From: Tannerella sp.
Lineage (GTDB): Bacteria > Bacteroidota > Bacteroidia > Bacteroidales > Tannerellaceae
Reading direction: 5' to 3'
NCBI GenBank assembly: GCA_031270465.1
Contig: JAISXP010000030.1
Coordinates: 1-53,095, forward strand
DNA length: 53,095 nt
Below are positions 1 through 53,095 of this stretch, in pieces (the stretch's first letter is position 1; the number at the start of each line of letters is the position of its first letter). The translations under genes were made by a program, and so were the position numbers. Under the pieces are notes generated by a model, which was not told the DNA's origin, made no database searches, and was given only the letters and a program-made list of their open reading frames with translations.

Positions 1-426
1 TACCGCAATTTCACTTTCCAACCGGAGGAAAACGGCGATTTGCTCAAAAAACTTTTGGAAAGCGTCCGTCAAAGTGCGACAACTTACTATAAATCAACGT
101 TTTTAATTCCTGTTCGCGACAAACTTATCCCGCTTGCCGTCGCCGATATTGCCTGCATTTACATCGACGGCAGAACAGTCAAAGCATTGACATTCAGAGA
201 GGAAACCTTCACACTCGACCAAACGCTCGACGACCTGACGCTGCAACTCAACCCTTCGCTGTTTTTTCGCGCCAACCGTCAATATATCGTCGCCCGTCGC
301 GCCGTGAAAGATATTTCGATATGGTTTGGCAGCAAACTGTCTGTCAATCTTTCGGTTGCAACACCTGAAAGGATTATCGTCAGCAAAGCGAGAGCGGGGG
401 AGGTTAAGGAGTGGATGGCGAGATAA
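1..426 (+). CDS. LytTR-family response regulator, C-terminal part (cut by window start)
   Basis: The reading frame is open from base 1, so the gene begins upstream; only about 141 C-terminal residues are present. The visible part is a LytTR DNA-binding domain: a beta-rich stretch beginning FLIPVRDKLIPL, then the family hallmark FFRANRQYIV and a final SKARAGEVKEWM helix. Proteins of this family are usually response regulators (receiver domain plus LytTR) paired with a membrane histidine kinase and bind paired promoter repeats; the receiver domain would lie outside the window, so that part is inferred. The stop overlaps the open frame of the decayed methylase that follows. Confidence 0.85.
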   Translation, partial: YRNFTFQPEENGDLLKKLLESVRQSATTYYKSTFLIPVRDKLIPLAVADIACIYIDGRTVKALTFREETFTLDQTLDDLTLQLNPSLFFRANRQYIVARRAVKDISIWFGSKLSVNLSVATPERIIVSKARAGEVKEWMAR

Positions 427-1215
427 AATTTATCGCATCGGCGTGTTCAAACCGGAGTTGCAGAGCAACCACACACGCCGACCTTGCAACACTGTTAGAA
501 CCTGTTACAACAACTTATTATTGCGCAAAACACGGAAAAATGTGTAAGCCTCTTTTTTCCATTCTAAAATGGTGGGAAAGTTATACGCGAGACACGGTTA
601 AGCGTCTCCTGCAATTTGATAAGTTGCGAACGCAAACACTTCAATATTGCCTGACAGGAGACAGCCGAAACATTGATATTGTTGAAGAACTGAAAAAGAA
701 AAAACATATTTTGGCCGAATTGGTGGAAAAACAAAAAATTAAAGGTGTCTTTTCTTCTCCGCCATACGTCGGACTGATTGATTATCACGAACAGCATGCT
801 TATGCTTACGATTTATTCGGTTTCGAACGAAAGGATGAACTGGAAATAGGTCCGCTATTCAAAGGACAGAAAAAAGAAGCGCAGTTAAGTTATATTCAGG
901 GCATCTCCGATGTTTTGAATAACTGTAAACGCTTTTTTGCAGACGATTATGATGTATTCCTCGTTGCCAACGACAAATATAACATGTATCCTGTCATTGC
1001 CGAAAATGCCGGAATGAAAATTGTCAACCAATTCCGACGTCCGGTACTAAATAGAACCGAAAAAGACAAAACCGCTTATTCGGAAACAATATTTAAAAGA
1101 AAAATAATGCCACTGACTTGGCGGACAAGGTGCATACGTAGAATTGTTAGATTGTTTTGAAAAAGCAGGTATCGAACTTCGTCCTGAAATAGACGATTAT
1201 TTTGCGCGATTTTAA
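411..1215 (+). pseudogene. Decayed site-specific DNA methyltransferase (5'-truncated, frameshifted)
   Basis: The protein read from 411 carries the amino-methyltransferase catalytic motif SPPY (in GVFSSPPYVGLIDYHEQH), followed by sequence typical of bacterial restriction-modification methylases (YAYDLFGFERKDELEIGP, ISDVLNNCKRFF, RPVLNRTEKDK). A YYCAKHGKMCKP segment and KWW/DTVKRL region precede the motif. The part that would hold the SAM-binding FxGxG motif and target recognition is missing: the frame opens only at 408, inside the end of the LytTR gene. Near 1107-1130 the frame breaks; the expected end (VELLDCFEKAGIELRPE, then DDYFARF and stop at 1213-1215) continues in another frame. Both defects indicate an inactive remnant. 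No restriction endonuclease gene is present nearby. Confidence 0.75.
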
Positions 1216-1247
1216 CCGGATATGCCTCCACCACCGTCCCGATGAAT

Positions 1248-1276
1248 CCATTTGACATTTTAAAATGTTCAAATGG
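1248..1276. repeat. 29-bp nearly perfect dyad
   Basis: CCATTTGA-CATTTT is followed by AAAATG-TTCAAATGG, so the two arms pair almost completely with one extra base in the right arm. It lies in the 237-bp gap between the methylase remnant and the end of ilvC. There is no T-run directly after either arm, so it is not a classical intrinsic terminator; a protein-binding palindrome or a processing hairpin are alternatives. The rest of the gap (1277-1452) is AT-rich and shows no convincing gene. Confidence 0.5.
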
Positions 1277-1452
1277 AACAAATGCAGAGACGGCATGTAT
1301 CACCGCAACCATGTTATCTGCTATCCACATTCCGTCCCTTGACGTCCCGGGCTGCATAAAAGGCGTTGCAAAGTAAATATATGCAAATAAAAAATGCATA
1401 AAACCGTGCCGTGCACAGTATAATGCTCTTCAAACTTCCGTGCTGCTCTCTT

Positions 1453-2499
1453 TCATCCGTTCTCCGGGCGAAGCCTGCGCACGACGGCGCCTGCCTGCCA
1501 CATCTCGCTTTCGCGGAGCGTCGTGAGTTCGCGTTCGAGGCTTTCGCGATAGTCCGGCCTGCTGTTCGTATCTATCGAGCGCTGTGCTTCGTTGCCGCTG
1601 GACACTTCGGCATACAGCTTCTCGAAAACGGGCTTCGTCGCGTCGTGAAACGCTCCCATCCAGTCCAGAGCCCCGCGCTGCGCTGTCGTCGAACAGTTGG
1701 CATACATCCAATCCATCCCCTTTTCGGCAAACAGGGGCATCAGCGACTGCGTCAGCTCCTCGACCGTCTCGTTGAACGCTTCCGAAGGACTGTGCCCGTG
1801 TTCGCGCAACGTCTCATACTGCGCGAGCAGCAGACCCTGAATGGCGCCCATCAGTGTGCCCCGTTCGCCCGTCAGGTCGGAATAGACTTCTTTCCTGAAC
1901 GTGGTTTCGAACAGATAGCCCGACCCTACGCCGATTCCCAGCGCGACGACGCGCTCTTCGGCGCGCCCCGTGGCATCCTGAAAGATGGCATACGAGGAGT
2001 TCAGGCCACGTCCCTGCAGAAACATCCGCCGCAGCGATGTGCCCGAGCCTTTCGGTGCGACGAGAATCACGTCGATATCCTCCGGCGGGACGATGCCGGT
2101 GCGTTCCTTGTATGTGATGCCGAATCCGTGCGAAAAATACAGCGCCTTGCCCGGCGTAAGATATTTCCCGATACGCGGCCATACTTCTATCTGCGCCGCG
2201 TCGGAGAGCAGATACTGTACGACGGTGCCCCGTTCGCAGGCCTCCTCGATGTCGAAAAGGGTTTCGCCCGGCGTCCAGCCGTCGGCCACGGCCTTCTCCC
2301 ATGTCCGGCCGCCTCTGCGCTGGCCGACAATTACGTTGAAACCGTTGTCGCGCAGGTTCAGACTCTGTCCGGGACCCTGCACGCCGTAGCCGATCACGGC
2401 CACGGTTTCGTCCGCCAGCACTTCTCTTGCTTTTTCCAGCGGAAACTCGTCGCGGGTGACTACGTGTTCGTCCACCCCGCCAAAATTCATTATTGCCAT
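1453..2499 (-). CDS. ilvC: Ketol-acid reductoisomerase
   Basis: Converts 2-acetolactate (or 2-aceto-2-hydroxybutyrate) to the 2,3-dihydroxy acid, the second common step of valine, leucine and isoleucine synthesis, with Mg and a nicotinamide coenzyme. The 348-residue protein has the Rossmann motif GYGVQGPGQ at residues 37-45, followed by VGQRRGGRTWEKA, whose basic residues are of the kind that contact the 2'-phosphate of NADPH (inference). HGFGI, VAPKGSG and the helical C-terminal domain with GERGTLMGAIQG follow. Length fits the short class I enzymes of Bacteroidetes. An ATG at 2490 is an alternative start. Last gene of the ilv cluster, 58 bp after the thioesterase gene. Confidence 0.96.
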   Translation of the reverse strand: MAIMNFGGVDEHVVTRDEFPLEKAREVLADETVAVIGYGVQGPGQSLNLRDNGFNVIVGQRRGGRTWEKAVADGWTPGETLFDIEEACERGTVVQYLLSDAAQIEVWPRIGKYLTPGKALYFSHGFGITYKERTGIVPPEDIDVILVAPKGSGTSLRRMFLQGRGLNSSYAIFQDATGRAEERVVALGIGVGSGYLFETTFRKEVYSDLTGERGTLMGAIQGLLLAQYETLREHGHSPSEAFNETVEELTQSLMPLFAEKGMDWMYANCSTTAQRGALDWMGAFHDATKPVFEKLYAEVSSGNEAQRSIDTNSRPDYRESLERELTTLRESEMWQAGAVVRRLRPENG

Positions 2500-2557
2500 A
2501 TTCTCTTCAGTTTTATAAAATATTTAATGTATGATATTGCATTCTGCATACCTGTAT

Positions 2558-3286
2558 TTATTCCCATACGACCGCCGCGCGGCAGACAGCTTTGCCTTCG
2601 TGACAGACGGCCATATTGTAGCGTCCCTCTCCGGCGACGGCGCGGTGCATGGTCAGAGGCATCCCGTACCGGCATTCCGACAGATATGCGATTTCGAAGC
2701 GCCGCACTTCCTTTTCTTCGAACAGAGCGAGGTCGAACATATCCAGCAGATGTTCCATATACTTGATACTGTTGAAATGCCCGTTGACATCCAGGTCGCT
2801 GTATCTGACCCGGTACGGTTCGCCGGGCGTTGCGTCTTCGACCGACGGAATCTTGCCCGGCCGCATGACGGGACAGGGGCGATCGGACAGATACGCGCGC
2901 AGCGCCTCTTCGGCCAGCGGCATGGGGCGGCGCGTCGCTATGTCGATGGCTGCCCACGTGGAATGAGCATATCCGAGCGTCCGGCCGCCGCCGTCTATCC
3001 ATTCGAAACAGCGGCTCGTGAACAAGCGGCTAACGTCGCTGATCCACGTGAGCAGCGTGAGCGGCCCGGACAGCATGACCGGATATTCACGCATCTCGAC
3101 CGCCATCCGCGAAAGCACCCATGCCGTATGTTTCTCCGACATGTCGCTGAACCCGAATCCGCGCGAGGAAGCATGATGCGAAGCCGCATGAAGCATGTAG
3201 TTCCCTATCGTCGGAAGGGTCACGCGCCCCCTGAAGTCGAGAAGATACGACTCGGTGACGAAATGATATGTGCCAGTCTTGTCCAT
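2558..3286 (-). CDS. Acyl-ACP thioesterase
   Basis: Predicted to release free fatty acids from acyl carrier protein. The 242-residue protein has two hot-dog folds: an N-terminal half with AASHHASSRGFGF and TAWVLSRMAVEM, and a C-terminal half with YSDLDVNGHFNSIKYMEH, which contains the D-x-N-x-H pattern of the plant FatA/FatB-like active site. The frame is open upstream to 3370, but I place the start at the ATG at 3286: family members start just before GTYHF, and a good promoter (3309-3340) would give transcription from about 3302, excluding earlier starts. Its position between ilvN and ilvC is common in Bacteroidales and may link it to branched-chain acyl supply (inference). Confidence 0.88.
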   Translation of the reverse strand: MDKTGTYHFVTESYLLDFRGRVTLPTIGNYMLHAASHHASSRGFGFSDMSEKHTAWVLSRMAVEMREYPVMLSGPLTLLTWISDVSRLFTSRCFEWIDGGGRTLGYAHSTWAAIDIATRRPMPLAEEALRAYLSDRPCPVMRPGKIPSVEDATPGEPYRVRYSDLDVNGHFNSIKYMEHLLDMFDLALFEEKEVRRFEIAYLSECRYGMPLTMHRAVAGEGRYNMAVCHEGKAVCRAAVVWE

Positions 3287-3308
3287 GCGTTGTCTGAAAT
3301 ATTTGCGG

Positions 3309-3340
3309 CAAAGGTATGGTGTTTTTCCGAGACTTCGCAA
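3309..3340 (-). promoter_or_regulatory. Bacteroidetes-type promoter before thioesterase-ilvC
   Basis: On the minus strand TTG (3338-3340), 21 bp, then TACCTTTG (3309-3316) match the Bacteroidetes sigma-ABfr consensus TTG-N19-21-TAnnTTTG. Predicted start of transcription is near 3302, 16 bp before the thioesterase ATG. It suggests that thioesterase and ilvC can be transcribed separately from ilvDBN. Confidence 0.6.
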
Positions 3341-3445
3341 CAGTGGCGCAAAAAATTCGAATGAACACATCTGTTTGATGCGCGCAACCGTTCCCGTCCC
3401 GACGGCCAGAAGCGGCAGAGAAGCTGCCCGTTGACAGGGAGCGAA

Positions 3446-3997
3446 TCAGCCTTTTCTCTCCAGACGGTCTTTCATGACTTTCAGCATGTCGCTCAGTCTC
3501 TCTACTTTGCTTTTGGTGATGGCTATCCGCCCCGAACGGATAAACTGCAGCACGCCGATGCGTTCGCTCAACTCGCGGAATAGCGCCTGCGTCTCTTCGT
3601 AATGGCCGTTCTTTTCCAGCACCACGCATGTCTCGTTGATTTCCAGCACGCGCGCATCGTATTTGCGGACGAGTTCTTCTACCGATTTCAGTTTCAGAAA
3701 CTGGTCGGTGGCCAGCTTGTACAGGGCGATTTCCTGATACACGAGATCTTCGTCCGTATTGCAGTAGGCTTTCAGGATGTCGACGCGCTTGTCTATCTGT
3801 TTCACCACCTTGTCTATCGTGTCGGCATCGGCAAAGGTCGTGATGGTAAACTTGTGTATGCCCTCGATGGCGGAGGGCGAAACGGACAGCGTCTCGATGT
3901 TCAGCTGCCGCCGCGTAAAGATGATGGCAATCTGGTTCAGGAGACCTACCGTATTCTCCGAAAAAATGATTACCGTATACAGTTTTCTGTTTTGCAT
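3446..3997 (-). CDS. ilvN: Acetolactate synthase regulatory (small) subunit
   Basis: Binds the large subunit IlvB, raises its activity and normally confers feedback inhibition by valine. The 183-residue protein starts with an ACT domain (YTVIIFSENTVGLLNQIAII, then LNIETLSVSPS and HKFTITT), followed by the C-terminal small-subunit domain with VLEINETCVVLEKNGHYEE and the conserved IRSGRIAITK. Length is in the usual range of 160-185. A GGAGG sequence 6 nt before the ATG is a clearer Shine-Dalgarno than elsewhere in the window. It lies 21 bp after ilvB in the same operon. Confidence 0.95.
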   Translation of the reverse strand: MQNRKLYTVIIFSENTVGLLNQIAIIFTRRQLNIETLSVSPSAIEGIHKFTITTFADADTIDKVVKQIDKRVDILKAYCNTDEDLVYQEIALYKLATDQFLKLKSVEELVRKYDARVLEINETCVVLEKNGHYEETQALFRELSERIGVLQFIRSGRIAITKSKVERLSDMLKVMKDRLERKG

Positions 3998-4018
3998 AAT
4001 TTCCTCCGTGTGGCGTTT

Positions 4019-5713
4019 TTATTCTACAATCATATCGTTCAGGCTCTTTCCGGCAGGCACCATCGGATAGACTTTCCCCGATTTTTCCACGTGTGCGACC
4101 AGCAGGAATCCGCCGTCATAATCGAGCATCTCGCGGATGGCATCGTCCAGTTCTTCCCGCCGGGATACGGTTCGCGCGCCCAACTGGTAAGCCCGGGCAA
4201 TGGCTGCGAAGTCGGGATTCTCCATCGTCGTAAACGAGTACCGTTCGCTCCAGAACAGTTCCTGCCACTGACGCACCATGCCGAGGAAGTCGTTGTTCAG
4301 GAGAATGATTTTCAGATTCAGTCTTTCCTGCATGACGGTACCCAGCTCCTGCAAAGTCATCTGCAAACCGCCGTCGCCCGCGAAACAGCAGACGGTGCGT
4401 TCCGGCGCGCCAAGTTTCGCCCCGACAGCCGCGGGCAAGCCGTATCCCATTGTCCCCAGTCCGCCCGACGAAACCAGACTGCGCGTACGCCTGTACTTGA
4501 AGTATCGCACGGCCATCATCTGGTTTTGTCCCACGTCGGTCACCAGCACGGCGTCGTGGTCTGTCGCTTCCGAGACTTTGCGCACCACCTCGCCCATGCG
4601 CAGGGGGCCTGTTTCGGGACAGATTTCTTTCCGTATCACTTTGATTTCTTCTTCCTGATCGTCGCCGTCAAACGAGGCGATCCATGTGTCGTGCCTCGCG
4701 GGACTCACCCGTTCCGTGAGGGCTTTCAGGATTTCCCCGGCGTCGCCCGGCAGGGGAATATCGACCGGCACATTCTTCCCTATCTCCGAGACGTCGATGT
4801 CTATGTGAATGATTTTCGCCTGCGGGGCATAGGTGTTCAGGTCGCCCGTCACGCGGTCGTCGAACCTCATGCCGATGGCAATCAGCACGTCGCACTCGTT
4901 CGTTTTGCGGTTGGGGCCTATGTTGCCGTGCATGCCCAGCATGCCTCTGTTCAGGCGGCAGTCCGAGGGCATGGACGAAAGTCCCAGCATCGTTGTGCCC
5001 GCGGGGATGTCCGCCTTTTCGAGGAAAGCGCTCAGTTCCTTTTCGGCGCCGCTCAGTATCACTCCCTGCCCGACAGCGGCAAACGGTTTCCGTGCGCCGT
5101 CGATCAGCGCCGCCGCTGCCGCCACATTTTCCGGATTGATTTCCGGAACAGGCTGATAGCTGCGGATGAAGCGTACCGGCTGGTACACGTAGTCGACCAT
5201 CTCCACCTGTGCATCTTTGGCAAAGTCGATCAGCACCGGCCCGGGGCGCCCCGACAGGGCAATGTAGAACGCCCGCGAGACAGCCCACGCGATTTCTTCG
5301 GCCCTGCGCACCTGATACGCCCATTTCGTTATCGGCAGGGCGATGCCTATCATGTCGATTTCCTGAAAGGCGTCCGTCCCCAGCAGCGGCGACGGGACTT
5401 GCCCCGTGATTACTACTATCGGCGTGCTGTCGATCATTGCGTCCGCAATGCCGGTAATCGTGTTGGTGGCGCCCGGACCGGATGTGACAATCGCCACGCC
5501 GGCCTTGCCGCTCACGCGCGCATAACCCTGCGCCGCATGTGTGGCGCCCTGTTCGTGGCGTACCAGCACGTGCCGCAGCCTGTCCCTGTAATCGTACAGG
5601 CAGTCATATATCGGTATGGCCTGCCCGCCCGGATATCCGAACACGCACTCGACGCCCTCGGCAATCAGCGTGCGAAGCAATGCTTCCGAACCTGTTATTC
5701 TGTCTTTTTCCAT
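4019..5713 (-). CDS. ilvB: Acetolactate synthase catalytic (large) subunit
   Basis: Thiamine diphosphate enzyme that condenses two pyruvates to acetolactate, or pyruvate with 2-oxobutyrate, the first committed step to branched-chain amino acids. The 564-residue protein has the three expected domains: an N-terminal Pyr domain with FGYPGGQAIPIYD and the catalytic Glu in VRHEQGATHAAQGYAR (E54), a central FAD-binding domain with AIGMRFDDRVTGD, and a C-terminal PP domain with the GDGGLQM...NN thiamine diphosphate motif. Length is standard. Followed after 21 bp by ilvN and preceded by ilvD with 34 bp between, so one operon. Confidence 0.97.
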   Translation of the reverse strand: MEKDRITGSEALLRTLIAEGVECVFGYPGGQAIPIYDCLYDYRDRLRHVLVRHEQGATHAAQGYARVSGKAGVAIVTSGPGATNTITGIADAMIDSTPIVVITGQVPSPLLGTDAFQEIDMIGIALPITKWAYQVRRAEEIAWAVSRAFYIALSGRPGPVLIDFAKDAQVEMVDYVYQPVRFIRSYQPVPEINPENVAAAAALIDGARKPFAAVGQGVILSGAEKELSAFLEKADIPAGTTMLGLSSMPSDCRLNRGMLGMHGNIGPNRKTNECDVLIAIGMRFDDRVTGDLNTYAPQAKIIHIDIDVSEIGKNVPVDIPLPGDAGEILKALTERVSPARHDTWIASFDGDDQEEEIKVIRKEICPETGPLRMGEVVRKVSEATDHDAVLVTDVGQNQMMAVRYFKYRRTRSLVSSGGLGTMGYGLPAAVGAKLGAPERTVCCFAGDGGLQMTLQELGTVMQERLNLKIILLNNDFLGMVRQWQELFWSERYSFTTMENPDFAAIARAYQLGARTVSRREELDDAIREMLDYDGGFLLVAHVEKSGKVYPMVPAGKSLNDMIVE

Positions 5714-5747
5714 AAATCTGAAATCTTGAATTTGGAATCCTGAATGT

Positions 5748-7580
5748 TCAGTCCTCCACGATTCTCACTCCTCCTCTGTCTGCCGAAGCCACCATCCGCG
5801 AATAAGCGAGCAGCGACTTCGATACCTGTCTTTCGCGCACAGGTTTCCATGCCCTTGCGCCTTTAGCTTCCTCCTCTGCGCGGCGGGCGGACAGTTCGCC
5901 GTCCGTCAAGCGCACGCTGATTGTCCGGTTGGGGATGTCGATGTCGATCACGTCGCCGTCGCGCAACAGTCCGATTGCTCCTCCCGCAGCAGCCTCGGGC
6001 GAGACGTGCCCTATGCTCAGCCCCGAAGTGCCTCCGCTGAAGCGGCCGTCGGTGATCAGCGCGCACGACTTTCCCAGATGCATCGACTTGATGTACGACG
6101 TCGGGTAGAGCATCTCCTGCATGCCCGGACCGCCTTTCGGCCCTTCGTAGATGATGACCGCCACATCGCCGGCCTGCACTTTCCCGCCCAGAATGCCTTC
6201 GCACGCATCTTCCTGCGAATGGAAGACCCGGGCTGTTCCGCCGAAGGTCAGTATGCTTTCGTCCACGCCTGCCGTCTTGATGACGCAGCCGTTGCGGGCA
6301 ATGTTTCCTTTGAGCACGGCAAGCCCGCCGTCGCGCGAATAGGCGTGCGCCATATCGCGGATGCATCCTTCGGCGCGGTCGGTATCCAGCGTGTCATAAT
6401 ATGTTGCCTGCGAACCCATCGTCAGATTGAAGACGTTGGCCGGCGCGCTGCCGTATATCCTTGCCGCTTCGTCGCCGGTGCGACTGCCGGTGATGTCGTA
6501 CCTGTCGAGGGCTTCGCCCAGCGTCATGCCGTCCACGCGGCGAACGGATGTGTCTGCCAGCCCTCCCTTTGCCAGTTCCGCCATGATGCCGAGCACGCCT
6601 CCCGCACGGTTTACGTCCTGTACGTGATATTTTGCCGTGTTCGGGGCGACTTTGCACAGGCATGGCGACTTGCGCGAAAGGGCGTCGATGTCGTCCATCG
6701 TAAAATCCACGCCTGCTTCGTGTGCAATGGCCAGCAGGTGCAGGACGGTGTTCGTCGAGCCGCCCATGGCAATATCCAGCGTCATGGCGTTCAGGAAGGC
6801 AGCGCGCGAAGCAATACTGCGCGGCAGGACGCCGTCGTCGCCATCGCCGTAATATTTATATGTATTCTCCACGATCAGCGCGGCGGCATCTTTGAAGAGT
6901 TGCAGGCGATTCGCGTGCGTGGCTACAATCGTACCGTTGCCGGGCAATGCCAGCCCGATTGCCTCGTTCAGGCAGTTCATCGAATTGGCGGTAAACATTC
7001 CCGAACAGGAGCCGCATGTGGGACATGCTGCATCTTCAATCTGCCGTATCTCGCTGTCCGGCACGCGGGCGTCTGCGGCGGCGACCATCGCGTCTATCAG
7101 ATCCAGTTTGCGTTCGCCCGTCCGTCCGGCTTCCATTGGGCCGCCCGAAACGAAAACGGCGGGGATGTTCAGCCGCATGGCTGCCATCAACATGCCGGGC
7201 GTTATCTTGTCGCAGTTGCTGATGCAGACCAGCGCGTCGGCCTTGTGGGCGTTGACCATGTATTCGACGCTGTCGGCAATGATGTCGCGCGAGGGGAGCG
7301 AATACAACATGCCGTCGTGCCCCATCGCGATGCCGTCGTCGATCGCTATCGTATTAAATTCCGCCGCAAAGCAGCCGAGTTTTTCTATCCCGGATTTTAC
7401 CAGTTGTCCGGCTTCGTGCAGATGTGCGTGTCCGGGCACAAACTGCGTGAACGAATTGGCAATGGCTATCACCGGCTTGCCCAACTGTTCCTTTTTCATG
7501 CCGTTGGCCATCCAGAGCGCCCTCGCACCTGCCATACGGCGTCCCTGCGTGCTGATCAAACTTCGTAGTGCGTGTCGCAT
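5748..7580 (-). CDS. ilvD: Dihydroxy-acid dehydratase
   Basis: Iron-sulfur enzyme that dehydrates 2,3-dihydroxy acids to 2-oxo acids, the step after IlvC. The 610-residue protein (E. coli IlvD 616) has [11 protein letters not shown] with metal-binding D81, the cluster cysteine in SNCDKITPG (C123) and [11 protein letters not shown] (C186-C192). Where the [2Fe-2S] plant/archaeal type carries an extra cysteine near residue 49, this protein has FVPGHAHL, as in E. coli, so an oxygen-sensitive [4Fe-4S] enzyme is expected (inference). First gene of the ilv operon, with a consensus promoter about 100 bp upstream. Confidence 0.97.
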
Positions 7581-7677
7581 ATCTGTTTCGTCTTGCTAAT
7601 TATCCGTTTCCTCTTTAACAAAAAAACCTTCCCCGTTTTTTAATTTGAGAAAGGTATCATTCTGTAAAATTCGGTGG

Positions 7678-7708
7678 CAAAGGTAGAAATTCTTTTGCAA
7701 TTTTCAAA
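7678..7708 (-). promoter_or_regulatory. Promoter of the ilvDBN operon
   Basis: Minus-strand TTTG (7705-7708), 19 bp, TACCTTTG (7678-7685). Transcription should start near 7671, giving a leader of about 90 nt before the ilvD ATG. The leader has an A-run and a GG plus T-run that could form a weak hairpin, but no convincing leader peptide. Confidence 0.7.
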
Positions 7709-7834
7709 CAATTCTACGAAAAAATCGTCTCCGGATGAAGAATCGTAAGAAAAAGGGGTAGTAATTATTGTGTTTTATTATTTGTGCCGTGTGGGGTGGG
7801 GGAGAGGAGAAATTCAAAGATTCAAAATGCGTTT

Positions 7835-9043
7835 TTACTTCTTAGCGATAAATATGATGAGCGAGAATGTCAGCATGGATGTGAACGCGATGCTTGTCGA
7901 GACGGCGGCGCCGTACACGCCGTATACGGGTATGAGAAAATAGCCTGCAACGAGCAGCACGAGCAATCCGATACACGAACAAGCCGTGCTGTACTTCACC
8001 TTGCCCGTCCCGATGAAATGGTGACTCAGGATGCTGTTGCATCCCAGCGCGACGATGCCGACGGCCAGTCCGCGTATCACACGGCGCACACCGAGGAACT
8101 CGGCCGTAAACAGGTAGTCCGTATATATCCATTCGGGCAGAAACCATACGGCGAGCATGGCTGCCAGCATGACGCAGAATGTCCATTTGAGAAAGTGAAG
8201 CGTCATTTGCCTCTGTGCCTGCGCATCGGTGGCTCGCGCGACCTCGCTGTATGATATGAAACTTATGCTGCGACTGATGTGCCAGACGCTTTCGGCTATT
8301 TTCGTGCCGGCGTCGAGCAGCCCGACTTGTCCGTATCCGCCCAGCCGCTGTATCAGGAAATAGTTTATCCGCGCCGTCAGTCCTTCCGCCAGATTGTCGG
8401 CGCAGCCCCACAGTCCGTAGACAAACATCTCGCGCAGCATTTTCACGGTCGATGCCGGCGCAGGTCTCCTGTCTTCTGTCCTCTTGCGACGCAACAGCGA
8501 AACCAGCAGCGCCAGGCTGACCGCCCACGCCACGCCCTGGGTCAGAAACAATCCCAGCAGATAGCCCGAAGCGTCGCGCCGCCCGGCCACATAGTAGACG
8601 TACAGCAGCACGAAAAACAGCAGTCCGCCCTGAAGCATGAAGGTGACGTTGAAACTTCTGATATGTCCTCCGCCCAAAAGCACGCGGGAATGTACGACTA
8701 CCAGCGACTGCAGCACGGACAGTCCGTAAATCGCCATGCCATAGTGCTCGGGTAGCAGTCCGAAACACGACATGAGGCCGCACGCCACCGCCGAACCGAC
8801 AAACGCCCAGACGTATGCCGGCCATACGACGAAACGGTAATGGTAGCGGGTCATGTAGTACACGATCGTGCTGCCGCACAATACGCTGTTGAAAATGAGT
8901 GCAATGTTTGCCGAAGCATATATCACCCCGATCAGTCCCATGCCACTCTTCCCCAATACCTTCGCGTTGATTATGATCAGCAGCAGGTTGAGGAAGGCGA
9001 CAAGGTAGCGTGTCGCGATGGTGGCCAGGACTTTTTTCCACAT
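7835..9043 (-). CDS. Oligosaccharide flippase (Wzx/MATE-like membrane protein)
   Basis: A 402-residue integral membrane protein with about 10-12 hydrophobic segments (for example near residues 12-32, 40-60, 76-96, 110-128, 140-160, 170-190, 280-300, 325-345 and 355-395). It opens with a basic helix and LVAFLNLLLIIINAKVLGKSGMGLIGVIYA, the arrangement seen in polysaccharide exporters of the MOP superfamily. Such proteins flip lipid-linked oligosaccharides across the inner membrane for O-antigen or capsule. It lies 30 bp after ribF on the same strand, likely in the same transcript; no glycosyltransferases adjoin it, so the substrate is unknown. The 254 bp between it and ilvD hold the ilv promoter only. 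Confidence 0.8.
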   Translation of the reverse strand: MWKKVLATIATRYLVAFLNLLLIIINAKVLGKSGMGLIGVIYASANIALIFNSVLCGSTIVYYMTRYHYRFVVWPAYVWAFVGSAVACGLMSCFGLLPEHYGMAIYGLSVLQSLVVVHSRVLLGGGHIRSFNVTFMLQGGLLFFVLLYVYYVAGRRDASGYLLGLFLTQGVAWAVSLALLVSLLRRKRTEDRRPAPASTVKMLREMFVYGLWGCADNLAEGLTARINYFLIQRLGGYGQVGLLDAGTKIAESVWHISRSISFISYSEVARATDAQAQRQMTLHFLKWTFCVMLAAMLAVWFLPEWIYTDYLFTAEFLGVRRVIRGLAVGIVALGCNSILSHHFIGTGKVKYSTACSCIGLLVLLVAGYFLIPVYGVYGAAVSTSIAFTSMLTFSLIIFIAKK

Positions 9044-9073
9044 GGTTGAATGACTGTAACTGAATTTGAATTC

Positions 9074-9997
9074 TTATGCCGACAGTATTTCGTCCGTTGT
9101 CCGACGGTCTTCGGCAAGCTGTGCTTTGAGGGCGTCGAGGCTGTCGAATTTCCTGTTTTCGCGTAGGTGTCGGACGAAGGCGACTTCCATTACTTTTCCG
9201 TAAATCGTTTCCGAGAAATGAAGCAAGTGCACTTCTACGGATATTTCTTTTCCTCCGAAAGTCGGACGGTTTCCGATGGACAGCATACCTTTGTAGCGCC
9301 GGCCGCCGACATGCGCCCACACGGCATACACTCCCGTTCCGGGATACGCTTTCTGCCGGTCGTCGACACTGATGTTTGCCGTTGCGAAGCCCAGTTCGCG
9401 TCCCTTGCGATGTCCCGGTACGACGTGCCCTTTCAGCCGGTAAGGATAAGTCAGCATCTGCGCCGCTTCTTCCACGTTGCCTTCCGACAGCAACTGCCGG
9501 ATGCGCGACGCGCTGATCGCCTTTTCGCCCGATTCGTATATGCCGGCGCGAATCACTTCCATGCTGCATGTCCGGCCGTACGCCACATACTGTTCAAATC
9601 CGTCGATGCGGTTGTGTCCGAAACGGTGGTCGTAGCCTGCCAGCAGCGTATCGACACGCCATTGTTGCGACAGGACGCCGACGATGAAGTCGCGTGCCGG
9701 CAGGGTGGCCAGCTCGGGCGTAAAGTCGACCACGAAACAGGCGTCGATGCCGGTCGTCGCCAGTTGCACCATCTTTTCGTCGAACGTGTTGAGCAGCGAA
9801 GGCTCGAAACCTTGCTGTAACACCACGTACGGATGTACGGGAAACGTCAATACGGCAGCTGGCAAACCTTTCCTGTCTGCCAGCTCCCGCAACGACCGGA
9901 TGAGGAAACGGTGCCCCCGGTGTACGCCGTCGAAAAATCCGACCGTCGCTACCCATTTCCGGTCAAACGCTTCCGCTGCATTACGTATGATTCTCAA
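9074..9997 (-). CDS. ribF: Bifunctional riboflavin kinase / FAD synthetase
   Basis: Makes FMN from riboflavin and then FAD. The 307-residue protein has an N-terminal nucleotidyltransferase domain with TVGFFDGVHRGHR (H-x-G-H) and ISASRIRQLLSEGNVEEA, and a C-terminal riboflavin kinase domain with LGFATANI, GTGVYAVW and NRPTFGGKEISVEVHLL. The frame has a stop just upstream (10001-10003) and no ATG near the start of the conserved region; the only usual initiation codon is TTG at 9997, 14 bp after the porN stop. The TTG start and short spacing suggest translation coupled to porN. Confidence 0.95.
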   Translation of the reverse strand: MRIIRNAAEAFDRKWVATVGFFDGVHRGHRFLIRSLRELADRKGLPAAVLTFPVHPYVVLQQGFEPSLLNTFDEKMVQLATTGIDACFVVDFTPELATLPARDFIVGVLSQQWRVDTLLAGYDHRFGHNRIDGFEQYVAYGRTCSMEVIRAGIYESGEKAISASRIRQLLSEGNVEEAAQMLTYPYRLKGHVVPGHRKGRELGFATANISVDDRQKAYPGTGVYAVWAHVGGRRYKGMLSIGNRPTFGGKEISVEVHLLHFSETIYGKVMEVAFVRHLRENRKFDSLDALKAQLAEDRRTTDEILSA

Positions 9998-10011
9998 TGC
10001 TCAGTTTTCGA

Positions 10012-11064
10012 TTACCTTCCCCGTCTGATGCTGCGTGTCGGCGCCGATTTTTCGGCTTTGGGTTTGGATTGTTTTTCGTTTGTCTGTTTGGGAGCGTTTT
10101 CCTTGGCTGCTTTTTTCTGTGCGCGGGCGTTTGCCTTTTTCGTCTTCTTGTCCGTAGCCAGCAACTGGGTCGTATCCGGCTTGAACCACAGGGATTCCTT
10201 GAAGTCTATGAGTTCTTTTTCGATACGATCCTGTTCGAACTGAATGGAGTCTTCGGGGACGTAGGCATTCAGAGGAATGTTCAGCAGATTTTCCGTTTTG
10301 AATATTTCACCGTCGAACATACGCAGGCGGAAATAGTCGTCTATCGTAAACGTCTTTGCATTGTTGATGTTCGAGGTCATGATGTATGTATTCATCACGT
10401 AGGGTCGCAGGTCTTCGTATCGTATCCAGAACATCGGCGAACGTTGCTCTCCGAAATCTCTGTTCAGGTAGATGAACGGACATATCGCCAGCAGCTTTAC
10501 GTCGTACACCGAGTTGTTCTGGTCGAAAAACCAGGCTTCCTTTGCGTAGAGCGATTTGACTTCCAGAGAGGGAATGTCGCTGTCGTTGACAACGTACTGC
10601 GGCTGGTTGTTGACCGTCCGGGTTTCGTACATGATTTCGAAACGGTCCAGCACTTCCTTGAAATCGATGAGATGTGCGTCGTCAAAAATCTCATATCCGT
10701 CCACATATTCGAACGCGGGCAGTTTGCCTTCGGATACGAGCCGGAAGATGGTTGCGCAGAGGTTCGAGACGCCGTTTACCGGCGCAGTCGGGTAATACAG
10801 CGGCGCATTTTTTTCGTCCAGCAAATTGAGGTCTCTGTAAATTATACGCATCCAGCGGGAGTTGCCTATGTCCTGCGTCATCATTTCGTTCATTTGCTGC
10901 GCCCGTACGGTCAATTCGGGCAGACTCTTGTCGTCGTTCCGCTCCCTGTTGCGGTCAGCGCCCCTTCGCACCTGGGGCGTACGGCGGTTGTCCTGCGCCT
11001 GTGCCGCCGACGAGGCCAGCAGGGCGCATACCGCCAAAACCAGTATAAAATAGATACGCTTCAT
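10012..11064 (-). CDS. porN: Type IX secretion system protein PorN/GldN
   Basis: Periplasmic partner of the lipoprotein PorK; in Porphyromonas gingivalis PorK and PorN form large rings under the outer membrane that are needed for type IX secretion. The 350-residue protein has a signal peptide (MKRIYFILVLAVCALLASSAAQAQ), an Arg-rich linker, then the GldN core with IIYRDLNLLDEKNAPLYYP, LVSEGKLPAFEYVDGYE and PFIYLNRDFGEQRSPMFWIR. The C-terminal 60 residues are Lys/Ala-rich and low in complexity. Length agrees with P. gingivalis PorN (about 360). Last gene of the porPKLMN block. Confidence 0.93.
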   Translation of the reverse strand: MKRIYFILVLAVCALLASSAAQAQDNRRTPQVRRGADRNRERNDDKSLPELTVRAQQMNEMMTQDIGNSRWMRIIYRDLNLLDEKNAPLYYPTAPVNGVSNLCATIFRLVSEGKLPAFEYVDGYEIFDDAHLIDFKEVLDRFEIMYETRTVNNQPQYVVNDSDIPSLEVKSLYAKEAWFFDQNNSVYDVKLLAICPFIYLNRDFGEQRSPMFWIRYEDLRPYVMNTYIMTSNINNAKTFTIDDYFRLRMFDGEIFKTENLLNIPLNAYVPEDSIQFEQDRIEKELIDFKESLWFKPDTTQLLATDKKTKKANARAQKKAAKENAPKQTNEKQSKPKAEKSAPTRSIRRGR

Positions 11065-11086
11065 AGCTTTGTTTTTATTTTAACAT

Positions 11087-12652
11087 TTAATTTACAATCA
11101 CTTCAATGGTTGCTAACCGTTGTTGCACGCCGTCCGGGTCGTTAGCCCTGACATTGGTAATATAAAACCGCTTGCCGCGCGCCAGATTGCGAATCATGTT
11201 TTTCTGGCGATCGGTGAAAGCGCCGCTTTGCGACACTTCGGGCAGGGCATTGCCCATCGAATCGTAGAAAACCAGTTCGAAGCTGGTCACCGTGAACGGC
11301 ACGTCGAGAAGCCCGTCGTCGATGGCGGCCATGATGCCGGCAGCTTCTACCAGATAACGCTTTGCGATGGATCCGCCCGTGAATTTCCGCGAAGCGCCTT
11401 CCGCATCCTTGTACGTGATGAACGGCGTCGCGGGAGGCAGAGGGCGCACCTTGAATTCCTTCGACATCGAAATGGCGCGTCCGCCCGAAACGGCCGACAG
11501 GGTAATGTCTACTTTGGTCACTTTGGAGGGCGGATGGGCTGTCCACACGTTTCCGCTTTTCTGCGTCATCGTCCCTGCCGAAATCGTAGCCCTCACGCTT
11601 CCGCTGGGTACGCCGGGAATGGCCACTTCGATATCGTTCTCAATGCTTTCATACAATACGTTCGTCAGCACAGGCGCAATTGTCGCCGTCAGTTCCGTCA
11701 CGAAGTAGGAGTCGGCAAAGGGGTAGTTGCGCGGCAGGCCGTCGGCGCCGTTGATGACGACTTCGCCCGAGAACTTGTGCTCGCCGATGCCGGCGGACGA
11801 ACCCGTATACATGCCGTTTTCCGATTCGGGCAGTTCCGCGCCGTTGACAAACACTTTGGGGTGCTGTGTCGAATCCATTGCCACGAGGGCTATCTGCGCC
11901 CTGTAGGGCATGCCCTGCATGACGATCTGGCTTTGCGGGATGACCATTGCCTTGACGTCGTTGACGCGGTAGGCGCCTTCGTCGACGCCGCTAAGGATGT
12001 ATGACAGCGCTTCGCCTTCGACGTAGCGGACGTCGCTCTGCAGTTTGGTCAGTATCGTGATGGCTGCGGCCACGGGCATGCTTTCGAACAGCGCCGTCTC
12101 CCAGTTGGCTGCCGTGATGCCGTCTTTCGATGGGGTTCTCAGGTTCAGGACAGATTCGATGATGGCTGTCTTTGCCGTGTCGGCAACCATTTCCGCCACA
12201 AAGGTGCGGTATGATTCGAGTTTCTCCCGCAGTCTCTTGCCTTCGCCCACGACCGGCGCCAGCATGACGCGCGAGGCGGCTTCGAGATCTTCCTTGTGCT
12301 TGATATTGCTCACATCGCCGTCCTTGCCGTCTGTTTTCTTCACAATCTGTTCCTTGAGACTTTGTATGTAACCATACAGTTCGTCGGACTGCCGCTTGAC
12401 GTCGCTGCCCTTGTTGTACCATTCGCCTACACGTTCGGGATTGGTCTGGTAGTAGAAATCCAGTTCCGCCTTCGCGATTTCGTTGCGGTGCGCCGCGTGG
12501 GTGATGGTTTTCTGCAGACTGTCTTCCACCAATTCGAAACCGTCCAGTACCTCCGACGACACGTTGAGCGCCATCATGGCAATAAACACCAGATACATCA
12601 GATTGATCATTTTCTGACGGGGCGAATTGGGATTGCTTGATATTCCGGCCAT
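11087..12652 (-). CDS. porM: Type IX secretion system motor protein PorM/GldM
   Basis: Inner-membrane protein that, with PorL, forms the proton-driven motor of type IX secretion and spans the periplasm toward the PorK/PorN ring. The 521 residues begin with a short cytoplasmic tail and one membrane helix (KMINLMYLVFIAMMALNVSS), followed by the long periplasmic region with helical and beta domains: GVPSGSVRATISAGTM and KVRPLPPATPFITYKD are recognisable GldM segments. Length matches P. gingivalis PorM (516). It is 38 bp after porL and 22 bp before porN. Confidence 0.95.
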   Translation of the reverse strand: MAGISSNPNSPRQKMINLMYLVFIAMMALNVSSEVLDGFELVEDSLQKTITHAAHRNEIAKAELDFYYQTNPERVGEWYNKGSDVKRQSDELYGYIQSLKEQIVKKTDGKDGDVSNIKHKEDLEAASRVMLAPVVGEGKRLREKLESYRTFVAEMVADTAKTAIIESVLNLRTPSKDGITAANWETALFESMPVAAAITILTKLQSDVRYVEGEALSYILSGVDEGAYRVNDVKAMVIPQSQIVMQGMPYRAQIALVAMDSTQHPKVFVNGAELPESENGMYTGSSAGIGEHKFSGEVVINGADGLPRNYPFADSYFVTELTATIAPVLTNVLYESIENDIEVAIPGVPSGSVRATISAGTMTQKSGNVWTAHPPSKVTKVDITLSAVSGGRAISMSKEFKVRPLPPATPFITYKDAEGASRKFTGGSIAKRYLVEAAGIMAAIDDGLLDVPFTVTSFELVFYDSMGNALPEVSQSGAFTDRQKNMIRNLARGKRFYITNVRANDPDGVQQRLATIEVIVN

Positions 12653-12690
12653 AATTTATTTTCCGTTTGTTGCTGACAAATATCGTTTTC

Positions 12691-13824
12691 TTACCGTACC
12701 GGATTGGGATAAGGCGGATATCCGCCCTGGTATGGCGGCTGCTGCGGAGGATAGGGCGTCATGCCGCTCAGGTTGGTGTTGACCGTCATGGCTTGCAGCA
12801 GGCGGCTGTATACCTGATTGAGTTGTCCCAGCAGTTGCGCCATTCGTTCGTTTTCGGCACGGAATGCGCTGCTGTCCACGACGGAACTGTCGTACATGTC
12901 GCGGATACGGCTCAGTCCGGCATTGATGTGATGGATCGTATCCATTTGCGAACGCAATCCGTTCAGTTGTGTTTCGTAGAACTTGTTCAGTCCCGACAGG
13001 TTGTCGTTCAACTGTTCCATTTGCTGCACGTATCCGGGCGTCCTGTCTTCGGGCTTCTCTTCGTTTTGTGTTCCCGAAATGGCCTTGCACGAACTGACCA
13101 GCGAGTCCGACACTTCGCTCAGCGAAAGCGTCACGGCGTTGAATCGTTCCAGGTTTTGCGCCACCGTCGTGATCTGTTCGACATACGAGCGGGTAGCTTC
13201 GGTCATGTCTGCCATTTCGGCGATTTTTTCGGCGGCTTCGCCTAATTTTTTTATGCTGGCGGTGAGCGTCTGCGCGTCTTCTTCGGAGACGTTCAGCCCC
13301 ATCGTCTTCAGTCCTGCGTCGGCGCTTTGTTCGGGTGTGAGGCGTGGCGCCTGCGTGCCGCCTCCGCCGATTACAACCGTACCGCCTCCTCCGCCTGCAC
13401 CGCCCTGTGGTATATTGCCTATAATGACCGTGCCACCTCCGCCGCCGGTTCCTTCTGCGCCGACCGCACTGCCGATTCCTTCTGCGCCGACCGCACCGCC
13501 GATTATCATGCCGCCGACGGCTGCACCATCCTTGCTGAAATCGGGACGGTCCAGCGGATTTTTCGACTTGAGGACGGGGAATACTTCTTCCCAGTGATAG
13601 TCGTTCACCGGACGTTCGAAGGCCGAGATAAAGAATACCACCGCCTCGAATATCAGTGATATGCACAGGATTTGATTTGCGTACGGCAAGTGCACAATCT
13701 TGAACATTGCACCGATCACGACGATGGACGCTCCCCAACTGTAACAGAAATTCAGCACGCGTTTCCCTCTTTCGCTGGAGAGAAACATCTCTATTTTGTT
13801 TTTATACCGTCTGTATTTTCCCAT
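12691..13824 (-). CDS. porL: Type IX secretion system motor protein PorL/GldL
   Basis: Inner-membrane, motor-forming subunit with two N-terminal membrane helices (about residues 22-45 and 48-68: YSWGASIVVIGAMFKIVHL and ILCISLIFEAVVFFISAF) and a long cytoplasmic part. In family members a glutamate in the second helix (here in the SLIFEAVVFF segment) is implicated in proton flow. After FERPVNDYHWEEVFP comes an unusual Gly-rich stretch with near-repeats GSAVGAEG and GGGGGTV (about residues 105-155), then a helical segment and a Pro/Tyr-rich tail (YPPQQPPYQGGYPPYP). At 377 residues it is longer than PorL of P. gingivalis (about 309). Confidence 0.93.
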   Translation of the reverse strand: MGKYRRYKNKIEMFLSSERGKRVLNFCYSWGASIVVIGAMFKIVHLPYANQILCISLIFEAVVFFISAFERPVNDYHWEEVFPVLKSKNPLDRPDFSKDGAAVGGMIIGGAVGAEGIGSAVGAEGTGGGGGTVIIGNIPQGGAGGGGGTVVIGGGGTQAPRLTPEQSADAGLKTMGLNVSEEDAQTLTASIKKLGEAAEKIAEMADMTEATRSYVEQITTVAQNLERFNAVTLSLSEVSDSLVSSCKAISGTQNEEKPEDRTPGYVQQMEQLNDNLSGLNKFYETQLNGLRSQMDTIHHINAGLSRIRDMYDSSVVDSSAFRAENERMAQLLGQLNQVYSRLLQAMTVNTNLSGMTPYPPQQPPYQGGYPPYPNPVR

Positions 13825-13854
13825 TTTATTGTTTTCGTTTATTATGTTTTCGCA

Positions 13855-15285
13855 TTATTTCTTTTTTCCCTTGGCGTTCGAAAATCCTACCTGCGTACGG
13901 ACGCAGCGGAAGCCGATGTACGAGCGTGTCTCGTTCTGGTATTCGAACGTACGCATGTCCGAGCGGATAAACTGCGCGACGTCTTTCCACGATCCGCCGC
14001 GGACGACTTTTTTCTTCATCGCGTACGGGTCTTCCTTGGCGGCGTGGTAATGCAGGTCGGGGTTGAGGTCGTTCACTTGGCTTTGTCCCGCTTCGGTGTA
14101 AATCGAAGATGTCCATTCGGCCACGTTGCCCGCCATGTCGTACAGCCCGAATTCGTTCGGGGCGAACGATGCTACGCGCGAAGTAATCAGGTGTCCGTCT
14201 TCCGTATAATTGCCGTCGCCAGGTTTGAAGTTGGCCATGAAGCATCCCTTTTCGTTCTGCAGCGATGTGTCCGACCAGGGGTATTTGTTTTCGCTTTTCC
14301 CTGCGCGGGCAGCATATTCCCATTCGCCTTCGGTCGGGAGGCGGAACGGATCAATCACCTGTCCGGCGGGCAGACTGGACGATTTTTTGTAAAATTCCGT
14401 ACGCCATACGCAGAAGGCGTTGGCCTGTTCCCACGAGATGCCGACGACCGGATAGTCGTCGTATCCCGAATGATTGAAATACAGTTTCAGATACGGTTCG
14501 TTGTATGCATTCCTGAAGTCGTTCACCCAGCTCGTTTCGTCGGGATAGATGTTGATGATGTGCGTGTGCAGGAAATCGAACGGCGAGCCGAGCGGGCGTG
14601 TAACGGTCATGCTGACTACGTTGCCGTTGTCGTCAATATACGCCGTATCCTTCGATATCATAATCACTTCCTCGGGGTCGATCGGGATATCCGTATTTCT
14701 GTTGCGGTCGGCGGGATTGAGGCTGTTGCGTCGCAGGGCGGCAGACGTGTAGTCGAACCATTCGTACTTGTAGTTCATCTGCCTTTTGTCGAGTTCCCGT
14801 TCGCCTGTTACGGGATGCGTATAGTAAACGCTCTCGATGGCGCGCAGTTCGTCTTCGTTGGCTCTGCGCCAGGGAATGGGGCGGCTCCAGTCCAGATGCG
14901 GGGTGACAGGGTCGCCGTATCGGTCTTCCGTAATCATAAACAAGTCGTTCCCGCCGTAGGCCGGGTCGGCCAGGCGCGTACGGATGATGGAGTCGCGCAC
15001 CCAGTATACGAATGACCGGTATTTGGCGTTTGTGATTTCCGTTTCGTCCATCCAGAACGCTTCGAAGGAGACTCCCTTCGTCTCGGCATTGAACCCCCAG
15101 AGACTGTCTTTATCGGCGGGTCCCATCTCGAACGAACCGCGCTTAATCAATACCATTCCGTAAGGCGCGGGTTCGCTGTACGATGCCAGTTTGGCGCCTA
15201 CCAGTTCGCCGCCGTCGCCGGAAAACAGCCTTCCGCATGATGCCAGCAACGTGGCTGATACAAGTATCAAAACAATTTTCTTCAT
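13855..15285 (-). CDS. porK: Type IX secretion system lipoprotein PorK/GldK
   Basis: Outer-membrane lipoprotein that forms the periplasmic ring with PorN. A lipoprotein signal (MKKIVLILVSATLLASC, lipobox LASC) is followed by a formylglycine-generating-enzyme-like fold: MVLIKRGSFEMG, WMDETEITNAKYRSF, VVGISWEQANAFCVWR, RLPTEGEWEYAAR and RGGSWKDVAQFIRS. GldK/PorK proteins share this fold but are not known to modify sulfatases. The frame extends upstream to a GTG at 15294; I chose the ATG at 15285, which begins directly at the signal peptide. Length 476 agrees with PorK (about 491). Confidence 0.95.
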   Translation of the reverse strand: MKKIVLILVSATLLASCGRLFSGDGGELVGAKLASYSEPAPYGMVLIKRGSFEMGPADKDSLWGFNAETKGVSFEAFWMDETEITNAKYRSFVYWVRDSIIRTRLADPAYGGNDLFMITEDRYGDPVTPHLDWSRPIPWRRANEDELRAIESVYYTHPVTGERELDKRQMNYKYEWFDYTSAALRRNSLNPADRNRNTDIPIDPEEVIMISKDTAYIDDNGNVVSMTVTRPLGSPFDFLHTHIINIYPDETSWVNDFRNAYNEPYLKLYFNHSGYDDYPVVGISWEQANAFCVWRTEFYKKSSSLPAGQVIDPFRLPTEGEWEYAARAGKSENKYPWSDTSLQNEKGCFMANFKPGDGNYTEDGHLITSRVASFAPNEFGLYDMAGNVAEWTSSIYTEAGQSQVNDLNPDLHYHAAKEDPYAMKKKVVRGGSWKDVAQFIRSDMRTFEYQNETRSYIGFRCVRTQVGFSNAKGKKK

Positions 15286-15317
15286 GATTGGCACATTCTG
15301 TTTTTTTAAGTTTCTTC

Positions 15318-16283
15318 TTACAAGATTCTTATACTTTTATGTTTATTTTTTAATCCTTTCTTTTTATCTAATTTCAGGTGATATGTGACTGCGAGTTCAT
15401 GACTTCCGGCGCTCACCGCATTCATCGCCGACGTCGGAAATTCGAACGCGTAACCCACACGGAATCCTTTGATGAGTGCACCTAAGTAAAGAGTAGCACT
15501 ATTGAGTTTTCCGCTGTCACTGATACGAAATCCCAGTCCACCGCTATACATTTTATTATATATAGCCCTTGCCGTCACGTCTGCCGAAACCATTTGCAGG
15601 TTCGTTAGCACCAGCGCGGAAGGTTGCAACTCAAATAACGTATTTTTTAATTGTATATTGTATCCTGCCGTTAAATTATAGCTGCGTTCGATTTTTCGTT
15701 CCGTATTTTCGTCGAGATTGAGCGTGGGCGCCAGCAGATGCGCGGAACCGATTCCCACGAAGTAGCGGTCGCCGTAGTACATGAGGCCAACGGACATGTC
15801 GATGCCCATCGCGTCCAGTCCGGACTTGGTGATTGCCTCATCGTCAGGCTCAACGGCCTCGCTGCCTGCAGGGATGTAGATGCTGTCGCCCCTGAACGCC
15901 TTGTTGATCACGCCCGCCTGAAGCCCGACGCTGAGCGTACCTTTACCCATTTTGCGGTTGTATGCATACTGTGCACCCACATGCAGGTTTTGGTCGAGAC
16001 CGATGCTTTCGCTCATGACGACTATGCCCAGACCCTGCTGTATCTTGCCGTATTTCCAGGGCATGTCCGCAGCCACGCAGATCGATTTGGGCGCGTTCTT
16101 GACGCCCAGCCACTGCATACGGTAGAGCGCCATCACGTTCAGTTCGCCCGACTTGCCGGCATACGCAGGGTTGTAATAGTTCAATGCCGTGAAATACTGA
16201 CTGAACAACGCATCGTCCGTTTGCGACCTCACTCCGGACGCATACGTACATATAATAATTATAATAAACCAAATCCGTTTCAT
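15318..16283 (-). CDS. porP: PorP/SprF family type IX secretion outer-membrane protein
   Basis: A predicted outer-membrane beta-barrel of 321 residues. It has a signal peptide (MKRIWFIIIIICTYASGVRSQ) followed by the family opening DALFSQYFTALNYYNPAYAG, alternating beta strands such as SVGLQAGVIN and FVGIGSAHLLAPT, and SGGLGFRISDSGKLNSATLYLG near the end. It is the first gene of the canonical porP-porK-porL-porM-porN order. The frame runs on to 16313, but the ATG at 16283 fits the signal peptide. An AT-rich dyad (16282-16296) overlaps the start codon and could partly mask it in the mRNA. Confidence 0.9.
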   Translation of the reverse strand: MKRIWFIIIIICTYASGVRSQTDDALFSQYFTALNYYNPAYAGKSGELNVMALYRMQWLGVKNAPKSICVAADMPWKYGKIQQGLGIVVMSESIGLDQNLHVGAQYAYNRKMGKGTLSVGLQAGVINKAFRGDSIYIPAGSEAVEPDDEAITKSGLDAMGIDMSVGLMYYGDRYFVGIGSAHLLAPTLNLDENTERKIERSYNLTAGYNIQLKNTLFELQPSALVLTNLQMVSADVTARAIYNKMYSGGLGFRISDSGKLNSATLYLGALIKGFRVGYAFEFPTSAMNAVSAGSHELAVTYHLKLDKKKGLKNKHKSIRIL

Positions 16284-16387
16284 CAATAATATTGATAACT
16301 CGGAAATGGACAATAAATTGTGTGTCTTGCCGAAAATTTATACCGGGTGACGTTAAAGATGTTGGGATTCGGAAATCAAAAATTCAG

Positions 16388-16774
16388 TCATTTCTTTTTC
16401 GTCTGCGTGACTTTTTTAAAGTTGCACGTCAGTTTTCCCTGTGTCGTATCCGCCGTTCCCTTCGTTGCGCCGTCTTCTTCCCAGATAGTTACCGTCACAT
16501 ATTCACCGGCATACAGTTCAACCGACAGCTTGCCGTCTTTTTCCGTGAGTTTTTTGTCTTTCACGTCGACATCGCCGCCTTTGACATCAATCAGATATTC
16601 CCTGTCCTTTTCCTTAATGTCGACGGTATAATCCTGATAGCCATACGGTGCGTCGGGAACAGTCACCGTCCATTTGCCTTTGAGTTTTCTGACATCGCCG
16701 TCAGCGGCTCCAGCCGTTACGGCCGTCATACACAACAGGCACAATCCTGCAAAAATTACATACATCCGTTTCAT
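16388..16774 (-). CDS. Small exported protein of unknown function
   Basis: A 128-residue protein with a clear signal peptide (about residues 1-23, ending AVTAGA) and a mature part of about 105 residues rich in Lys, Asp and Glu. The pattern KWTVTVPDAPYGYQDYTVDI resembles a group of small exported Bacteroidetes proteins that share 'G-x-W-x-(4)-PDAPYGYQ'; its alternating hydrophobic residues suggest a small beta-barrel or sandwich. I know of no demonstrated function. It sits 104 bp upstream of porP, but a role in type IX secretion is not shown by the sequence. There is no lipobox. Confidence 0.7.
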   Translation of the reverse strand: MKRMYVIFAGLCLLCMTAVTAGAADGDVRKLKGKWTVTVPDAPYGYQDYTVDIKEKDREYLIDVKGGDVDVKDKKLTEKDGKLSVELYAGEYVTVTIWEEDGATKGTADTTQGKLTCNFKKVTQTKKK

Positions 16775-16794
16775 AATGTTTATTTTTTCTTTTG

Positions 16795-16802
16795 CAAAGA
16801 TA
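16795..16802 (-). promoter_or_regulatory. Possible -7 promoter element
   Basis: TATCTTTG on the minus strand, 20 bp before the start codon of the small exported protein, matches the Bacteroidetes -7 element. No TTG lies at the proper distance upstream, so the promoter may be weak or activator-dependent. Confidence 0.4.
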
Positions 16803-16952
16803 TGTGTTTTTGTTTTATTTCCGGCTTTGGGATATACGTTTTTTTATCCATGTCATTTTTTTTCTGAACTTTTTCGCTCCCGTACTTTTCGGAGGAGGTT
16901 CAAGATTCAGGGATTCAATCATCCCGTATTACACAGTCTACGAATGCTTACG

Positions 16953-16981
16953 AAAAAAATCGCGGACTGTAATAAAGTCCG
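16953..16981 (-). terminator. Intrinsic terminator after the cytochrome gene
   Basis: On the minus strand CGGACT (7-nt loop) AGTCCG is followed by CGA and seven T residues. It lies 48 bp after the stop of the cytochrome gene and separates it from the small exported protein gene. Confidence 0.65.
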
Positions 16982-17028
16982 AAACTTGGCTAAAATGAAA
17001 AAATGTAACACTTATTTTCCGACGATTC

Positions 17029-18852
17029 TTAGAGCGTTTGTATGTAAAGAATCAGCGTCTCCAGTTCCTGTTCGGTCAGGTTTTGCGTGACGCCGTGCAG
17101 GTCGCCTGGATTGCATGAGGTGAACGCCTCGTGCAGGGTGGCTGCCCGTCCGTCGTAGAGGTAGGGGGCGGTGCGCCATGCCTCGCGCAGGGTCGGCGTG
17201 TCGAACGGTGTCGCTCGGTCGTTGCCCGCACCTGTTCCCACGTCATATTTCTTCCGGTCGGTCAGGTAAGCTCCGCTGTGGCAGCGGTTGCAGCCGGTGC
17301 GGTCATAGATGGCTTTACCCAACTGTTCGGGGTCTTTCGCGCGATATTCGCGGAGGAAGGGGCTTTCCACAGGCCGGAGTTGCCGCAGGTAGGTATCCAT
17401 GTCGGCGGCCAGCGATTCGGGCTGCTGCGTGTTGAGCGTATGCAGGATGCCGTTGCGGACAGCCGTTTCCGCGTCCTTGCGTATGCCTGTAATCATCACA
17501 GGGGGCGTGACGTGCGAGAAAAGCAGGCTTTTAGTGTTTTTGGGATTCCCAAGACCGTCGTTCCGCTGGTCCCAGTTCAGGCCGTCGGCGCGTCCGTCGG
17601 GGTGACAGGATACGCAACTCTGCCATCCCTGATAGCAGATGGAAGCGTCGCAGAAAGCGAGTTCTCCGCGGCGGGCGGCGTCATGTTTCGGTTCACTGCC
17701 GAGCGACAGCAGCCGGGCGGGCGCATGTGTTTCCATCGGCAACTGCTCCAGAAACGTGGAAAAACGGCAGCTTACTAACAGTGTGCTACCGACGGTTGCC
17801 ACGGCGCGGGGGGAACGTCCCTGCAGGCGTATCCGCTTACTGAACGGCGATGCGAACGACAGCGACGCACTCAGTTCCGCCCTGTCGTGGAGGCCGTTTA
17901 CCTGTTCGCCGGAGAAAAGCGCGGCAAGGCGTTCGTGCATGGTTTGCAGGTCGAGCGCAAGCAGTTCGTGGGCGCCCGCAAGCGCGACGTACAGGCGTCT
18001 GTCCTCTCCGATGCAGATACCGGCGGGGTTGGCAGCCCCGTGATCCACGTCGTCGAGCAGCAGGGTGGCATACAGCGAACCGGCTGCCAGGTCGACGATG
18101 CTCAGCGCATTCGTATTGATCCATCCCCTGTCTAATTGGGTGACCGGCACGCCGTAGCGCGAAATCAGGTGCGTGCAGTACAGGTATTTCCCGTCGGGCG
18201 AACAACTCAATCCCCACAGCGACTGTGCACCGTCGGGCAGGGTGATATGCGTGCGAACCGTGTTGGAGGACACATCTACCAGCGTGATTTGCGCTGCAAC
18301 CGTATCCGCTGTGGCAGCCTGTGCGGGCAGGAAATTGGCTGTGGCAAGCGTCGTCCCGTCGGGCGTCATGCAGAGGGTGTGCGGCTCGCGTACGGCGGGA
18401 ATGACGGACACTACCTCGCCCCGTTGCAGGTCGATCACGGAAATGTTGCCGTCGAACCGGTTTGCTACGTACAGGGTCTGTCCGTCGGCAGACAGTGCCA
18501 GTCCCTGTGGGGTATGACCCGCCGCGATGGATTTCTCGCGCTTCCCGCCGGGCAGACTGATGACCTCCACGCTTCCACCGGCTTCACCGCAACTGACAAA
18601 CAACATGGAGCCGTCCGGAGACAGCAGCAGGGAATGGGGATTCCGTTCCAACTCGATGCGACCGCTGGTTTGACCGGTTGCAAGGTTGGTGACGGCAACT
18701 ACTCCCGCAGTGGTCAGCGCCGTGTACACCAGTTGCCTCTCCCGGTCTACCGCCATAGCTCCCGGAGACAGGTATTCTTTCCGGCAACAGGAGATGCAGA
18801 CCACCGTCACCCAGAAGAAAAACAGTGCTTTCAACGGAATGGACATCGACAT
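17029..18852 (-). CDS. Beta-propeller (YVTN-type) di-heme cytochrome c, membrane-anchored or exported
   Basis: About 607 residues. After a hydrophobic N-terminus (ALFFFWVTVVCISCC, probably a lipoprotein signal although the lipobox is poor), residues about 30-370 form beta-propeller repeats of the YVTN kind (VDRERQLVYTAL, LSPDGSMLFVSCG, LSADGQTLYVANRFDGNISVIDL, CSPDGKYLYCTHL). The last third has two c-type heme sites, CVSCH and CNRCH, with PFDTPTLREAWRTAPYLYDGRAATLHE, as in di-heme cytochrome c peroxidase/MauG relatives. The frame begins with a TTG overlapping the upstream gene; I prefer the ATG at 18852 (or 18846). It follows a cupin lipoprotein by 13 bp. Likely a periplasmic redox protein; substrate unknown. 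Confidence 0.8.
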   Translation of the reverse strand: MSMSIPLKALFFFWVTVVCISCCRKEYLSPGAMAVDRERQLVYTALTTAGVVAVTNLATGQTSGRIELERNPHSLLLSPDGSMLFVSCGEAGGSVEVISLPGGKREKSIAAGHTPQGLALSADGQTLYVANRFDGNISVIDLQRGEVVSVIPAVREPHTLCMTPDGTTLATANFLPAQAATADTVAAQITLVDVSSNTVRTHITLPDGAQSLWGLSCSPDGKYLYCTHLISRYGVPVTQLDRGWINTNALSIVDLAAGSLYATLLLDDVDHGAANPAGICIGEDRRLYVALAGAHELLALDLQTMHERLAALFSGEQVNGLHDRAELSASLSFASPFSKRIRLQGRSPRAVATVGSTLLVSCRFSTFLEQLPMETHAPARLLSLGSEPKHDAARRGELAFCDASICYQGWQSCVSCHPDGRADGLNWDQRNDGLGNPKNTKSLLFSHVTPPVMITGIRKDAETAVRNGILHTLNTQQPESLAADMDTYLRQLRPVESPFLREYRAKDPEQLGKAIYDRTGCNRCHSGAYLTDRKKYDVGTGAGNDRATPFDTPTLREAWRTAPYLYDGRAATLHEAFTSCNPGDLHGVTQNLTEQELETLILYIQTL

Positions 18853-18865
18853 GGCCGTTTCCTGT

Positions 18866-19582
18866 TTACTTGCCAAGGAAATAGTCGTTGATCGCGGTTA
18901 CCTGGTGACGCACGCTTGCGTTGTCATGCATGTTTGCCACTTCGGTAATGATTGCACCCTTGTCGCCCGCAAACTGCCAGTGATGAGAAAAGACTCTCGA
19001 AAGGGGAACAAAATCGCCCGAAACAGCTTTCTCCACATGTTTGACGGTCACTCCGCCCTCATGGCAGGCAGGGATTTTGATTTCGGGAAACGACGCCAGA
19101 TTGTCCTCGCCTTCACCCACGACGTAACTCGTTCCGTTGCGCACCAGCCAGCCTTCCATCTTTGCCGGGAGGTCGCTGTCCGGTTTTTCGTGCCAGTGTT
19201 CGGGTAGCATCTGGTACGGCAGCAGAAACAGATCCTGCAACATGTACCGGTCTTTCGTATCGTTGACGTACATGATAGCCGCCAGTCCGAGTTCCGTAAA
19301 ACGTCCCGTACCGTAGTCGCTCACCCACAGTTGTTCGCGCGTCTTTTCGGCTACGGGATACCGGTAGTACTTCATCAGCCGGATCACGGCGTCTTTAGCC
19401 GCTTCCTCGTTGAACTTGCCGCCAGCGTAGAAATCGGCATTGCTGAAGACCGGCAATTCCGCTTCACAGCACGTGTCCTGCCGATGTGTACATTCCGCCG
19501 CCTGCTGTTTGTTTCCCTGCGAACAGGAACTTGCGGCTACTGCGGCAAGAGCCGCTGCAAATAATAATTTTTTCATGTTCAT
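18866..19582 (-). CDS. Exported cupin-fold lipoprotein resembling sugar isomerases
   Basis: A 238-residue protein with an N-terminal lipoprotein-like signal (MKKLLFAAALAAVAASSC). The mature part contains QMLPEHWHEKP, KMEGW, then SHHWQFAGDKGAIITEV, which recalls the metal-binding cupin core of D-lyxose isomerase-type proteins (H-x-H, later Glu, and the strand 'HHW-F-G--GA---E'). I assign only the fold with some confidence; an isomerase reaction is an inference, and export would be unusual for such an enzyme. A Cys-rich segment (AECTHRQDTCCEAE) follows the signal. It is 13 bp upstream of the cytochrome gene, so the two are probably co-expressed. Confidence 0.6.
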   Translation of the reverse strand: MNMKKLLFAAALAAVAASSCSQGNKQQAAECTHRQDTCCEAELPVFSNADFYAGGKFNEEAAKDAVIRLMKYYRYPVAEKTREQLWVSDYGTGRFTELGLAAIMYVNDTKDRYMLQDLFLLPYQMLPEHWHEKPDSDLPAKMEGWLVRNGTSYVVGEGEDNLASFPEIKIPACHEGGVTVKHVEKAVSGDFVPLSRVFSHHWQFAGDKGAIITEVANMHDNASVRHQVTAINDYFLGK

Positions 19583-19639
19583 TTGGTATTTAATTAATTG
19601 TTGTTTATTGATTTTTTATTCCAAATCGTAATTATTCCG

Positions 19640-19647
19640 CAAAGATA
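19640..19647 (-). promoter_or_regulatory. Possible -7 element before the cupin lipoprotein gene
   Basis: TATCTTTG on the minus strand, 57 bp upstream of the start codon. No good TTG is seen at 19-21 bp upstream, so this is a partial match. Confidence 0.4.
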
Positions 19648-19665
19648 TAAAAAAAGAGAAAGATG

Positions 19666-19737
19666 TGATGCACGTCCCTACCCTGTTCGCTGAAAAACGT
19701 TACATCGCCGATTTCTTCGTTTTCCGGAATCAATTGG
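19666..19737 (-). pseudogene. Relic of a GH95-like gene (about 22 codons)
   Basis: In the gap after the GH38 gene, the minus strand reads EEIGDVTFFSEQGRDVHH in one frame. The intact GH95-like protein encoded at 23663-25951 has GEIGDVTVFSEQGRDLHLL. At DNA level 19681-19720 and 23841-23880 agree at 38 of 40 bases, in the same orientation. Similarity fades within about 20 bp on both sides, so this is a fragment, not a gene. The remainder of the gap 19583-19784 is AT-rich and featureless apart from the -7 element. Confidence 0.75.
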
Positions 19738-19784
19738 ATGATTAGCCAACAGTTCACATTTCCTGTTTTTACCGGTCTCGTCTG

Positions 19785-22430
19785 TCATTTCGCGCCGATT
19801 TTAAACGTTTCAATCGCGTGATGTCCCAGCCTGTACGAAAAACCTTTTCCGGAAAATTGTACCGGCGCCGGTTCTTCCTCAATCATGTTTGTATGGTTGA
19901 GCGACTCGATGTCTTCAAACAGTTGGAACGTTACTTCCGCGTCGTTGCCTTCGATGTTGTAGTAGCGAAGGATAACGGAATCGTCGTCTTCGCATTTCTT
20001 TACCGTACTGACGACAGCGCCTTTACCGGTCAATGTCCCGAAACTTTGCTGTTCGGGAAGAAATCCCTGCTGCTTTTTCGTGTCGGTGACAGCGGTTTTG
20101 AGCGCTTGCCGTGATTGAGCGCCGTGTTTGTAGCCGTTATGCCAGTCGCCGGCGTGAGTGTATATCGAAAAACGATAGGAATGGTTGCCGGGCTGGATGT
20201 AATAATTGCCCAGTCCGTGACAGCTTTTACGGCTTGCAAGAAGCAGCGGCTGCAGGACGGCGTAATCCACAGGCTTGTCGGTCGGATCGATCCAGTCGAA
20301 AACGGCGACGTCCGAACTGATTGTCAGACCCGTTTTTCCGTCCGACGCCGCAAACCAGTCCTGCACTTCGCGGGGATGCACGTCTTTACAGGGTGTATCG
20401 TAAATCTGTGTAGCTTTGGAATATCCGGCAGCGCCTTTTATCTCGTCTTTGCCGACCTCCACAACGCCCATCGGGACTTCGTAAGCGACTTTCGCCTGCT
20501 GCATGTTCACCGGAAAGGCCAGCCGGAACTCGCGCCAGTTTTCGCCGTTGAAACGGTTCAAATCAACCTCCATGTCAATACGTTTGACGGTCTTGTACAG
20601 GACGACGCGCACCACAGCCTGCGTCTCTTTCAACGGCTGAACGGTCTGGAATACATCGCGCACCGCGCCGGTTTCCACGCACTGCCACTGTTGTCTGTAA
20701 TTGCGAAGCCGGTCGAAACCCTCCATTGCCGGCTGCTGAACATCGGTAAATTCGCCGGCGCCGTTGCCCACCGATTGCAGCGTAAACAGTTCGCCGCCCG
20801 AAAATTTGTCGTTACGGAAAAATTCTTTCTTCAATTCCTTATCATACAGACTTTCGATGCCGCCGTCGCCGAGAACAACCCTGTAATATTTGTTTTCGTA
20901 CGCAGGTGCAGCCGAAGGAATATTTTCGTTACCTGCCGGAAGCGCTCCCTCCGTCAAATAGTACGTTTTATAGCCCAGCGCCGGGACTTTTTCGGCGACG
21001 AATGTAATGGTAATCACCTCGTCTTTGTTACCTGTGTAGGGGCAGTCGGTAAACTGATAGGGGATTTCGTTGCCGTCGGCGTCGATCAGCCGATAATGCG
21101 TATTCGGTCGTCCTTCGACGTCCAACGTCAATACGACGGGGTCGGTACGTTCCCACGACAGGGGGTTGAACACGGTTACAGCCTGTCTGTATTCTTTTTT
21201 GAAGTTGATGCGTTGAGCGATGGACGTCAGCGATTTGTCGAGCAATTCCTGGGCTTTGTCTCTTGCAAACTCGAATTTATCACGGAAATAACGGTCGGTG
21301 ATATGTCCTTTGTTACCGCCCCAGCCATGGTCGGGATAGATGGCCGCTTCCCATGCATCGGTCAACTCTTTCGCCGGATAATTACTAAAGCTGTTTTCGA
21401 CTAAAGCATTGAAAGTCGAAAACTTTTCTGCCGCCGTCAGCAGACGGCTGGCTTCCCTGCCCGCTTTTAACGCCCGTTGATGCGCAGGTCCGTGGATATA
21501 AAGCCAGACATTCGGACGTTCACCTGACAGTTCGTCGAATTTCGTGTCTTTACCGGCTACAATCTCGTCCATCACTTTTGTCGATGTGGAGTACGTAATA
21601 TAAGGCAATGCCTTTGCGTTGTTGCCTTTTACTTCGTTATTCCAGTCTTCCATGTATTTATCCCAGTTCACGGGTTCGGAAAAGTCGAAAGAATACAGCA
21701 CAAGCCGTACCGGCGGGATATTCCGTCGCCGGTAATATTCGTCAAATTCGTTGAGGAAACGGATAAGCGTATCGGTACGTGCCGCTTCGGAAGGCGCATG
21801 AAGGATGGGCATCGTCTTGTCGTGATACTGACCGGGCGACCATGATACGACGGAACTTCCATCGGGACTGAACCATTTGTAAAAACCCGGCTGATGACGG
21901 CTGATCTGATAATACGGAATACCCGATTTCGCCAAAATCTGCGGGAGTTGCAAGGCTACGCCCGGAACATCTTCGTTGTAAGCCGTACGGAAATCACAGC
22001 CCGGCAAGACTTTCTGTAACCATTTCCGTCCGAAATAGGTTTGCCGGACAAGGGCTTCTCCGTCGTACATCGACGGGTAAGGCTGTTTGTTTGTCGCGCC
22101 CCATTCCAGCCGACCTTCCTGCGTATATTTCAGGATGTCGCCGTACCTGTCGGGATGACGTTCGAGGTATTCCCGAAGCGAAAGGGCGTCTTCGACCGAA
22201 AAACAGTAGTGTTTGCTCTCCGCCAAACGTTTTAACGCAGGCGTAATCATCTGTTCGTCACGGAAACGGATACATTCGTCCGGACTGTCCATCCAGGCTA
22301 TATCCTGATGACTTGAATTGACGAGACATAATTTCCCGCCTTTGAAATAAGAGGCATCCTGCGCCTGTGTAGCCGTAAAACAGGCAAGGATACACCACAG
22401 CAATAATAAAAAATAAGTTTTTCTTTTCAT
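19785..22430 (-). CDS. Glycoside hydrolase family 38, alpha-mannosidase-like
   Basis: Predicted exported retaining zinc glycosidase acting on alpha-mannosides. The 881-residue protein has a signal peptide (LLLLWCILACFTATQAQ), then the GH38 opening LVNSSHQDIAW with zinc ligands H41 and D43, the probable nucleophile D154 in AYNEDVPG, and IHGPAHQRAL and YPDHGWGGNKGHITD, expected to supply the remaining active-site His. Residues from about 400 on form the beta-sandwich domains of the family (FNPLSWERTDPVVLTLD). The region around the nucleophile differs from the lysosomal type, so exact linkage is uncertain. It is 24 bp after the acyltransferase gene, in one operon. Confidence 0.87.
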   Translation of the reverse strand: MKRKTYFLLLLWCILACFTATQAQDASYFKGGKLCLVNSSHQDIAWMDSPDECIRFRDEQMITPALKRLAESKHYCFSVEDALSLREYLERHPDRYGDILKYTQEGRLEWGATNKQPYPSMYDGEALVRQTYFGRKWLQKVLPGCDFRTAYNEDVPGVALQLPQILAKSGIPYYQISRHQPGFYKWFSPDGSSVVSWSPGQYHDKTMPILHAPSEAARTDTLIRFLNEFDEYYRRRNIPPVRLVLYSFDFSEPVNWDKYMEDWNNEVKGNNAKALPYITYSTSTKVMDEIVAGKDTKFDELSGERPNVWLYIHGPAHQRALKAGREASRLLTAAEKFSTFNALVENSFSNYPAKELTDAWEAAIYPDHGWGGNKGHITDRYFRDKFEFARDKAQELLDKSLTSIAQRINFKKEYRQAVTVFNPLSWERTDPVVLTLDVEGRPNTHYRLIDADGNEIPYQFTDCPYTGNKDEVITITFVAEKVPALGYKTYYLTEGALPAGNENIPSAAPAYENKYYRVVLGDGGIESLYDKELKKEFFRNDKFSGGELFTLQSVGNGAGEFTDVQQPAMEGFDRLRNYRQQWQCVETGAVRDVFQTVQPLKETQAVVRVVLYKTVKRIDMEVDLNRFNGENWREFRLAFPVNMQQAKVAYEVPMGVVEVGKDEIKGAAGYSKATQIYDTPCKDVHPREVQDWFAASDGKTGLTISSDVAVFDWIDPTDKPVDYAVLQPLLLASRKSCHGLGNYYIQPGNHSYRFSIYTHAGDWHNGYKHGAQSRQALKTAVTDTKKQQGFLPEQQSFGTLTGKGAVVSTVKKCEDDDSVILRYYNIEGNDAEVTFQLFEDIESLNHTNMIEEEPAPVQFSGKGFSYRLGHHAIETFKIGAK

Positions 22431-22454
22431 GATATTTCTCTTTATAATTTTGAA

Positions 22455-23564
22455 TTACATCTTTTTTCTCAACCATTTCCTTACCGGGATATCGTAAAAT
22501 CTCATTGCTGCATACGAAATCAACAGTATAGCCACGAAAACGCCAACCGCAACCCAGGCACCTTCGGCGAGGGTACATTTCGTTTTCGCCACCCAGGCAG
22601 TATGCACATAACACAGCGGATAGTTCACCAGATACACAGGATACGACATATCGCCCAGCAACTTGTATAACCGCGACGCTGATTTCTTTTTTACTTTTCC
22701 GCCCGCTCCCATAGCCACAATCAAGGGAAAAACAACGATAATGACAGCGGCTTCATACACGCCGTTCATCCAGTCCGATTCGGGCCCGCCTACGCGCGGC
22801 ACAATCAAAACCGCTATCAGCAACAGACTGCACCACAGAAACGACTGTCGTATATGAATGACTTTTCCAAGACGGTAGAGCAGCAGTCCGGCAAAAAACG
22901 GAAACATCAGCCGTGTAAATCCGATGTGCAGATGATTTGTATCCACCGTCCAGCCTCCGATGACGTCGCCATGTGTCAGAGTGAGATGTATCGTCGCGCA
23001 GGCGGCAACGAAGACCAAAACGGAAAGCGCCGTCTTCGAAAATCGTCTGATAACAAGCGCATAGAGCAGATTTGCGAAATATTCGAACGCTAATGTCCAT
23101 GTCGGCGCGTCGAGGGTGTACATTTCCTGCCAGCCCCGGATGTCGATCGACGGCGGTGTTGGAATCATCAAAAGTCCAAGAACGGCGTACAGCAGCACTC
23201 GCCACAAGGGAATATCTTTTATTAACGGAAACACTTCGCCGGCGCCGAAATAGAACATTATTATTCCAAGTACAGTTCCGAAAATAACCATGGGATGAAG
23301 TCGGAATATCCGTCGTTTCAGGAAATTGCCGATACTCATCTTTCCCCAGCGGTCGTCGTAGGCGTAACCGATGACAAATCCAGAAAGTACAAAGAAGAAA
23401 TCGACCGCAAGATATGCGTGATTAAGCAATTGATTGTATTTTCCGGTTTCGATGTCCGTAACGTAATACGCTTCGATAACATGAAATCCGAGTACCATGA
23501 TAGCCGCTATCCCGCGTAGCCCGTCAAGAATCTCGTAGTGAGGTTTTGTCTGTGATAAATTCAT
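22455..23564 (-). CDS. Membrane acyltransferase of the OafA/YrhL type (family 3)
   Basis: A 369-residue integral membrane protein with about ten hydrophobic helices and the acyltransferase-3 motifs YEILDGLRGIAAIMVLGFHV near the N-terminus and FLKRRIFRLHPMVIFGTV near residue 85; the His of FHV and the RxxR-type motif are typical. Family members move acetyl or similar groups from the cytoplasm onto extracytoplasmic sugars. The frame reaches 23582, but the promoter at 23587-23616 would start transcription near 23580, so I take the ATG at 23564. It is upstream of and close to the GH38 gene; its acceptor is unknown. Confidence 0.85.
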   Translation of the reverse strand: MNLSQTKPHYEILDGLRGIAAIMVLGFHVIEAYYVTDIETGKYNQLLNHAYLAVDFFFVLSGFVIGYAYDDRWGKMSIGNFLKRRIFRLHPMVIFGTVLGIIMFYFGAGEVFPLIKDIPLWRVLLYAVLGLLMIPTPPSIDIRGWQEMYTLDAPTWTLAFEYFANLLYALVIRRFSKTALSVLVFVAACATIHLTLTHGDVIGGWTVDTNHLHIGFTRLMFPFFAGLLLYRLGKVIHIRQSFLWCSLLLIAVLIVPRVGGPESDWMNGVYEAAVIIVVFPLIVAMGAGGKVKKKSASRLYKLLGDMSYPVYLVNYPLCYVHTAWVAKTKCTLAEGAWVAVGVFVAILLISYAAMRFYDIPVRKWLRKKM

Positions 23565-23586
23565 CTGATCTTTATTTTTCAAAGCA

Positions 23587-23616
23587 CAAAAGTACTCATT
23601 GTTTTATTTTCTCAAA
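23587..23616 (-). promoter_or_regulatory. Promoter of the acyltransferase-GH38 pair
   Basis: Minus-strand TTTG (23613-23616), 18 bp, TACTTTTG (23587-23594), a good match to TTTG/TAnnTTTG. Transcription would begin near 23580. It shows that the GH95-like gene upstream is probably a separate unit. Confidence 0.6.
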
Positions 23617-23662
23617 AAATTAATCGAATTTTAACAGCCGTTCGTCGAATTTCGTTTCTTTG

Positions 23663-25951
23663 TCAGTTATAGTCCCGTCCATCTTCCTTTTTCAAATTCC
23701 GACCGGCAGGCGTCAGCCGATACGTCACTCCCTTTCCGGTCTCTATCCTGATACGTTCGCCTTCGTACAGCTGTTCTCCGTCCGGCCCCTTCACTTTTAT
23801 TCCGCGGCCTTTCCACGGATTGAGCAGATGCAAGTCACGCCCCTGTTCGCTGAAAACCGTTACATCGCCGATTTCTCCGTCTGCCAGTTTTGCGGACACG
23901 AGGAAGGCGCCTTCCACACGTATTTGATGAAACGCGGCATCCTTGTCGCGAGGCCAGACGGGAAACAGGCGGATCATGTCGCCGTGTCCCATGCAAAGCA
24001 TTTCGTTGATTGTATTCGGCACGGTGCTCAGGTTTTCAATTCCGTGCGGATTGTCTAACTGGAACCCGTTCGGGAAGGTATGCTTCACATAACGATCGAG
24101 GTGATACAGGATGGTATCCGGGTCATAGCCAATCCGGACGGCTGCCGGGAAAAAGCTGTTGCTGCCGTTGGAGTCGAGCCATCGCTGCATCTCCTGTACG
24201 GTATTCATGGCAACGGCGAGCAGCGCCGGGTCGCTGTCCGGACCGATTGCGCCTCCCGGATAAATGTGTTGAATACCCAGACTGTTTCCGTCCACCCATT
24301 TGATGCCGGCTTCCGTATAGCGGAATACTGTTTTGCCATTGCGTTCAAACACGGGATAATGCGAAATACCGTCGTGTATATGTATCCATTTTTCCCGCCT
24401 GTCCGCATCTTCCCCAAGCAGTGCGCTCATGTCGGTGGCCGTCTGCATGGTCTGCCTTATCAGTCCGAGCGAGAGAAGCGGGTTTTTATCTCCGATTGTC
24501 CCTTCGTGAATGGCGTCGTTGTAATCGACATACCGGCCGTCTTCGTAGACCAGGTACTTTTCCCAGAAAATGGCGGAAGCGCGGACAAAAGGATACACTT
24601 TCCGCGCAAACTCCCTGTCCCACGTACGGTAAAAGTGCATGGACAGATTGGCGACAGCATACGAGGCATTACTTTTTTGACCCCAGAACATGCCGTCCAT
24701 TTCAATATTTTCCTTTTTAGCCCAGTGATATTTCTCCATCAGCGGCGTCCAGCGTGTTGTCTCTATTCCCAGAGGTCCAATTCCAACGGGATAGATGACG
24801 CCGTCGGGAATCCCCGCGATTTTTTCGGAATAGTATTTTCCTCTTGGGACGAAGGCAAGCAGCGGAGCGCAGTAGGGTTCGGCCTGTTCGAGCCGGTTGG
24901 CGGAATAGAGCGCGTAGAACGGCGCCTGATAGTTGTAATTTAGGTGATAGTCGCCTGACCAGGCAGGCTGTTCCTGCGTGATCCAGATGCCGAAGAGACC
25001 GGGTGGAAAGTCAGTATCCCTGCTCGATGAAGCCATTCCGTAGAGTGAAAGATAATACTGCCCTTCGATGGCGCTGTCGGGGATAGACACGAACGATTTC
25101 TCCCAGTAGTCTTTCCACCATGCCCTGTGCTGCTTTTCCAGTTCGCGCAGGCGTTGCGGGACGACGTATTCCTTTACCTTCCGGATGGCTGCATCGAGAC
25201 AGTCGCTGCTTTTGAAGTTGCCGGAGGTGGCGAAGACAATGCGGACGGTTTTCCCCGGTTCAAGCGTAAAATTACCGTCCGGCGAATCGACGGTTTGCAG
25301 CGCCAGGGCTGTACGGGTCGGAATATCTACCGAATCCTCGAAAGCGCGGGTAATGTAATGTATGCCGTCCACCGCGTTTTGTTCTCTTTTTTCGGGGAAA
25401 GCGCGGTCGAGGGGAAGGTCTTCGACGATTTCTTTTTCGCCGGGCAGAGACAGCCGCACGCTTCCTTCGAGCGACCCTTTCCCTTCCATGCGAATCTCGA
25501 CGGCTGCGACATCTTCAACGGCGGCAACGCAGACCCTGCATGTAACCGAAAAGTCTTCTTTTCGGAAGCGGGCGACCGTCGTTGCGTCGTACAAATGCTG
25601 CTCCACCAGGTAGGAAGCGCCCTCCAGTCCGGGAATGGACATCTCGACTTTCCCCAGAACGGCGGGATAGGATTCATTGTGACCCGTCTTCAGACGCCAG
25701 AAATCGTTCCTGGCTACATAAAACACCTGATGTTCGGGATTGCCCGACAGGGCGACGCCCGTGTAGCCGTTCCCCAGCAGGGGAGCGTCCACGGATACTT
25801 TGGCCGGAATACGCCGGGGCGGTTGAGTAAACCGGACGACATGCCTGCCGACGATGGTTTCCGCCTGTTTGCCGAAGTCCGTCTGACTGCTGCACGACAG
25901 CAGGAGCGGAACAATCGCTCCTGCAAGAATTTTTAATTTGCTGTTTGTCAT
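23663..25951 (-). CDS. GH95-like glycoside hydrolase, lipoprotein
   Basis: A 762-residue protein with a lipoprotein signal (lipobox LLLSC). An N-terminal beta-sandwich (PAKVSVDAPLLGNGYTGVAL, FYVARNDFWRL) is followed by an (alpha/alpha)6 barrel with FPPGLFGIWITQEQPAWSGDYHLNYNYQ, which parallels the 'LQGIWN...W--D---N-N' segment of GH95 alpha-L-fucosidases/galactosidases, and a C-terminal sandwich with RLFPVWPRDKDAAF and GDVTVFSEQGRDL. I place it near GH95 by this layout; specificity (fucose or galactose) cannot be read. Presumably surface or periplasmic. The 217-bp gap upstream (25952-26168) shows no gene and only a weak promoter-like TACTTTTA. Confidence 0.7.
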   Translation of the reverse strand: MTNSKLKILAGAIVPLLLSCSSQTDFGKQAETIVGRHVVRFTQPPRRIPAKVSVDAPLLGNGYTGVALSGNPEHQVFYVARNDFWRLKTGHNESYPAVLGKVEMSIPGLEGASYLVEQHLYDATTVARFRKEDFSVTCRVCVAAVEDVAAVEIRMEGKGSLEGSVRLSLPGEKEIVEDLPLDRAFPEKREQNAVDGIHYITRAFEDSVDIPTRTALALQTVDSPDGNFTLEPGKTVRIVFATSGNFKSSDCLDAAIRKVKEYVVPQRLRELEKQHRAWWKDYWEKSFVSIPDSAIEGQYYLSLYGMASSSRDTDFPPGLFGIWITQEQPAWSGDYHLNYNYQAPFYALYSANRLEQAEPYCAPLLAFVPRGKYYSEKIAGIPDGVIYPVGIGPLGIETTRWTPLMEKYHWAKKENIEMDGMFWGQKSNASYAVANLSMHFYRTWDREFARKVYPFVRASAIFWEKYLVYEDGRYVDYNDAIHEGTIGDKNPLLSLGLIRQTMQTATDMSALLGEDADRREKWIHIHDGISHYPVFERNGKTVFRYTEAGIKWVDGNSLGIQHIYPGGAIGPDSDPALLAVAMNTVQEMQRWLDSNGSNSFFPAAVRIGYDPDTILYHLDRYVKHTFPNGFQLDNPHGIENLSTVPNTINEMLCMGHGDMIRLFPVWPRDKDAAFHQIRVEGAFLVSAKLADGEIGDVTVFSEQGRDLHLLNPWKGRGIKVKGPDGEQLYEGERIRIETGKGVTYRLTPAGRNLKKEDGRDYN

Positions 25952-26168
25952 AGTTTTGCTTTTGTGAAAAATTAGGGAGTAAAAGTAGGAAACAAATTCG
26001 TTTTACTTTCCGGTTTTATGTTAATTAAACATAATTCGATTTCACATGAGAATGCTGTTTTTCGTGCATATAAATATTCTTGGGCCTCGCACGTCTGATT
26101 CTTTCGTGTATATGAAAATCCGGCAATCTGCAAAAAAAATCAGTTTAGTAAGGATGCATTTCGGGATT

Positions 26169-27644
26169 TTACCGGCAACAGCAAGATTTTCCTGCCGCTG
26201 CCGTCATTCCGGCAATGCAGAGTTCCGGGTCGAAGCCCCTTTCCTTTGCATAGCAGGTCGCCATTACGGCTATCATATCGTCCGTGGCAGGCAGGCGTTC
26301 GAAGTTACGGCATCCTTTTTTCAGTCCTACTTTTCCGAACGACATGCGATTCAGGTCTACGATCTCTACCGCTATTGCGTCGGGCGCATCGTCGAAGAGA
26401 ATGTTTCCCGCGGAATAATCCCTGTGCAGGATGCCGTTTTCGTGCATTCGCGCCGTTGTGCGGGCAATGGCTTCGAGAATCTCGTCGCGGCGGGCGAAAG
26501 TGCGTGTCGCAAAATCCCGGTACGTATACGGGCAGGCGGAGCGGAGCGTGACCGAATAGCTGTCGGCGAACAGGAAATACCGTCTGCAGGTGACAAAGCC
26601 CACCGGTGCGGGCGTGCCTGCGCCGGCGGCAAGCAGACACAGCGCATGACGGTAAGCTCTTTCGGCTTTCGACGCCCGCAAAAAACCGTATATTATGGCA
26701 TTCAGCACGTTGGGACGTCTGTACGACTTGACCGCCAGTTCGTATCCCTCCTGATGAAACAGCCGCAATTCATTGCGTCCCTTGTATATCGTCTCTCCCT
26801 GCTCTCGGAATATGTACGGCAGGCGAAACATGAAGGAGTCAAGACTGCTGAAGGAAGGATGCACGACCGTCTTCCGCGCATGAAGCCATCCGCTGCACGT
26901 GTTTATCAGCCTCGACCAGGTGCGCCGGTAGCGCAGGGGGCCTTTCAGTTCGCGGAGGAAAAAGTTGGGATACATCGCGTTCAGCGTGTCGATGGTATGC
27001 TTCTGCAGTATGCGGTCTTTCTTCCGCTTCGAGCCGGCTCTGATACGGTAATAAAATCCGGTATGATTCAGTCGCACGACTTTTCCGCCGTCTTTCAGAA
27101 GCGCAATCCAGAAGACCCAGTCTTCGCGCCCTATATCGGCGAGGTATCCGCCTGCCCGCACCCAGTCTTCGCGGCGATACATTCCGCAGGGGTGTATAAT
27201 GTTTCTGCGAGCCAGCAGGCGTATGGAGAAAGGCGGCAGCCGGAACTTTCCGTTGCGGCGGCCGAAAAATTCCGCTTCCGCATAGACCAGCTTCACACCG
27301 TCGCCGCGCATCGCCTCTACAGCCAGCGATATGTATTCGGGGCTGATGCGGTCGTCGGAGTCTACCGGCAGAATATATTCTCCCGCGGCGGCCTCTATGG
27401 CGCGGTTGCGGGCGACAGACGTGCCGGCATTTGCCTGTTGCAGAAAACGAATGTTGTCATATTGGGAGGCATACCGTTCGGCGATGGTCGGCGAATCATC
27501 TGTCGACCCGTCGTCCACAATTACGATCTCCATATTCGGCCAGGTGGAAGACAATACGGACAGCAACGTTTCTTCGAGAAATTCACTCGAATTGTAAACG
27601 GGGATAATTACAGATACCAAAGGTGTATTTTCAGCACATTTCAT
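26169..27644 (-). CDS. Fusion: GT2 glycosyltransferase + WaaP/Kdo-kinase-like domain
   Basis: Residues 1-about 230 are a family 2 glycosyltransferase: VSVIIPVYNSS, VIVDDGSTDDS, ANAGTSVARNRAI and the DxD-type VDSDD (95-98), plus GREDWVFW. Residues about 265-470 are an atypical small-molecule kinase domain like lipopolysaccharide core heptose/Kdo kinases: KGRNELRLF and YELAVKSYRRP for nucleotide and Lys, the catalytic loop HRDYSAGNIL (D409, N414) and VDLNRM (D430) in place of DFG. In Bacteroides the kinase is normally a separate gene (known from the family, not shown here). Such a protein could add a sugar and a phosphate to the same LPS core acceptor. The C-terminus ends GKSCCCR. It follows a second glycosyltransferase by 9 bp. 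Confidence 0.85.
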   Translation of the reverse strand: MKCAENTPLVSVIIPVYNSSEFLEETLLSVLSSTWPNMEIVIVDDGSTDDSPTIAERYASQYDNIRFLQQANAGTSVARNRAIEAAAGEYILPVDSDDRISPEYISLAVEAMRGDGVKLVYAEAEFFGRRNGKFRLPPFSIRLLARRNIIHPCGMYRREDWVRAGGYLADIGREDWVFWIALLKDGGKVVRLNHTGFYYRIRAGSKRKKDRILQKHTIDTLNAMYPNFFLRELKGPLRYRRTWSRLINTCSGWLHARKTVVHPSFSSLDSFMFRLPYIFREQGETIYKGRNELRLFHQEGYELAVKSYRRPNVLNAIIYGFLRASKAERAYRHALCLLAAGAGTPAPVGFVTCRRYFLFADSYSVTLRSACPYTYRDFATRTFARRDEILEAIARTTARMHENGILHRDYSAGNILFDDAPDAIAVEIVDLNRMSFGKVGLKKGCRNFERLPATDDMIAVMATCYAKERGFDPELCIAGMTAAAGKSCCCR

Positions 27645-27653
27645 ATTTCATTG

Positions 27654-28376
27654 TCATATTTTATCACGTCCACGGGTGAACTTCAGCCAGTAATAGCGAA
27701 GCGGGTCTGTGTATTTCAATTGCTTCCACGGGCGACTGCCGTGCGGTCTGTGTATGACCGGAAGCGAAGTAAACAGATAATTGGCAAAACCCAGCGCCAG
27801 CGATTTGTGCGAGACGGTCACGTCGTGCCAGGCTTTGGAAGGGTCTAACTGCATGAAATCATATTTCTGCAAAAAAGCCTGCGTAAGCAGCGAACAGCAG
27901 AAACTCACGTGCCTGCGGACGGACAGGACGCCTTTCGCCTCCTTCCGCGCATAAAGGTAGGGATAGTTTATCCGTCCCTCTTCGTCGACGGTGACGGCTG
28001 CGGCGATACCGCAATCCGGCCGGTCGAGCACGCCGTCGAACAGCGATTGAAGCGTACGGGGCTGTACGACAACATCCGACTCGACAATGCACAGGGCGGC
28101 TTCGTCGTCCAGTGCCCTTTGCTGTGCGTCCTGAAGTATCCAGCGATAGTTCGGAGAGGGGTGAGTTGTACGTTCCGACAGATTTACCAGAATAAAACCG
28201 CAGGCCGATGCTGCTTCTTCCAGCCTGCGCGTATTCTCGTCCGTACTGAAATCGTTATATACAATATATGTACAGGGAATCCGCATCTCCGAAGAAACAA
28301 TCGCCTTCACGGTTTCCAGCGTGGACACGATCGAATCCTTCACCGGCGTAATCACAATCATCTGCCTGTTTTCCAT
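27654..28376 (-). CDS. Glycosyltransferase family 2-like protein
   Basis: A 240-residue cytoplasmic protein with a GT-A fold start (MIVITPVKDSIVSTLETVKAI, YIVYNDFSTDENTRRL) and LCIVESDVVVQPRTLQSL, in which ESD plays the DxD role. A C-terminal PHGSRPWKQLKYTDPLRYYWLK is typical of small Bacteroidetes transferases. The open frame starts with TTG at 28385; the first ATG is at 28376 and fits the conserved start. It is the promoter-proximal gene of a two-gene unit with the GT2-kinase fusion, probably for the LPS core or another surface glycan. The sugar donor cannot be read. Confidence 0.8.
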   Translation of the reverse strand: MENRQMIVITPVKDSIVSTLETVKAIVSSEMRIPCTYIVYNDFSTDENTRRLEEAASACGFILVNLSERTTHPSPNYRWILQDAQQRALDDEAALCIVESDVVVQPRTLQSLFDGVLDRPDCGIAAAVTVDEEGRINYPYLYARKEAKGVLSVRRHVSFCCSLLTQAFLQKYDFMQLDPSKAWHDVTVSHKSLALGFANYLFTSLPVIHRPHGSRPWKQLKYTDPLRYYWLKFTRGRDKI

Positions 28377-28414
28377 ACACCTCAAATTTTGAATCTTGAA
28401 TTATATTATCGCCG

Positions 28415-28446
28415 CAAAGATAATCATCATTCGTCAACTTATCAAA
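28415..28446 (-). promoter_or_regulatory. Promoter of the two-glycosyltransferase unit
   Basis: Minus-strand TTTG (28443-28446), 20 bp, TATCTTTG (28415-28422), a full consensus match. The -33 element lies within the last codons of recG, so the transferases have their own promoter despite being just downstream of recG. Predicted leader about 30 nt. Confidence 0.7.
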
Positions 28447-30545
28447 CCCCAGTTCATTTTCCTGTCGAAAAGAGTCTGCAGTCGATCGCGGAGGATTTTG
28501 TTGGCGGGCGATTCCAATTGAGGGTCGTTGTCGAGGACGCGCTCTGCCATGTCGCGTGCACGCTGGAGTATCTGACCGTCGGCGGCAAGGCTGGCTATCT
28601 TCAAAAACTGGCCGTAGCCGCTTTGCTGCGTGCCTTCCAGGTCGCCATATCCGCGCAGCCGCAGATCTTCTTCTGCAATTTTGAATCCGTCATGACTGTT
28701 CACCATGATTTCGAGCCGTTCGCGCGTCTCGCTGCTGAGTTTGTGCGACGATACGAGGATACAGTACGACTGTTCGGCGCCCCGCCCCACGCGCCCGCGC
28801 AACTGATGCAACTGCGAAAGCCCAAAACGCTCGGCACTTTCGATCACCATCACGGAAGCGTTCGGAACGTTGACGCCCACCTCAATCACGGTAGTAGATA
28901 CAAGGATATGTACCTGTCCGGCCACGAACTGCTGCATGGCGGCTTCCTTCTCCTGCGGCTTCATCCGGCCGTGTACCATGCCGACGCGATATTCGGGGAA
29001 AACTTCTCTGAAAACGGCATAGCCGGCTTCGAGATTTTTATAGTCTATCTTCTCGCTTTCTTCGATCAGCGGATAGACGACGTAGACCTGCCGCCCCTTG
29101 CGGATTTCGTCTCTCAGGAAAGCAAACAGTCCGGCGTGCTTGTCGTCGTAACGGTGAACCGTCTTCACCGGCTTGCGTCCCGGCGGCAGTTCGTCGATGA
29201 CGGATACGTCCAGGTCGCCGTACAGTGTCATGGCAAGCGTGCGCGGTATCGGTGTGGCGGTCATAATCAGGACGTGCGGAGCGACTTCGTTTTTCACCCA
29301 CAGTTTGGAACGCTGGGCGACGCCGAAACGGTGCTGTTCGTCGATTATTGCAAGGCCGAGTGAGGCAAAGCGCACGGTATCTTCCAGCAGTGCGTGTGTG
29401 CCGACAACCAGTTGAATTTCGCCGCAGGCAATGGCCGGAAGGATCTTGTCGCGTTCCCGCTTTTTTGTCGAGCCGGTCAGCAGGGCGACGTGGATATTCA
29501 TGTCGCGCAGCATGTCCTTGATGGTTGCGTAATGCTGCTGAGCCAGTATTTCGGTCGGTGCCATGATGCATGACTGATAATGATTGTCGACGGCCATCAG
29601 CATGGACAGCAGGGCGACCAGCGTCTTGCCGCTGCCCACGTCGCCCTGCAGGAGACGGTTCATCTGGCGTCCGCTTTTCATGTCGGTGTGTATTTCACGC
29701 ACGACACGTTTCTGTGCGTTTGTCAGTTCGAACGGCAGGTATTGCCTGTAAAACGTAAGGAAAAACTCGCCTACCCTGGCGAAAATTAAGCCTCTCAGTT
29801 TCTGCCGCCTTATGCGTGCCGTCAGCAGTATGTTCAACTGGATGTAGAACAGTTCGTCGAACTTCAGTCTCGACCGCGCTTTGCTCAGCATGGCGTTCGA
29901 CGCGGGGAAATGGATATTCCGTATGGCTTCGGATCTGGAGAGTTCGTTCAGTTGCTCCGTCAGATAGGCGGGGAGGGTTTCGGGCAGTGTCCAGTCGAGT
30001 TCCGACAGCAGCGCGTATTGCAGATTCTGGATGGCGCGCGAATGGAGATACAGGTTTTTCATCAACTCGGTGGTGTTGTATAAAGGTGTCAACCCGCTTG
30101 CCACCTGACGGGCGTTTTCGGGCGTATCCACTTCGGGATGGACGATGTTATAGCTCCGTCCAAATTCGGTCGGCTTGCCGAAGACGATATATTCCTGCCC
30201 GACCTTGTATTTGTCCGCAAGGTATTTCAAACCTCCGAACCATACGAGGTCAATGAATCCCGAGCCGTCCGTAAATTTGGCTATCAGCCGTTTGGAGCGC
30301 CGTTCGCCGAGCGTTTCGAAACGCACAATCCGCCCTTTCAACTGAATATGCGGCATTTCGCCGTCTGCCCCGAGCGCATCGGTTATTTCGCTCACTTTAT
30401 AGAAACGGCTGCGGTCGACGTGTCTGTACGGGAAATGATACAGTAAATCTTCGTACGACACGATGTCGAGTTCCCGCTTCAATACTTCCGCCTTTTTAGG
30501 CCCGACGCCCGGCAGATACATGATATCGCTGCTCAAATCCTTCAT
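28434..30545 (-). CDS. recG: ATP-dependent DNA helicase RecG
   Basis: Superfamily 2 helicase that reverses stalled replication forks and migrates branched DNA. The 703-residue protein has an N-terminal wedge (OB-fold) domain (about 1-230, with YLPGVGPKKAEVLKRELDI), the Walker A motif LLQGDVGSGKTLVALL, the DExH-type box IIDEQHRFGV, motif III TATPIPRTLAMTLYGDL, and the C-terminal helicase half with STTVIEVGVNVPNASVMVIE and QLRGRVGRG. Length is typical. It appears to be a single gene; a TATTTTTG at 30667-30674 upstream is only a partial promoter match. Confidence 0.97.
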   Translation of the reverse strand: MKDLSSDIMYLPGVGPKKAEVLKRELDIVSYEDLLYHFPYRHVDRSRFYKVSEITDALGADGEMPHIQLKGRIVRFETLGERRSKRLIAKFTDGSGFIDLVWFGGLKYLADKYKVGQEYIVFGKPTEFGRSYNIVHPEVDTPENARQVASGLTPLYNTTELMKNLYLHSRAIQNLQYALLSELDWTLPETLPAYLTEQLNELSRSEAIRNIHFPASNAMLSKARSRLKFDELFYIQLNILLTARIRRQKLRGLIFARVGEFFLTFYRQYLPFELTNAQKRVVREIHTDMKSGRQMNRLLQGDVGSGKTLVALLSMLMAVDNHYQSCIMAPTEILAQQHYATIKDMLRDMNIHVALLTGSTKKRERDKILPAIACGEIQLVVGTHALLEDTVRFASLGLAIIDEQHRFGVAQRSKLWVKNEVAPHVLIMTATPIPRTLAMTLYGDLDVSVIDELPPGRKPVKTVHRYDDKHAGLFAFLRDEIRKGRQVYVVYPLIEESEKIDYKNLEAGYAVFREVFPEYRVGMVHGRMKPQEKEAAMQQFVAGQVHILVSTTVIEVGVNVPNASVMVIESAERFGLSQLHQLRGRVGRGAEQSYCILVSSHKLSSETRERLEIMVNSHDGFKIAEEDLRLRGYGDLEGTQQSGYGQFLKIASLAADGQILQRARDMAERVLDNDPQLESPANKILRDRLQTLFDRKMNWGLIS

Positions 30546-31046
30546 GTCCCTGCTTTGCGGATGGTTGTCCTTCTCCGGAGATTCCGGCTAACCATCCCGT
30601 TCCGAATGCGGTCTTCTCTGCCGTTCACTCCATGTATTCTGTTAATCCTCATGCCGATTTTTTCTGCAAAAATATTCATTTTCATTGAATTTATGCTGCT
30701 CTTACATGAAAATTCGTTCTCCGGCGCTCTTGAATCTTCGATTTTTTTCCGCCGGATCTCTATCCTCCAATCTCTGCAGAACGTGCTTTCTTTGCAGGTC
30801 GACAGCTTGCGATTATGAAAATAATTGCTTTGCCTTCCATCTCGGGCGCCTTTCAAATTGTCGCATCGCAGTATGCCGATGGCGTTGCCGGAGAATAGAA
30901 TCCTTGAACTCATGCAGTCATCTAACCTTCCTCCGGAGACGGTTGCCGTATTCCCGATAACAGTCAATGGTCGCTTATGCGGAAAAAAATGCGCAATTAT
31001 GTTGTACAACATACTTTGTTATTTTTAGCGTATGCAATGTTGTTAC
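30546..31046. other. Intergenic region between divergent recG and acn units
   Basis: About 500 bp without a recognisable gene. Open frames on both strands exist (for example minus 30542-31012) but lack family resemblance, have skewed composition and overlap one another. The right part carries a perfect 14-bp palindrome (30999-31012) and leads into the promoter/terminator unit at 31047-31119. Confidence 0.5.
30999..31012. promoter_or_regulatory. 14-bp perfect palindrome, possible operator
   Basis: ATGTTGTACAACAT is fully self-complementary. Half-sites recur as ATGTTGT at 31038-31044, just before the first -7 element, and ACAACAT at 31366-31372, shortly before the aconitase start. This spacing suggests a regulator site, but no regulator is identified. 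Confidence 0.4.
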
Positions 31047-31060
31047 TATCTTTGCAGCGC

Positions 31061-31119
31061 ATAACTATAAAATTAAATTGTTAGACCAGGACTAGCCCGG
31101 CCGTGAGGTCGGGCTTTTT
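31061..31119 (+). ncRNA. Candidate small RNA or attenuated leader upstream of acn
   Basis: The -7 element TATCTTTG (31047-31054) predicts a transcript starting near 31061. After an AU-rich unstructured 30 nt it meets a hairpin with arms AGCCCG and CGGGCT followed by five T (31094-31119), a good intrinsic terminator. The product would be about 59 nt. It may be an independent small RNA or an attenuated leader. I cannot name a family with certainty; a covariance-model search would decide. The -33 position is poor (TTAG at 31025). Confidence 0.45.
31094..31119 (+). terminator. Intrinsic terminator of the short upstream transcript
   Basis: AGCCCG, 10-nt loop with further G-C pairing, CGGGCT, then a T-run. 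It lies 280 bp before aconitase and upstream of the second promoter, so it should end the first transcript without blocking acn from its own promoter. Confidence 0.7.
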
Positions 31120-31173
31120 CATGTTTTTCTTCCTTCATTCGTCCCTGTTGAAATGAAATAAAAACGGTGAATA

Positions 31174-31204
31174 TTGTTTTTTCGGCTGAAATATTCTATC
31201 TTTG
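31174..31204 (+). promoter_or_regulatory. Promoter of the acn-icd-gltA operon
   Basis: TTG (31174-31176), 20 bp, TATCTTTG (31197-31204) is an exact Bacteroidetes promoter. Transcription would begin near 31211, giving a leader of about 187 nt. The leader contains an open frame of 52 codons (31221-31379) with no known relatives; I regard it as a possible but unsupported leader ORF. Confidence 0.75.
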
Positions 31205-31397
31205 TAAATATGTAGAATGTATGATTGTTCTTTTGCGGCATAAAATCGACGGTAAATCAGCCGGTTTGTATGTTTTCGCATCGAGAGAGGATTTTCGTGA
31301 AGGCGTACTGTATCGACCGGATTTAGCGCGGCAAATTCATCCGGAAATGAGTCGGCGGAGGAGTAACAACATTATTTAACTTACAAAATAATTATCT

Positions 31398-33647
31398 ATG
31401 GTTTACGACATCGAAATACTGAAAACGTTTTATTCGCAGTTTCCCGGCAAAGTCGGCAGGATACGTAGCGTCATCGGTCGCCCGCTGACTTTGGCGGAGA
31501 AAATCCTGTATGCGCACTTATACGACGCAAAAAATTTGAAGGCATACCGTCGAGGCGCCGATTACGTCAATTTCCGTCCCGACCGCGTAGCCATGCAGGA
31601 TGCTACGGCGCAGATGGCGCTGCTGCAGTTCATGAACGCGGGAAGAGAAAAATCGGCCGTCCCGGCAAGCGTTCACTGCGACCACCTCATTCAGGCCGAC
31701 CTCGGCGCGGACGCCGACATCCTGACGGCAAAGGATGCCAACCGCGAAGTATACGATTTCCTGAAAACCGTATCGGGCAAGTTCGGCATCGGTTTCTGGA
31801 AGCCCGGTGCCGGCATCATTCATCAGGTTGTGCTCGAAAACTACGCTTTCCCGGGCGGAATGATGATCGGGACAGATTCGCACACGCCCAATGCCGGCGG
31901 GCTGGGAATGATAGCCATCGGCGTAGGCGGAGCCGATGCGGTGGATGTGATGAGCGGCATGGAATGGGAACTGAAAATGCCCGAACTGATCGGCGTCAGA
32001 CTGACCGGGCGGTTAGACGGCTGGGCTGCGCCAAAAGACGTCATCCTGAAACTGGCCGGCATTCTGACCGTCAAGGGCGGGACGAATGCGGTTATCGAAT
32101 ATTTCGGCGAGGGAGCTTCGTCGCTCCCGGCCACCGGCAAAGCTACCATCTGCAACATGGGCGCCGAAGTGGGAGCCACCACGTCGATCTTCCCTTTCGA
32201 CCGTCATACGGCATCGTACCTGCAACAGACCGGACGGCAGGAAGTGGCCGCCTGGGCGGAAAACGCCGTCGCATGCCTGCAGGCCGACAGAGAGGTGATC
32301 GAACATCCCGAAAAATATTTTGACCGCATTGTCGAAATCGATCTTTCGACGCTGGAGCCGTACATCAACGGCCCCTTCACACCCGACGCCGCTACGCCGC
32401 TGTCCGAATTTGCCACCCGCGTGAAGGCCGGCGACTATCCGCGGCGGATGGAAGTGGGGCTGATCGGCTCGTGCACCAATTCGTCGTATCAGGATTTGAG
32501 CCGTGCGGCATCCGTGGCACGGCAGGCGCTGGAAGACAGGATTCCCGTCGCCGCCTCGCTGATTGTCAATCCCGGCTCGGAACAGATTCGTCATACCGCC
32601 GCCCGCGACGGCATCATCGGCGATTTCGAAAAAATCGGCGGCGTGATTATGGCGAATGCCTGCGGTCCCTGCATCGGACAGTGGAAACGCCATACCGACG
32701 ACAATACGCGCAGGAATGCCATCGTCACGTCTTTCAACCGCAATTTCGCCAAGCGCGCCGACGGCAATCCCAACACGTATGCGTTCGTGGCATCGCCCGA
32801 ACTGACGATTGCGCTGACGATTGCCGGAGACTTGTGTTTCAATCCGCTGACGGATACGCTGAGGACGACCGACGGCCGCGAAGTCGCACTCAAGGCGCCG
32901 GAGGGAACGGACTTCCCACCGGAGGGATTCGAGGTGAAGGACAACGGCTACATCGCGCCGGACGACAGCCGGACGGAGGTGCAGATCAATCCTGCGTCCG
33001 AGCGGCTGCAACGTCTGCAACCGTTCACGCCTCCCCGGCAGGGCGACCTCGCCAACATGCCGCTGCTGATCAAAACACAGGGCAAATGTACGACCGACCA
33101 TATCTCCATGGCCGGGCCGTGGCTGCGTTTCCGCGGGCATCTCGAAAATATCTCGGACAATATGCTGATGGGTGCGGTCAATGCATTCAACGGCAAAACA
33201 AACCGGGTATTAAATCAACTGACGGGAGAATATGACGCGGTTTCGGCCGTCGCCAAACAGTACAGGGCGGAGGGGATTTCGTCGATTGTCGTCGCCGAAG
33301 ACAACTACGGCGAAGGCTCGTCGCGCGAACATGCGGCGATGGAACCGCGTTTTCTGAACGTCAAGGCGATTATTGCGAAAAGTTTCGCCCGTATTCACGA
33401 AACGAATCTGAAGAAACAGGGTATGCTGGCGCTTACCTTCGCCGACAGGAACGACTACGATAAAATCAGGGAAGACGACCACATCACGATCGACGGCGTT
33501 GAAAATTTCAGGCCGGGCGAACCGCTTGCCGTCGTCCTGCAACATTCCGACGGGACACAGGAAGGTTTCTTTGCCGGCCACTCGTTCAACGACCTGCAAA
33601 TCGAATGGTACCGGGCGGGAGGAGCGTTAAACTATTTGAATGACTGA
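31398..33647 (+). CDS. acn: Aconitate hydratase (mitochondrial-type)
   Basis: Interconverts citrate and isocitrate by way of cis-aconitate with a [4Fe-4S] cluster. The 749-residue protein matches the mitochondrial aconitase layout: [12 protein letters not shown] and [14 protein letters not shown] in the first domains, the cluster cysteines in [10 protein letters not shown] and [10 protein letters not shown], and the C-terminal swivel domain with [26 protein letters not shown] and [15 protein letters not shown]. It heads an operon-like series with icd and gltA. Its last bases form one arm of an inverted repeat with the region before icd. Confidence 0.97.
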
Positions 33648-33897
33648 ATAATTGAATAACTGAATGACTGAATTGTTGAGTATGAGAAGTGGTTTTGAGT
33701 ATAGAGAGAATTTGAAAAACAGGTCGAAGGCTGTTGCCTTGAGAATTGTTCGCCTGTTTCAGGCTTTGCCCGGAAGTGCGAAGGCACAGAGGTAGAAGAA
33801 CTGTTAAAGATAATGACCGTCGCCTGCAAAAACAGCAAACAAAAATAAACCCCTCAGTTTATTCAGTCATTCAATCATTAAATAAATTGCAAACAGT
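33636..33897. repeat. acn-icd spacer with 16-bp inverted repeat and short GAATGACT-type repeats
   Basis: TTGAATGACTGAATAA at 33636-33651, which includes the acn stop, is exactly reversed as TTATTCAGTCATTCAA at 33859-33874. Next to the left copy the sequence continues as degenerate 8-mers of the kind TTGAATAA/CTGAATGA. Another single copy of GAATGACTGA occurs after gltA near 36454. The 250-bp spacer has no gene that I can support. It may be a decayed small palindromic element or a site for RNA processing between acn and icd. Confidence 0.6.
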
Positions 33898-35082
<1,185 letters not shown>

Positions 35083-35098
35083 CTAAAACGAATCCATT

Positions 35099-36442
35099 AT
35101 GAAAAAAGAGTATTTAATTTACAAGTTATCCGAGTCGGTAAAGACGACATGCAGGATAGACAACAGCCTGTTCGGAAAGTATAATGTAAAGCGCGGGCTT
35201 CGCAACGAGGACGGCTCGGGTGTGCTGGTCGGACTTACGCAGATAGGAAACGTCGTCGGCTACGAGCGGACGCAAGACGGGACGCTGAAAGCCATCCCCG
35301 GAAAGTTGTACTATCGAGGATATGACATTGAAGATATCGTTCACGGCTTGATACGCGAGAAACGTTTCGGCCTGGAGGAAGTCGCCTTCCTGATGCTGTC
35401 GGGGAGGCTGCCCGACAGGGAGGAACTGTCCAATTTCCGCGAACTGATCAATGACAACATGCCTCTCGAACAGAAGACGAAGATGAACATCATCGACCTT
35501 GAAGGCCAAAACATCATGAACACTCTTGCCCGCTGCGTGCTTGAGATGTACAACTTCGACCCGAACCCCGACGACACGTCGCCCGAGAACTTGATGCGTC
35601 AGTCGATACAGCTCATCTCGCGGTTTCCAGCCATCATTGCGTATGCCTATAACATTTACCGTCACAGCACGCAGGGACGTTCGTTGCACATACGACATCC
35701 GCACGAGATGCTGACAATCGCCGAGAATTTCCTCTACATGTTGAAAAAGGAGTATACGCCGCTCGAGGCGCGCATGCTCGACCTTCTGCTGGTGTTGCAG
35801 GCTGAACACGGAGGAGGTAACAACTCAACTTTCACCGTCCGCGTGACGAGTTCGAGCGGAACAGATACCTATTCGTCCATCGCTGCCGGCATCGGATCGC
35901 TCAAAGGCCCGCTGCACGGGGGCGCCAACATCCAGGTGGTCGACATGTTCAACCATCTGAAGCAGAATATCAGTGACTGGACGAACGTCGATGAAATAGA
36001 CGCATACTTCCTGCGCATCCTGAACAAAGAGGTATACAACAAGACGGGTCTCATATACGGCATCGGACACGCCGTGTATACAATCTCCGACCCGCGGGCA
36101 ATCCTCCTCAGAGAACTGGCGCTCGACCTCGCAAAGGAAAAAGGGAAGCAGGACGAATTTGCCTTCCTCGAACTGCTCGAAGAACGCGCCATCGAATCGT
36201 TCTACAATTTCAAGGGCAGTAAGAAACGTGTGTCGTCGAACATCGACTTCTATTCAGGCTTCGTCTACGAGATGATCGGTCTGCCACAGGAAATCTATAC
36301 GCCGCTTTTTGCCATGGCGCGTATCATCGGATGGACGGCGCACCGTATCGAAGAACTCAACTTCAAAAGCAAGCGTATCATACGGCCGGCCTACCGGAAT
36401 ATCCTGGATATGCAAAACTATATGTCGATAGATGAGAGGTGA
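35099..36442 (+). CDS. gltA: Citrate synthase
   Basis: Condenses acetyl-CoA and oxaloacetate to citrate. The 447-residue protein has YYRGYDIEDIVHG near residue 70, HSTQGRSLHIRHPHEMLTIAENF, and the catalytic residues in GPLHGGANIQVV (His), GIGHAVYTISDPRA (His) and SNIDFYSGFVYEMIGLP (Asp), then ARIIGWTAHRIEEL. It is the third gene of the oxidative-branch set acn-icd-gltA; together these provide 2-oxoglutarate for glutamate. No terminator immediately follows; the first strong one for this strand is beyond the repeat array at 36899-36947, so the array may be in its 3' UTR. Confidence 0.96.
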   Translation: MKKEYLIYKLSESVKTTCRIDNSLFGKYNVKRGLRNEDGSGVLVGLTQIGNVVGYERTQDGTLKAIPGKLYYRGYDIEDIVHGLIREKRFGLEEVAFLMLSGRLPDREELSNFRELINDNMPLEQKTKMNIIDLEGQNIMNTLARCVLEMYNFDPNPDDTSPENLMRQSIQLISRFPAIIAYAYNIYRHSTQGRSLHIRHPHEMLTIAENFLYMLKKEYTPLEARMLDLLLVLQAEHGGGNNSTFTVRVTSSSGTDTYSSIAAGIGSLKGPLHGGANIQVVDMFNHLKQNISDWTNVDEIDAYFLRILNKEVYNKTGLIYGIGHAVYTISDPRAILLRELALDLAKEKGKQDEFAFLELLEERAIESFYNFKGSKKRVSSNIDFYSGFVYEMIGLPQEIYTPLFAMARIIGWTAHRIEELNFKSKRIIRPAYRNILDMQNYMSIDER

Positions 36443-36529
36443 GGAAAAATGGATGAATGACTGAGGGGGAGCGAAGGAATATTTATATTGATTGCCCCCT
36501 GCAAGGATTTCGCTATTTACCTGCCGGCA

Positions 36530-36866
36530 GAAAAAAAGACAATGTCTTTTTCTTTCCCAACTCGGTTGAGAGGAAAAATGACATTGTCTTTTTTATTTTC
36601 AAAATGTTTGAAAAGAAAAACGACATAGTCGGTTTCTTTTTCAAAACGTTTGAGAGAAAAAACGACATAGTCGGTTTCCTTTTCAAAACGTTTGAGAAAA
36701 AAAACGACATAGTCATTTTCTTTTCAAAACATTTGAAAGAAAAAATGACATAGTCGGTTTTCTTTTCAAAACGTTTGAGAGAAAAAACGACATAGTCGGT
36801 TTTCTTGCCAAAGCATTTCATGGAAAAAAGATATTGTCGATTTTCTTTCCAATACGTTCGGAGACG
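36530..36866. repeat. Tandem array of eight 41-42-bp units with alternating dyads
   Basis: The nine-base core GACAnnGTC (GATATTGTC in the last unit) recurs at 36538, 36580, 36622, 36664, 36706, 36747, 36789 and 36830, that is every 42 or 41 bp. Each unit has two dyads: GAAAA..CGAC-ATA-GTCG.TTTTC around that core, and TTTTC.TTTTCAAA-ACG-TTTGAGAGAAAA in the second half. Central units are nearly identical and end units are degenerate, as in an array that expanded from the middle. The array is AT-rich in a GC-moderate region and lies between convergent operons. Reading frames through it are 14-codon periodic by-products. Function unknown. Confidence 0.9.
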
Positions 36867-36898
36867 AATCAATAATTCAACCTTTATACATAATAAAT

Positions 36899-36947
36899 GC
36901 GGAGAGAAAGCACAATATAAATCATGCTTTTCTCTCCGCCGTTTTTT
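36899..36947 (+). terminator. Intrinsic terminator after the repeat array
   Basis: GCGGAGAGAAAGC and GCTTTTCTCTCCGC form a 13-14-bp stem around a 14-nt loop, followed by CGTTTTTT. On the plus strand it would end acn-icd-gltA transcripts that run through the array. In the other direction the T-run is poor, although the stem could also slow the fucosidase transcript coming from the right. Confidence 0.8.
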
Positions 36948-36977
36948 CTGTTTTCCGTTCTTATTTGCAAGTATATC

Positions 36978-38354
36978 CTACCGTGCTTCGTTATAGATGC
37001 AGAATTCTGCAATAGCGGGAGGTGAGAAGGATTCATCGATGATAATCCTCACTTTTCCACCAAACATACGGTCGAAACGATGAAGTTTTACTTTCCGGCT
37101 ATCGACAGAGTCGAAAATCGTAATCCATTCGCCATTCTGTTCGCAGAGCAGACGGTATTTTGTGATACACTGCTTAGTGTCGTAGATGAGAATGGCATTG
37201 AAGAAGTGGTTACGCGGGAAATCGACCTCGAACCATGGTGTTTCAACTTCGTAATTAGATTGCCACGAAGTGCGGAAGTTGTCGTCATTACCGAAGTCCA
37301 TAATCATCGCATCGTTGCTCCAGCTTGAGTTGACGGACTGATGTTTGGCTATGTTAGAAGAAATTATGGGCGATTCGATAGACGGTAACTGTGGTACGGG
37401 AGTATCGTCACGCCAAAGCTGTCCAATTTTCGCAAGCGCTGCAAGGGCATTATCGTCGATGAGACCGTCGGTGTTCGGAGCAACGTTGAGAATGAAGTTG
37501 CAGTATGCCTTATTAAACGGTTCAAGATTGTCTCTGACTAGTGCGACGGGGTCTTTCACCGGGTCGACGGGGAAGGATTTCTTCCAGAACCAGTTTTTAT
37601 TTAGCGGAAGGCACGATAGCGCCGGCAGCCGGTTGGTTTCTTTTGAAATATTCTGTCCGGCGCCCTGTTCGTATGATTTGATGTCGGTATAAAACAGTGT
37701 TTCGGCAGGATACTTTGCAGCATTCAGATCCATAAGCAGACAGCTTGGCTGCAGATGCTTTACGAGCAGATATATTTCTTCAAAGGGAATGTCTTCATAA
37801 GAGATACGCGACCACGGAGCGTCCCAGCCATCAATTATCAGCGCACCTATTTCGCCATAATTCGTTAGCAGTTCGGTTAGCTGTGTCTTTATCATCTCAA
37901 TATGCTCCCGGGTGATGAAACCGGGACGCAGTTTGTGATGCGTGTCCAAAATAGAATAGTAGAACATGACTTTCAATCCCTCTCGACGAAATGCATCTGC
38001 GTATTCACGGACTATATCGCGTCTGAAAGGTGTATGCATTACGCTGTATGCCGTCGTCTTTGTATCCCAGATGCAAAACCCGCTGTGATGCTTTGTCGTG
38101 AGGCATCCGTACTGCATTTTGGCCGACTTCGCCGCACGCGCCCACTGACTGCAATCCAACTTTACGGGGTTGAAGATAGACGGATCGGCATCCGGATCAG
38201 GCCAGTCGTGATTTGTGAAGGTAGGAATGTTAAAATGAATGAACATTCCAAACTTCAAATCTATAAACTCCTGCTGCCGGTCACGCAGCGTGCGGTCTTC
38301 AGCATATGTCCACACGCAACAGACCGTCAGTATGGCAATGATTAACTGTTTCAT
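36978..38354 (-). CDS. GH29 alpha-L-fucosidase with C-terminal discoidin-like domain
   Basis: Predicted exported retaining fucosidase of 458 residues. A signal peptide (MKQLIIAILTVCCVWTYA) precedes the catalytic barrel: FGMFIHFNIPTF (H40), LTTKHHSGFCIWDT (H89/H90), RRDIVREYADAFRREGLKVMFYYS and the nucleophile in ALIIDGWD (D175). Residues about 320-458 form a beta-sandwich of the F5/8 type C kind (WSNDAMIMDFG, WFEVDFPRNHFFNAILIYD). Last gene of the SusCD locus, 20 bp after susD. Release of fucose suggests that the locus acts on fucosylated host or algal glycans (inference). Confidence 0.9.
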   Translation of the reverse strand: MKQLIIAILTVCCVWTYAEDRTLRDRQQEFIDLKFGMFIHFNIPTFTNHDWPDPDADPSIFNPVKLDCSQWARAAKSAKMQYGCLTTKHHSGFCIWDTKTTAYSVMHTPFRRDIVREYADAFRREGLKVMFYYSILDTHHKLRPGFITREHIEMIKTQLTELLTNYGEIGALIIDGWDAPWSRISYEDIPFEEIYLLVKHLQPSCLLMDLNAAKYPAETLFYTDIKSYEQGAGQNISKETNRLPALSCLPLNKNWFWKKSFPVDPVKDPVALVRDNLEPFNKAYCNFILNVAPNTDGLIDDNALAALAKIGQLWRDDTPVPQLPSIESPIISSNIAKHQSVNSSWSNDAMIMDFGNDDNFRTSWQSNYEVETPWFEVDFPRNHFFNAILIYDTKQCITKYRLLCEQNGEWITIFDSVDSRKVKLHRFDRMFGGKVRIIIDESFSPPAIAEFCIYNEAR

Positions 38355-38373
38355 ATCTCAAAAATCATTTGGC

Positions 38374-39873
38374 TTAATTATAACCGGAGTTCTGCGTCAG
38401 CTTGCGGTTGTTTTTCATCTCGCTGGTAGGGATGGGAAACAGCAGCTCGCGTTCGCCGAGTGTCCCGCCATACGTGAAACTGTGTCCGACGTAGTTGTTG
38501 AACTCGCCCGTAGTCAGGTTCAGCACCCTGCGCGTCCTGGCCATGTCGAACCATACCTTGTTTTCGAAGGCAAGTTCGTGCCAGCGTTCTCTCCATACAG
38601 CTTTCCTGAACTCGTCCTGTGTGAGGCCGGTAAGTTCAGGCAGTTCGGCTCTGCTTCTGACGCTGTTCAGACATGAATAGGCTGCGGCGGAGGGCGCAAC
38701 ATCGGCTTCGTTCTGTGCTTCGGCATACTGAAGCAGCACGTCGGCGTAGCGCATCAGCGGATAGTTCAGTCCGCTTCGCGCAGTGCGGAGATGAGCTTCT
38801 TCGTCGAAGAATTTATATACGTAATAGCCTCCGAAATTCACTGTTTCATCGCGGTTCGAGTTGCTCGTATAGTTCGTGAAATAGAACTCCTTCTCGGCAA
38901 TCCTCCTGTCGTCTTCATTGTATGTGTCGATAAATTCGTCGAGAACCACAATCGAACCGGTTTCGGTGGAATAGTACGAGACATCGAGGTTGTACGGCAG
39001 GTAGAGATACTGCAACCCATTCTCGACTGACGACGACGACTGATACTGCACCATGAAGATATGTTCGAGTCTGTTGTCCATTTCCGGTCTGTGCAGATCA
39101 TTATATGAATCGAAAAGACGATATGCGTTGCGGTCGATGACTTCCTTCAGTTTGGCGGCTGCCAGAGCATGGTATTCGCGTCCCTTTTCGAGTGGATAGC
39201 CCGCCATCGTGAGGTAGACGGAGCCAAGCAGCGACTTGACAGCGCCCATCGTGGCACGTCCGCTCTCATCGTTCCACTGCAGCTCAGACTTTTCGGCTTC
39301 GAGCAGGTCGGCGACGATCTGGCTGTAGACCTGTTCGACTTCCGCCTGTTCGGGATAGAGTTCTGGCGACGATGCGTCGACGGGTGTCAGTACAAGCGGC
39401 ACGCGGCCAAAGAGACGCACGAGGTTGAAGTAGCAGTATGCGCGCATGAAACGCGCTTCGCCCAGACAGCGACTTTTCAGTGTATTGTCCATATCGATGC
39501 CGGGAATCTTTTCAATGGCGAAGTTCGCATTGGCAATAGCCCGGTAGGAGGCATTCCACCATGCGCGACTGTAATCGTTGTCCGAATCGTTCGATACCGT
39601 GCGGATTTTATTTATGTGCAAGTTCTGGCCAACCTTCGTACCGGCTATTCCGGTCAAGAAATCAGTCATGAAATAAGGGTTTCCGCCGTAGTCGCCGCTC
39701 GCGCTCATCCGCAAATCTGCGTATATTGCGTTTACGATGCTCTGCGCATGTTCAGCCGTTTTGAAATAGTTCTCAGGCGTAAAGTTCGACTTGTTTGATT
39801 CTTCGAGGAAGTCGGAGCAGCTGCCGCATAACGCGGCAGTCATTATTATAAGTAAGATATGCTTTGCTTTCAT
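38374..39873 (-). CDS. SusD-like glycan-binding lipoprotein
   Basis: Surface lipoprotein that binds oligosaccharides and forms the lid of the SusC transporter. The 499 residues begin with a lipoprotein signal ending CGSCSDFLEE, then TPENYFKTAEHAQSIVNAIYADLR, SRCLGEARFMRAYCYFNLVRLFGRVPLVLTP with its TPR-type helices, and the C-terminal YPLMRYADVLLQYAEAQNE and NSVRSRAELPEL. The frame runs to 39906 and would overlap susC; I take the ATG at 39873, which starts the signal peptide. Paired with the SusC gene 20 bp upstream. Confidence 0.93.
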   Translation of the reverse strand: MKAKHILLIIMTAALCGSCSDFLEESNKSNFTPENYFKTAEHAQSIVNAIYADLRMSASGDYGGNPYFMTDFLTGIAGTKVGQNLHINKIRTVSNDSDNDYSRAWWNASYRAIANANFAIEKIPGIDMDNTLKSRCLGEARFMRAYCYFNLVRLFGRVPLVLTPVDASSPELYPEQAEVEQVYSQIVADLLEAEKSELQWNDESGRATMGAVKSLLGSVYLTMAGYPLEKGREYHALAAAKLKEVIDRNAYRLFDSYNDLHRPEMDNRLEHIFMVQYQSSSSVENGLQYLYLPYNLDVSYYSTETGSIVVLDEFIDTYNEDDRRIAEKEFYFTNYTSNSNRDETVNFGGYYVYKFFDEEAHLRTARSGLNYPLMRYADVLLQYAEAQNEADVAPSAAAYSCLNSVRSRAELPELTGLTQDEFRKAVWRERWHELAFENKVWFDMARTRRVLNLTTGEFNNYVGHSFTYGGTLGERELLFPIPTSEMKNNRKLTQNSGYN

Positions 39874-39892
39874 AGTGATATACATTGAAAAA

Positions 39893-42800
39893 TTAGAAAC
39901 TAACATTTAAACCGACCGTGAATGTGCGGGGTTTCGGATATCCGAAGACAGTTATGCCCTGTGCAAAAGACTGCGTTGCGTCCGATACTTCGGGATCGTA
40001 TCCATTGTATTTCGTCAGCACGAAGAGGTTCTGCACGCTGCCGTAGAGCCTGAGATTTCGCAAATGCAGACGCTGCGTCAGACTGCGCGGGAAGGTATAT
40101 CCGAGCAGTACGTTGCGTCCGCGGATGAAGGAGCCGTCTTCCACGAAGTGCGAATCGATATTCGTCGTATAGCCTGCGCCCGTCGGACGGATTTCGGCGA
40201 TCATCGTGTTCTGGTTTTCCGGCGTCCATGCGTTCAGCACCGTCCGGTAGCTGTTGGCGATGCCCGTGCGGTCTTCGGCCGAGTGTTTGGAAATATCGAG
40301 GATGTCGTTGCCGAACATGTACTGCAGTTCGACGACGAGGTCGAAAGCCTTGTAGCGGAATTTGTTCAGGAAGATGCCGTAGCCGTCGGGGATGCCTTTT
40401 CCGATGATCAGGCGGTCGGCGTCGTTGATCTGTCCGTCGTTGTTCTTGTCCCAGAGTTTCAGGTCGCCCGGACGCTTGCCGTATCTTGCAGCTTCGGTCT
40501 CTTCGGAAGTGCTCCATGTACCCAGGCGCTTGTATCCGTAGAACGAGCCGACCGGTTCGCCGGCGCGGATGATATTGTTGCTCGACGAGAGGATGTCGGG
40601 GCCGGGGAAGATGTCGTCGTTGCCGTCGTTGAGACTGAGTACCTTGTTTTTGTTGAATGAGATATTGAATGTCGTTTCCCATTCGAAGTCGTTTGTCAGG
40701 ATGTTCACCGTGTTGAGCGACAGTTCAAATCCCCTGTTCTCCATACTTCCGATATTTTTCGTAATCGAAGTATATCCGCTCGATGCCGGCACGGGAGCGC
40801 CCAGCAGCATGTCGGTCGTCTTCTTGTAGTAGAAGTCGGCTTCGATGTTGACGCGATTGTCGAACAGTCCGATGTCGAACCCGCCGTTGATCTGCGACGT
40901 TTTTTCCCACTTCAGTTCGGGATTCGCCAGCGTGGAGACGCCGATACCCGAAGCCTGTGCGCCGCCGAAGATGACCGTATAGTTGCCAAGCCCGCCCTGC
41001 GAAGCGTAGGGGCCTGTCTCCGAGTTGCCGGTAAGGCCGTAGCTGATGCGCGGCTTCAAGTTCGAGACGAATGACGCCGACTCCATGAACGGTTCCTCCG
41101 ACATGCGCCATGCGAAGCCACCCGACGGGAAGAAGGCATACCTGTTTGCCGAGCCGAACTTGGACGAGCCGTCGAGACGCGCCGTAAGGGTAAAGAGGTA
41201 CCTGTCGCGGAGGTTATAGTTGATGCGCGAGAAGTAGGAATTAAGCCCGTAAGCGTTCACTGTCGACGACGAGGTCTGGGTCGTGGCCACACCCAGGTTG
41301 TTGTATTTGAAGAAGTCGTCCGAGAATCCGCGCCCCGACGCGACGGCCTGCGCATTGTCTACGTGCTGCCACGAAATGCCGCCCATAGCCGTCAGCCGGT
41401 GTATTTCTGCGAAGGTGGCGCTGTACGTGAGATAGTTTTCGAACTGCCACGAGTTGTTGCGGTTGTTGGTGACCGAGGCGCTGCCGTTGGGCGACGATAT
41501 CCATATCAGGCTGCGGCCGCCGTAGTAGTTCGATTTCTGGTTGATGATGTTCGAACCTGCGACCGAGCGCAGTTCCAGCCCCTTCATGAAGGTGATGTTG
41601 GCGTAGACGTTGCCGATCATCGACTGCGTTTCCAGATTGAGATGGCGATCCGTGGCTACGTGTACGGGATTGTTTCCGCCTTCCATTCCGGGATAGTCGT
41701 TGTTGCCCGCCCAGGCGCCGTCGACATATTTCACGGGGATGATGGGCAGTTCCTCCACGATCTGCCGTCCGACGGTGATGCCGCCATCGCCCATCGCATC
41801 GGTCTGCCGTTCCTGCTGGTAGTTGTACGTCAGGCTTCCGCCCACTGTCAGCCATTTCGACACTTCGGAGTCGATGAAGAAGCGCCCGGAATAGCGTTTC
41901 AACCACGAATTGACGATCAGACCCTTGTCTTCCCTGTATCCGACGGACAGTCCGTACGAATCCTTGCCTTTGGTATTCGACAGAGTGACCTGGTGTGTCT
42001 GCGAGAAAGCGTTGCGGATGGCTTCGTCCTGCCAGTCGGTGTCGTAGAGCGGCTTTCCGTTGCTGTCGAACAGTCTGGGATCGGTACGCTTCAGTCTGGG
42101 ATCCTTGTAGGAGCCTGACGCGAAGCCTGCGGGATCATATTTGGCGGCATTTGTGTAGGCGAGTTCCTCCAGACTGAGAAATTCCGCCGCATTCAGCACA
42201 TCCAGCCTTCGCGGCAGTACGCCCACGCCGAAGTCCGTATCATACTGCACGTGCGCACCGCTCGTGCCTTCGCCCTTCTTCGTGGTAATCATGATTACGC
42301 CGTTTGCGCCGCGTGCGCCGTAGATGGCTGTCGAGGAGGCGTCCTTCAATACTTCCACCGACTTGATGTCGTTCGGATTCAGGTAGTCGATGGGCGATGT
42401 GCCGTTCGTCAGCGTGCTTACGTTCAGGATGACGCCGTCGACCACGTAGAGCGGTTCGTTGGTCACGCTGATGGACGAGTTGCCGCGTATGCGTACGGTG
42501 GAGCGCCCTCCGGGACGTCCCGAGTTCGTGGAAATGCTGACGCCGGACACTTTTCCCGACAGCGCCTGATTGAAGGATGTCACCGTCCGCTGCGAAAGGA
42601 CTTCGCTCTTTACGGATGCCGTGCTTCCCGTCAGGTCGCTCTTGCGCATCGTACCGTATCCGACGACGACGACTTCGTCGAGCGCCTGCGCATCTTCCTT
42701 AAGTACAATCTGCAAATTGCTTTCCTCTCCTACGGTTATATCCTGACTGATATATCCGATATACGAGATCTGCAATACTGCACTGCTGCTCCGGACTTCC

Positions 42801-43327
42801 AGCACGAACTGTCCGTCGATGTCCGTCACTGTGCCGTTGCCTGTTCCCTTTTCGAGGATGTTGGCGCCGATGACCGGTTCGCCGCCGGCATCGATAATGA
42901 TGCCCGTGACGCGCCTGCCCTGCTGCGCGACAGCCGGGGCGACTTTCGCCGCTTCGGCCTTGTACAATACGATATGCCTGTCATTGACGGCATACTTCAC
43001 GTTCTCGCCCGCAAACAGCGCGTCGAGAATCTCCGTGACAAGGCGGTTGTTCGCATGGATCGACACTCTGCGCCGATCGTTAATCTGCAGTGAATTGTAC
43101 GTGAAGTAAAACGAACTTTGCTTTTCGATGGCGGAGAGAACTTCGTGCACGGTCGATTTGTCCATGTCGAGCGAAATCTTCGCTGTCTCGGAGTAAGCCC
43201 CATTCGCCAGGGAATGCGACGCACTCAAAATGAAAAGCATCAAGATAGTCTTTACAATTCGGAGTTTTTTTCGCAAACCGTGCATGCCTTGTCTGCCACA
43301 CGGCTTGTGTCTTACAAAAAATTTCAT
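39893..43327 (-). CDS. SusC-like TonB-dependent transporter with STN signalling domain
   Basis: Outer-membrane importer of glycans of about 1144 residues. After a signal peptide comes an STN domain (ISLDMDKSTVHEVLSAIEKQ, YFTYNSLQI), found in transporters that signal to a FecR-type anti-sigma. Next is a carboxypeptidase-regulatory-like domain (RRVTGIIIDAGGEPVIGANI), the plug with DEVVVVGYGTMRKSDLTGS and RGANGVIMITTKKGEG, and the barrel with a C-terminal TFTVGLNVSF. The frame extends to 43381; the ATG at 43327 is preferred because the longer form overlaps fecR. It fits the FecR and ECF sigma genes just upstream, so substrate-induced autoregulation is expected. Confidence 0.94.
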   Translation of the reverse strand: MKFFVRHKPCGRQGMHGLRKKLRIVKTILMLFILSASHSLANGAYSETAKISLDMDKSTVHEVLSAIEKQSSFYFTYNSLQINDRRRVSIHANNRLVTEILDALFAGENVKYAVNDRHIVLYKAEAAKVAPAVAQQGRRVTGIIIDAGGEPVIGANILEKGTGNGTVTDIDGQFVLEVRSSSAVLQISYIGYISQDITVGEESNLQIVLKEDAQALDEVVVVGYGTMRKSDLTGSTASVKSEVLSQRTVTSFNQALSGKVSGVSISTNSGRPGGRSTVRIRGNSSISVTNEPLYVVDGVILNVSTLTNGTSPIDYLNPNDIKSVEVLKDASSTAIYGARGANGVIMITTKKGEGTSGAHVQYDTDFGVGVLPRRLDVLNAAEFLSLEELAYTNAAKYDPAGFASGSYKDPRLKRTDPRLFDSNGKPLYDTDWQDEAIRNAFSQTHQVTLSNTKGKDSYGLSVGYREDKGLIVNSWLKRYSGRFFIDSEVSKWLTVGGSLTYNYQQERQTDAMGDGGITVGRQIVEELPIIPVKYVDGAWAGNNDYPGMEGGNNPVHVATDRHLNLETQSMIGNVYANITFMKGLELRSVAGSNIINQKSNYYGGRSLIWISSPNGSASVTNNRNNSWQFENYLTYSATFAEIHRLTAMGGISWQHVDNAQAVASGRGFSDDFFKYNNLGVATTQTSSSTVNAYGLNSYFSRINYNLRDRYLFTLTARLDGSSKFGSANRYAFFPSGGFAWRMSEEPFMESASFVSNLKPRISYGLTGNSETGPYASQGGLGNYTVIFGGAQASGIGVSTLANPELKWEKTSQINGGFDIGLFDNRVNIEADFYYKKTTDMLLGAPVPASSGYTSITKNIGSMENRGFELSLNTVNILTNDFEWETTFNISFNKNKVLSLNDGNDDIFPGPDILSSSNNIIRAGEPVGSFYGYKRLGTWSTSEETEAARYGKRPGDLKLWDKNNDGQINDADRLIIGKGIPDGYGIFLNKFRYKAFDLVVELQYMFGNDILDISKHSAEDRTGIANSYRTVLNAWTPENQNTMIAEIRPTGAGYTTNIDSHFVEDGSFIRGRNVLLGYTFPRSLTQRLHLRNLRLYGSVQNLFVLTKYNGYDPEVSDATQSFAQGITVFGYPKPRTFTVGLNVSF

Positions 43328-43361
43328 AGTTCTACATTTTAAATTTGATAATAAATAGCCG

Positions 43362-44357
43362 TTAATATTTAGTGATTTCAATTTCTCTTTCGTTGATTTT
43401 GTAATTCATTCGCCTGGTTTCTTTCAGATTGGCCAGGATTTGTTCGATGGTCGTGTTTTCCTTGAAACGGCAGGTAAATTTGTCCTCTGCCAGTTCCTGT
43501 CCGGTGATGCGGATTTGCACGTCGAACCGTCGCTCCAGGTCGGCCGCGATGGCGGCAAGCGTCTGATCGTAGAAACTCAGTTCCCCGACTGTCCACGACT
43601 TCGCCAGATCGGGGTCGATGTTTTTGCGCAATGTCAGCCCCGACGTTGCCGAGTAGACGGCCTGCTGACTGGGCGAGAGCGTTAGCTTGTAATTTCCGTC
43701 GTCAGCCGTGACTTCTACCCTGCCTTCTGCGAGGGTGACGGATGCACTCTCGTGCGGATATGTTTTCATATCGAACTTTGTTCCCAGCACTCTGACGTTC
43801 AGCAGCGACGATTCGACGACAAAGGGTTTTGACGCATTTTTCGACACTTCGAAGAATCCCTCTCCGTTCAGTTTCACGGTTCTGTTTTTAGCCGAAAAAA
43901 CGGAGGGATAAGTGAATGTCGTCTGCGAATTGAGCCACACTTTGGTTGCATCGGGGAGCGTCAGCGTGATTCGCTGCCCGGCGGGGACTTCGATGGTGTT
44001 TTCGGCGTAAACGTCCGGCTGTCCTTTCCACAGATAATACAGGTTGGCGGAAAGCAGCACGATGATCACAGCCGCAGCCGCATATTTGAGCGCCGACGGG
44101 TACGGGAAAGTTTTCCGTGCGGATCCGGCAGCGGTTTTTTGCTGTTGCAGTCTCGTCCAAAGACGGTTGAACATCCTGTCCACCGTCTGCGGATTCGAAA
44201 AGCGCTGTTCGTTTTTCAGCGCCCAAAGCCTTTCCATCTCGAACAGCCACTCGGCATGTGCTTCGTCGGCTGCGACCCATCGTTCGATTTCTCTGATTTC
44301 CGACGGGCTGCAACTGTGATTCAAATAGCGTATCAGCAGCGTTTCGTGCATTTTCAT
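43362..44357 (-). CDS. FecR-family anti-sigma factor
   Basis: Membrane anti-sigma that should hold the adjacent ECF factor and receive a signal from the SusC STN domain. About 331 residues: an N-terminal cytoplasmic part (ETLLIRYLNHSCSPSEIREIERWVAA), a single membrane helix (YAAAAVIIVLLSANLYYLW, about residues 90-110), the FecR domain (NTIEVPAGQRITLTLPD, VWLNSQTTFTYPSVF, GEGFFEVSK, VRVLGTKFDMKTY, VTLAEGRVEV) and a C-terminal DUF4974-like domain (ELSFYDQTLAAIAADLERRF). Starts at 44357 or 44351 are about equal; the longer frame to 44393 is less likely. The gap before it, 44358-44478, holds no gene. Confidence 0.92.
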   Translation of the reverse strand: MKMHETLLIRYLNHSCSPSEIREIERWVAADEAHAEWLFEMERLWALKNEQRFSNPQTVDRMFNRLWTRLQQQKTAAGSARKTFPYPSALKYAAAAVIIVLLSANLYYLWKGQPDVYAENTIEVPAGQRITLTLPDATKVWLNSQTTFTYPSVFSAKNRTVKLNGEGFFEVSKNASKPFVVESSLLNVRVLGTKFDMKTYPHESASVTLAEGRVEVTADDGNYKLTLSPSQQAVYSATSGLTLRKNIDPDLAKSWTVGELSFYDQTLAAIAADLERRFDVQIRITGQELAEDKFTCRFKENTTIEQILANLKETRRMNYKINEREIEITKY

Positions 44358-44478
44358 TTCTATCCTTTTTATTGTTTTACATGAAGACGACAACTGACGG
44401 TGGACAAACTACGCGGATGAAAAAGTTAAATAATCTCAACAGGGAAACGGAAAGTCTTTCCCGTCCGGGCGGGAGATG

Positions 44479-45051
44479 CTAAAACAGCACGACGATCATC
44501 CACACGTTCCGCAGTTCGTCGCGAAGGAAGAGGATGGCCTGCCGGATGTGTCCTTCGACCGTACGCGGAGAGATATGCATCGTCTCTGCGATTTCCTTGT
44601 GGCTGAAGTCTTCAAAATAGCAGAGACGGAATGCCTGCGCACACTTGGGCGGGAGTTTGCGTACGGCCTCTTCCACGACTTCCAGCAGGTTCCGGCTCAT
44701 GAGTTGGCGGAGCGTATCGTTTGCGTCGCTCATGTTTTCAAGGAACACGACGCGGGCGTTGGCAAGGCGTACCTGCGCCTCGTATTCCTCGACCACCATT
44801 CGGTGCTTGATGTAGTTCAGGCAGTGGTTCTGCACCCACTTGAAGAGGAACGACTGTATGTTGTCCGCCTCGATGGTGTGTTTCCGTTCCCAGTAGGAGG
44901 CGAATACGTCCTGCACGACGTCGTTCGCCGCGTCTTCGTCCACGAAGCGGCATGCGAGCGCCATCAGTCGCGGATAGAAGCATGCGAAGAAGTCGCGAAA
45001 GGCTGTCCTGTCGCCCTGCCTTACTTTTTCCATGTCGATTGGGGTTTTCAT
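44479..45051 (-). CDS. ECF (RpoE-type) RNA polymerase sigma factor
   Basis: A 190-residue sigma-70 of the extracytoplasmic-function group. Region 2 is FRDFFACFYPRLMALACRFVDEDAANDVVQDVFASYWE; region 4 is VRKLPPKCAQAFRLCYFEDFSHKEIAETMHISPRTVEGHIRQAI. Its place directly before FecR, SusC and SusD is that of Bacteroidetes glycan-induced sigma factors. The ATG at 45051 is only 4 bp from the nadB stop; an ATG at 45033 is an alternative. Likely target is the downstream SusCD unit (inference). Confidence 0.93.
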   Translation of the reverse strand: MKTPIDMEKVRQGDRTAFRDFFACFYPRLMALACRFVDEDAANDVVQDVFASYWERKHTIEADNIQSFLFKWVQNHCLNYIKHRMVVEEYEAQVRLANARVVFLENMSDANDTLRQLMSRNLLEVVEEAVRKLPPKCAQAFRLCYFEDFSHKEIAETMHISPRTVEGHIRQAILFLRDELRNVWMIVVLF

Positions 45052-45055
45052 GTTT

Positions 45056-46636
45056 TCATTTGTGCGATGTGTTTTGAGGTGGATAGTCGAGCGTGTAGTG
45101 CAGGCCGCGGCTTTCTTTCCGTTCGATGGCCTGCCGCATGATGAGGTATCCTGTGTTGATCATGTTGCGCAGTTCGCAGATGTCTTTCGAGGCAATGGAT
45201 CGTTTGAAGAGGCTTTCGGTTTCTTCGTAGAGGATGTCGAGACGCGTCCAGGCGCGTTTCAGGCGCAGGTTGGAACGGACTATGCCTACGTAGGTCGACA
45301 TGATTTGTCCGACTTCGCGGATGCTTTGCGTGATGAGCACCATTTCTTCGGGCGAGCGCATGCCTCTGTCGTCCCATGCGGGGATGTTTTCCTGGCATCC
45401 GTACCGGTGAATCGTGTCCAGACTGTGTCTTGCGGCGGCGTCGGCATATACGACGGCTTCGATAAGCGAGTTGGAAGCCAGGCGGTTTCCGCCGTGCAGT
45501 CCCGTGCAGGCACATTCGCCGACGGCATAGAGTCGGCGGATGGAACTTTGCCCGTCCAGGTCGACGAGGATGCCGCCGCAGAGGTAGTGGGCGGCGGGGG
45601 CGACGGGGATGAGGTCTTTCGTGATGTCGATGCCCAGCGCAAGGCATTTGCGGTAGATGTTGGGGAAATGCCGTTTTGTTTCTTCCGCATCCTTGTGCGT
45701 CACGTCGAGGCAGACGTGGTCTTCGCCGCGGTTTTTCATTTCGCTGTCGATAGCCCGCGCCACGATGTCGCGCGGCGCGAGCGAGAGGCGGCTGTCGTAG
45801 CGGTGCATAAATTCGCGTCCGTCGAGCGTTCGCAGCAGGCCGCCGTATCCGCGCAGGGCTTCGGTTATCAGGAACGAAGGGCGGTCGCCCGGATGGTAGA
45901 GCGCTGTGGGGTGGAACTGTATGAACTCCATGTCTTTCACCGTTCCCTTGGCTCGGTATACCATGGCGATGCCGTCGCCGGTAGCTACCAGCGGGTTGGT
46001 CGTCGTCTGGTATACCGCGCCCACTCCGCCGGTGGCCATCAGTGTGATTTTCGACAGGAAGGTGTCTATTTTGCCGGTGCGCAGGTTCATCACGTACGCG
46101 CCGAAGCATTGTATGTCTTTCGTCTGGCGCGTCACTTCCACACCCAGATGGTGCTGCGTCAGGATTTCGATGGCGAAGTGATGTTCGTGTACCGTAATGC
46201 CGGGATGGCGTTTGACGGCGCGCATGAGGCTGTCCTGTATTTCCGCGCCGGTACTGTCCTTGTGATGCAGGATGCGCGATGTGGAATGTCCGCCTTCGCG
46301 GTGGAGGTCGAAATTCCCGTCTTCGTCGCGGTCAAAATCCACGCCCCAGTTGATCAGTTCCCTGATTTGCCGCGGTGCGCTGTGGACGACTTTTTCGACG
46401 GCGGCGCGGTCGCTCAGGTAGTCGCCCGCTATCATCGTGTCTTCAACATGTTTCTCGAAATTGTCGGCAATCAGGTTGGTTACCGACGCCACGCCGCCCT
46501 GCGCAAAATACGTGTTGGCTTCTTCGAGTCCGGACTTGCAGATAAGCGCGACCGTACCCCGATCTGCTACCTTCAAGGCAAAACTCATACCGGCAATGCC
46601 GGCTCCAATCACCAAAAAATCATACTTCTGTGTCAT
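45056..46636 (-). CDS. nadB: L-aspartate oxidase
   Basis: FAD enzyme that oxidises L-aspartate to iminoaspartate, the first step of de novo NAD synthesis. The 526-residue protein starts with the dinucleotide-binding motif FLVIGAGIAGMSFALKVAD, then YFAQGGVASV, HREGGHSTSRILHHKDSTG, YLCGGILVDLDGQSSI and the FAD-site GECACTGLHGGNRLASNSLIEAV, and a C-terminal helical domain. Length is typical (E. coli NadB 540). No nadA or nadC lies beside it. It is immediately followed by the ECF sigma gene. Confidence 0.96.
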   Translation of the reverse strand: MTQKYDFLVIGAGIAGMSFALKVADRGTVALICKSGLEEANTYFAQGGVASVTNLIADNFEKHVEDTMIAGDYLSDRAAVEKVVHSAPRQIRELINWGVDFDRDEDGNFDLHREGGHSTSRILHHKDSTGAEIQDSLMRAVKRHPGITVHEHHFAIEILTQHHLGVEVTRQTKDIQCFGAYVMNLRTGKIDTFLSKITLMATGGVGAVYQTTTNPLVATGDGIAMVYRAKGTVKDMEFIQFHPTALYHPGDRPSFLITEALRGYGGLLRTLDGREFMHRYDSRLSLAPRDIVARAIDSEMKNRGEDHVCLDVTHKDAEETKRHFPNIYRKCLALGIDITKDLIPVAPAAHYLCGGILVDLDGQSSIRRLYAVGECACTGLHGGNRLASNSLIEAVVYADAAARHSLDTIHRYGCQENIPAWDDRGMRSPEEMVLITQSIREVGQIMSTYVGIVRSNLRLKRAWTRLDILYEETESLFKRSIASKDICELRNMINTGYLIMRQAIERKESRGLHYTLDYPPQNTSHK

Positions 46637-46987
46637 CTCCTGCCTGTTTATGAACGGTGGTTTCAGCCGTTCCGTTCCGTCTTCTTCTTCCCAAACGGAT
46701 TATCAAAGGTATGAATATAACAGAAATGCTGTGCATTCCGGCATGTTTTTTAAGCTATATTTAACATTCGGCAGATCTGTCATGTTCAGTGGCACGGACT
46801 TGCCCGGGATTTTTTTCATCACGGAGATTCGGAGAAGAAAACTCTCCGTGCTTTCCGTGTCTCTGTGTTTAAATCGAAAAACATCTCCCGTATTGACAGG
46901 CAATGCCTCCGTTATTTTGTCCTCTTTCCGGATCGAGTTCGGAGGCTTGACGACACGTGTCGGAGGTTTGGCGATGTGTGTGGAAGT
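46637..46987 (-). other. Intergenic region before nadB
   Basis: About 350 bp with no gene. It has a -7 element TACCTTTG (46704-46711, minus), 68 bp before the nadB start, without a good -33 TTG, and a small ACGGAG-type repeat (46819-46872). A Thr/Arg-rich open frame near 46865-47377 on the plus strand is opposite miaA and not supported. Confidence 0.5.
46819..46872. repeat. Dispersed ACGGAG-type repeat, copy 1
   Basis: A 54-bp sequence with CACGGAG at one end and TCTCCGTG, TTTCCGTG and TCTCTGTG in series at the other, so it can fold. The right end, read on the minus strand as TTAAACACAGAGACACGGA, resembles that of the longer element at 52794-52937. Both copies lie after the 3' end of a minus-strand gene and before the next minus-strand gene. 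Confidence 0.65.
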
Positions 46988-47899
46988 TCAGCGGCGCGTG
47001 TCGGCGAGATGCCGGTCGATGCGGCCGATGATTGCCGCTTCGTCGTCGGGGTGGAACCATTCGATGTCGCTGTCGCGTCTGAACCATGTCATCTGTTTGC
47101 GGGCGTAGACGCGGGTGTTGCGTCTGATTTTTTCGACGGCCTGCGCCAGTGTCCATTCGCCGTCGATATGGCGAAAGAGTTCTTTGTATCCGAGGGTATT
47201 GAGTGCGTTGAGATGACGGTATCGGGAGACACGGCGCGCTTCGTCGAGCAGTCCGGCGGCCATCATCGCGTCGACGCGCCGGTCGATGCGGGCGCAGAGT
47301 TCTTCGCGCGGGCGCGTCAGTCCGGTCTTGAGGATGTGGAAGGGCCGTGTTCTGGCGCGGTGCGTGCGGAACGATGAGTAGGGGCGTGCGGCCGTGCGGC
47401 ATATTTCGACGGCGTGGATGACGCGCCGGTAGTTGCGGCGGTCTACTTCGAGCCAGTATGCGGGGTCGGCCTGCCGGAGTTCGTCCAGCAGCGGCGTCAG
47501 TCCTTCGCGTTCGTAGAGGAGGCTGACGGCTTCGCGGACGTCGGGTGCGACGGACGGCATATCGTCGATTCCGCGGCATACGGCGTCGATATACATCATC
47601 GATCCGCCTGCGAGTATAACGGCGTGATGGCGTTCGAACAGTTCGCCCAGCAGCGCCATAACGTCGGCTTCGAAGCGGCTGGCGCTGTAACTTTCGGTCA
47701 GTTCGAGCGTGCCGACCATGTAGTGCCGCGCCTGTGCGAGCTGTTCGGGCGTGGGTGCGGCAGTGCCGATGGCAAGTTCCCTGTACAACTGGCGCGAATC
47801 GGCGGAGATGATCGGCGCGCCGTACTTTTTAGCGAGACGCAGGCTCAGGGCTGTCTTGCCTGCGCAGGTCGGCCCGGGCAGTACAAGCAGCGTGTTCAT
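46988..47899 (-). CDS. miaA: tRNA dimethylallyltransferase
   Basis: Transfers a dimethylallyl group to A37 of tRNAs that read codons starting with U. The 303-residue protein has the P-loop LPGPTCAGKTAL (9-16), IISADSRQLYRELAIGTAAPT, HYMVGTLELTESYSASRFE, ILAGGSMMYIDAVCRG, and the C-terminal KIRRNTRVYARKQMTWFRRD. The usual GPTAVGKT has TCA here and IGTAKP has an Ala, both conservative deviations. It begins 1 bp after the pRiA4b ORF-3-like gene, so the two are probably translated together. Confidence 0.95.
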   Translation of the reverse strand: MNTLLVLPGPTCAGKTALSLRLAKKYGAPIISADSRQLYRELAIGTAAPTPEQLAQARHYMVGTLELTESYSASRFEADVMALLGELFERHHAVILAGGSMMYIDAVCRGIDDMPSVAPDVREAVSLLYEREGLTPLLDELRQADPAYWLEVDRRNYRRVIHAVEICRTAARPYSSFRTHRARTRPFHILKTGLTRPREELCARIDRRVDAMMAAGLLDEARRVSRYRHLNALNTLGYKELFRHIDGEWTLAQAVEKIRRNTRVYARKQMTWFRRDSDIEWFHPDDEAAIIGRIDRHLADTRR

Positions 47900-47900
47900 T

Positions 47901-48449
47901 TCAGTAGCGATCGTCTTCGTAGTAGCTTTCGATCGCGTCGTCGTAGCCCAGTTCGCCCAGTTCTTCCGGGTCGTATTCCGAGTCGCCGTAGAAATCTTCG
48001 TCGAGGTCGATCGGGTCCATGCGCTTTTCCATTTCCTCCATCGTATAGGTCTGCACGGGGGGTAGTCCGGCGGATACGGTGCATATTGCCCGGTCGAGAT
48101 GCTGTCCGGTGATGATTTCGCTCAGTTCCATGAAGAATACGCGCTCCATCATGTAGTCGAAGACGTAGAGCATTTTCTGGCGTTCGTCTTCCAGCAGTTC
48201 GTCGAGCGGCGTGCCGTCCATCACGTACGTGTCGACTTCGGACGGGGCGCCCATGTCGATCAGCGTGATTTCGGTTTTTTTGTGCCAGTCGTCGTCGCAA
48301 AGGAAGAACGAACACATTTGGCCTTCCTCGAATCCGGTAGCGTCCAGGATGGCTCTGTGCAGGTCAAGAAAAGTGGCGTCGGATCTGATCTGTATCTCGC
48401 GCTTGAAGTCGTCCACTTCGTCTGAAAGAATAAGAAATCGGTATATCAT
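47901..48449 (-). CDS. pRiA4b ORF-3-like protein
   Basis: A 182-residue acidic cytoplasmic protein. MIYRFLILSDEVDDFKREIQI, ATFLDLHRAILDATGFEEGQMCSFFLCDDDW and YVFDYMMERVFFMEL are the usual signature of the plasmid pRiA4b ORF-3 domain, whose biochemical role is not established. The C-terminus is very acidic (DPIDLDEDFYGDSEYDPEEL). Its gene directly precedes miaA in what looks like a two-gene unit. Known members of the family occur both in mobile elements and as chromosomal housekeeping genes of Bacteroidetes; nothing here indicates a mobile element. Confidence 0.75.
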   Translation of the reverse strand: MIYRFLILSDEVDDFKREIQIRSDATFLDLHRAILDATGFEEGQMCSFFLCDDDWHKKTEITLIDMGAPSEVDTYVMDGTPLDELLEDERQKMLYVFDYMMERVFFMELSEIITGQHLDRAICTVSAGLPPVQTYTMEEMEKRMDPIDLDEDFYGDSEYDPEELGELGYDDAIESYYEDDRY

Positions 48450-48472
48450 AATTGTCTGTTTGTTTACGGCGT

Positions 48473-48480
48473 CAAAAGTA
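48473..48480 (-). promoter_or_regulatory. Possible -7 element before the ORF-3-like/miaA pair
   Basis: TACTTTTG on the minus strand, 24 bp before the start codon. The nearest TTTG (48505-48508) is 24 bp away, longer than the usual 19-21, so only partly convincing. Confidence 0.4.
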
Positions 48481-48536
48481 TGAAATAATATAATTGTGAC
48501 GTTTCAAAATCGAGTTTTTTTTCGGTTGCAGTTTTG

Positions 48537-49319
48537 CTATTCGTCGATGGAGCCTCTGACGATGCCCCGGTTCGACGATTTGATGAAGTTCAGTATCAGG
48601 TCGCGTTCCTCGCTCGGTTCGTACTCCGTTTCGATACACTTGATGGCGTCTGTGTTGTTCAGCCCGCGCGTGTAGAGCGTGCGGTAGATGTCCTGAATGA
48701 GGTAGACCTGTCCGTTGGTAAATCCGCGTCTCCTCAGCCCGACGATGTTGATGCCGCAGTAGACGATGGGGTCTCGCCCGATGAGCGTATAGGGCGGGAT
48801 GTCTTTGCCGACGCGCGAGCCGCCCTGTATCATCACGTGTTTGGAGATGCGGGTGAACTGGTGCACCAGCGAGCCGCCGCTGATGATGGCGAAGTCGTCG
48901 ATGTCGACCTCGCCCGCTATCTGCGAGGCGTTGCTGATGATGACGTGGTCTTTCACCATGCAGTCGTGGGCGATGTGCGAGTAGGCCATGATGAGGCAGT
49001 GACTGCCGATGACGGTACGCCCCTTCGAGGCCGTTCCGCGGTTGATGGTTACGCACTCGCGAATCGTTGTGTCTTCGCCGATTTCGGCCGTGGTCGTTTC
49101 GCCGTTGAACTTCAGGTCCTGCGGGATTCCTGCTATCACCGCTCCCGGAAAGATCCGGCAGCGTTTGCCGATACGCGCTCCGTTGAGGATCACGGCGTGG
49201 GGGAAAATATGTGTGCCGTCGGCAATGACGACGTCTTTTTCGATGACGACAAACGGGGCGATGACGACGTCGTCGCCGATTTTTGCTTCGGGATGAATTA
49301 CTGCCAGAGGGGAATGCAT
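48537..49319 (-). CDS. lpxA: UDP-N-acetylglucosamine O-acyltransferase
   Basis: First enzyme of lipid A synthesis; transfers a hydroxyacyl chain from ACP to UDP-GlcNAc. The 260-residue protein is built of left-handed beta-helix hexapeptides (IGDDVVIAPFVVIEKDVVIADG) and has the catalytic His in MAYSHIAHDCMV (H118), followed by the helical C-terminal domain GLRRRGFTNGQVYLIQDIYR. Length is typical (E. coli 262). Third gene of lpxD-lpxC/fabZ-lpxA, separated from lpxC/fabZ by 18 bp. Confidence 0.96.
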   Translation of the reverse strand: MHSPLAVIHPEAKIGDDVVIAPFVVIEKDVVIADGTHIFPHAVILNGARIGKRCRIFPGAVIAGIPQDLKFNGETTTAEIGEDTTIRECVTINRGTASKGRTVIGSHCLIMAYSHIAHDCMVKDHVIISNASQIAGEVDIDDFAIISGGSLVHQFTRISKHVMIQGGSRVGKDIPPYTLIGRDPIVYCGINIVGLRRRGFTNGQVYLIQDIYRTLYTRGLNNTDAIKCIETEYEPSEERDLILNFIKSSNRGIVRGSIDE

Positions 49320-49337
49320 GATGTGTACTTGCTGTAT

Positions 49338-50723
49338 TTATTTGTTTTTGATAATTTGTGCCATAAATTCGGCTTCGCAGACAATCTTTTCGCCGATGAA
49401 GACGTATCCCTTCATCGTGGAAATGCTTCTGCGGATGGGCGCCAGCATTTCGAGGCGGAAGATCAGCGTGTCGCCCGGAATCACTTTCTGGCGGAACTTC
49501 ACGCCATCTATTTTCATGAAATAGGTCGAATAGCGCTCCGGCTCGTCTACCGAGTTGAGCACCAGCAGTCCTCCGGTCTGCGCCATCGCCTCAACGAGCA
49601 GCACGCCCGGCATGACGGGTTCCTGCGGGAAATGTCCCTGGAAAAACGGTTCGTTGACCGTCACGTTCTTTATGCCGACAATATGATTGCCCCCAATCTC
49701 GATAATCCGGTCGACGAGCAGGAAGGGATAGCGGTGCGGCAGCAGTTCCCTGATGCGGTTGATGTCCATGACGGGCGGATCTTCGGAGCGGAAGATGGGC
49801 GCCTGAATCTCGTTCATCTTGATGTCCCGGCGAATCAGGCGTGCCAGTTGGTTGTTGATCTTGTGTCCCGGGCGGGTAGCGATGATATGCCCCTTGACGG
49901 GTTTACCTATCAGGGCGATGTCGCCGATGACGTCTATCAGTTTGTGGCGTGCCGGCTCGTTGTCGCAGACCAGCGGCTTGTCGTTGACGTAGCCAAGCTT
50001 GTTGCAGTCGTAGTGCGGCAGTCCGAACTCGTCGGTCAGGCGGTCCAGTTCTTCCTGCGGCATCTTCCGGTCGTAGATGACGATGGCGTTGTCGAGGTCT
50101 CCGCCCTTGATGAGATTGTTTTTGCGAAGCATTTCGATTTCGTGCACAAAGACAAATGTGCGCGAGGCCGCCATTTCGTCGGTAAAACGGCTGATGTCCG
50201 TCAGCGAGGCGTACTGGTTGGAGAGCACGGGCGAGTTGAACGAAATGAGCACGTTCATGCTGAACTTGTCGTCGGGGAGAATCACGAGCGACGAGCCGCT
50301 TTTTTCGTCCGTCACTTCGATTTTGTGCCGGACGACGTAGTAGTCCCGCGGGGCGTTCTGTTCCTCGCTTCCCGCCCGTTCGATTGCCTCGGAGAAGAAG
50401 CGTGCACTGCCGTCGAGTATCGGAAATTCGGGTGCGTCTACTTCTATCAGGCAATTGTCGATTTCTGCGGCGTACAGCGCGGCAATGGCATGTTCGATTG
50501 TCCCGACCTGTACGTCATCTTTGCCTGCCACCGTCCCTCGCTGCGTGTAGATGACATTCTCGGCAAGGGCGTCAATAACCGGTTCGCCCTCGATGTCGAT
50601 GCGTTTGATTTTGTAGCCGTAATTTTCGGGGGCAGGGAGAAAGCGCATGTGAATATTCAATCCCGTGTGCAATCCTTTTCCGTGTAACGAAAATTCGGTT
50701 GATATCGTTTTCTGTTTGTGCAT
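49338..50723 (-). CDS. lpxC/fabZ: Fused UDP-3-O-acyl-GlcNAc deacetylase / 3-hydroxyacyl-ACP dehydratase (LpxC-FabZ)
   Basis: Residues 1-about 300 are LpxC, the zinc deacetylase that commits UDP-acyl-GlcNAc to lipid [13 protein letters not shown], zinc ligands H78 ([10 protein letters not shown]), H260 and D264 ([10 protein letters not shown]) and catalytic H287 (PGHKINNQL). Residues about 318-461 are FabZ, which dehydrates 3-hydroxyacyl-ACP: [13 protein letters not shown], then catalytic H364 and E378 in [21 protein letters not shown]. The fusion is the standard form in Bacteroidetes and joins control of lipid A and fatty acid synthesis. It is 12 bp after lpxD. Confidence 0.96.
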
Positions 50724-50735
50724 GTTTTGGAATTA

Positions 50736-51779
50736 TTATGTATTTGTTTTCTTTTTCAGTTCTTCCACTTCCTGCTGCAGGCGGTTCAGTGTCCTGTATA
50801 CTTCGGGCAGTCGGTTGAATATGGCCGTCGAACGGAAAAAGTCTCTGGAACGCATCGAGGGTGTTCCCATCACGGTTTCGTCCGGCGGCAGGTTGCGCAT
50901 GACGCCCGACTGGGCTCCGATGGCGGTGCCGTCGCCGATATGCAGGTGTCCGGCGATGCCGACCTGTCCGGCGAACATGCAGTGCCGGCCGACTTTTACG
51001 GAGCCGGCGATGCCGGACTGCGCCGCCATTACGGTATCTTCGCCGATTTCCACGTTATGAGCTATTTGCACCAGGTTGTCCAGTTTCACGCCGCGCCGGA
51101 TGACGGTCGCGCCCATGACGGCGCGGTCAATGGTCGTGTTTGCGCCGATTTCCACGTCGTCTTCCAGCACTACGTTGCCTGTCTGGGGAATTTTTTTGTA
51201 CGTCTGTCCTTCGGGGGCGAATCCGAATCCGTCCGCGCCGACGACTGCCCCCGCATGGATGATGCACCGCCGCCCGATTACGCCTCGGTCGTAGACGGTC
51301 GCATGCGGATAAAGGATCGTGCCGTCGCCGACGGTCACATGGTTGCCTATGCAGACAAAGGGATGAATGACGCAGTGTTCGCCGATGACGGAATGTTCGC
51401 CGACAACGGCCATGGGGCCGACGAAACTGCTTGCGTCCACCCGCGCCGACGCGGCAATACATGCCGACGGATGGATGCCCGTCCTGTGTTCCTGATGCGT
51501 CTGTTCGACCATGCTCATCAGCGTGGCCAGCGCGGCGTAGGCGTTGGGCACGCGGATGAGCGTCGCCCGAACAGCGGCGGAGGGTGTAAAGTCTTCGTTT
51601 ACGAGTACAATACTTGCGTCGCTCCGATAGAGATAGTGCTCATATTTGGGATTTGCCAGAAAGGTAAGCGAACCTTTTTTGCTTTCTTCGATTTTCGAGA
51701 AGCAGTTCACTTTTTCTTTCGGATCGCCTTCTATCTTTCCATTAAGAACGGTTGCTAATTCTTCAGCAGAAAATTCCAT
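50736..51779 (-). CDS. lpxD: UDP-3-O-acylglucosamine N-acyltransferase
   Basis: Adds the second hydroxyacyl chain in lipid A synthesis. The 347-residue protein has the N-terminal uridine-binding domain ([27 protein letters not shown]), then hexapeptide beta-helix repeats ([21 protein letters not shown]) and the catalytic His in [13 protein letters not shown] (H241), and a coiled C-terminal tail ([14 protein letters not shown]). Length is typical (E. coli 341). First gene of the lpxD-lpxC/fabZ-lpxA operon. Confidence 0.96.
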
Positions 51780-51814
51780 TTTTATTTGTTATTATCTTCC
51801 CGTTGTCTTAAGAA

Positions 51815-51848
51815 AACGGCAGGAGAAAAAATATTTGCAACTGCCGTT
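51815..51848 (-). terminator. Terminator between pyrF and lpxD
   Basis: Minus-strand AACGGCAG, 18-nt AT-rich loop, CTGCCGTT, then TTCTT. It lies 72 bp after the pyrF stop and 35 bp before the lpxD start. The stem is good but the T-run is short. The rest of the 141-bp gap shows no clear promoter for lpxD. Confidence 0.55.
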
Positions 51849-51920
51849 CCTTTAACGGAAACCGGACAAAGTTGAGAATAATTTTTCGCATACGCATACT
51901 TTTTAGTATTATTTTAGTTA

Positions 51921-52736
51921 TTACACGTTCAGGTATCTCTCCATTTCCGTTTGAATTTTCTTTGCTTCGCGACGGGCGGCGTGGGCAAAACCTTCCGTCC
52001 TGTCCGAATAGATTATTGCTCGAGAGGAATTTACTATCAGTCCGCATTGCTCGTTCATTCCGTATCGGCATACTTCTTCGAGTGATCCGCCCTGTGCCCC
52101 GACACCGGGAACAAGCAGGAAGTGACGGGGTGCGTGGCGGCGGATTTCGAGAAACATTTCCCCCTGCGTGGCGCCGACCACGAACATCATCTGTTCGTCC
52201 GTTGCCCATTCCTGCGATTTTTTCAGGACTTTCTCGAACAAGCGTTCGCCCTGCGCGTCTTCGGTCAGCTGGAAATCCTGCGCTCCCCTGTTGGATGTGA
52301 GAGCCAGCAGAATGACCCACCGTCCTTCGACGAGGAAAGGCCTGACACTGTCTTCTCCCATATAGGGGGCTACCGTCACGGCGTCGACGCCGGTGCGTTC
52401 GAAAAACGTGCGTGCGTAAAGCTTGGCCGTATTGCCGATGTCTCCGCGTTTGGCGTCGGCAATAATGAACTGGTCGGGATAATGCGTCCTGATGTAGGCG
52501 ACTGTTTTCTCGAAAGCTTCGATGCCTTTGGCGCCGAGACTCTCGTAAAAAGCAAGATTGGGCTTGTAGGCCACGCAATATTCGGCCGTGGCGTCGATAA
52601 TAGCCCTGTTGAACGCAAAAACGGGATCCGCCTCGTCCAGCAGATGTGGCGGAATGAGACGGATATCCGTGTCCAGTCCTACGCAGAGAAAGGATCGCTT
52701 TTGCGTAATGCGGTTGAAAAGTTCCTGTCGAGTCAT
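51921..52736 (-). CDS. pyrF: Orotidine 5'-phosphate decarboxylase
   Basis: Last step of UMP synthesis. The 271-residue protein matches the longer (type 2) family: [31 protein letters not shown], the catalytic D-x-K-x-x-D in [13 protein letters not shown] (D94, K96, D99), MGEDSVRPF and [12 protein letters not shown]. The open frame continues upstream to 52889 but that part reads through the ACGGAG repeats; the ATG at 52736 fits the family start and lies just after the -7 element at 52764. Confidence 0.96.
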
Positions 52737-52763
52737 TTCATGATTATTATTTGTTTTTTGCCG

Positions 52764-52771
52764 CAAAGATA
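52764..52771 (-). promoter_or_regulatory. Possible -7 element before pyrF
   Basis: TATCTTTG on the minus strand, 27 bp upstream of the pyrF ATG. No clear TTG lies 19-21 bp upstream, where the sequence enters the repeat element. Confidence 0.45.
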
Positions 52772-52793
52772 CGGGTTTTTCATATAATAATAT

Positions 52794-52937
52794 TGAAACA
52801 CGGAGCACACGGAGATGTTTTTCTCTGAGTCTCTCCGTGTCTTCTCTGGTTTCTCCGTGTAAGAAAAAACAGTTACACAGAGGAGGCACAGAGTTCCACA
52901 GAGCGAATCTCCGTGTTCTCCGTGCCTCCGTGTTTAT
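52794..52937. repeat. Dispersed ACGGAG-type inverted repeat, copy 2
   Basis: A 144-bp element whose ends mirror each other: AAACACGGAGCACACGGAGAT on the left (given here as two parts, AAACACGGAG and CACACGGAGAT) and ATCTCCGTG, TTCTCCGTG, CCTCCGTGTTTA on the right, with more of the same 9-10-bp words inside. It lies between the end of mutB and pyrF. Related to 46819-46872. It may fold into a long hairpin and stop the mutB transcript. Confidence 0.7.
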
Positions 52938-52945
52938 ATTGGAGG

Positions 52946-53095
52946 TCAGCCCAGCAGGATTTGGAGTATCTGCACGGCGGCCTTGGCGACAGACGTCCCC
53001 GGTCCGAAGATGGCGGCCACGCCGGCACGGTAGAGGAAATCGTAGTCCTGCGCGGGGATGACGCCGCCGGCTATCACGAGGATGTCCGGGCGTCC
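52946..53095 (-). CDS. mutB: Methylmalonyl-CoA mutase large subunit, C-terminal end (cut by window end)
   Basis: The last 49 codons read [20 protein letters not shown], then [14 protein letters not shown] and [14 protein letters not shown], and stop at 52946-52948. This is the end of the cobalamin-binding domain of the large methylmalonyl-CoA mutase subunit ([11 protein letters not shown] and IFGPGT are the conserved pieces). The enzyme interconverts succinyl-CoA and methylmalonyl-CoA, a step in propionate formation by Bacteroidales. The rest of the gene lies beyond the window. Confidence 0.9.

What the first reader, a model, noticed from the sequence alone, without database searches (positions are those of the whole stretch)
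36530..36947. Eight-unit 41-42-bp dyad array, probably transcribed as the 3' UTR of gltA
Seen: GACAnnGTC-type cores at a strict 41-42-bp period, each unit holding two different inverted repeats, so a transcript could form roughly 15 consecutive hairpins. The only strong plus-strand terminator comes after the array. Central units are nearly identical and outer ones have drifted, which suggests repeated expansion. It is neither CRISPR-like nor a coding repeat that I recognise. Possible roles: mRNA stabilisation, a sponge for a protein or small RNA, a chromosomal protein-binding array, or a barrier between convergent operons.
Basis: partly seen in the sequence, partly recalled or inferred. Interest (0 to 1): 0.8.

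Follow-up and report, generated by a model that had tools for sequence, protein, structure and literature searches.

The report
Four-turn DNA dyad arrays beside DUF6261
The repeat array after gltA belongs to an apparently undescribed family of DNA arrays in Bacteroidales that repeat every 41-42 bases (four turns of the double helix), are found in front of most genes examined for one protein of unknown function (DUF6261), and change their letters while keeping that spacing.

Summary
The array is real: eight GACAnnGTC-type cores spaced 42,42,42,42,41,42,41 bp, each unit with two dyads, then a strong hairpin-plus-T site. It is an orphan member of a family. In the same genome a 90%-identical array lies just upstream of a DUF6261 (PF19775) gene, and the six other DUF6261 genes with upstream sequence also show a 41-42-bp repeat there, one weakly. 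An array of period 41-43 lies upstream at 48 of 71 DUF6261 loci in the order, 20 of 27 in the genus and, period 40-43, 36 of 54 in one closed congener; downstream at 1/69, 1/26 and 4/54. Background windows: 0 of 774 in DUF6261-free genomes, 21 of 1262 in bearers, 14 of them from that congener. Geometry is conserved, letters are not: dyads are 20.5-21 bp apart, while two 86%-identical paralogues have unrelated arrays. Stem mismatches show no G.T excess (193 vs 235), so an RNA-hairpin 3' UTR is not supported. Most likely these are double-stranded protein-binding arrays tied to DUF6261; binding is inferred. My literature searches found nothing on them.

The parts
36529..36858 (+). tandem array, period 41-42 bp, about 8 units; the plus strand corresponds to the DUF6261-sense strand of the related array at G000:C21
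   Evidence: TRF; 90% identity over 202 bases to C21:17793-17995
36538..36546 (.). dyad A, unit 1 (GACAATGTC; reverse complement of unit 2 GACATTGTC)
36580..36838 (.). dyads A of units 2-8 at 36580, 36622, 36664, 36706, 36747, 36789, 36830
36557..36861 (.). dyads B (CCAACTCGGTTG / TCAAAACGTTTGA type) at 36557, 36599, 36641, 36683, 36724, 36766, 36808, 36849, about 21 bp from each dyad A
36899..36939 (+). 12-pair stem followed by CGTTTTTT: terminator-like hairpin after the array, not part of the repeat
   Evidence: not reported by the scan (loop limit)
35099..36442 (+). gltA, citrate synthase (PF00285); neighbour
36978..38354 (-). alpha-L-fucosidase-like protein (PF01120 plus F5/8 type C); convergent neighbour
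36457..36753 (+). 98-aa open frame through the array (and a 119-aa one on the minus strand, 36513-36872); considered spurious
   Evidence: no Pfam family; 42-bp arrays are open as often on the sense (35 of 37) as on the antisense strand (36 of 37), and 27 of 70 arrays have period 41

Best explanation
Shown: the array is a dispersed ('orphan') member of a family of 40-43-bp, four-helical-turn tandem arrays found directly upstream of most DUF6261 genes examined ('home' arrays). Home arrays differ in sequence from locus to locus, and relatives of some lie elsewhere in the same genome. Shown: what is conserved is geometric (period; two dyads per unit 20.5-21 bp, i.e. two turns, apart; and, in the first array set, a 10.4-bp purine/pyrimidine rhythm), and stem mismatches give no sign of RNA pairing. 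Inferred: the array is a platform that a dimeric protein occupies cooperatively on one face of the double helix, one dimer per 21-bp dyad. The simplest candidate is the DUF6261 protein (predicted all-helical, about 250 aa) or a partner controlled by it, so that home arrays make DUF6261 expression self-regulating and orphan arrays, such as the one behind gltA, are remote sites of the same protein. Confidence in family membership about 0.95; the figure below is for the double-stranded protein-platform mechanism.
For: Home position: 48/71 (order), 20/27 (genus), 9/15 (named loci) and 36/54 (closed genome G140) upstream, against 1/69, 1/26, 0/13 and 4/54 downstream, and 0 of 1420 shuffled upstream sequences. 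Genome level: 0 of 774 windows in DUF6261-free genomes against 21 of 1262 in bearers, the finding included; among congeners 0/532 vs 19/982, Fisher p 3.6e-4. Geometry: second dyad 21 bp away, z 7.2 over 70 arrays, replicated in G140, z 4.5-4.7 over 32 arrays; purine/pyrimidine harmonic at about 10.4 bp z 8.0 over 50 arrays. Not RNA: G.T 99 vs A.C 114 and 94 vs 121; MFE lower on the sense strand in only 27 of 70. Cognate orphans: window and C157 vs C21 (90%, 79%), C16 vs C68 (92%) and C71 vs C57 (86%); in G140 86% and 79% pairs.
Against: DUF6261 is mildly acidic (median pI 6.1 over 99 proteins) and has no recognisable DNA-binding fold: best Foldseek E 0.2 in PDB, none at 0.001; no convincing family hit. 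Paralogues L075/L084, 86% identical, have unrelated arrays, so a fixed cognate site is excluded for them unless specificity shifts very fast; over all pairs protein and array similarity barely correlate (rho 0.04). About a third of DUF6261 genes show no array by the criterion (23 of 71, of which one was a wrong start choice and one has masked upstream bases). The genome-level contrast leans on G140: without it 7 of 1062 vs 0 of 774 (p 0.024; 0.043 without the finding), and among congeners 5 of 782 vs 0 of 532 (p 0.085). In G140 arrays away from DUF6261 probably outnumber home arrays (13 of period 40-42 in 100 kb), so DUF6261 need not be their main partner. The 10.4-bp rhythm is not specific in G140: harmonics 2, 3 and 4 have z 2.7, 3.0, 3.0. 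Promoter-like boxes lie both upstream of arrays (9 sense/1 antisense) and between array and start (6/2), so the place of the array relative to transcription is not uniform.
Confidence: 0.45

Rival explanations
1. Selfish satellite: the arrays are a self-spreading or locally amplified repeat, and DUF6261 or an associated activity builds, copies or maintains them with a ruler of four helical turns. Host benefit is not needed; the dyads are what the machinery recognises or leaves behind.
For: In G140, 13 of 17 tandem arrays in 100 kb have base period 40-42 and 55 DUF6261 copies are dispersed. Duplicated loci in G111 keep gene and upstream gene but have entirely different arrays of the same period. 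Some orphans resemble a home array. Mirror-image dyads occur within some arrays (5 of 45; window).
Against: Pfam shows no transposase or recombinase domain in the DUF6261 proteins scanned. No terminal repeats or target duplications were searched for. Retained dyad spacing suggests selection on binding.
Confidence: 0.3
2. RNA device: the array is transcribed (DUF6261 5' leader, gltA 3' end) and works as a chain of hairpins that stabilise mRNA, terminate transcription or bind a protein.
For: Promoter-like TAnnTTTG boxes in the 150 bp before 9 of 50 home arrays (antisense control 1). Units fold better than shuffled units on both strands (mean z -1.8 sense, -2.8 antisense). A terminator-like hairpin follows the window array.
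Against: No G.T excess over A.C in stems (99 vs 114; 94 vs 121). The antisense strand folds at least as well. Orphans lie antisense to flanking genes at C71, C157 and C60 and in sense at C16 (read).
Confidence: 0.12
3. Passive slippage or unequal-recombination repeat without function; the link to DUF6261 is hitch-hiking.
For: Letters turn over completely between close paralogues.
Against: The same 40-43 period in unrelated sequences and several families; none seen in the 774 windows of DUF6261-free genomes; dyad spacing beyond shuffles in two array sets.
Confidence: 0.08
4. Barrier or insulator between the convergent gltA and fucosidase genes.
For: The window array lies between convergent genes.
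Against: Home arrays are upstream of genes; of 14 arrays in G140 stretches 12 lie between co-directional predicted ORFs, 1 between convergent and 1 between divergent ones, and 5 overlap a predicted ORF.
Confidence: 0.05

Closest known systems
REP / BIME elements with RAYT transposases (REPtrons)
   Same: short palindromes dispersed in the genome, with a dedicated gene family next to some copies and other copies elsewhere
   Different: REPs fall into sequence families tagged GTAG or CGTC, and GTAG ones go with RAYT genes (PMC3733652, abstract and passages seen); here letters differ from locus to locus, the period is fixed at four turns, and the linked gene is DUF6261, not a Y1 transposase
Iteron, operator or centromere-like arrays (plasmid iterons, parC/parS-type sites; recalled, not from a call)
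   Same: regularly spaced tandem sites upstream of the gene of the protein that may bind them
   Different: those sites keep a conserved sequence with their protein (recalled); here 86%-identical proteins have unrelated arrays, and one chromosome has 55 such genes
Eukaryotic centromeric satellites (analogy only; recalled)
   Same: period conserved, sequence fast-changing, homogenised within an array
   Different: short arrays, many per bacterial chromosome, many of them beside a gene family
CRISPR arrays
   Same: regular direct repeats
   Different: no unique spacers: the whole 42-bp unit repeats

Membership tests
DUF6261-linked four-turn arrays (family defined here) | period 40-43 bp, at least 62% self-match over 84 bp | tested here: met
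   89% at lag 42
DUF6261-linked four-turn arrays (family defined here) | sequence relative directly upstream of a DUF6261 gene in the same genome | tested here: met
   C21:17793-17995, 90% over 202 bases; DUF6261 match C21:16777-17715(-), 78 bp away
DUF6261-linked four-turn arrays (family defined here) | itself upstream of DUF6261 | tested here: not met
   no DUF6261 in the window by profile search of open frames of 50 aa or more (0 hits); hence 'orphan'
REP/RAYT (REPtron) | Y1 transposase (PF01797) linked to the repeats | tested here: not met
   two PF01797 genes in G000, on C170 and C6; none on the contigs carrying the arrays known to me
REP/RAYT (REPtron) | GTAG or CGTC tag at one end of a conserved palindrome | not tested
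   tags were not counted
CRISPR | repeats separated by unique spacers | tested here: not met
   both halves of the unit recur
Coding repeat | period a multiple of 3 and frame open on one strand more than the other | tested here: not met
   period 41 in 27 of 70 arrays; openness about equal on both strands
Structured RNA family | Rfam match | tested here: not met
   0 matches at gathering threshold in the window
RNA hairpin array | wobble-tolerant pairing on the transcribed strand | tested here: not met
   G.T 193 vs A.C 235 over two sets, home arrays only
DNA-binding operator array | binding of the linked protein to the array | not testable with these tools
   needs EMSA, footprinting or ChIP

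The most novel reading that the evidence does not exclude
A bacterial 'satellite' system: DUF6261 proteins read, and perhaps help build, DNA arrays by helical geometry (a dyad every two turns, a unit every four) rather than by a fixed sequence. A chromosome can carry tens of such genes (55 in G140) and, extrapolating 13 arrays of period 40-42 per 100 kb, some hundreds of arrays, forming a previously unseen layer of chromosome organisation or a selfish repeat with a physical ruler.
Probability: 0.3. Interest if true: 0.93.

Novelty: categorically new. Interest (0 to 1): 0.82.

Why it matters
A protein family of unknown function is tied to a repeat whose spacing is conserved while its letters are not. 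That is unlike the operators, iterons, REPs and CRISPR arrays I know, and it gives DUF6261 a first testable function. It also makes a question about repeat evolution testable in bacteria: how a period can be kept without the sequence. The genomes concerned include many uncultured Bacteroidales and the cultured Prevotella nigrescens.

Tried and rejected
Coding repeat: rejected. Rfam: nothing. CRISPR: no spacers. RAYT link: not met. Phage or plasmid origin of DUF6261: no phage record, one record of the plasmid collection, a 568-kb Prevotella nigrescens replicon; none in viral contigs with one query. Fixed cognate sequence per protein: not supported by L075/L084. Positive selection on DUF6261: dN below dS in all windows with defined values, five of six pairs computable. 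63-bp arrays beside two G111 loci looked like three-dyad units but read as leucine-rich coding repeats, by eye. Regular spacing of the 55 G140 genes: not significant (P 0.07). W/S (A/T) helical periodicity: absent. In one search the lag 27 of L090 came from masked bases (165 N upstream) and L094 counted as negative because of a wrong start codon (lag 42, 98%, from the inner ATG); the counts are left as they were.

Rows dropped: of 81 matches, 8 were not fetched and 2 had no start codon in the contig, leaving 71. Of 81 non-own matches, only the 28 that came with loci were examined, and one of these had under 200 bp upstream. Of 17 named loci, L125 (100% identical to the query, which is from G064) and L138 (no upstream) were left out. 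In G140 one of 55 lacked an ATG under my rule. Searches show or cut at a rounded 0.62, which is why G140 background is 15 and 14. Array statistics use only loci where TRF gave a 40-44-bp array (50, or 70 with the genus). In one search three near-duplicate G140 arrays were dropped and 11 of the 14 random-stretch units were used.

Full report
WHAT IS IN THE WINDOW. The window is contig C76 of an unnamed 3.03-Mb, 183-contig genome, G000. After gltA (35099-36442, PF00285) and before a convergent fucosidase-like gene (36978-38354, minus), TRF finds a 42-bp array at 36529-36858 with 7.9 copies. Cores of the GACAnnGTC type recur at 42,42,42,42,41,42,41 bp, and a second dyad (TCAAAACGTTTGA type) sits about 21 bp from each. 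The lag-42 self-match of 89% compares with at most 52% in 1000 shuffles. A 12-pair stem followed by CGTTTTTT ends the region (36899-36939). Rfam gives nothing.

THE LEAD. The array as a DNA query finds relatives in its own genome: C21 (90%), C157 (79%), C60 and C38 (short matches). The C21 and C38 arrays lie just upstream of two 72%-identical proteins of Pfam DUF6261, PF19775. G000 has nine PF19775 matches; two (C105, C173) are fragments without a start codon. By one criterion (best lag between 25 and 74, self-match over 84 bp within 500 bp upstream), the seven others all give lag 41 or 42: C21 0.96, C38 0.86, C68 0.99, C57 0.90, C149 0.87, C29 0.64 and C54 0.56, the last below my 0.62 cut though TRF reports it. 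Their letters are largely unrelated (C21 and C38 share parts). So the window array is an orphan relative of the C21 array.

IS THE ASSOCIATION GENERAL? A profile search found PF19775 in 14 of 119 sampled genomes of the order, 81 matches in all, and in 6 of 296 genomes of the phylum sample; the tool's 14 control genomes had none. With the 0.62 cut, the upstream side had lag 41-43 in 48 of 71 loci, the downstream side in 1 of 69, and shuffled upstream sequences passed in 0 of 1420. Two of the 23 negatives are technical. In the genus, 28 of 81 further matches came with sequence; 20 of 27 usable upstream sides and 1 of 26 downstream sides were positive. Among loci from named records (MAGs labelled Bacteroidales, Prevotellaceae, Tannerella, Dysgonamonadaceae, one Bacteroides fragilis), 9 of 15 were positive upstream and 0 of 13 downstream. 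A Prevotella nigrescens replicon carries an annotated DUF6261 gene with a 41-bp array (95%) before the ATG at 5986 of L142; the deposited gene start (5848) lies inside the array, which I take for an annotation choice.

A CLOSED GENOME. The congener G140 is one contig of 3,013,500 bp and carries 55 DUF6261 genes. Of 54 with a start codon, 36 have a period of 40-43 upstream and 4 downstream. In five 20-kb stretches that contain none of the 55 genes, 13 of 17 tandem arrays have base period 40-42, and 14 of 200 windows pass the criterion (15 with a rounded cut). Extrapolated, arrays away from DUF6261 would outnumber home arrays about tenfold, so DUF6261 need not be the main partner of them all. 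Of the 14 arrays of about this size there, two match a home array well (86% over 483 bases, 79% over 418) and one more weakly (71%). The 55 genes are not spaced more evenly than chance (P 0.07).

GENOME-LEVEL CONTROL. In stretches not chosen for arrays (apart from the window itself), genomes with DUF6261 had 21 of 1262 windows with period 40-43 and genomes without it 0 of 774. Within the genus the figures are 19 of 982 against 0 of 532 (Fisher p 3.6e-4). Fourteen of the 21 come from G140, two from G134, one each from G142, G147, G029, G093 and the window; G132, G064 and G111 gave none. Without G140 the contrast is 7 of 1062 against 0 of 774 (p 0.024; 0.043 without the finding), and among congeners 5 of 782 against 0 of 532 (p 0.085; 0.15 without the finding).

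WHAT IS CONSERVED. Letters mostly are not. Over 2415 pairs of 70 arrays, mean unit similarity is 0.41 where proteins are under 30% identical, close to chance (0.40), 0.44 at 40-60%, and 0.54-0.59 in the seven pairs above 60%; the rank correlation is 0.04. In genome G111 two paralogous loci share the end of the upstream gene up to its stop codon and an 86%-identical DUF6261, yet the arrays between them are unrelated (0.39) although both have period 41. Another pair shares its array (C54 and L134: 81% protein identity, 0.79 unit similarity). Geometry is conserved: aligned on the strongest dyad, a second dyad appears at 20.5-21 bp (z 4.4 and 7.2 over 70 arrays), and again in G140 (z 4.5 and 4.7 over 32 home arrays; z 2.6 at 20.5 bp in 11 orphans). 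Purine/pyrimidine composition has a harmonic at a quarter of the unit, about 10.4 bp, z 8.0 over 50 arrays. In G140 that harmonic is raised (z 3.0) but no more than harmonics 2 and 3 (z 2.7, 3.0), and not significantly in the 11 orphans (z 1.6), so the rhythm is only weakly replicated. A/T content has no such rhythm.

DNA OR RNA? If hairpins in a transcript were selected, G.U pairs should outnumber A.C mismatches on the sense strand. They do not: 99 against 114 (50 arrays) and 94 against 121 (32 G140 arrays); pooled, G.T is 45% (95% interval 40-50%). Predicted folding energy is lower on the sense strand in 27 of 70 arrays and on average slightly lower on the antisense strand (p 0.05). Orphans lie in sense (C16) or antisense (C71, C157, C60) to flanking genes (read by eye). 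Promoter-like boxes are found in the 150 bp before 9 of 50 home arrays (antisense control 1) and between array and start in 6 (control 2), so some home arrays are probably transcribed. The simplest reading is a double-stranded DNA element whose transcription is incidental. The mild A.C excess is unexplained.

THE PROTEIN. DUF6261 is predicted all-helical (nine helices, mean pLDDT 86, pTM 0.58, 13 sequences in the alignment). Foldseek found no match at E 0.001 or better in PDB (best 0.2) or BFVD (best 0.04). Sequence searches of PDB, PHROGs, PADLOC and NCBIfam give nothing I find convincing; the lowest E-values are a coiled-coil-like hit to ZorA (7e-5, PADLOC) and one to DNA polymerase IV far below its cut-off (1.7e-4, NCBIfam). 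It is mildly acidic. Direct DNA binding is therefore an inference from position, not from the protein.

THE GLTA LOCATION. Of 15 gltA loci with downstream sequence (own genome, 11 congeners, 3 others of the order), 3 have a 42-bp array there: G000, G134 and G124, with unrelated letters by eye; no DUF6261 was found in the fetched 9 kb of the latter two. Part of the G134 array repeats at about 21 bp (CGCGTnnACGCG; by eye), as expected if the 21-bp dyad is the basic module. The gltA array itself is not conserved: weak matches occur in 4 of 40 other genomes of the genus.

INTERPRETATION. A selfish satellite with a physical ruler is the main rival (0.3) and is compatible with much of the same evidence. 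RNA function (0.12), neutral slippage (0.08) and a local insulator (0.05) are less likely.

LITERATURE. Full-text searches for DUF6261 returned one paper, whose only mention is a table row in a Streptococcus oralis study (PMC10376253, that passage seen). Searches combining 42-bp or 41-bp, tandem or direct repeats, palindromes or satellite DNA with Bacteroides, Bacteroidetes or Bacteroidales or with helical turns and centromere returned no paper; one with 'extragenic palindromic' and 'dyad symmetry' returned PMC3733652, and one on RAYT that paper and PMC6006769 (listing only). PMC3733652 (abstract and passages seen) reports CGTC-tagged repeats in some Bacteroidetes without a dedicated transposase; I did not test for that tag. 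Most subscription papers, and preprints, are not in the library, so 'undescribed' means not found by these searches.

Noticed in passing
window 36538-36588; L219 (G154:C85) about 1140-1430: Dyads occur in mirror-image form in neighbouring units (GACAATGTC / GACATTGTC; CCGACATAGTCGG / CCGACTATGTCGG), as if the hairpin flipped; 5 of the 45 home arrays with such stem-loops show both orientations.
   Followed up: partly
L214 (G000:C16) and L050 (G000:C68): Promoter-like box, leader and array of the C68 DUF6261 locus appear copied to C16, where another gene (possibly a surface protein) seems to follow instead of DUF6261; read by eye, array match 92%.
   Followed up: partly
L039, L042, L050; L075, L084: Some DUF6261 proteins carry extra C-terminal parts: a shared stretch after the domain in G000, a long Ser/Gly/Thr tail in G111, which look extracellular to me although I saw no obvious signal peptide (not tested by tool).
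   Followed up: no
L075 and L093 (G111): Long 63-bp arrays upstream of two DUF6261 loci read as leucine-rich coding repeats of a neighbouring gene.
   Followed up: partly
DUF6261 home arrays: Slight excess of A.C over G.T mismatches (pooled p 0.047) and slightly better folding on the antisense strand; sense strand richer in A than T and in C than G. Cause unknown.
   Followed up: partly
MAG contigs: Several DUF6261 matches lie at contig ends and the one closed congener has far more copies, so fragmented genomes may undercount both genes and arrays.
   Followed up: no
L142 (NZ_CP082843.1) 4754-5179: A GxxExxY protein gene lies shortly upstream of the Prevotella nigrescens DUF6261 locus.
   Followed up: no
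window 13442-13518: A 27-bp tandem repeat (2.3-2.9 copies), apparently unrelated to the array.
   Followed up: no
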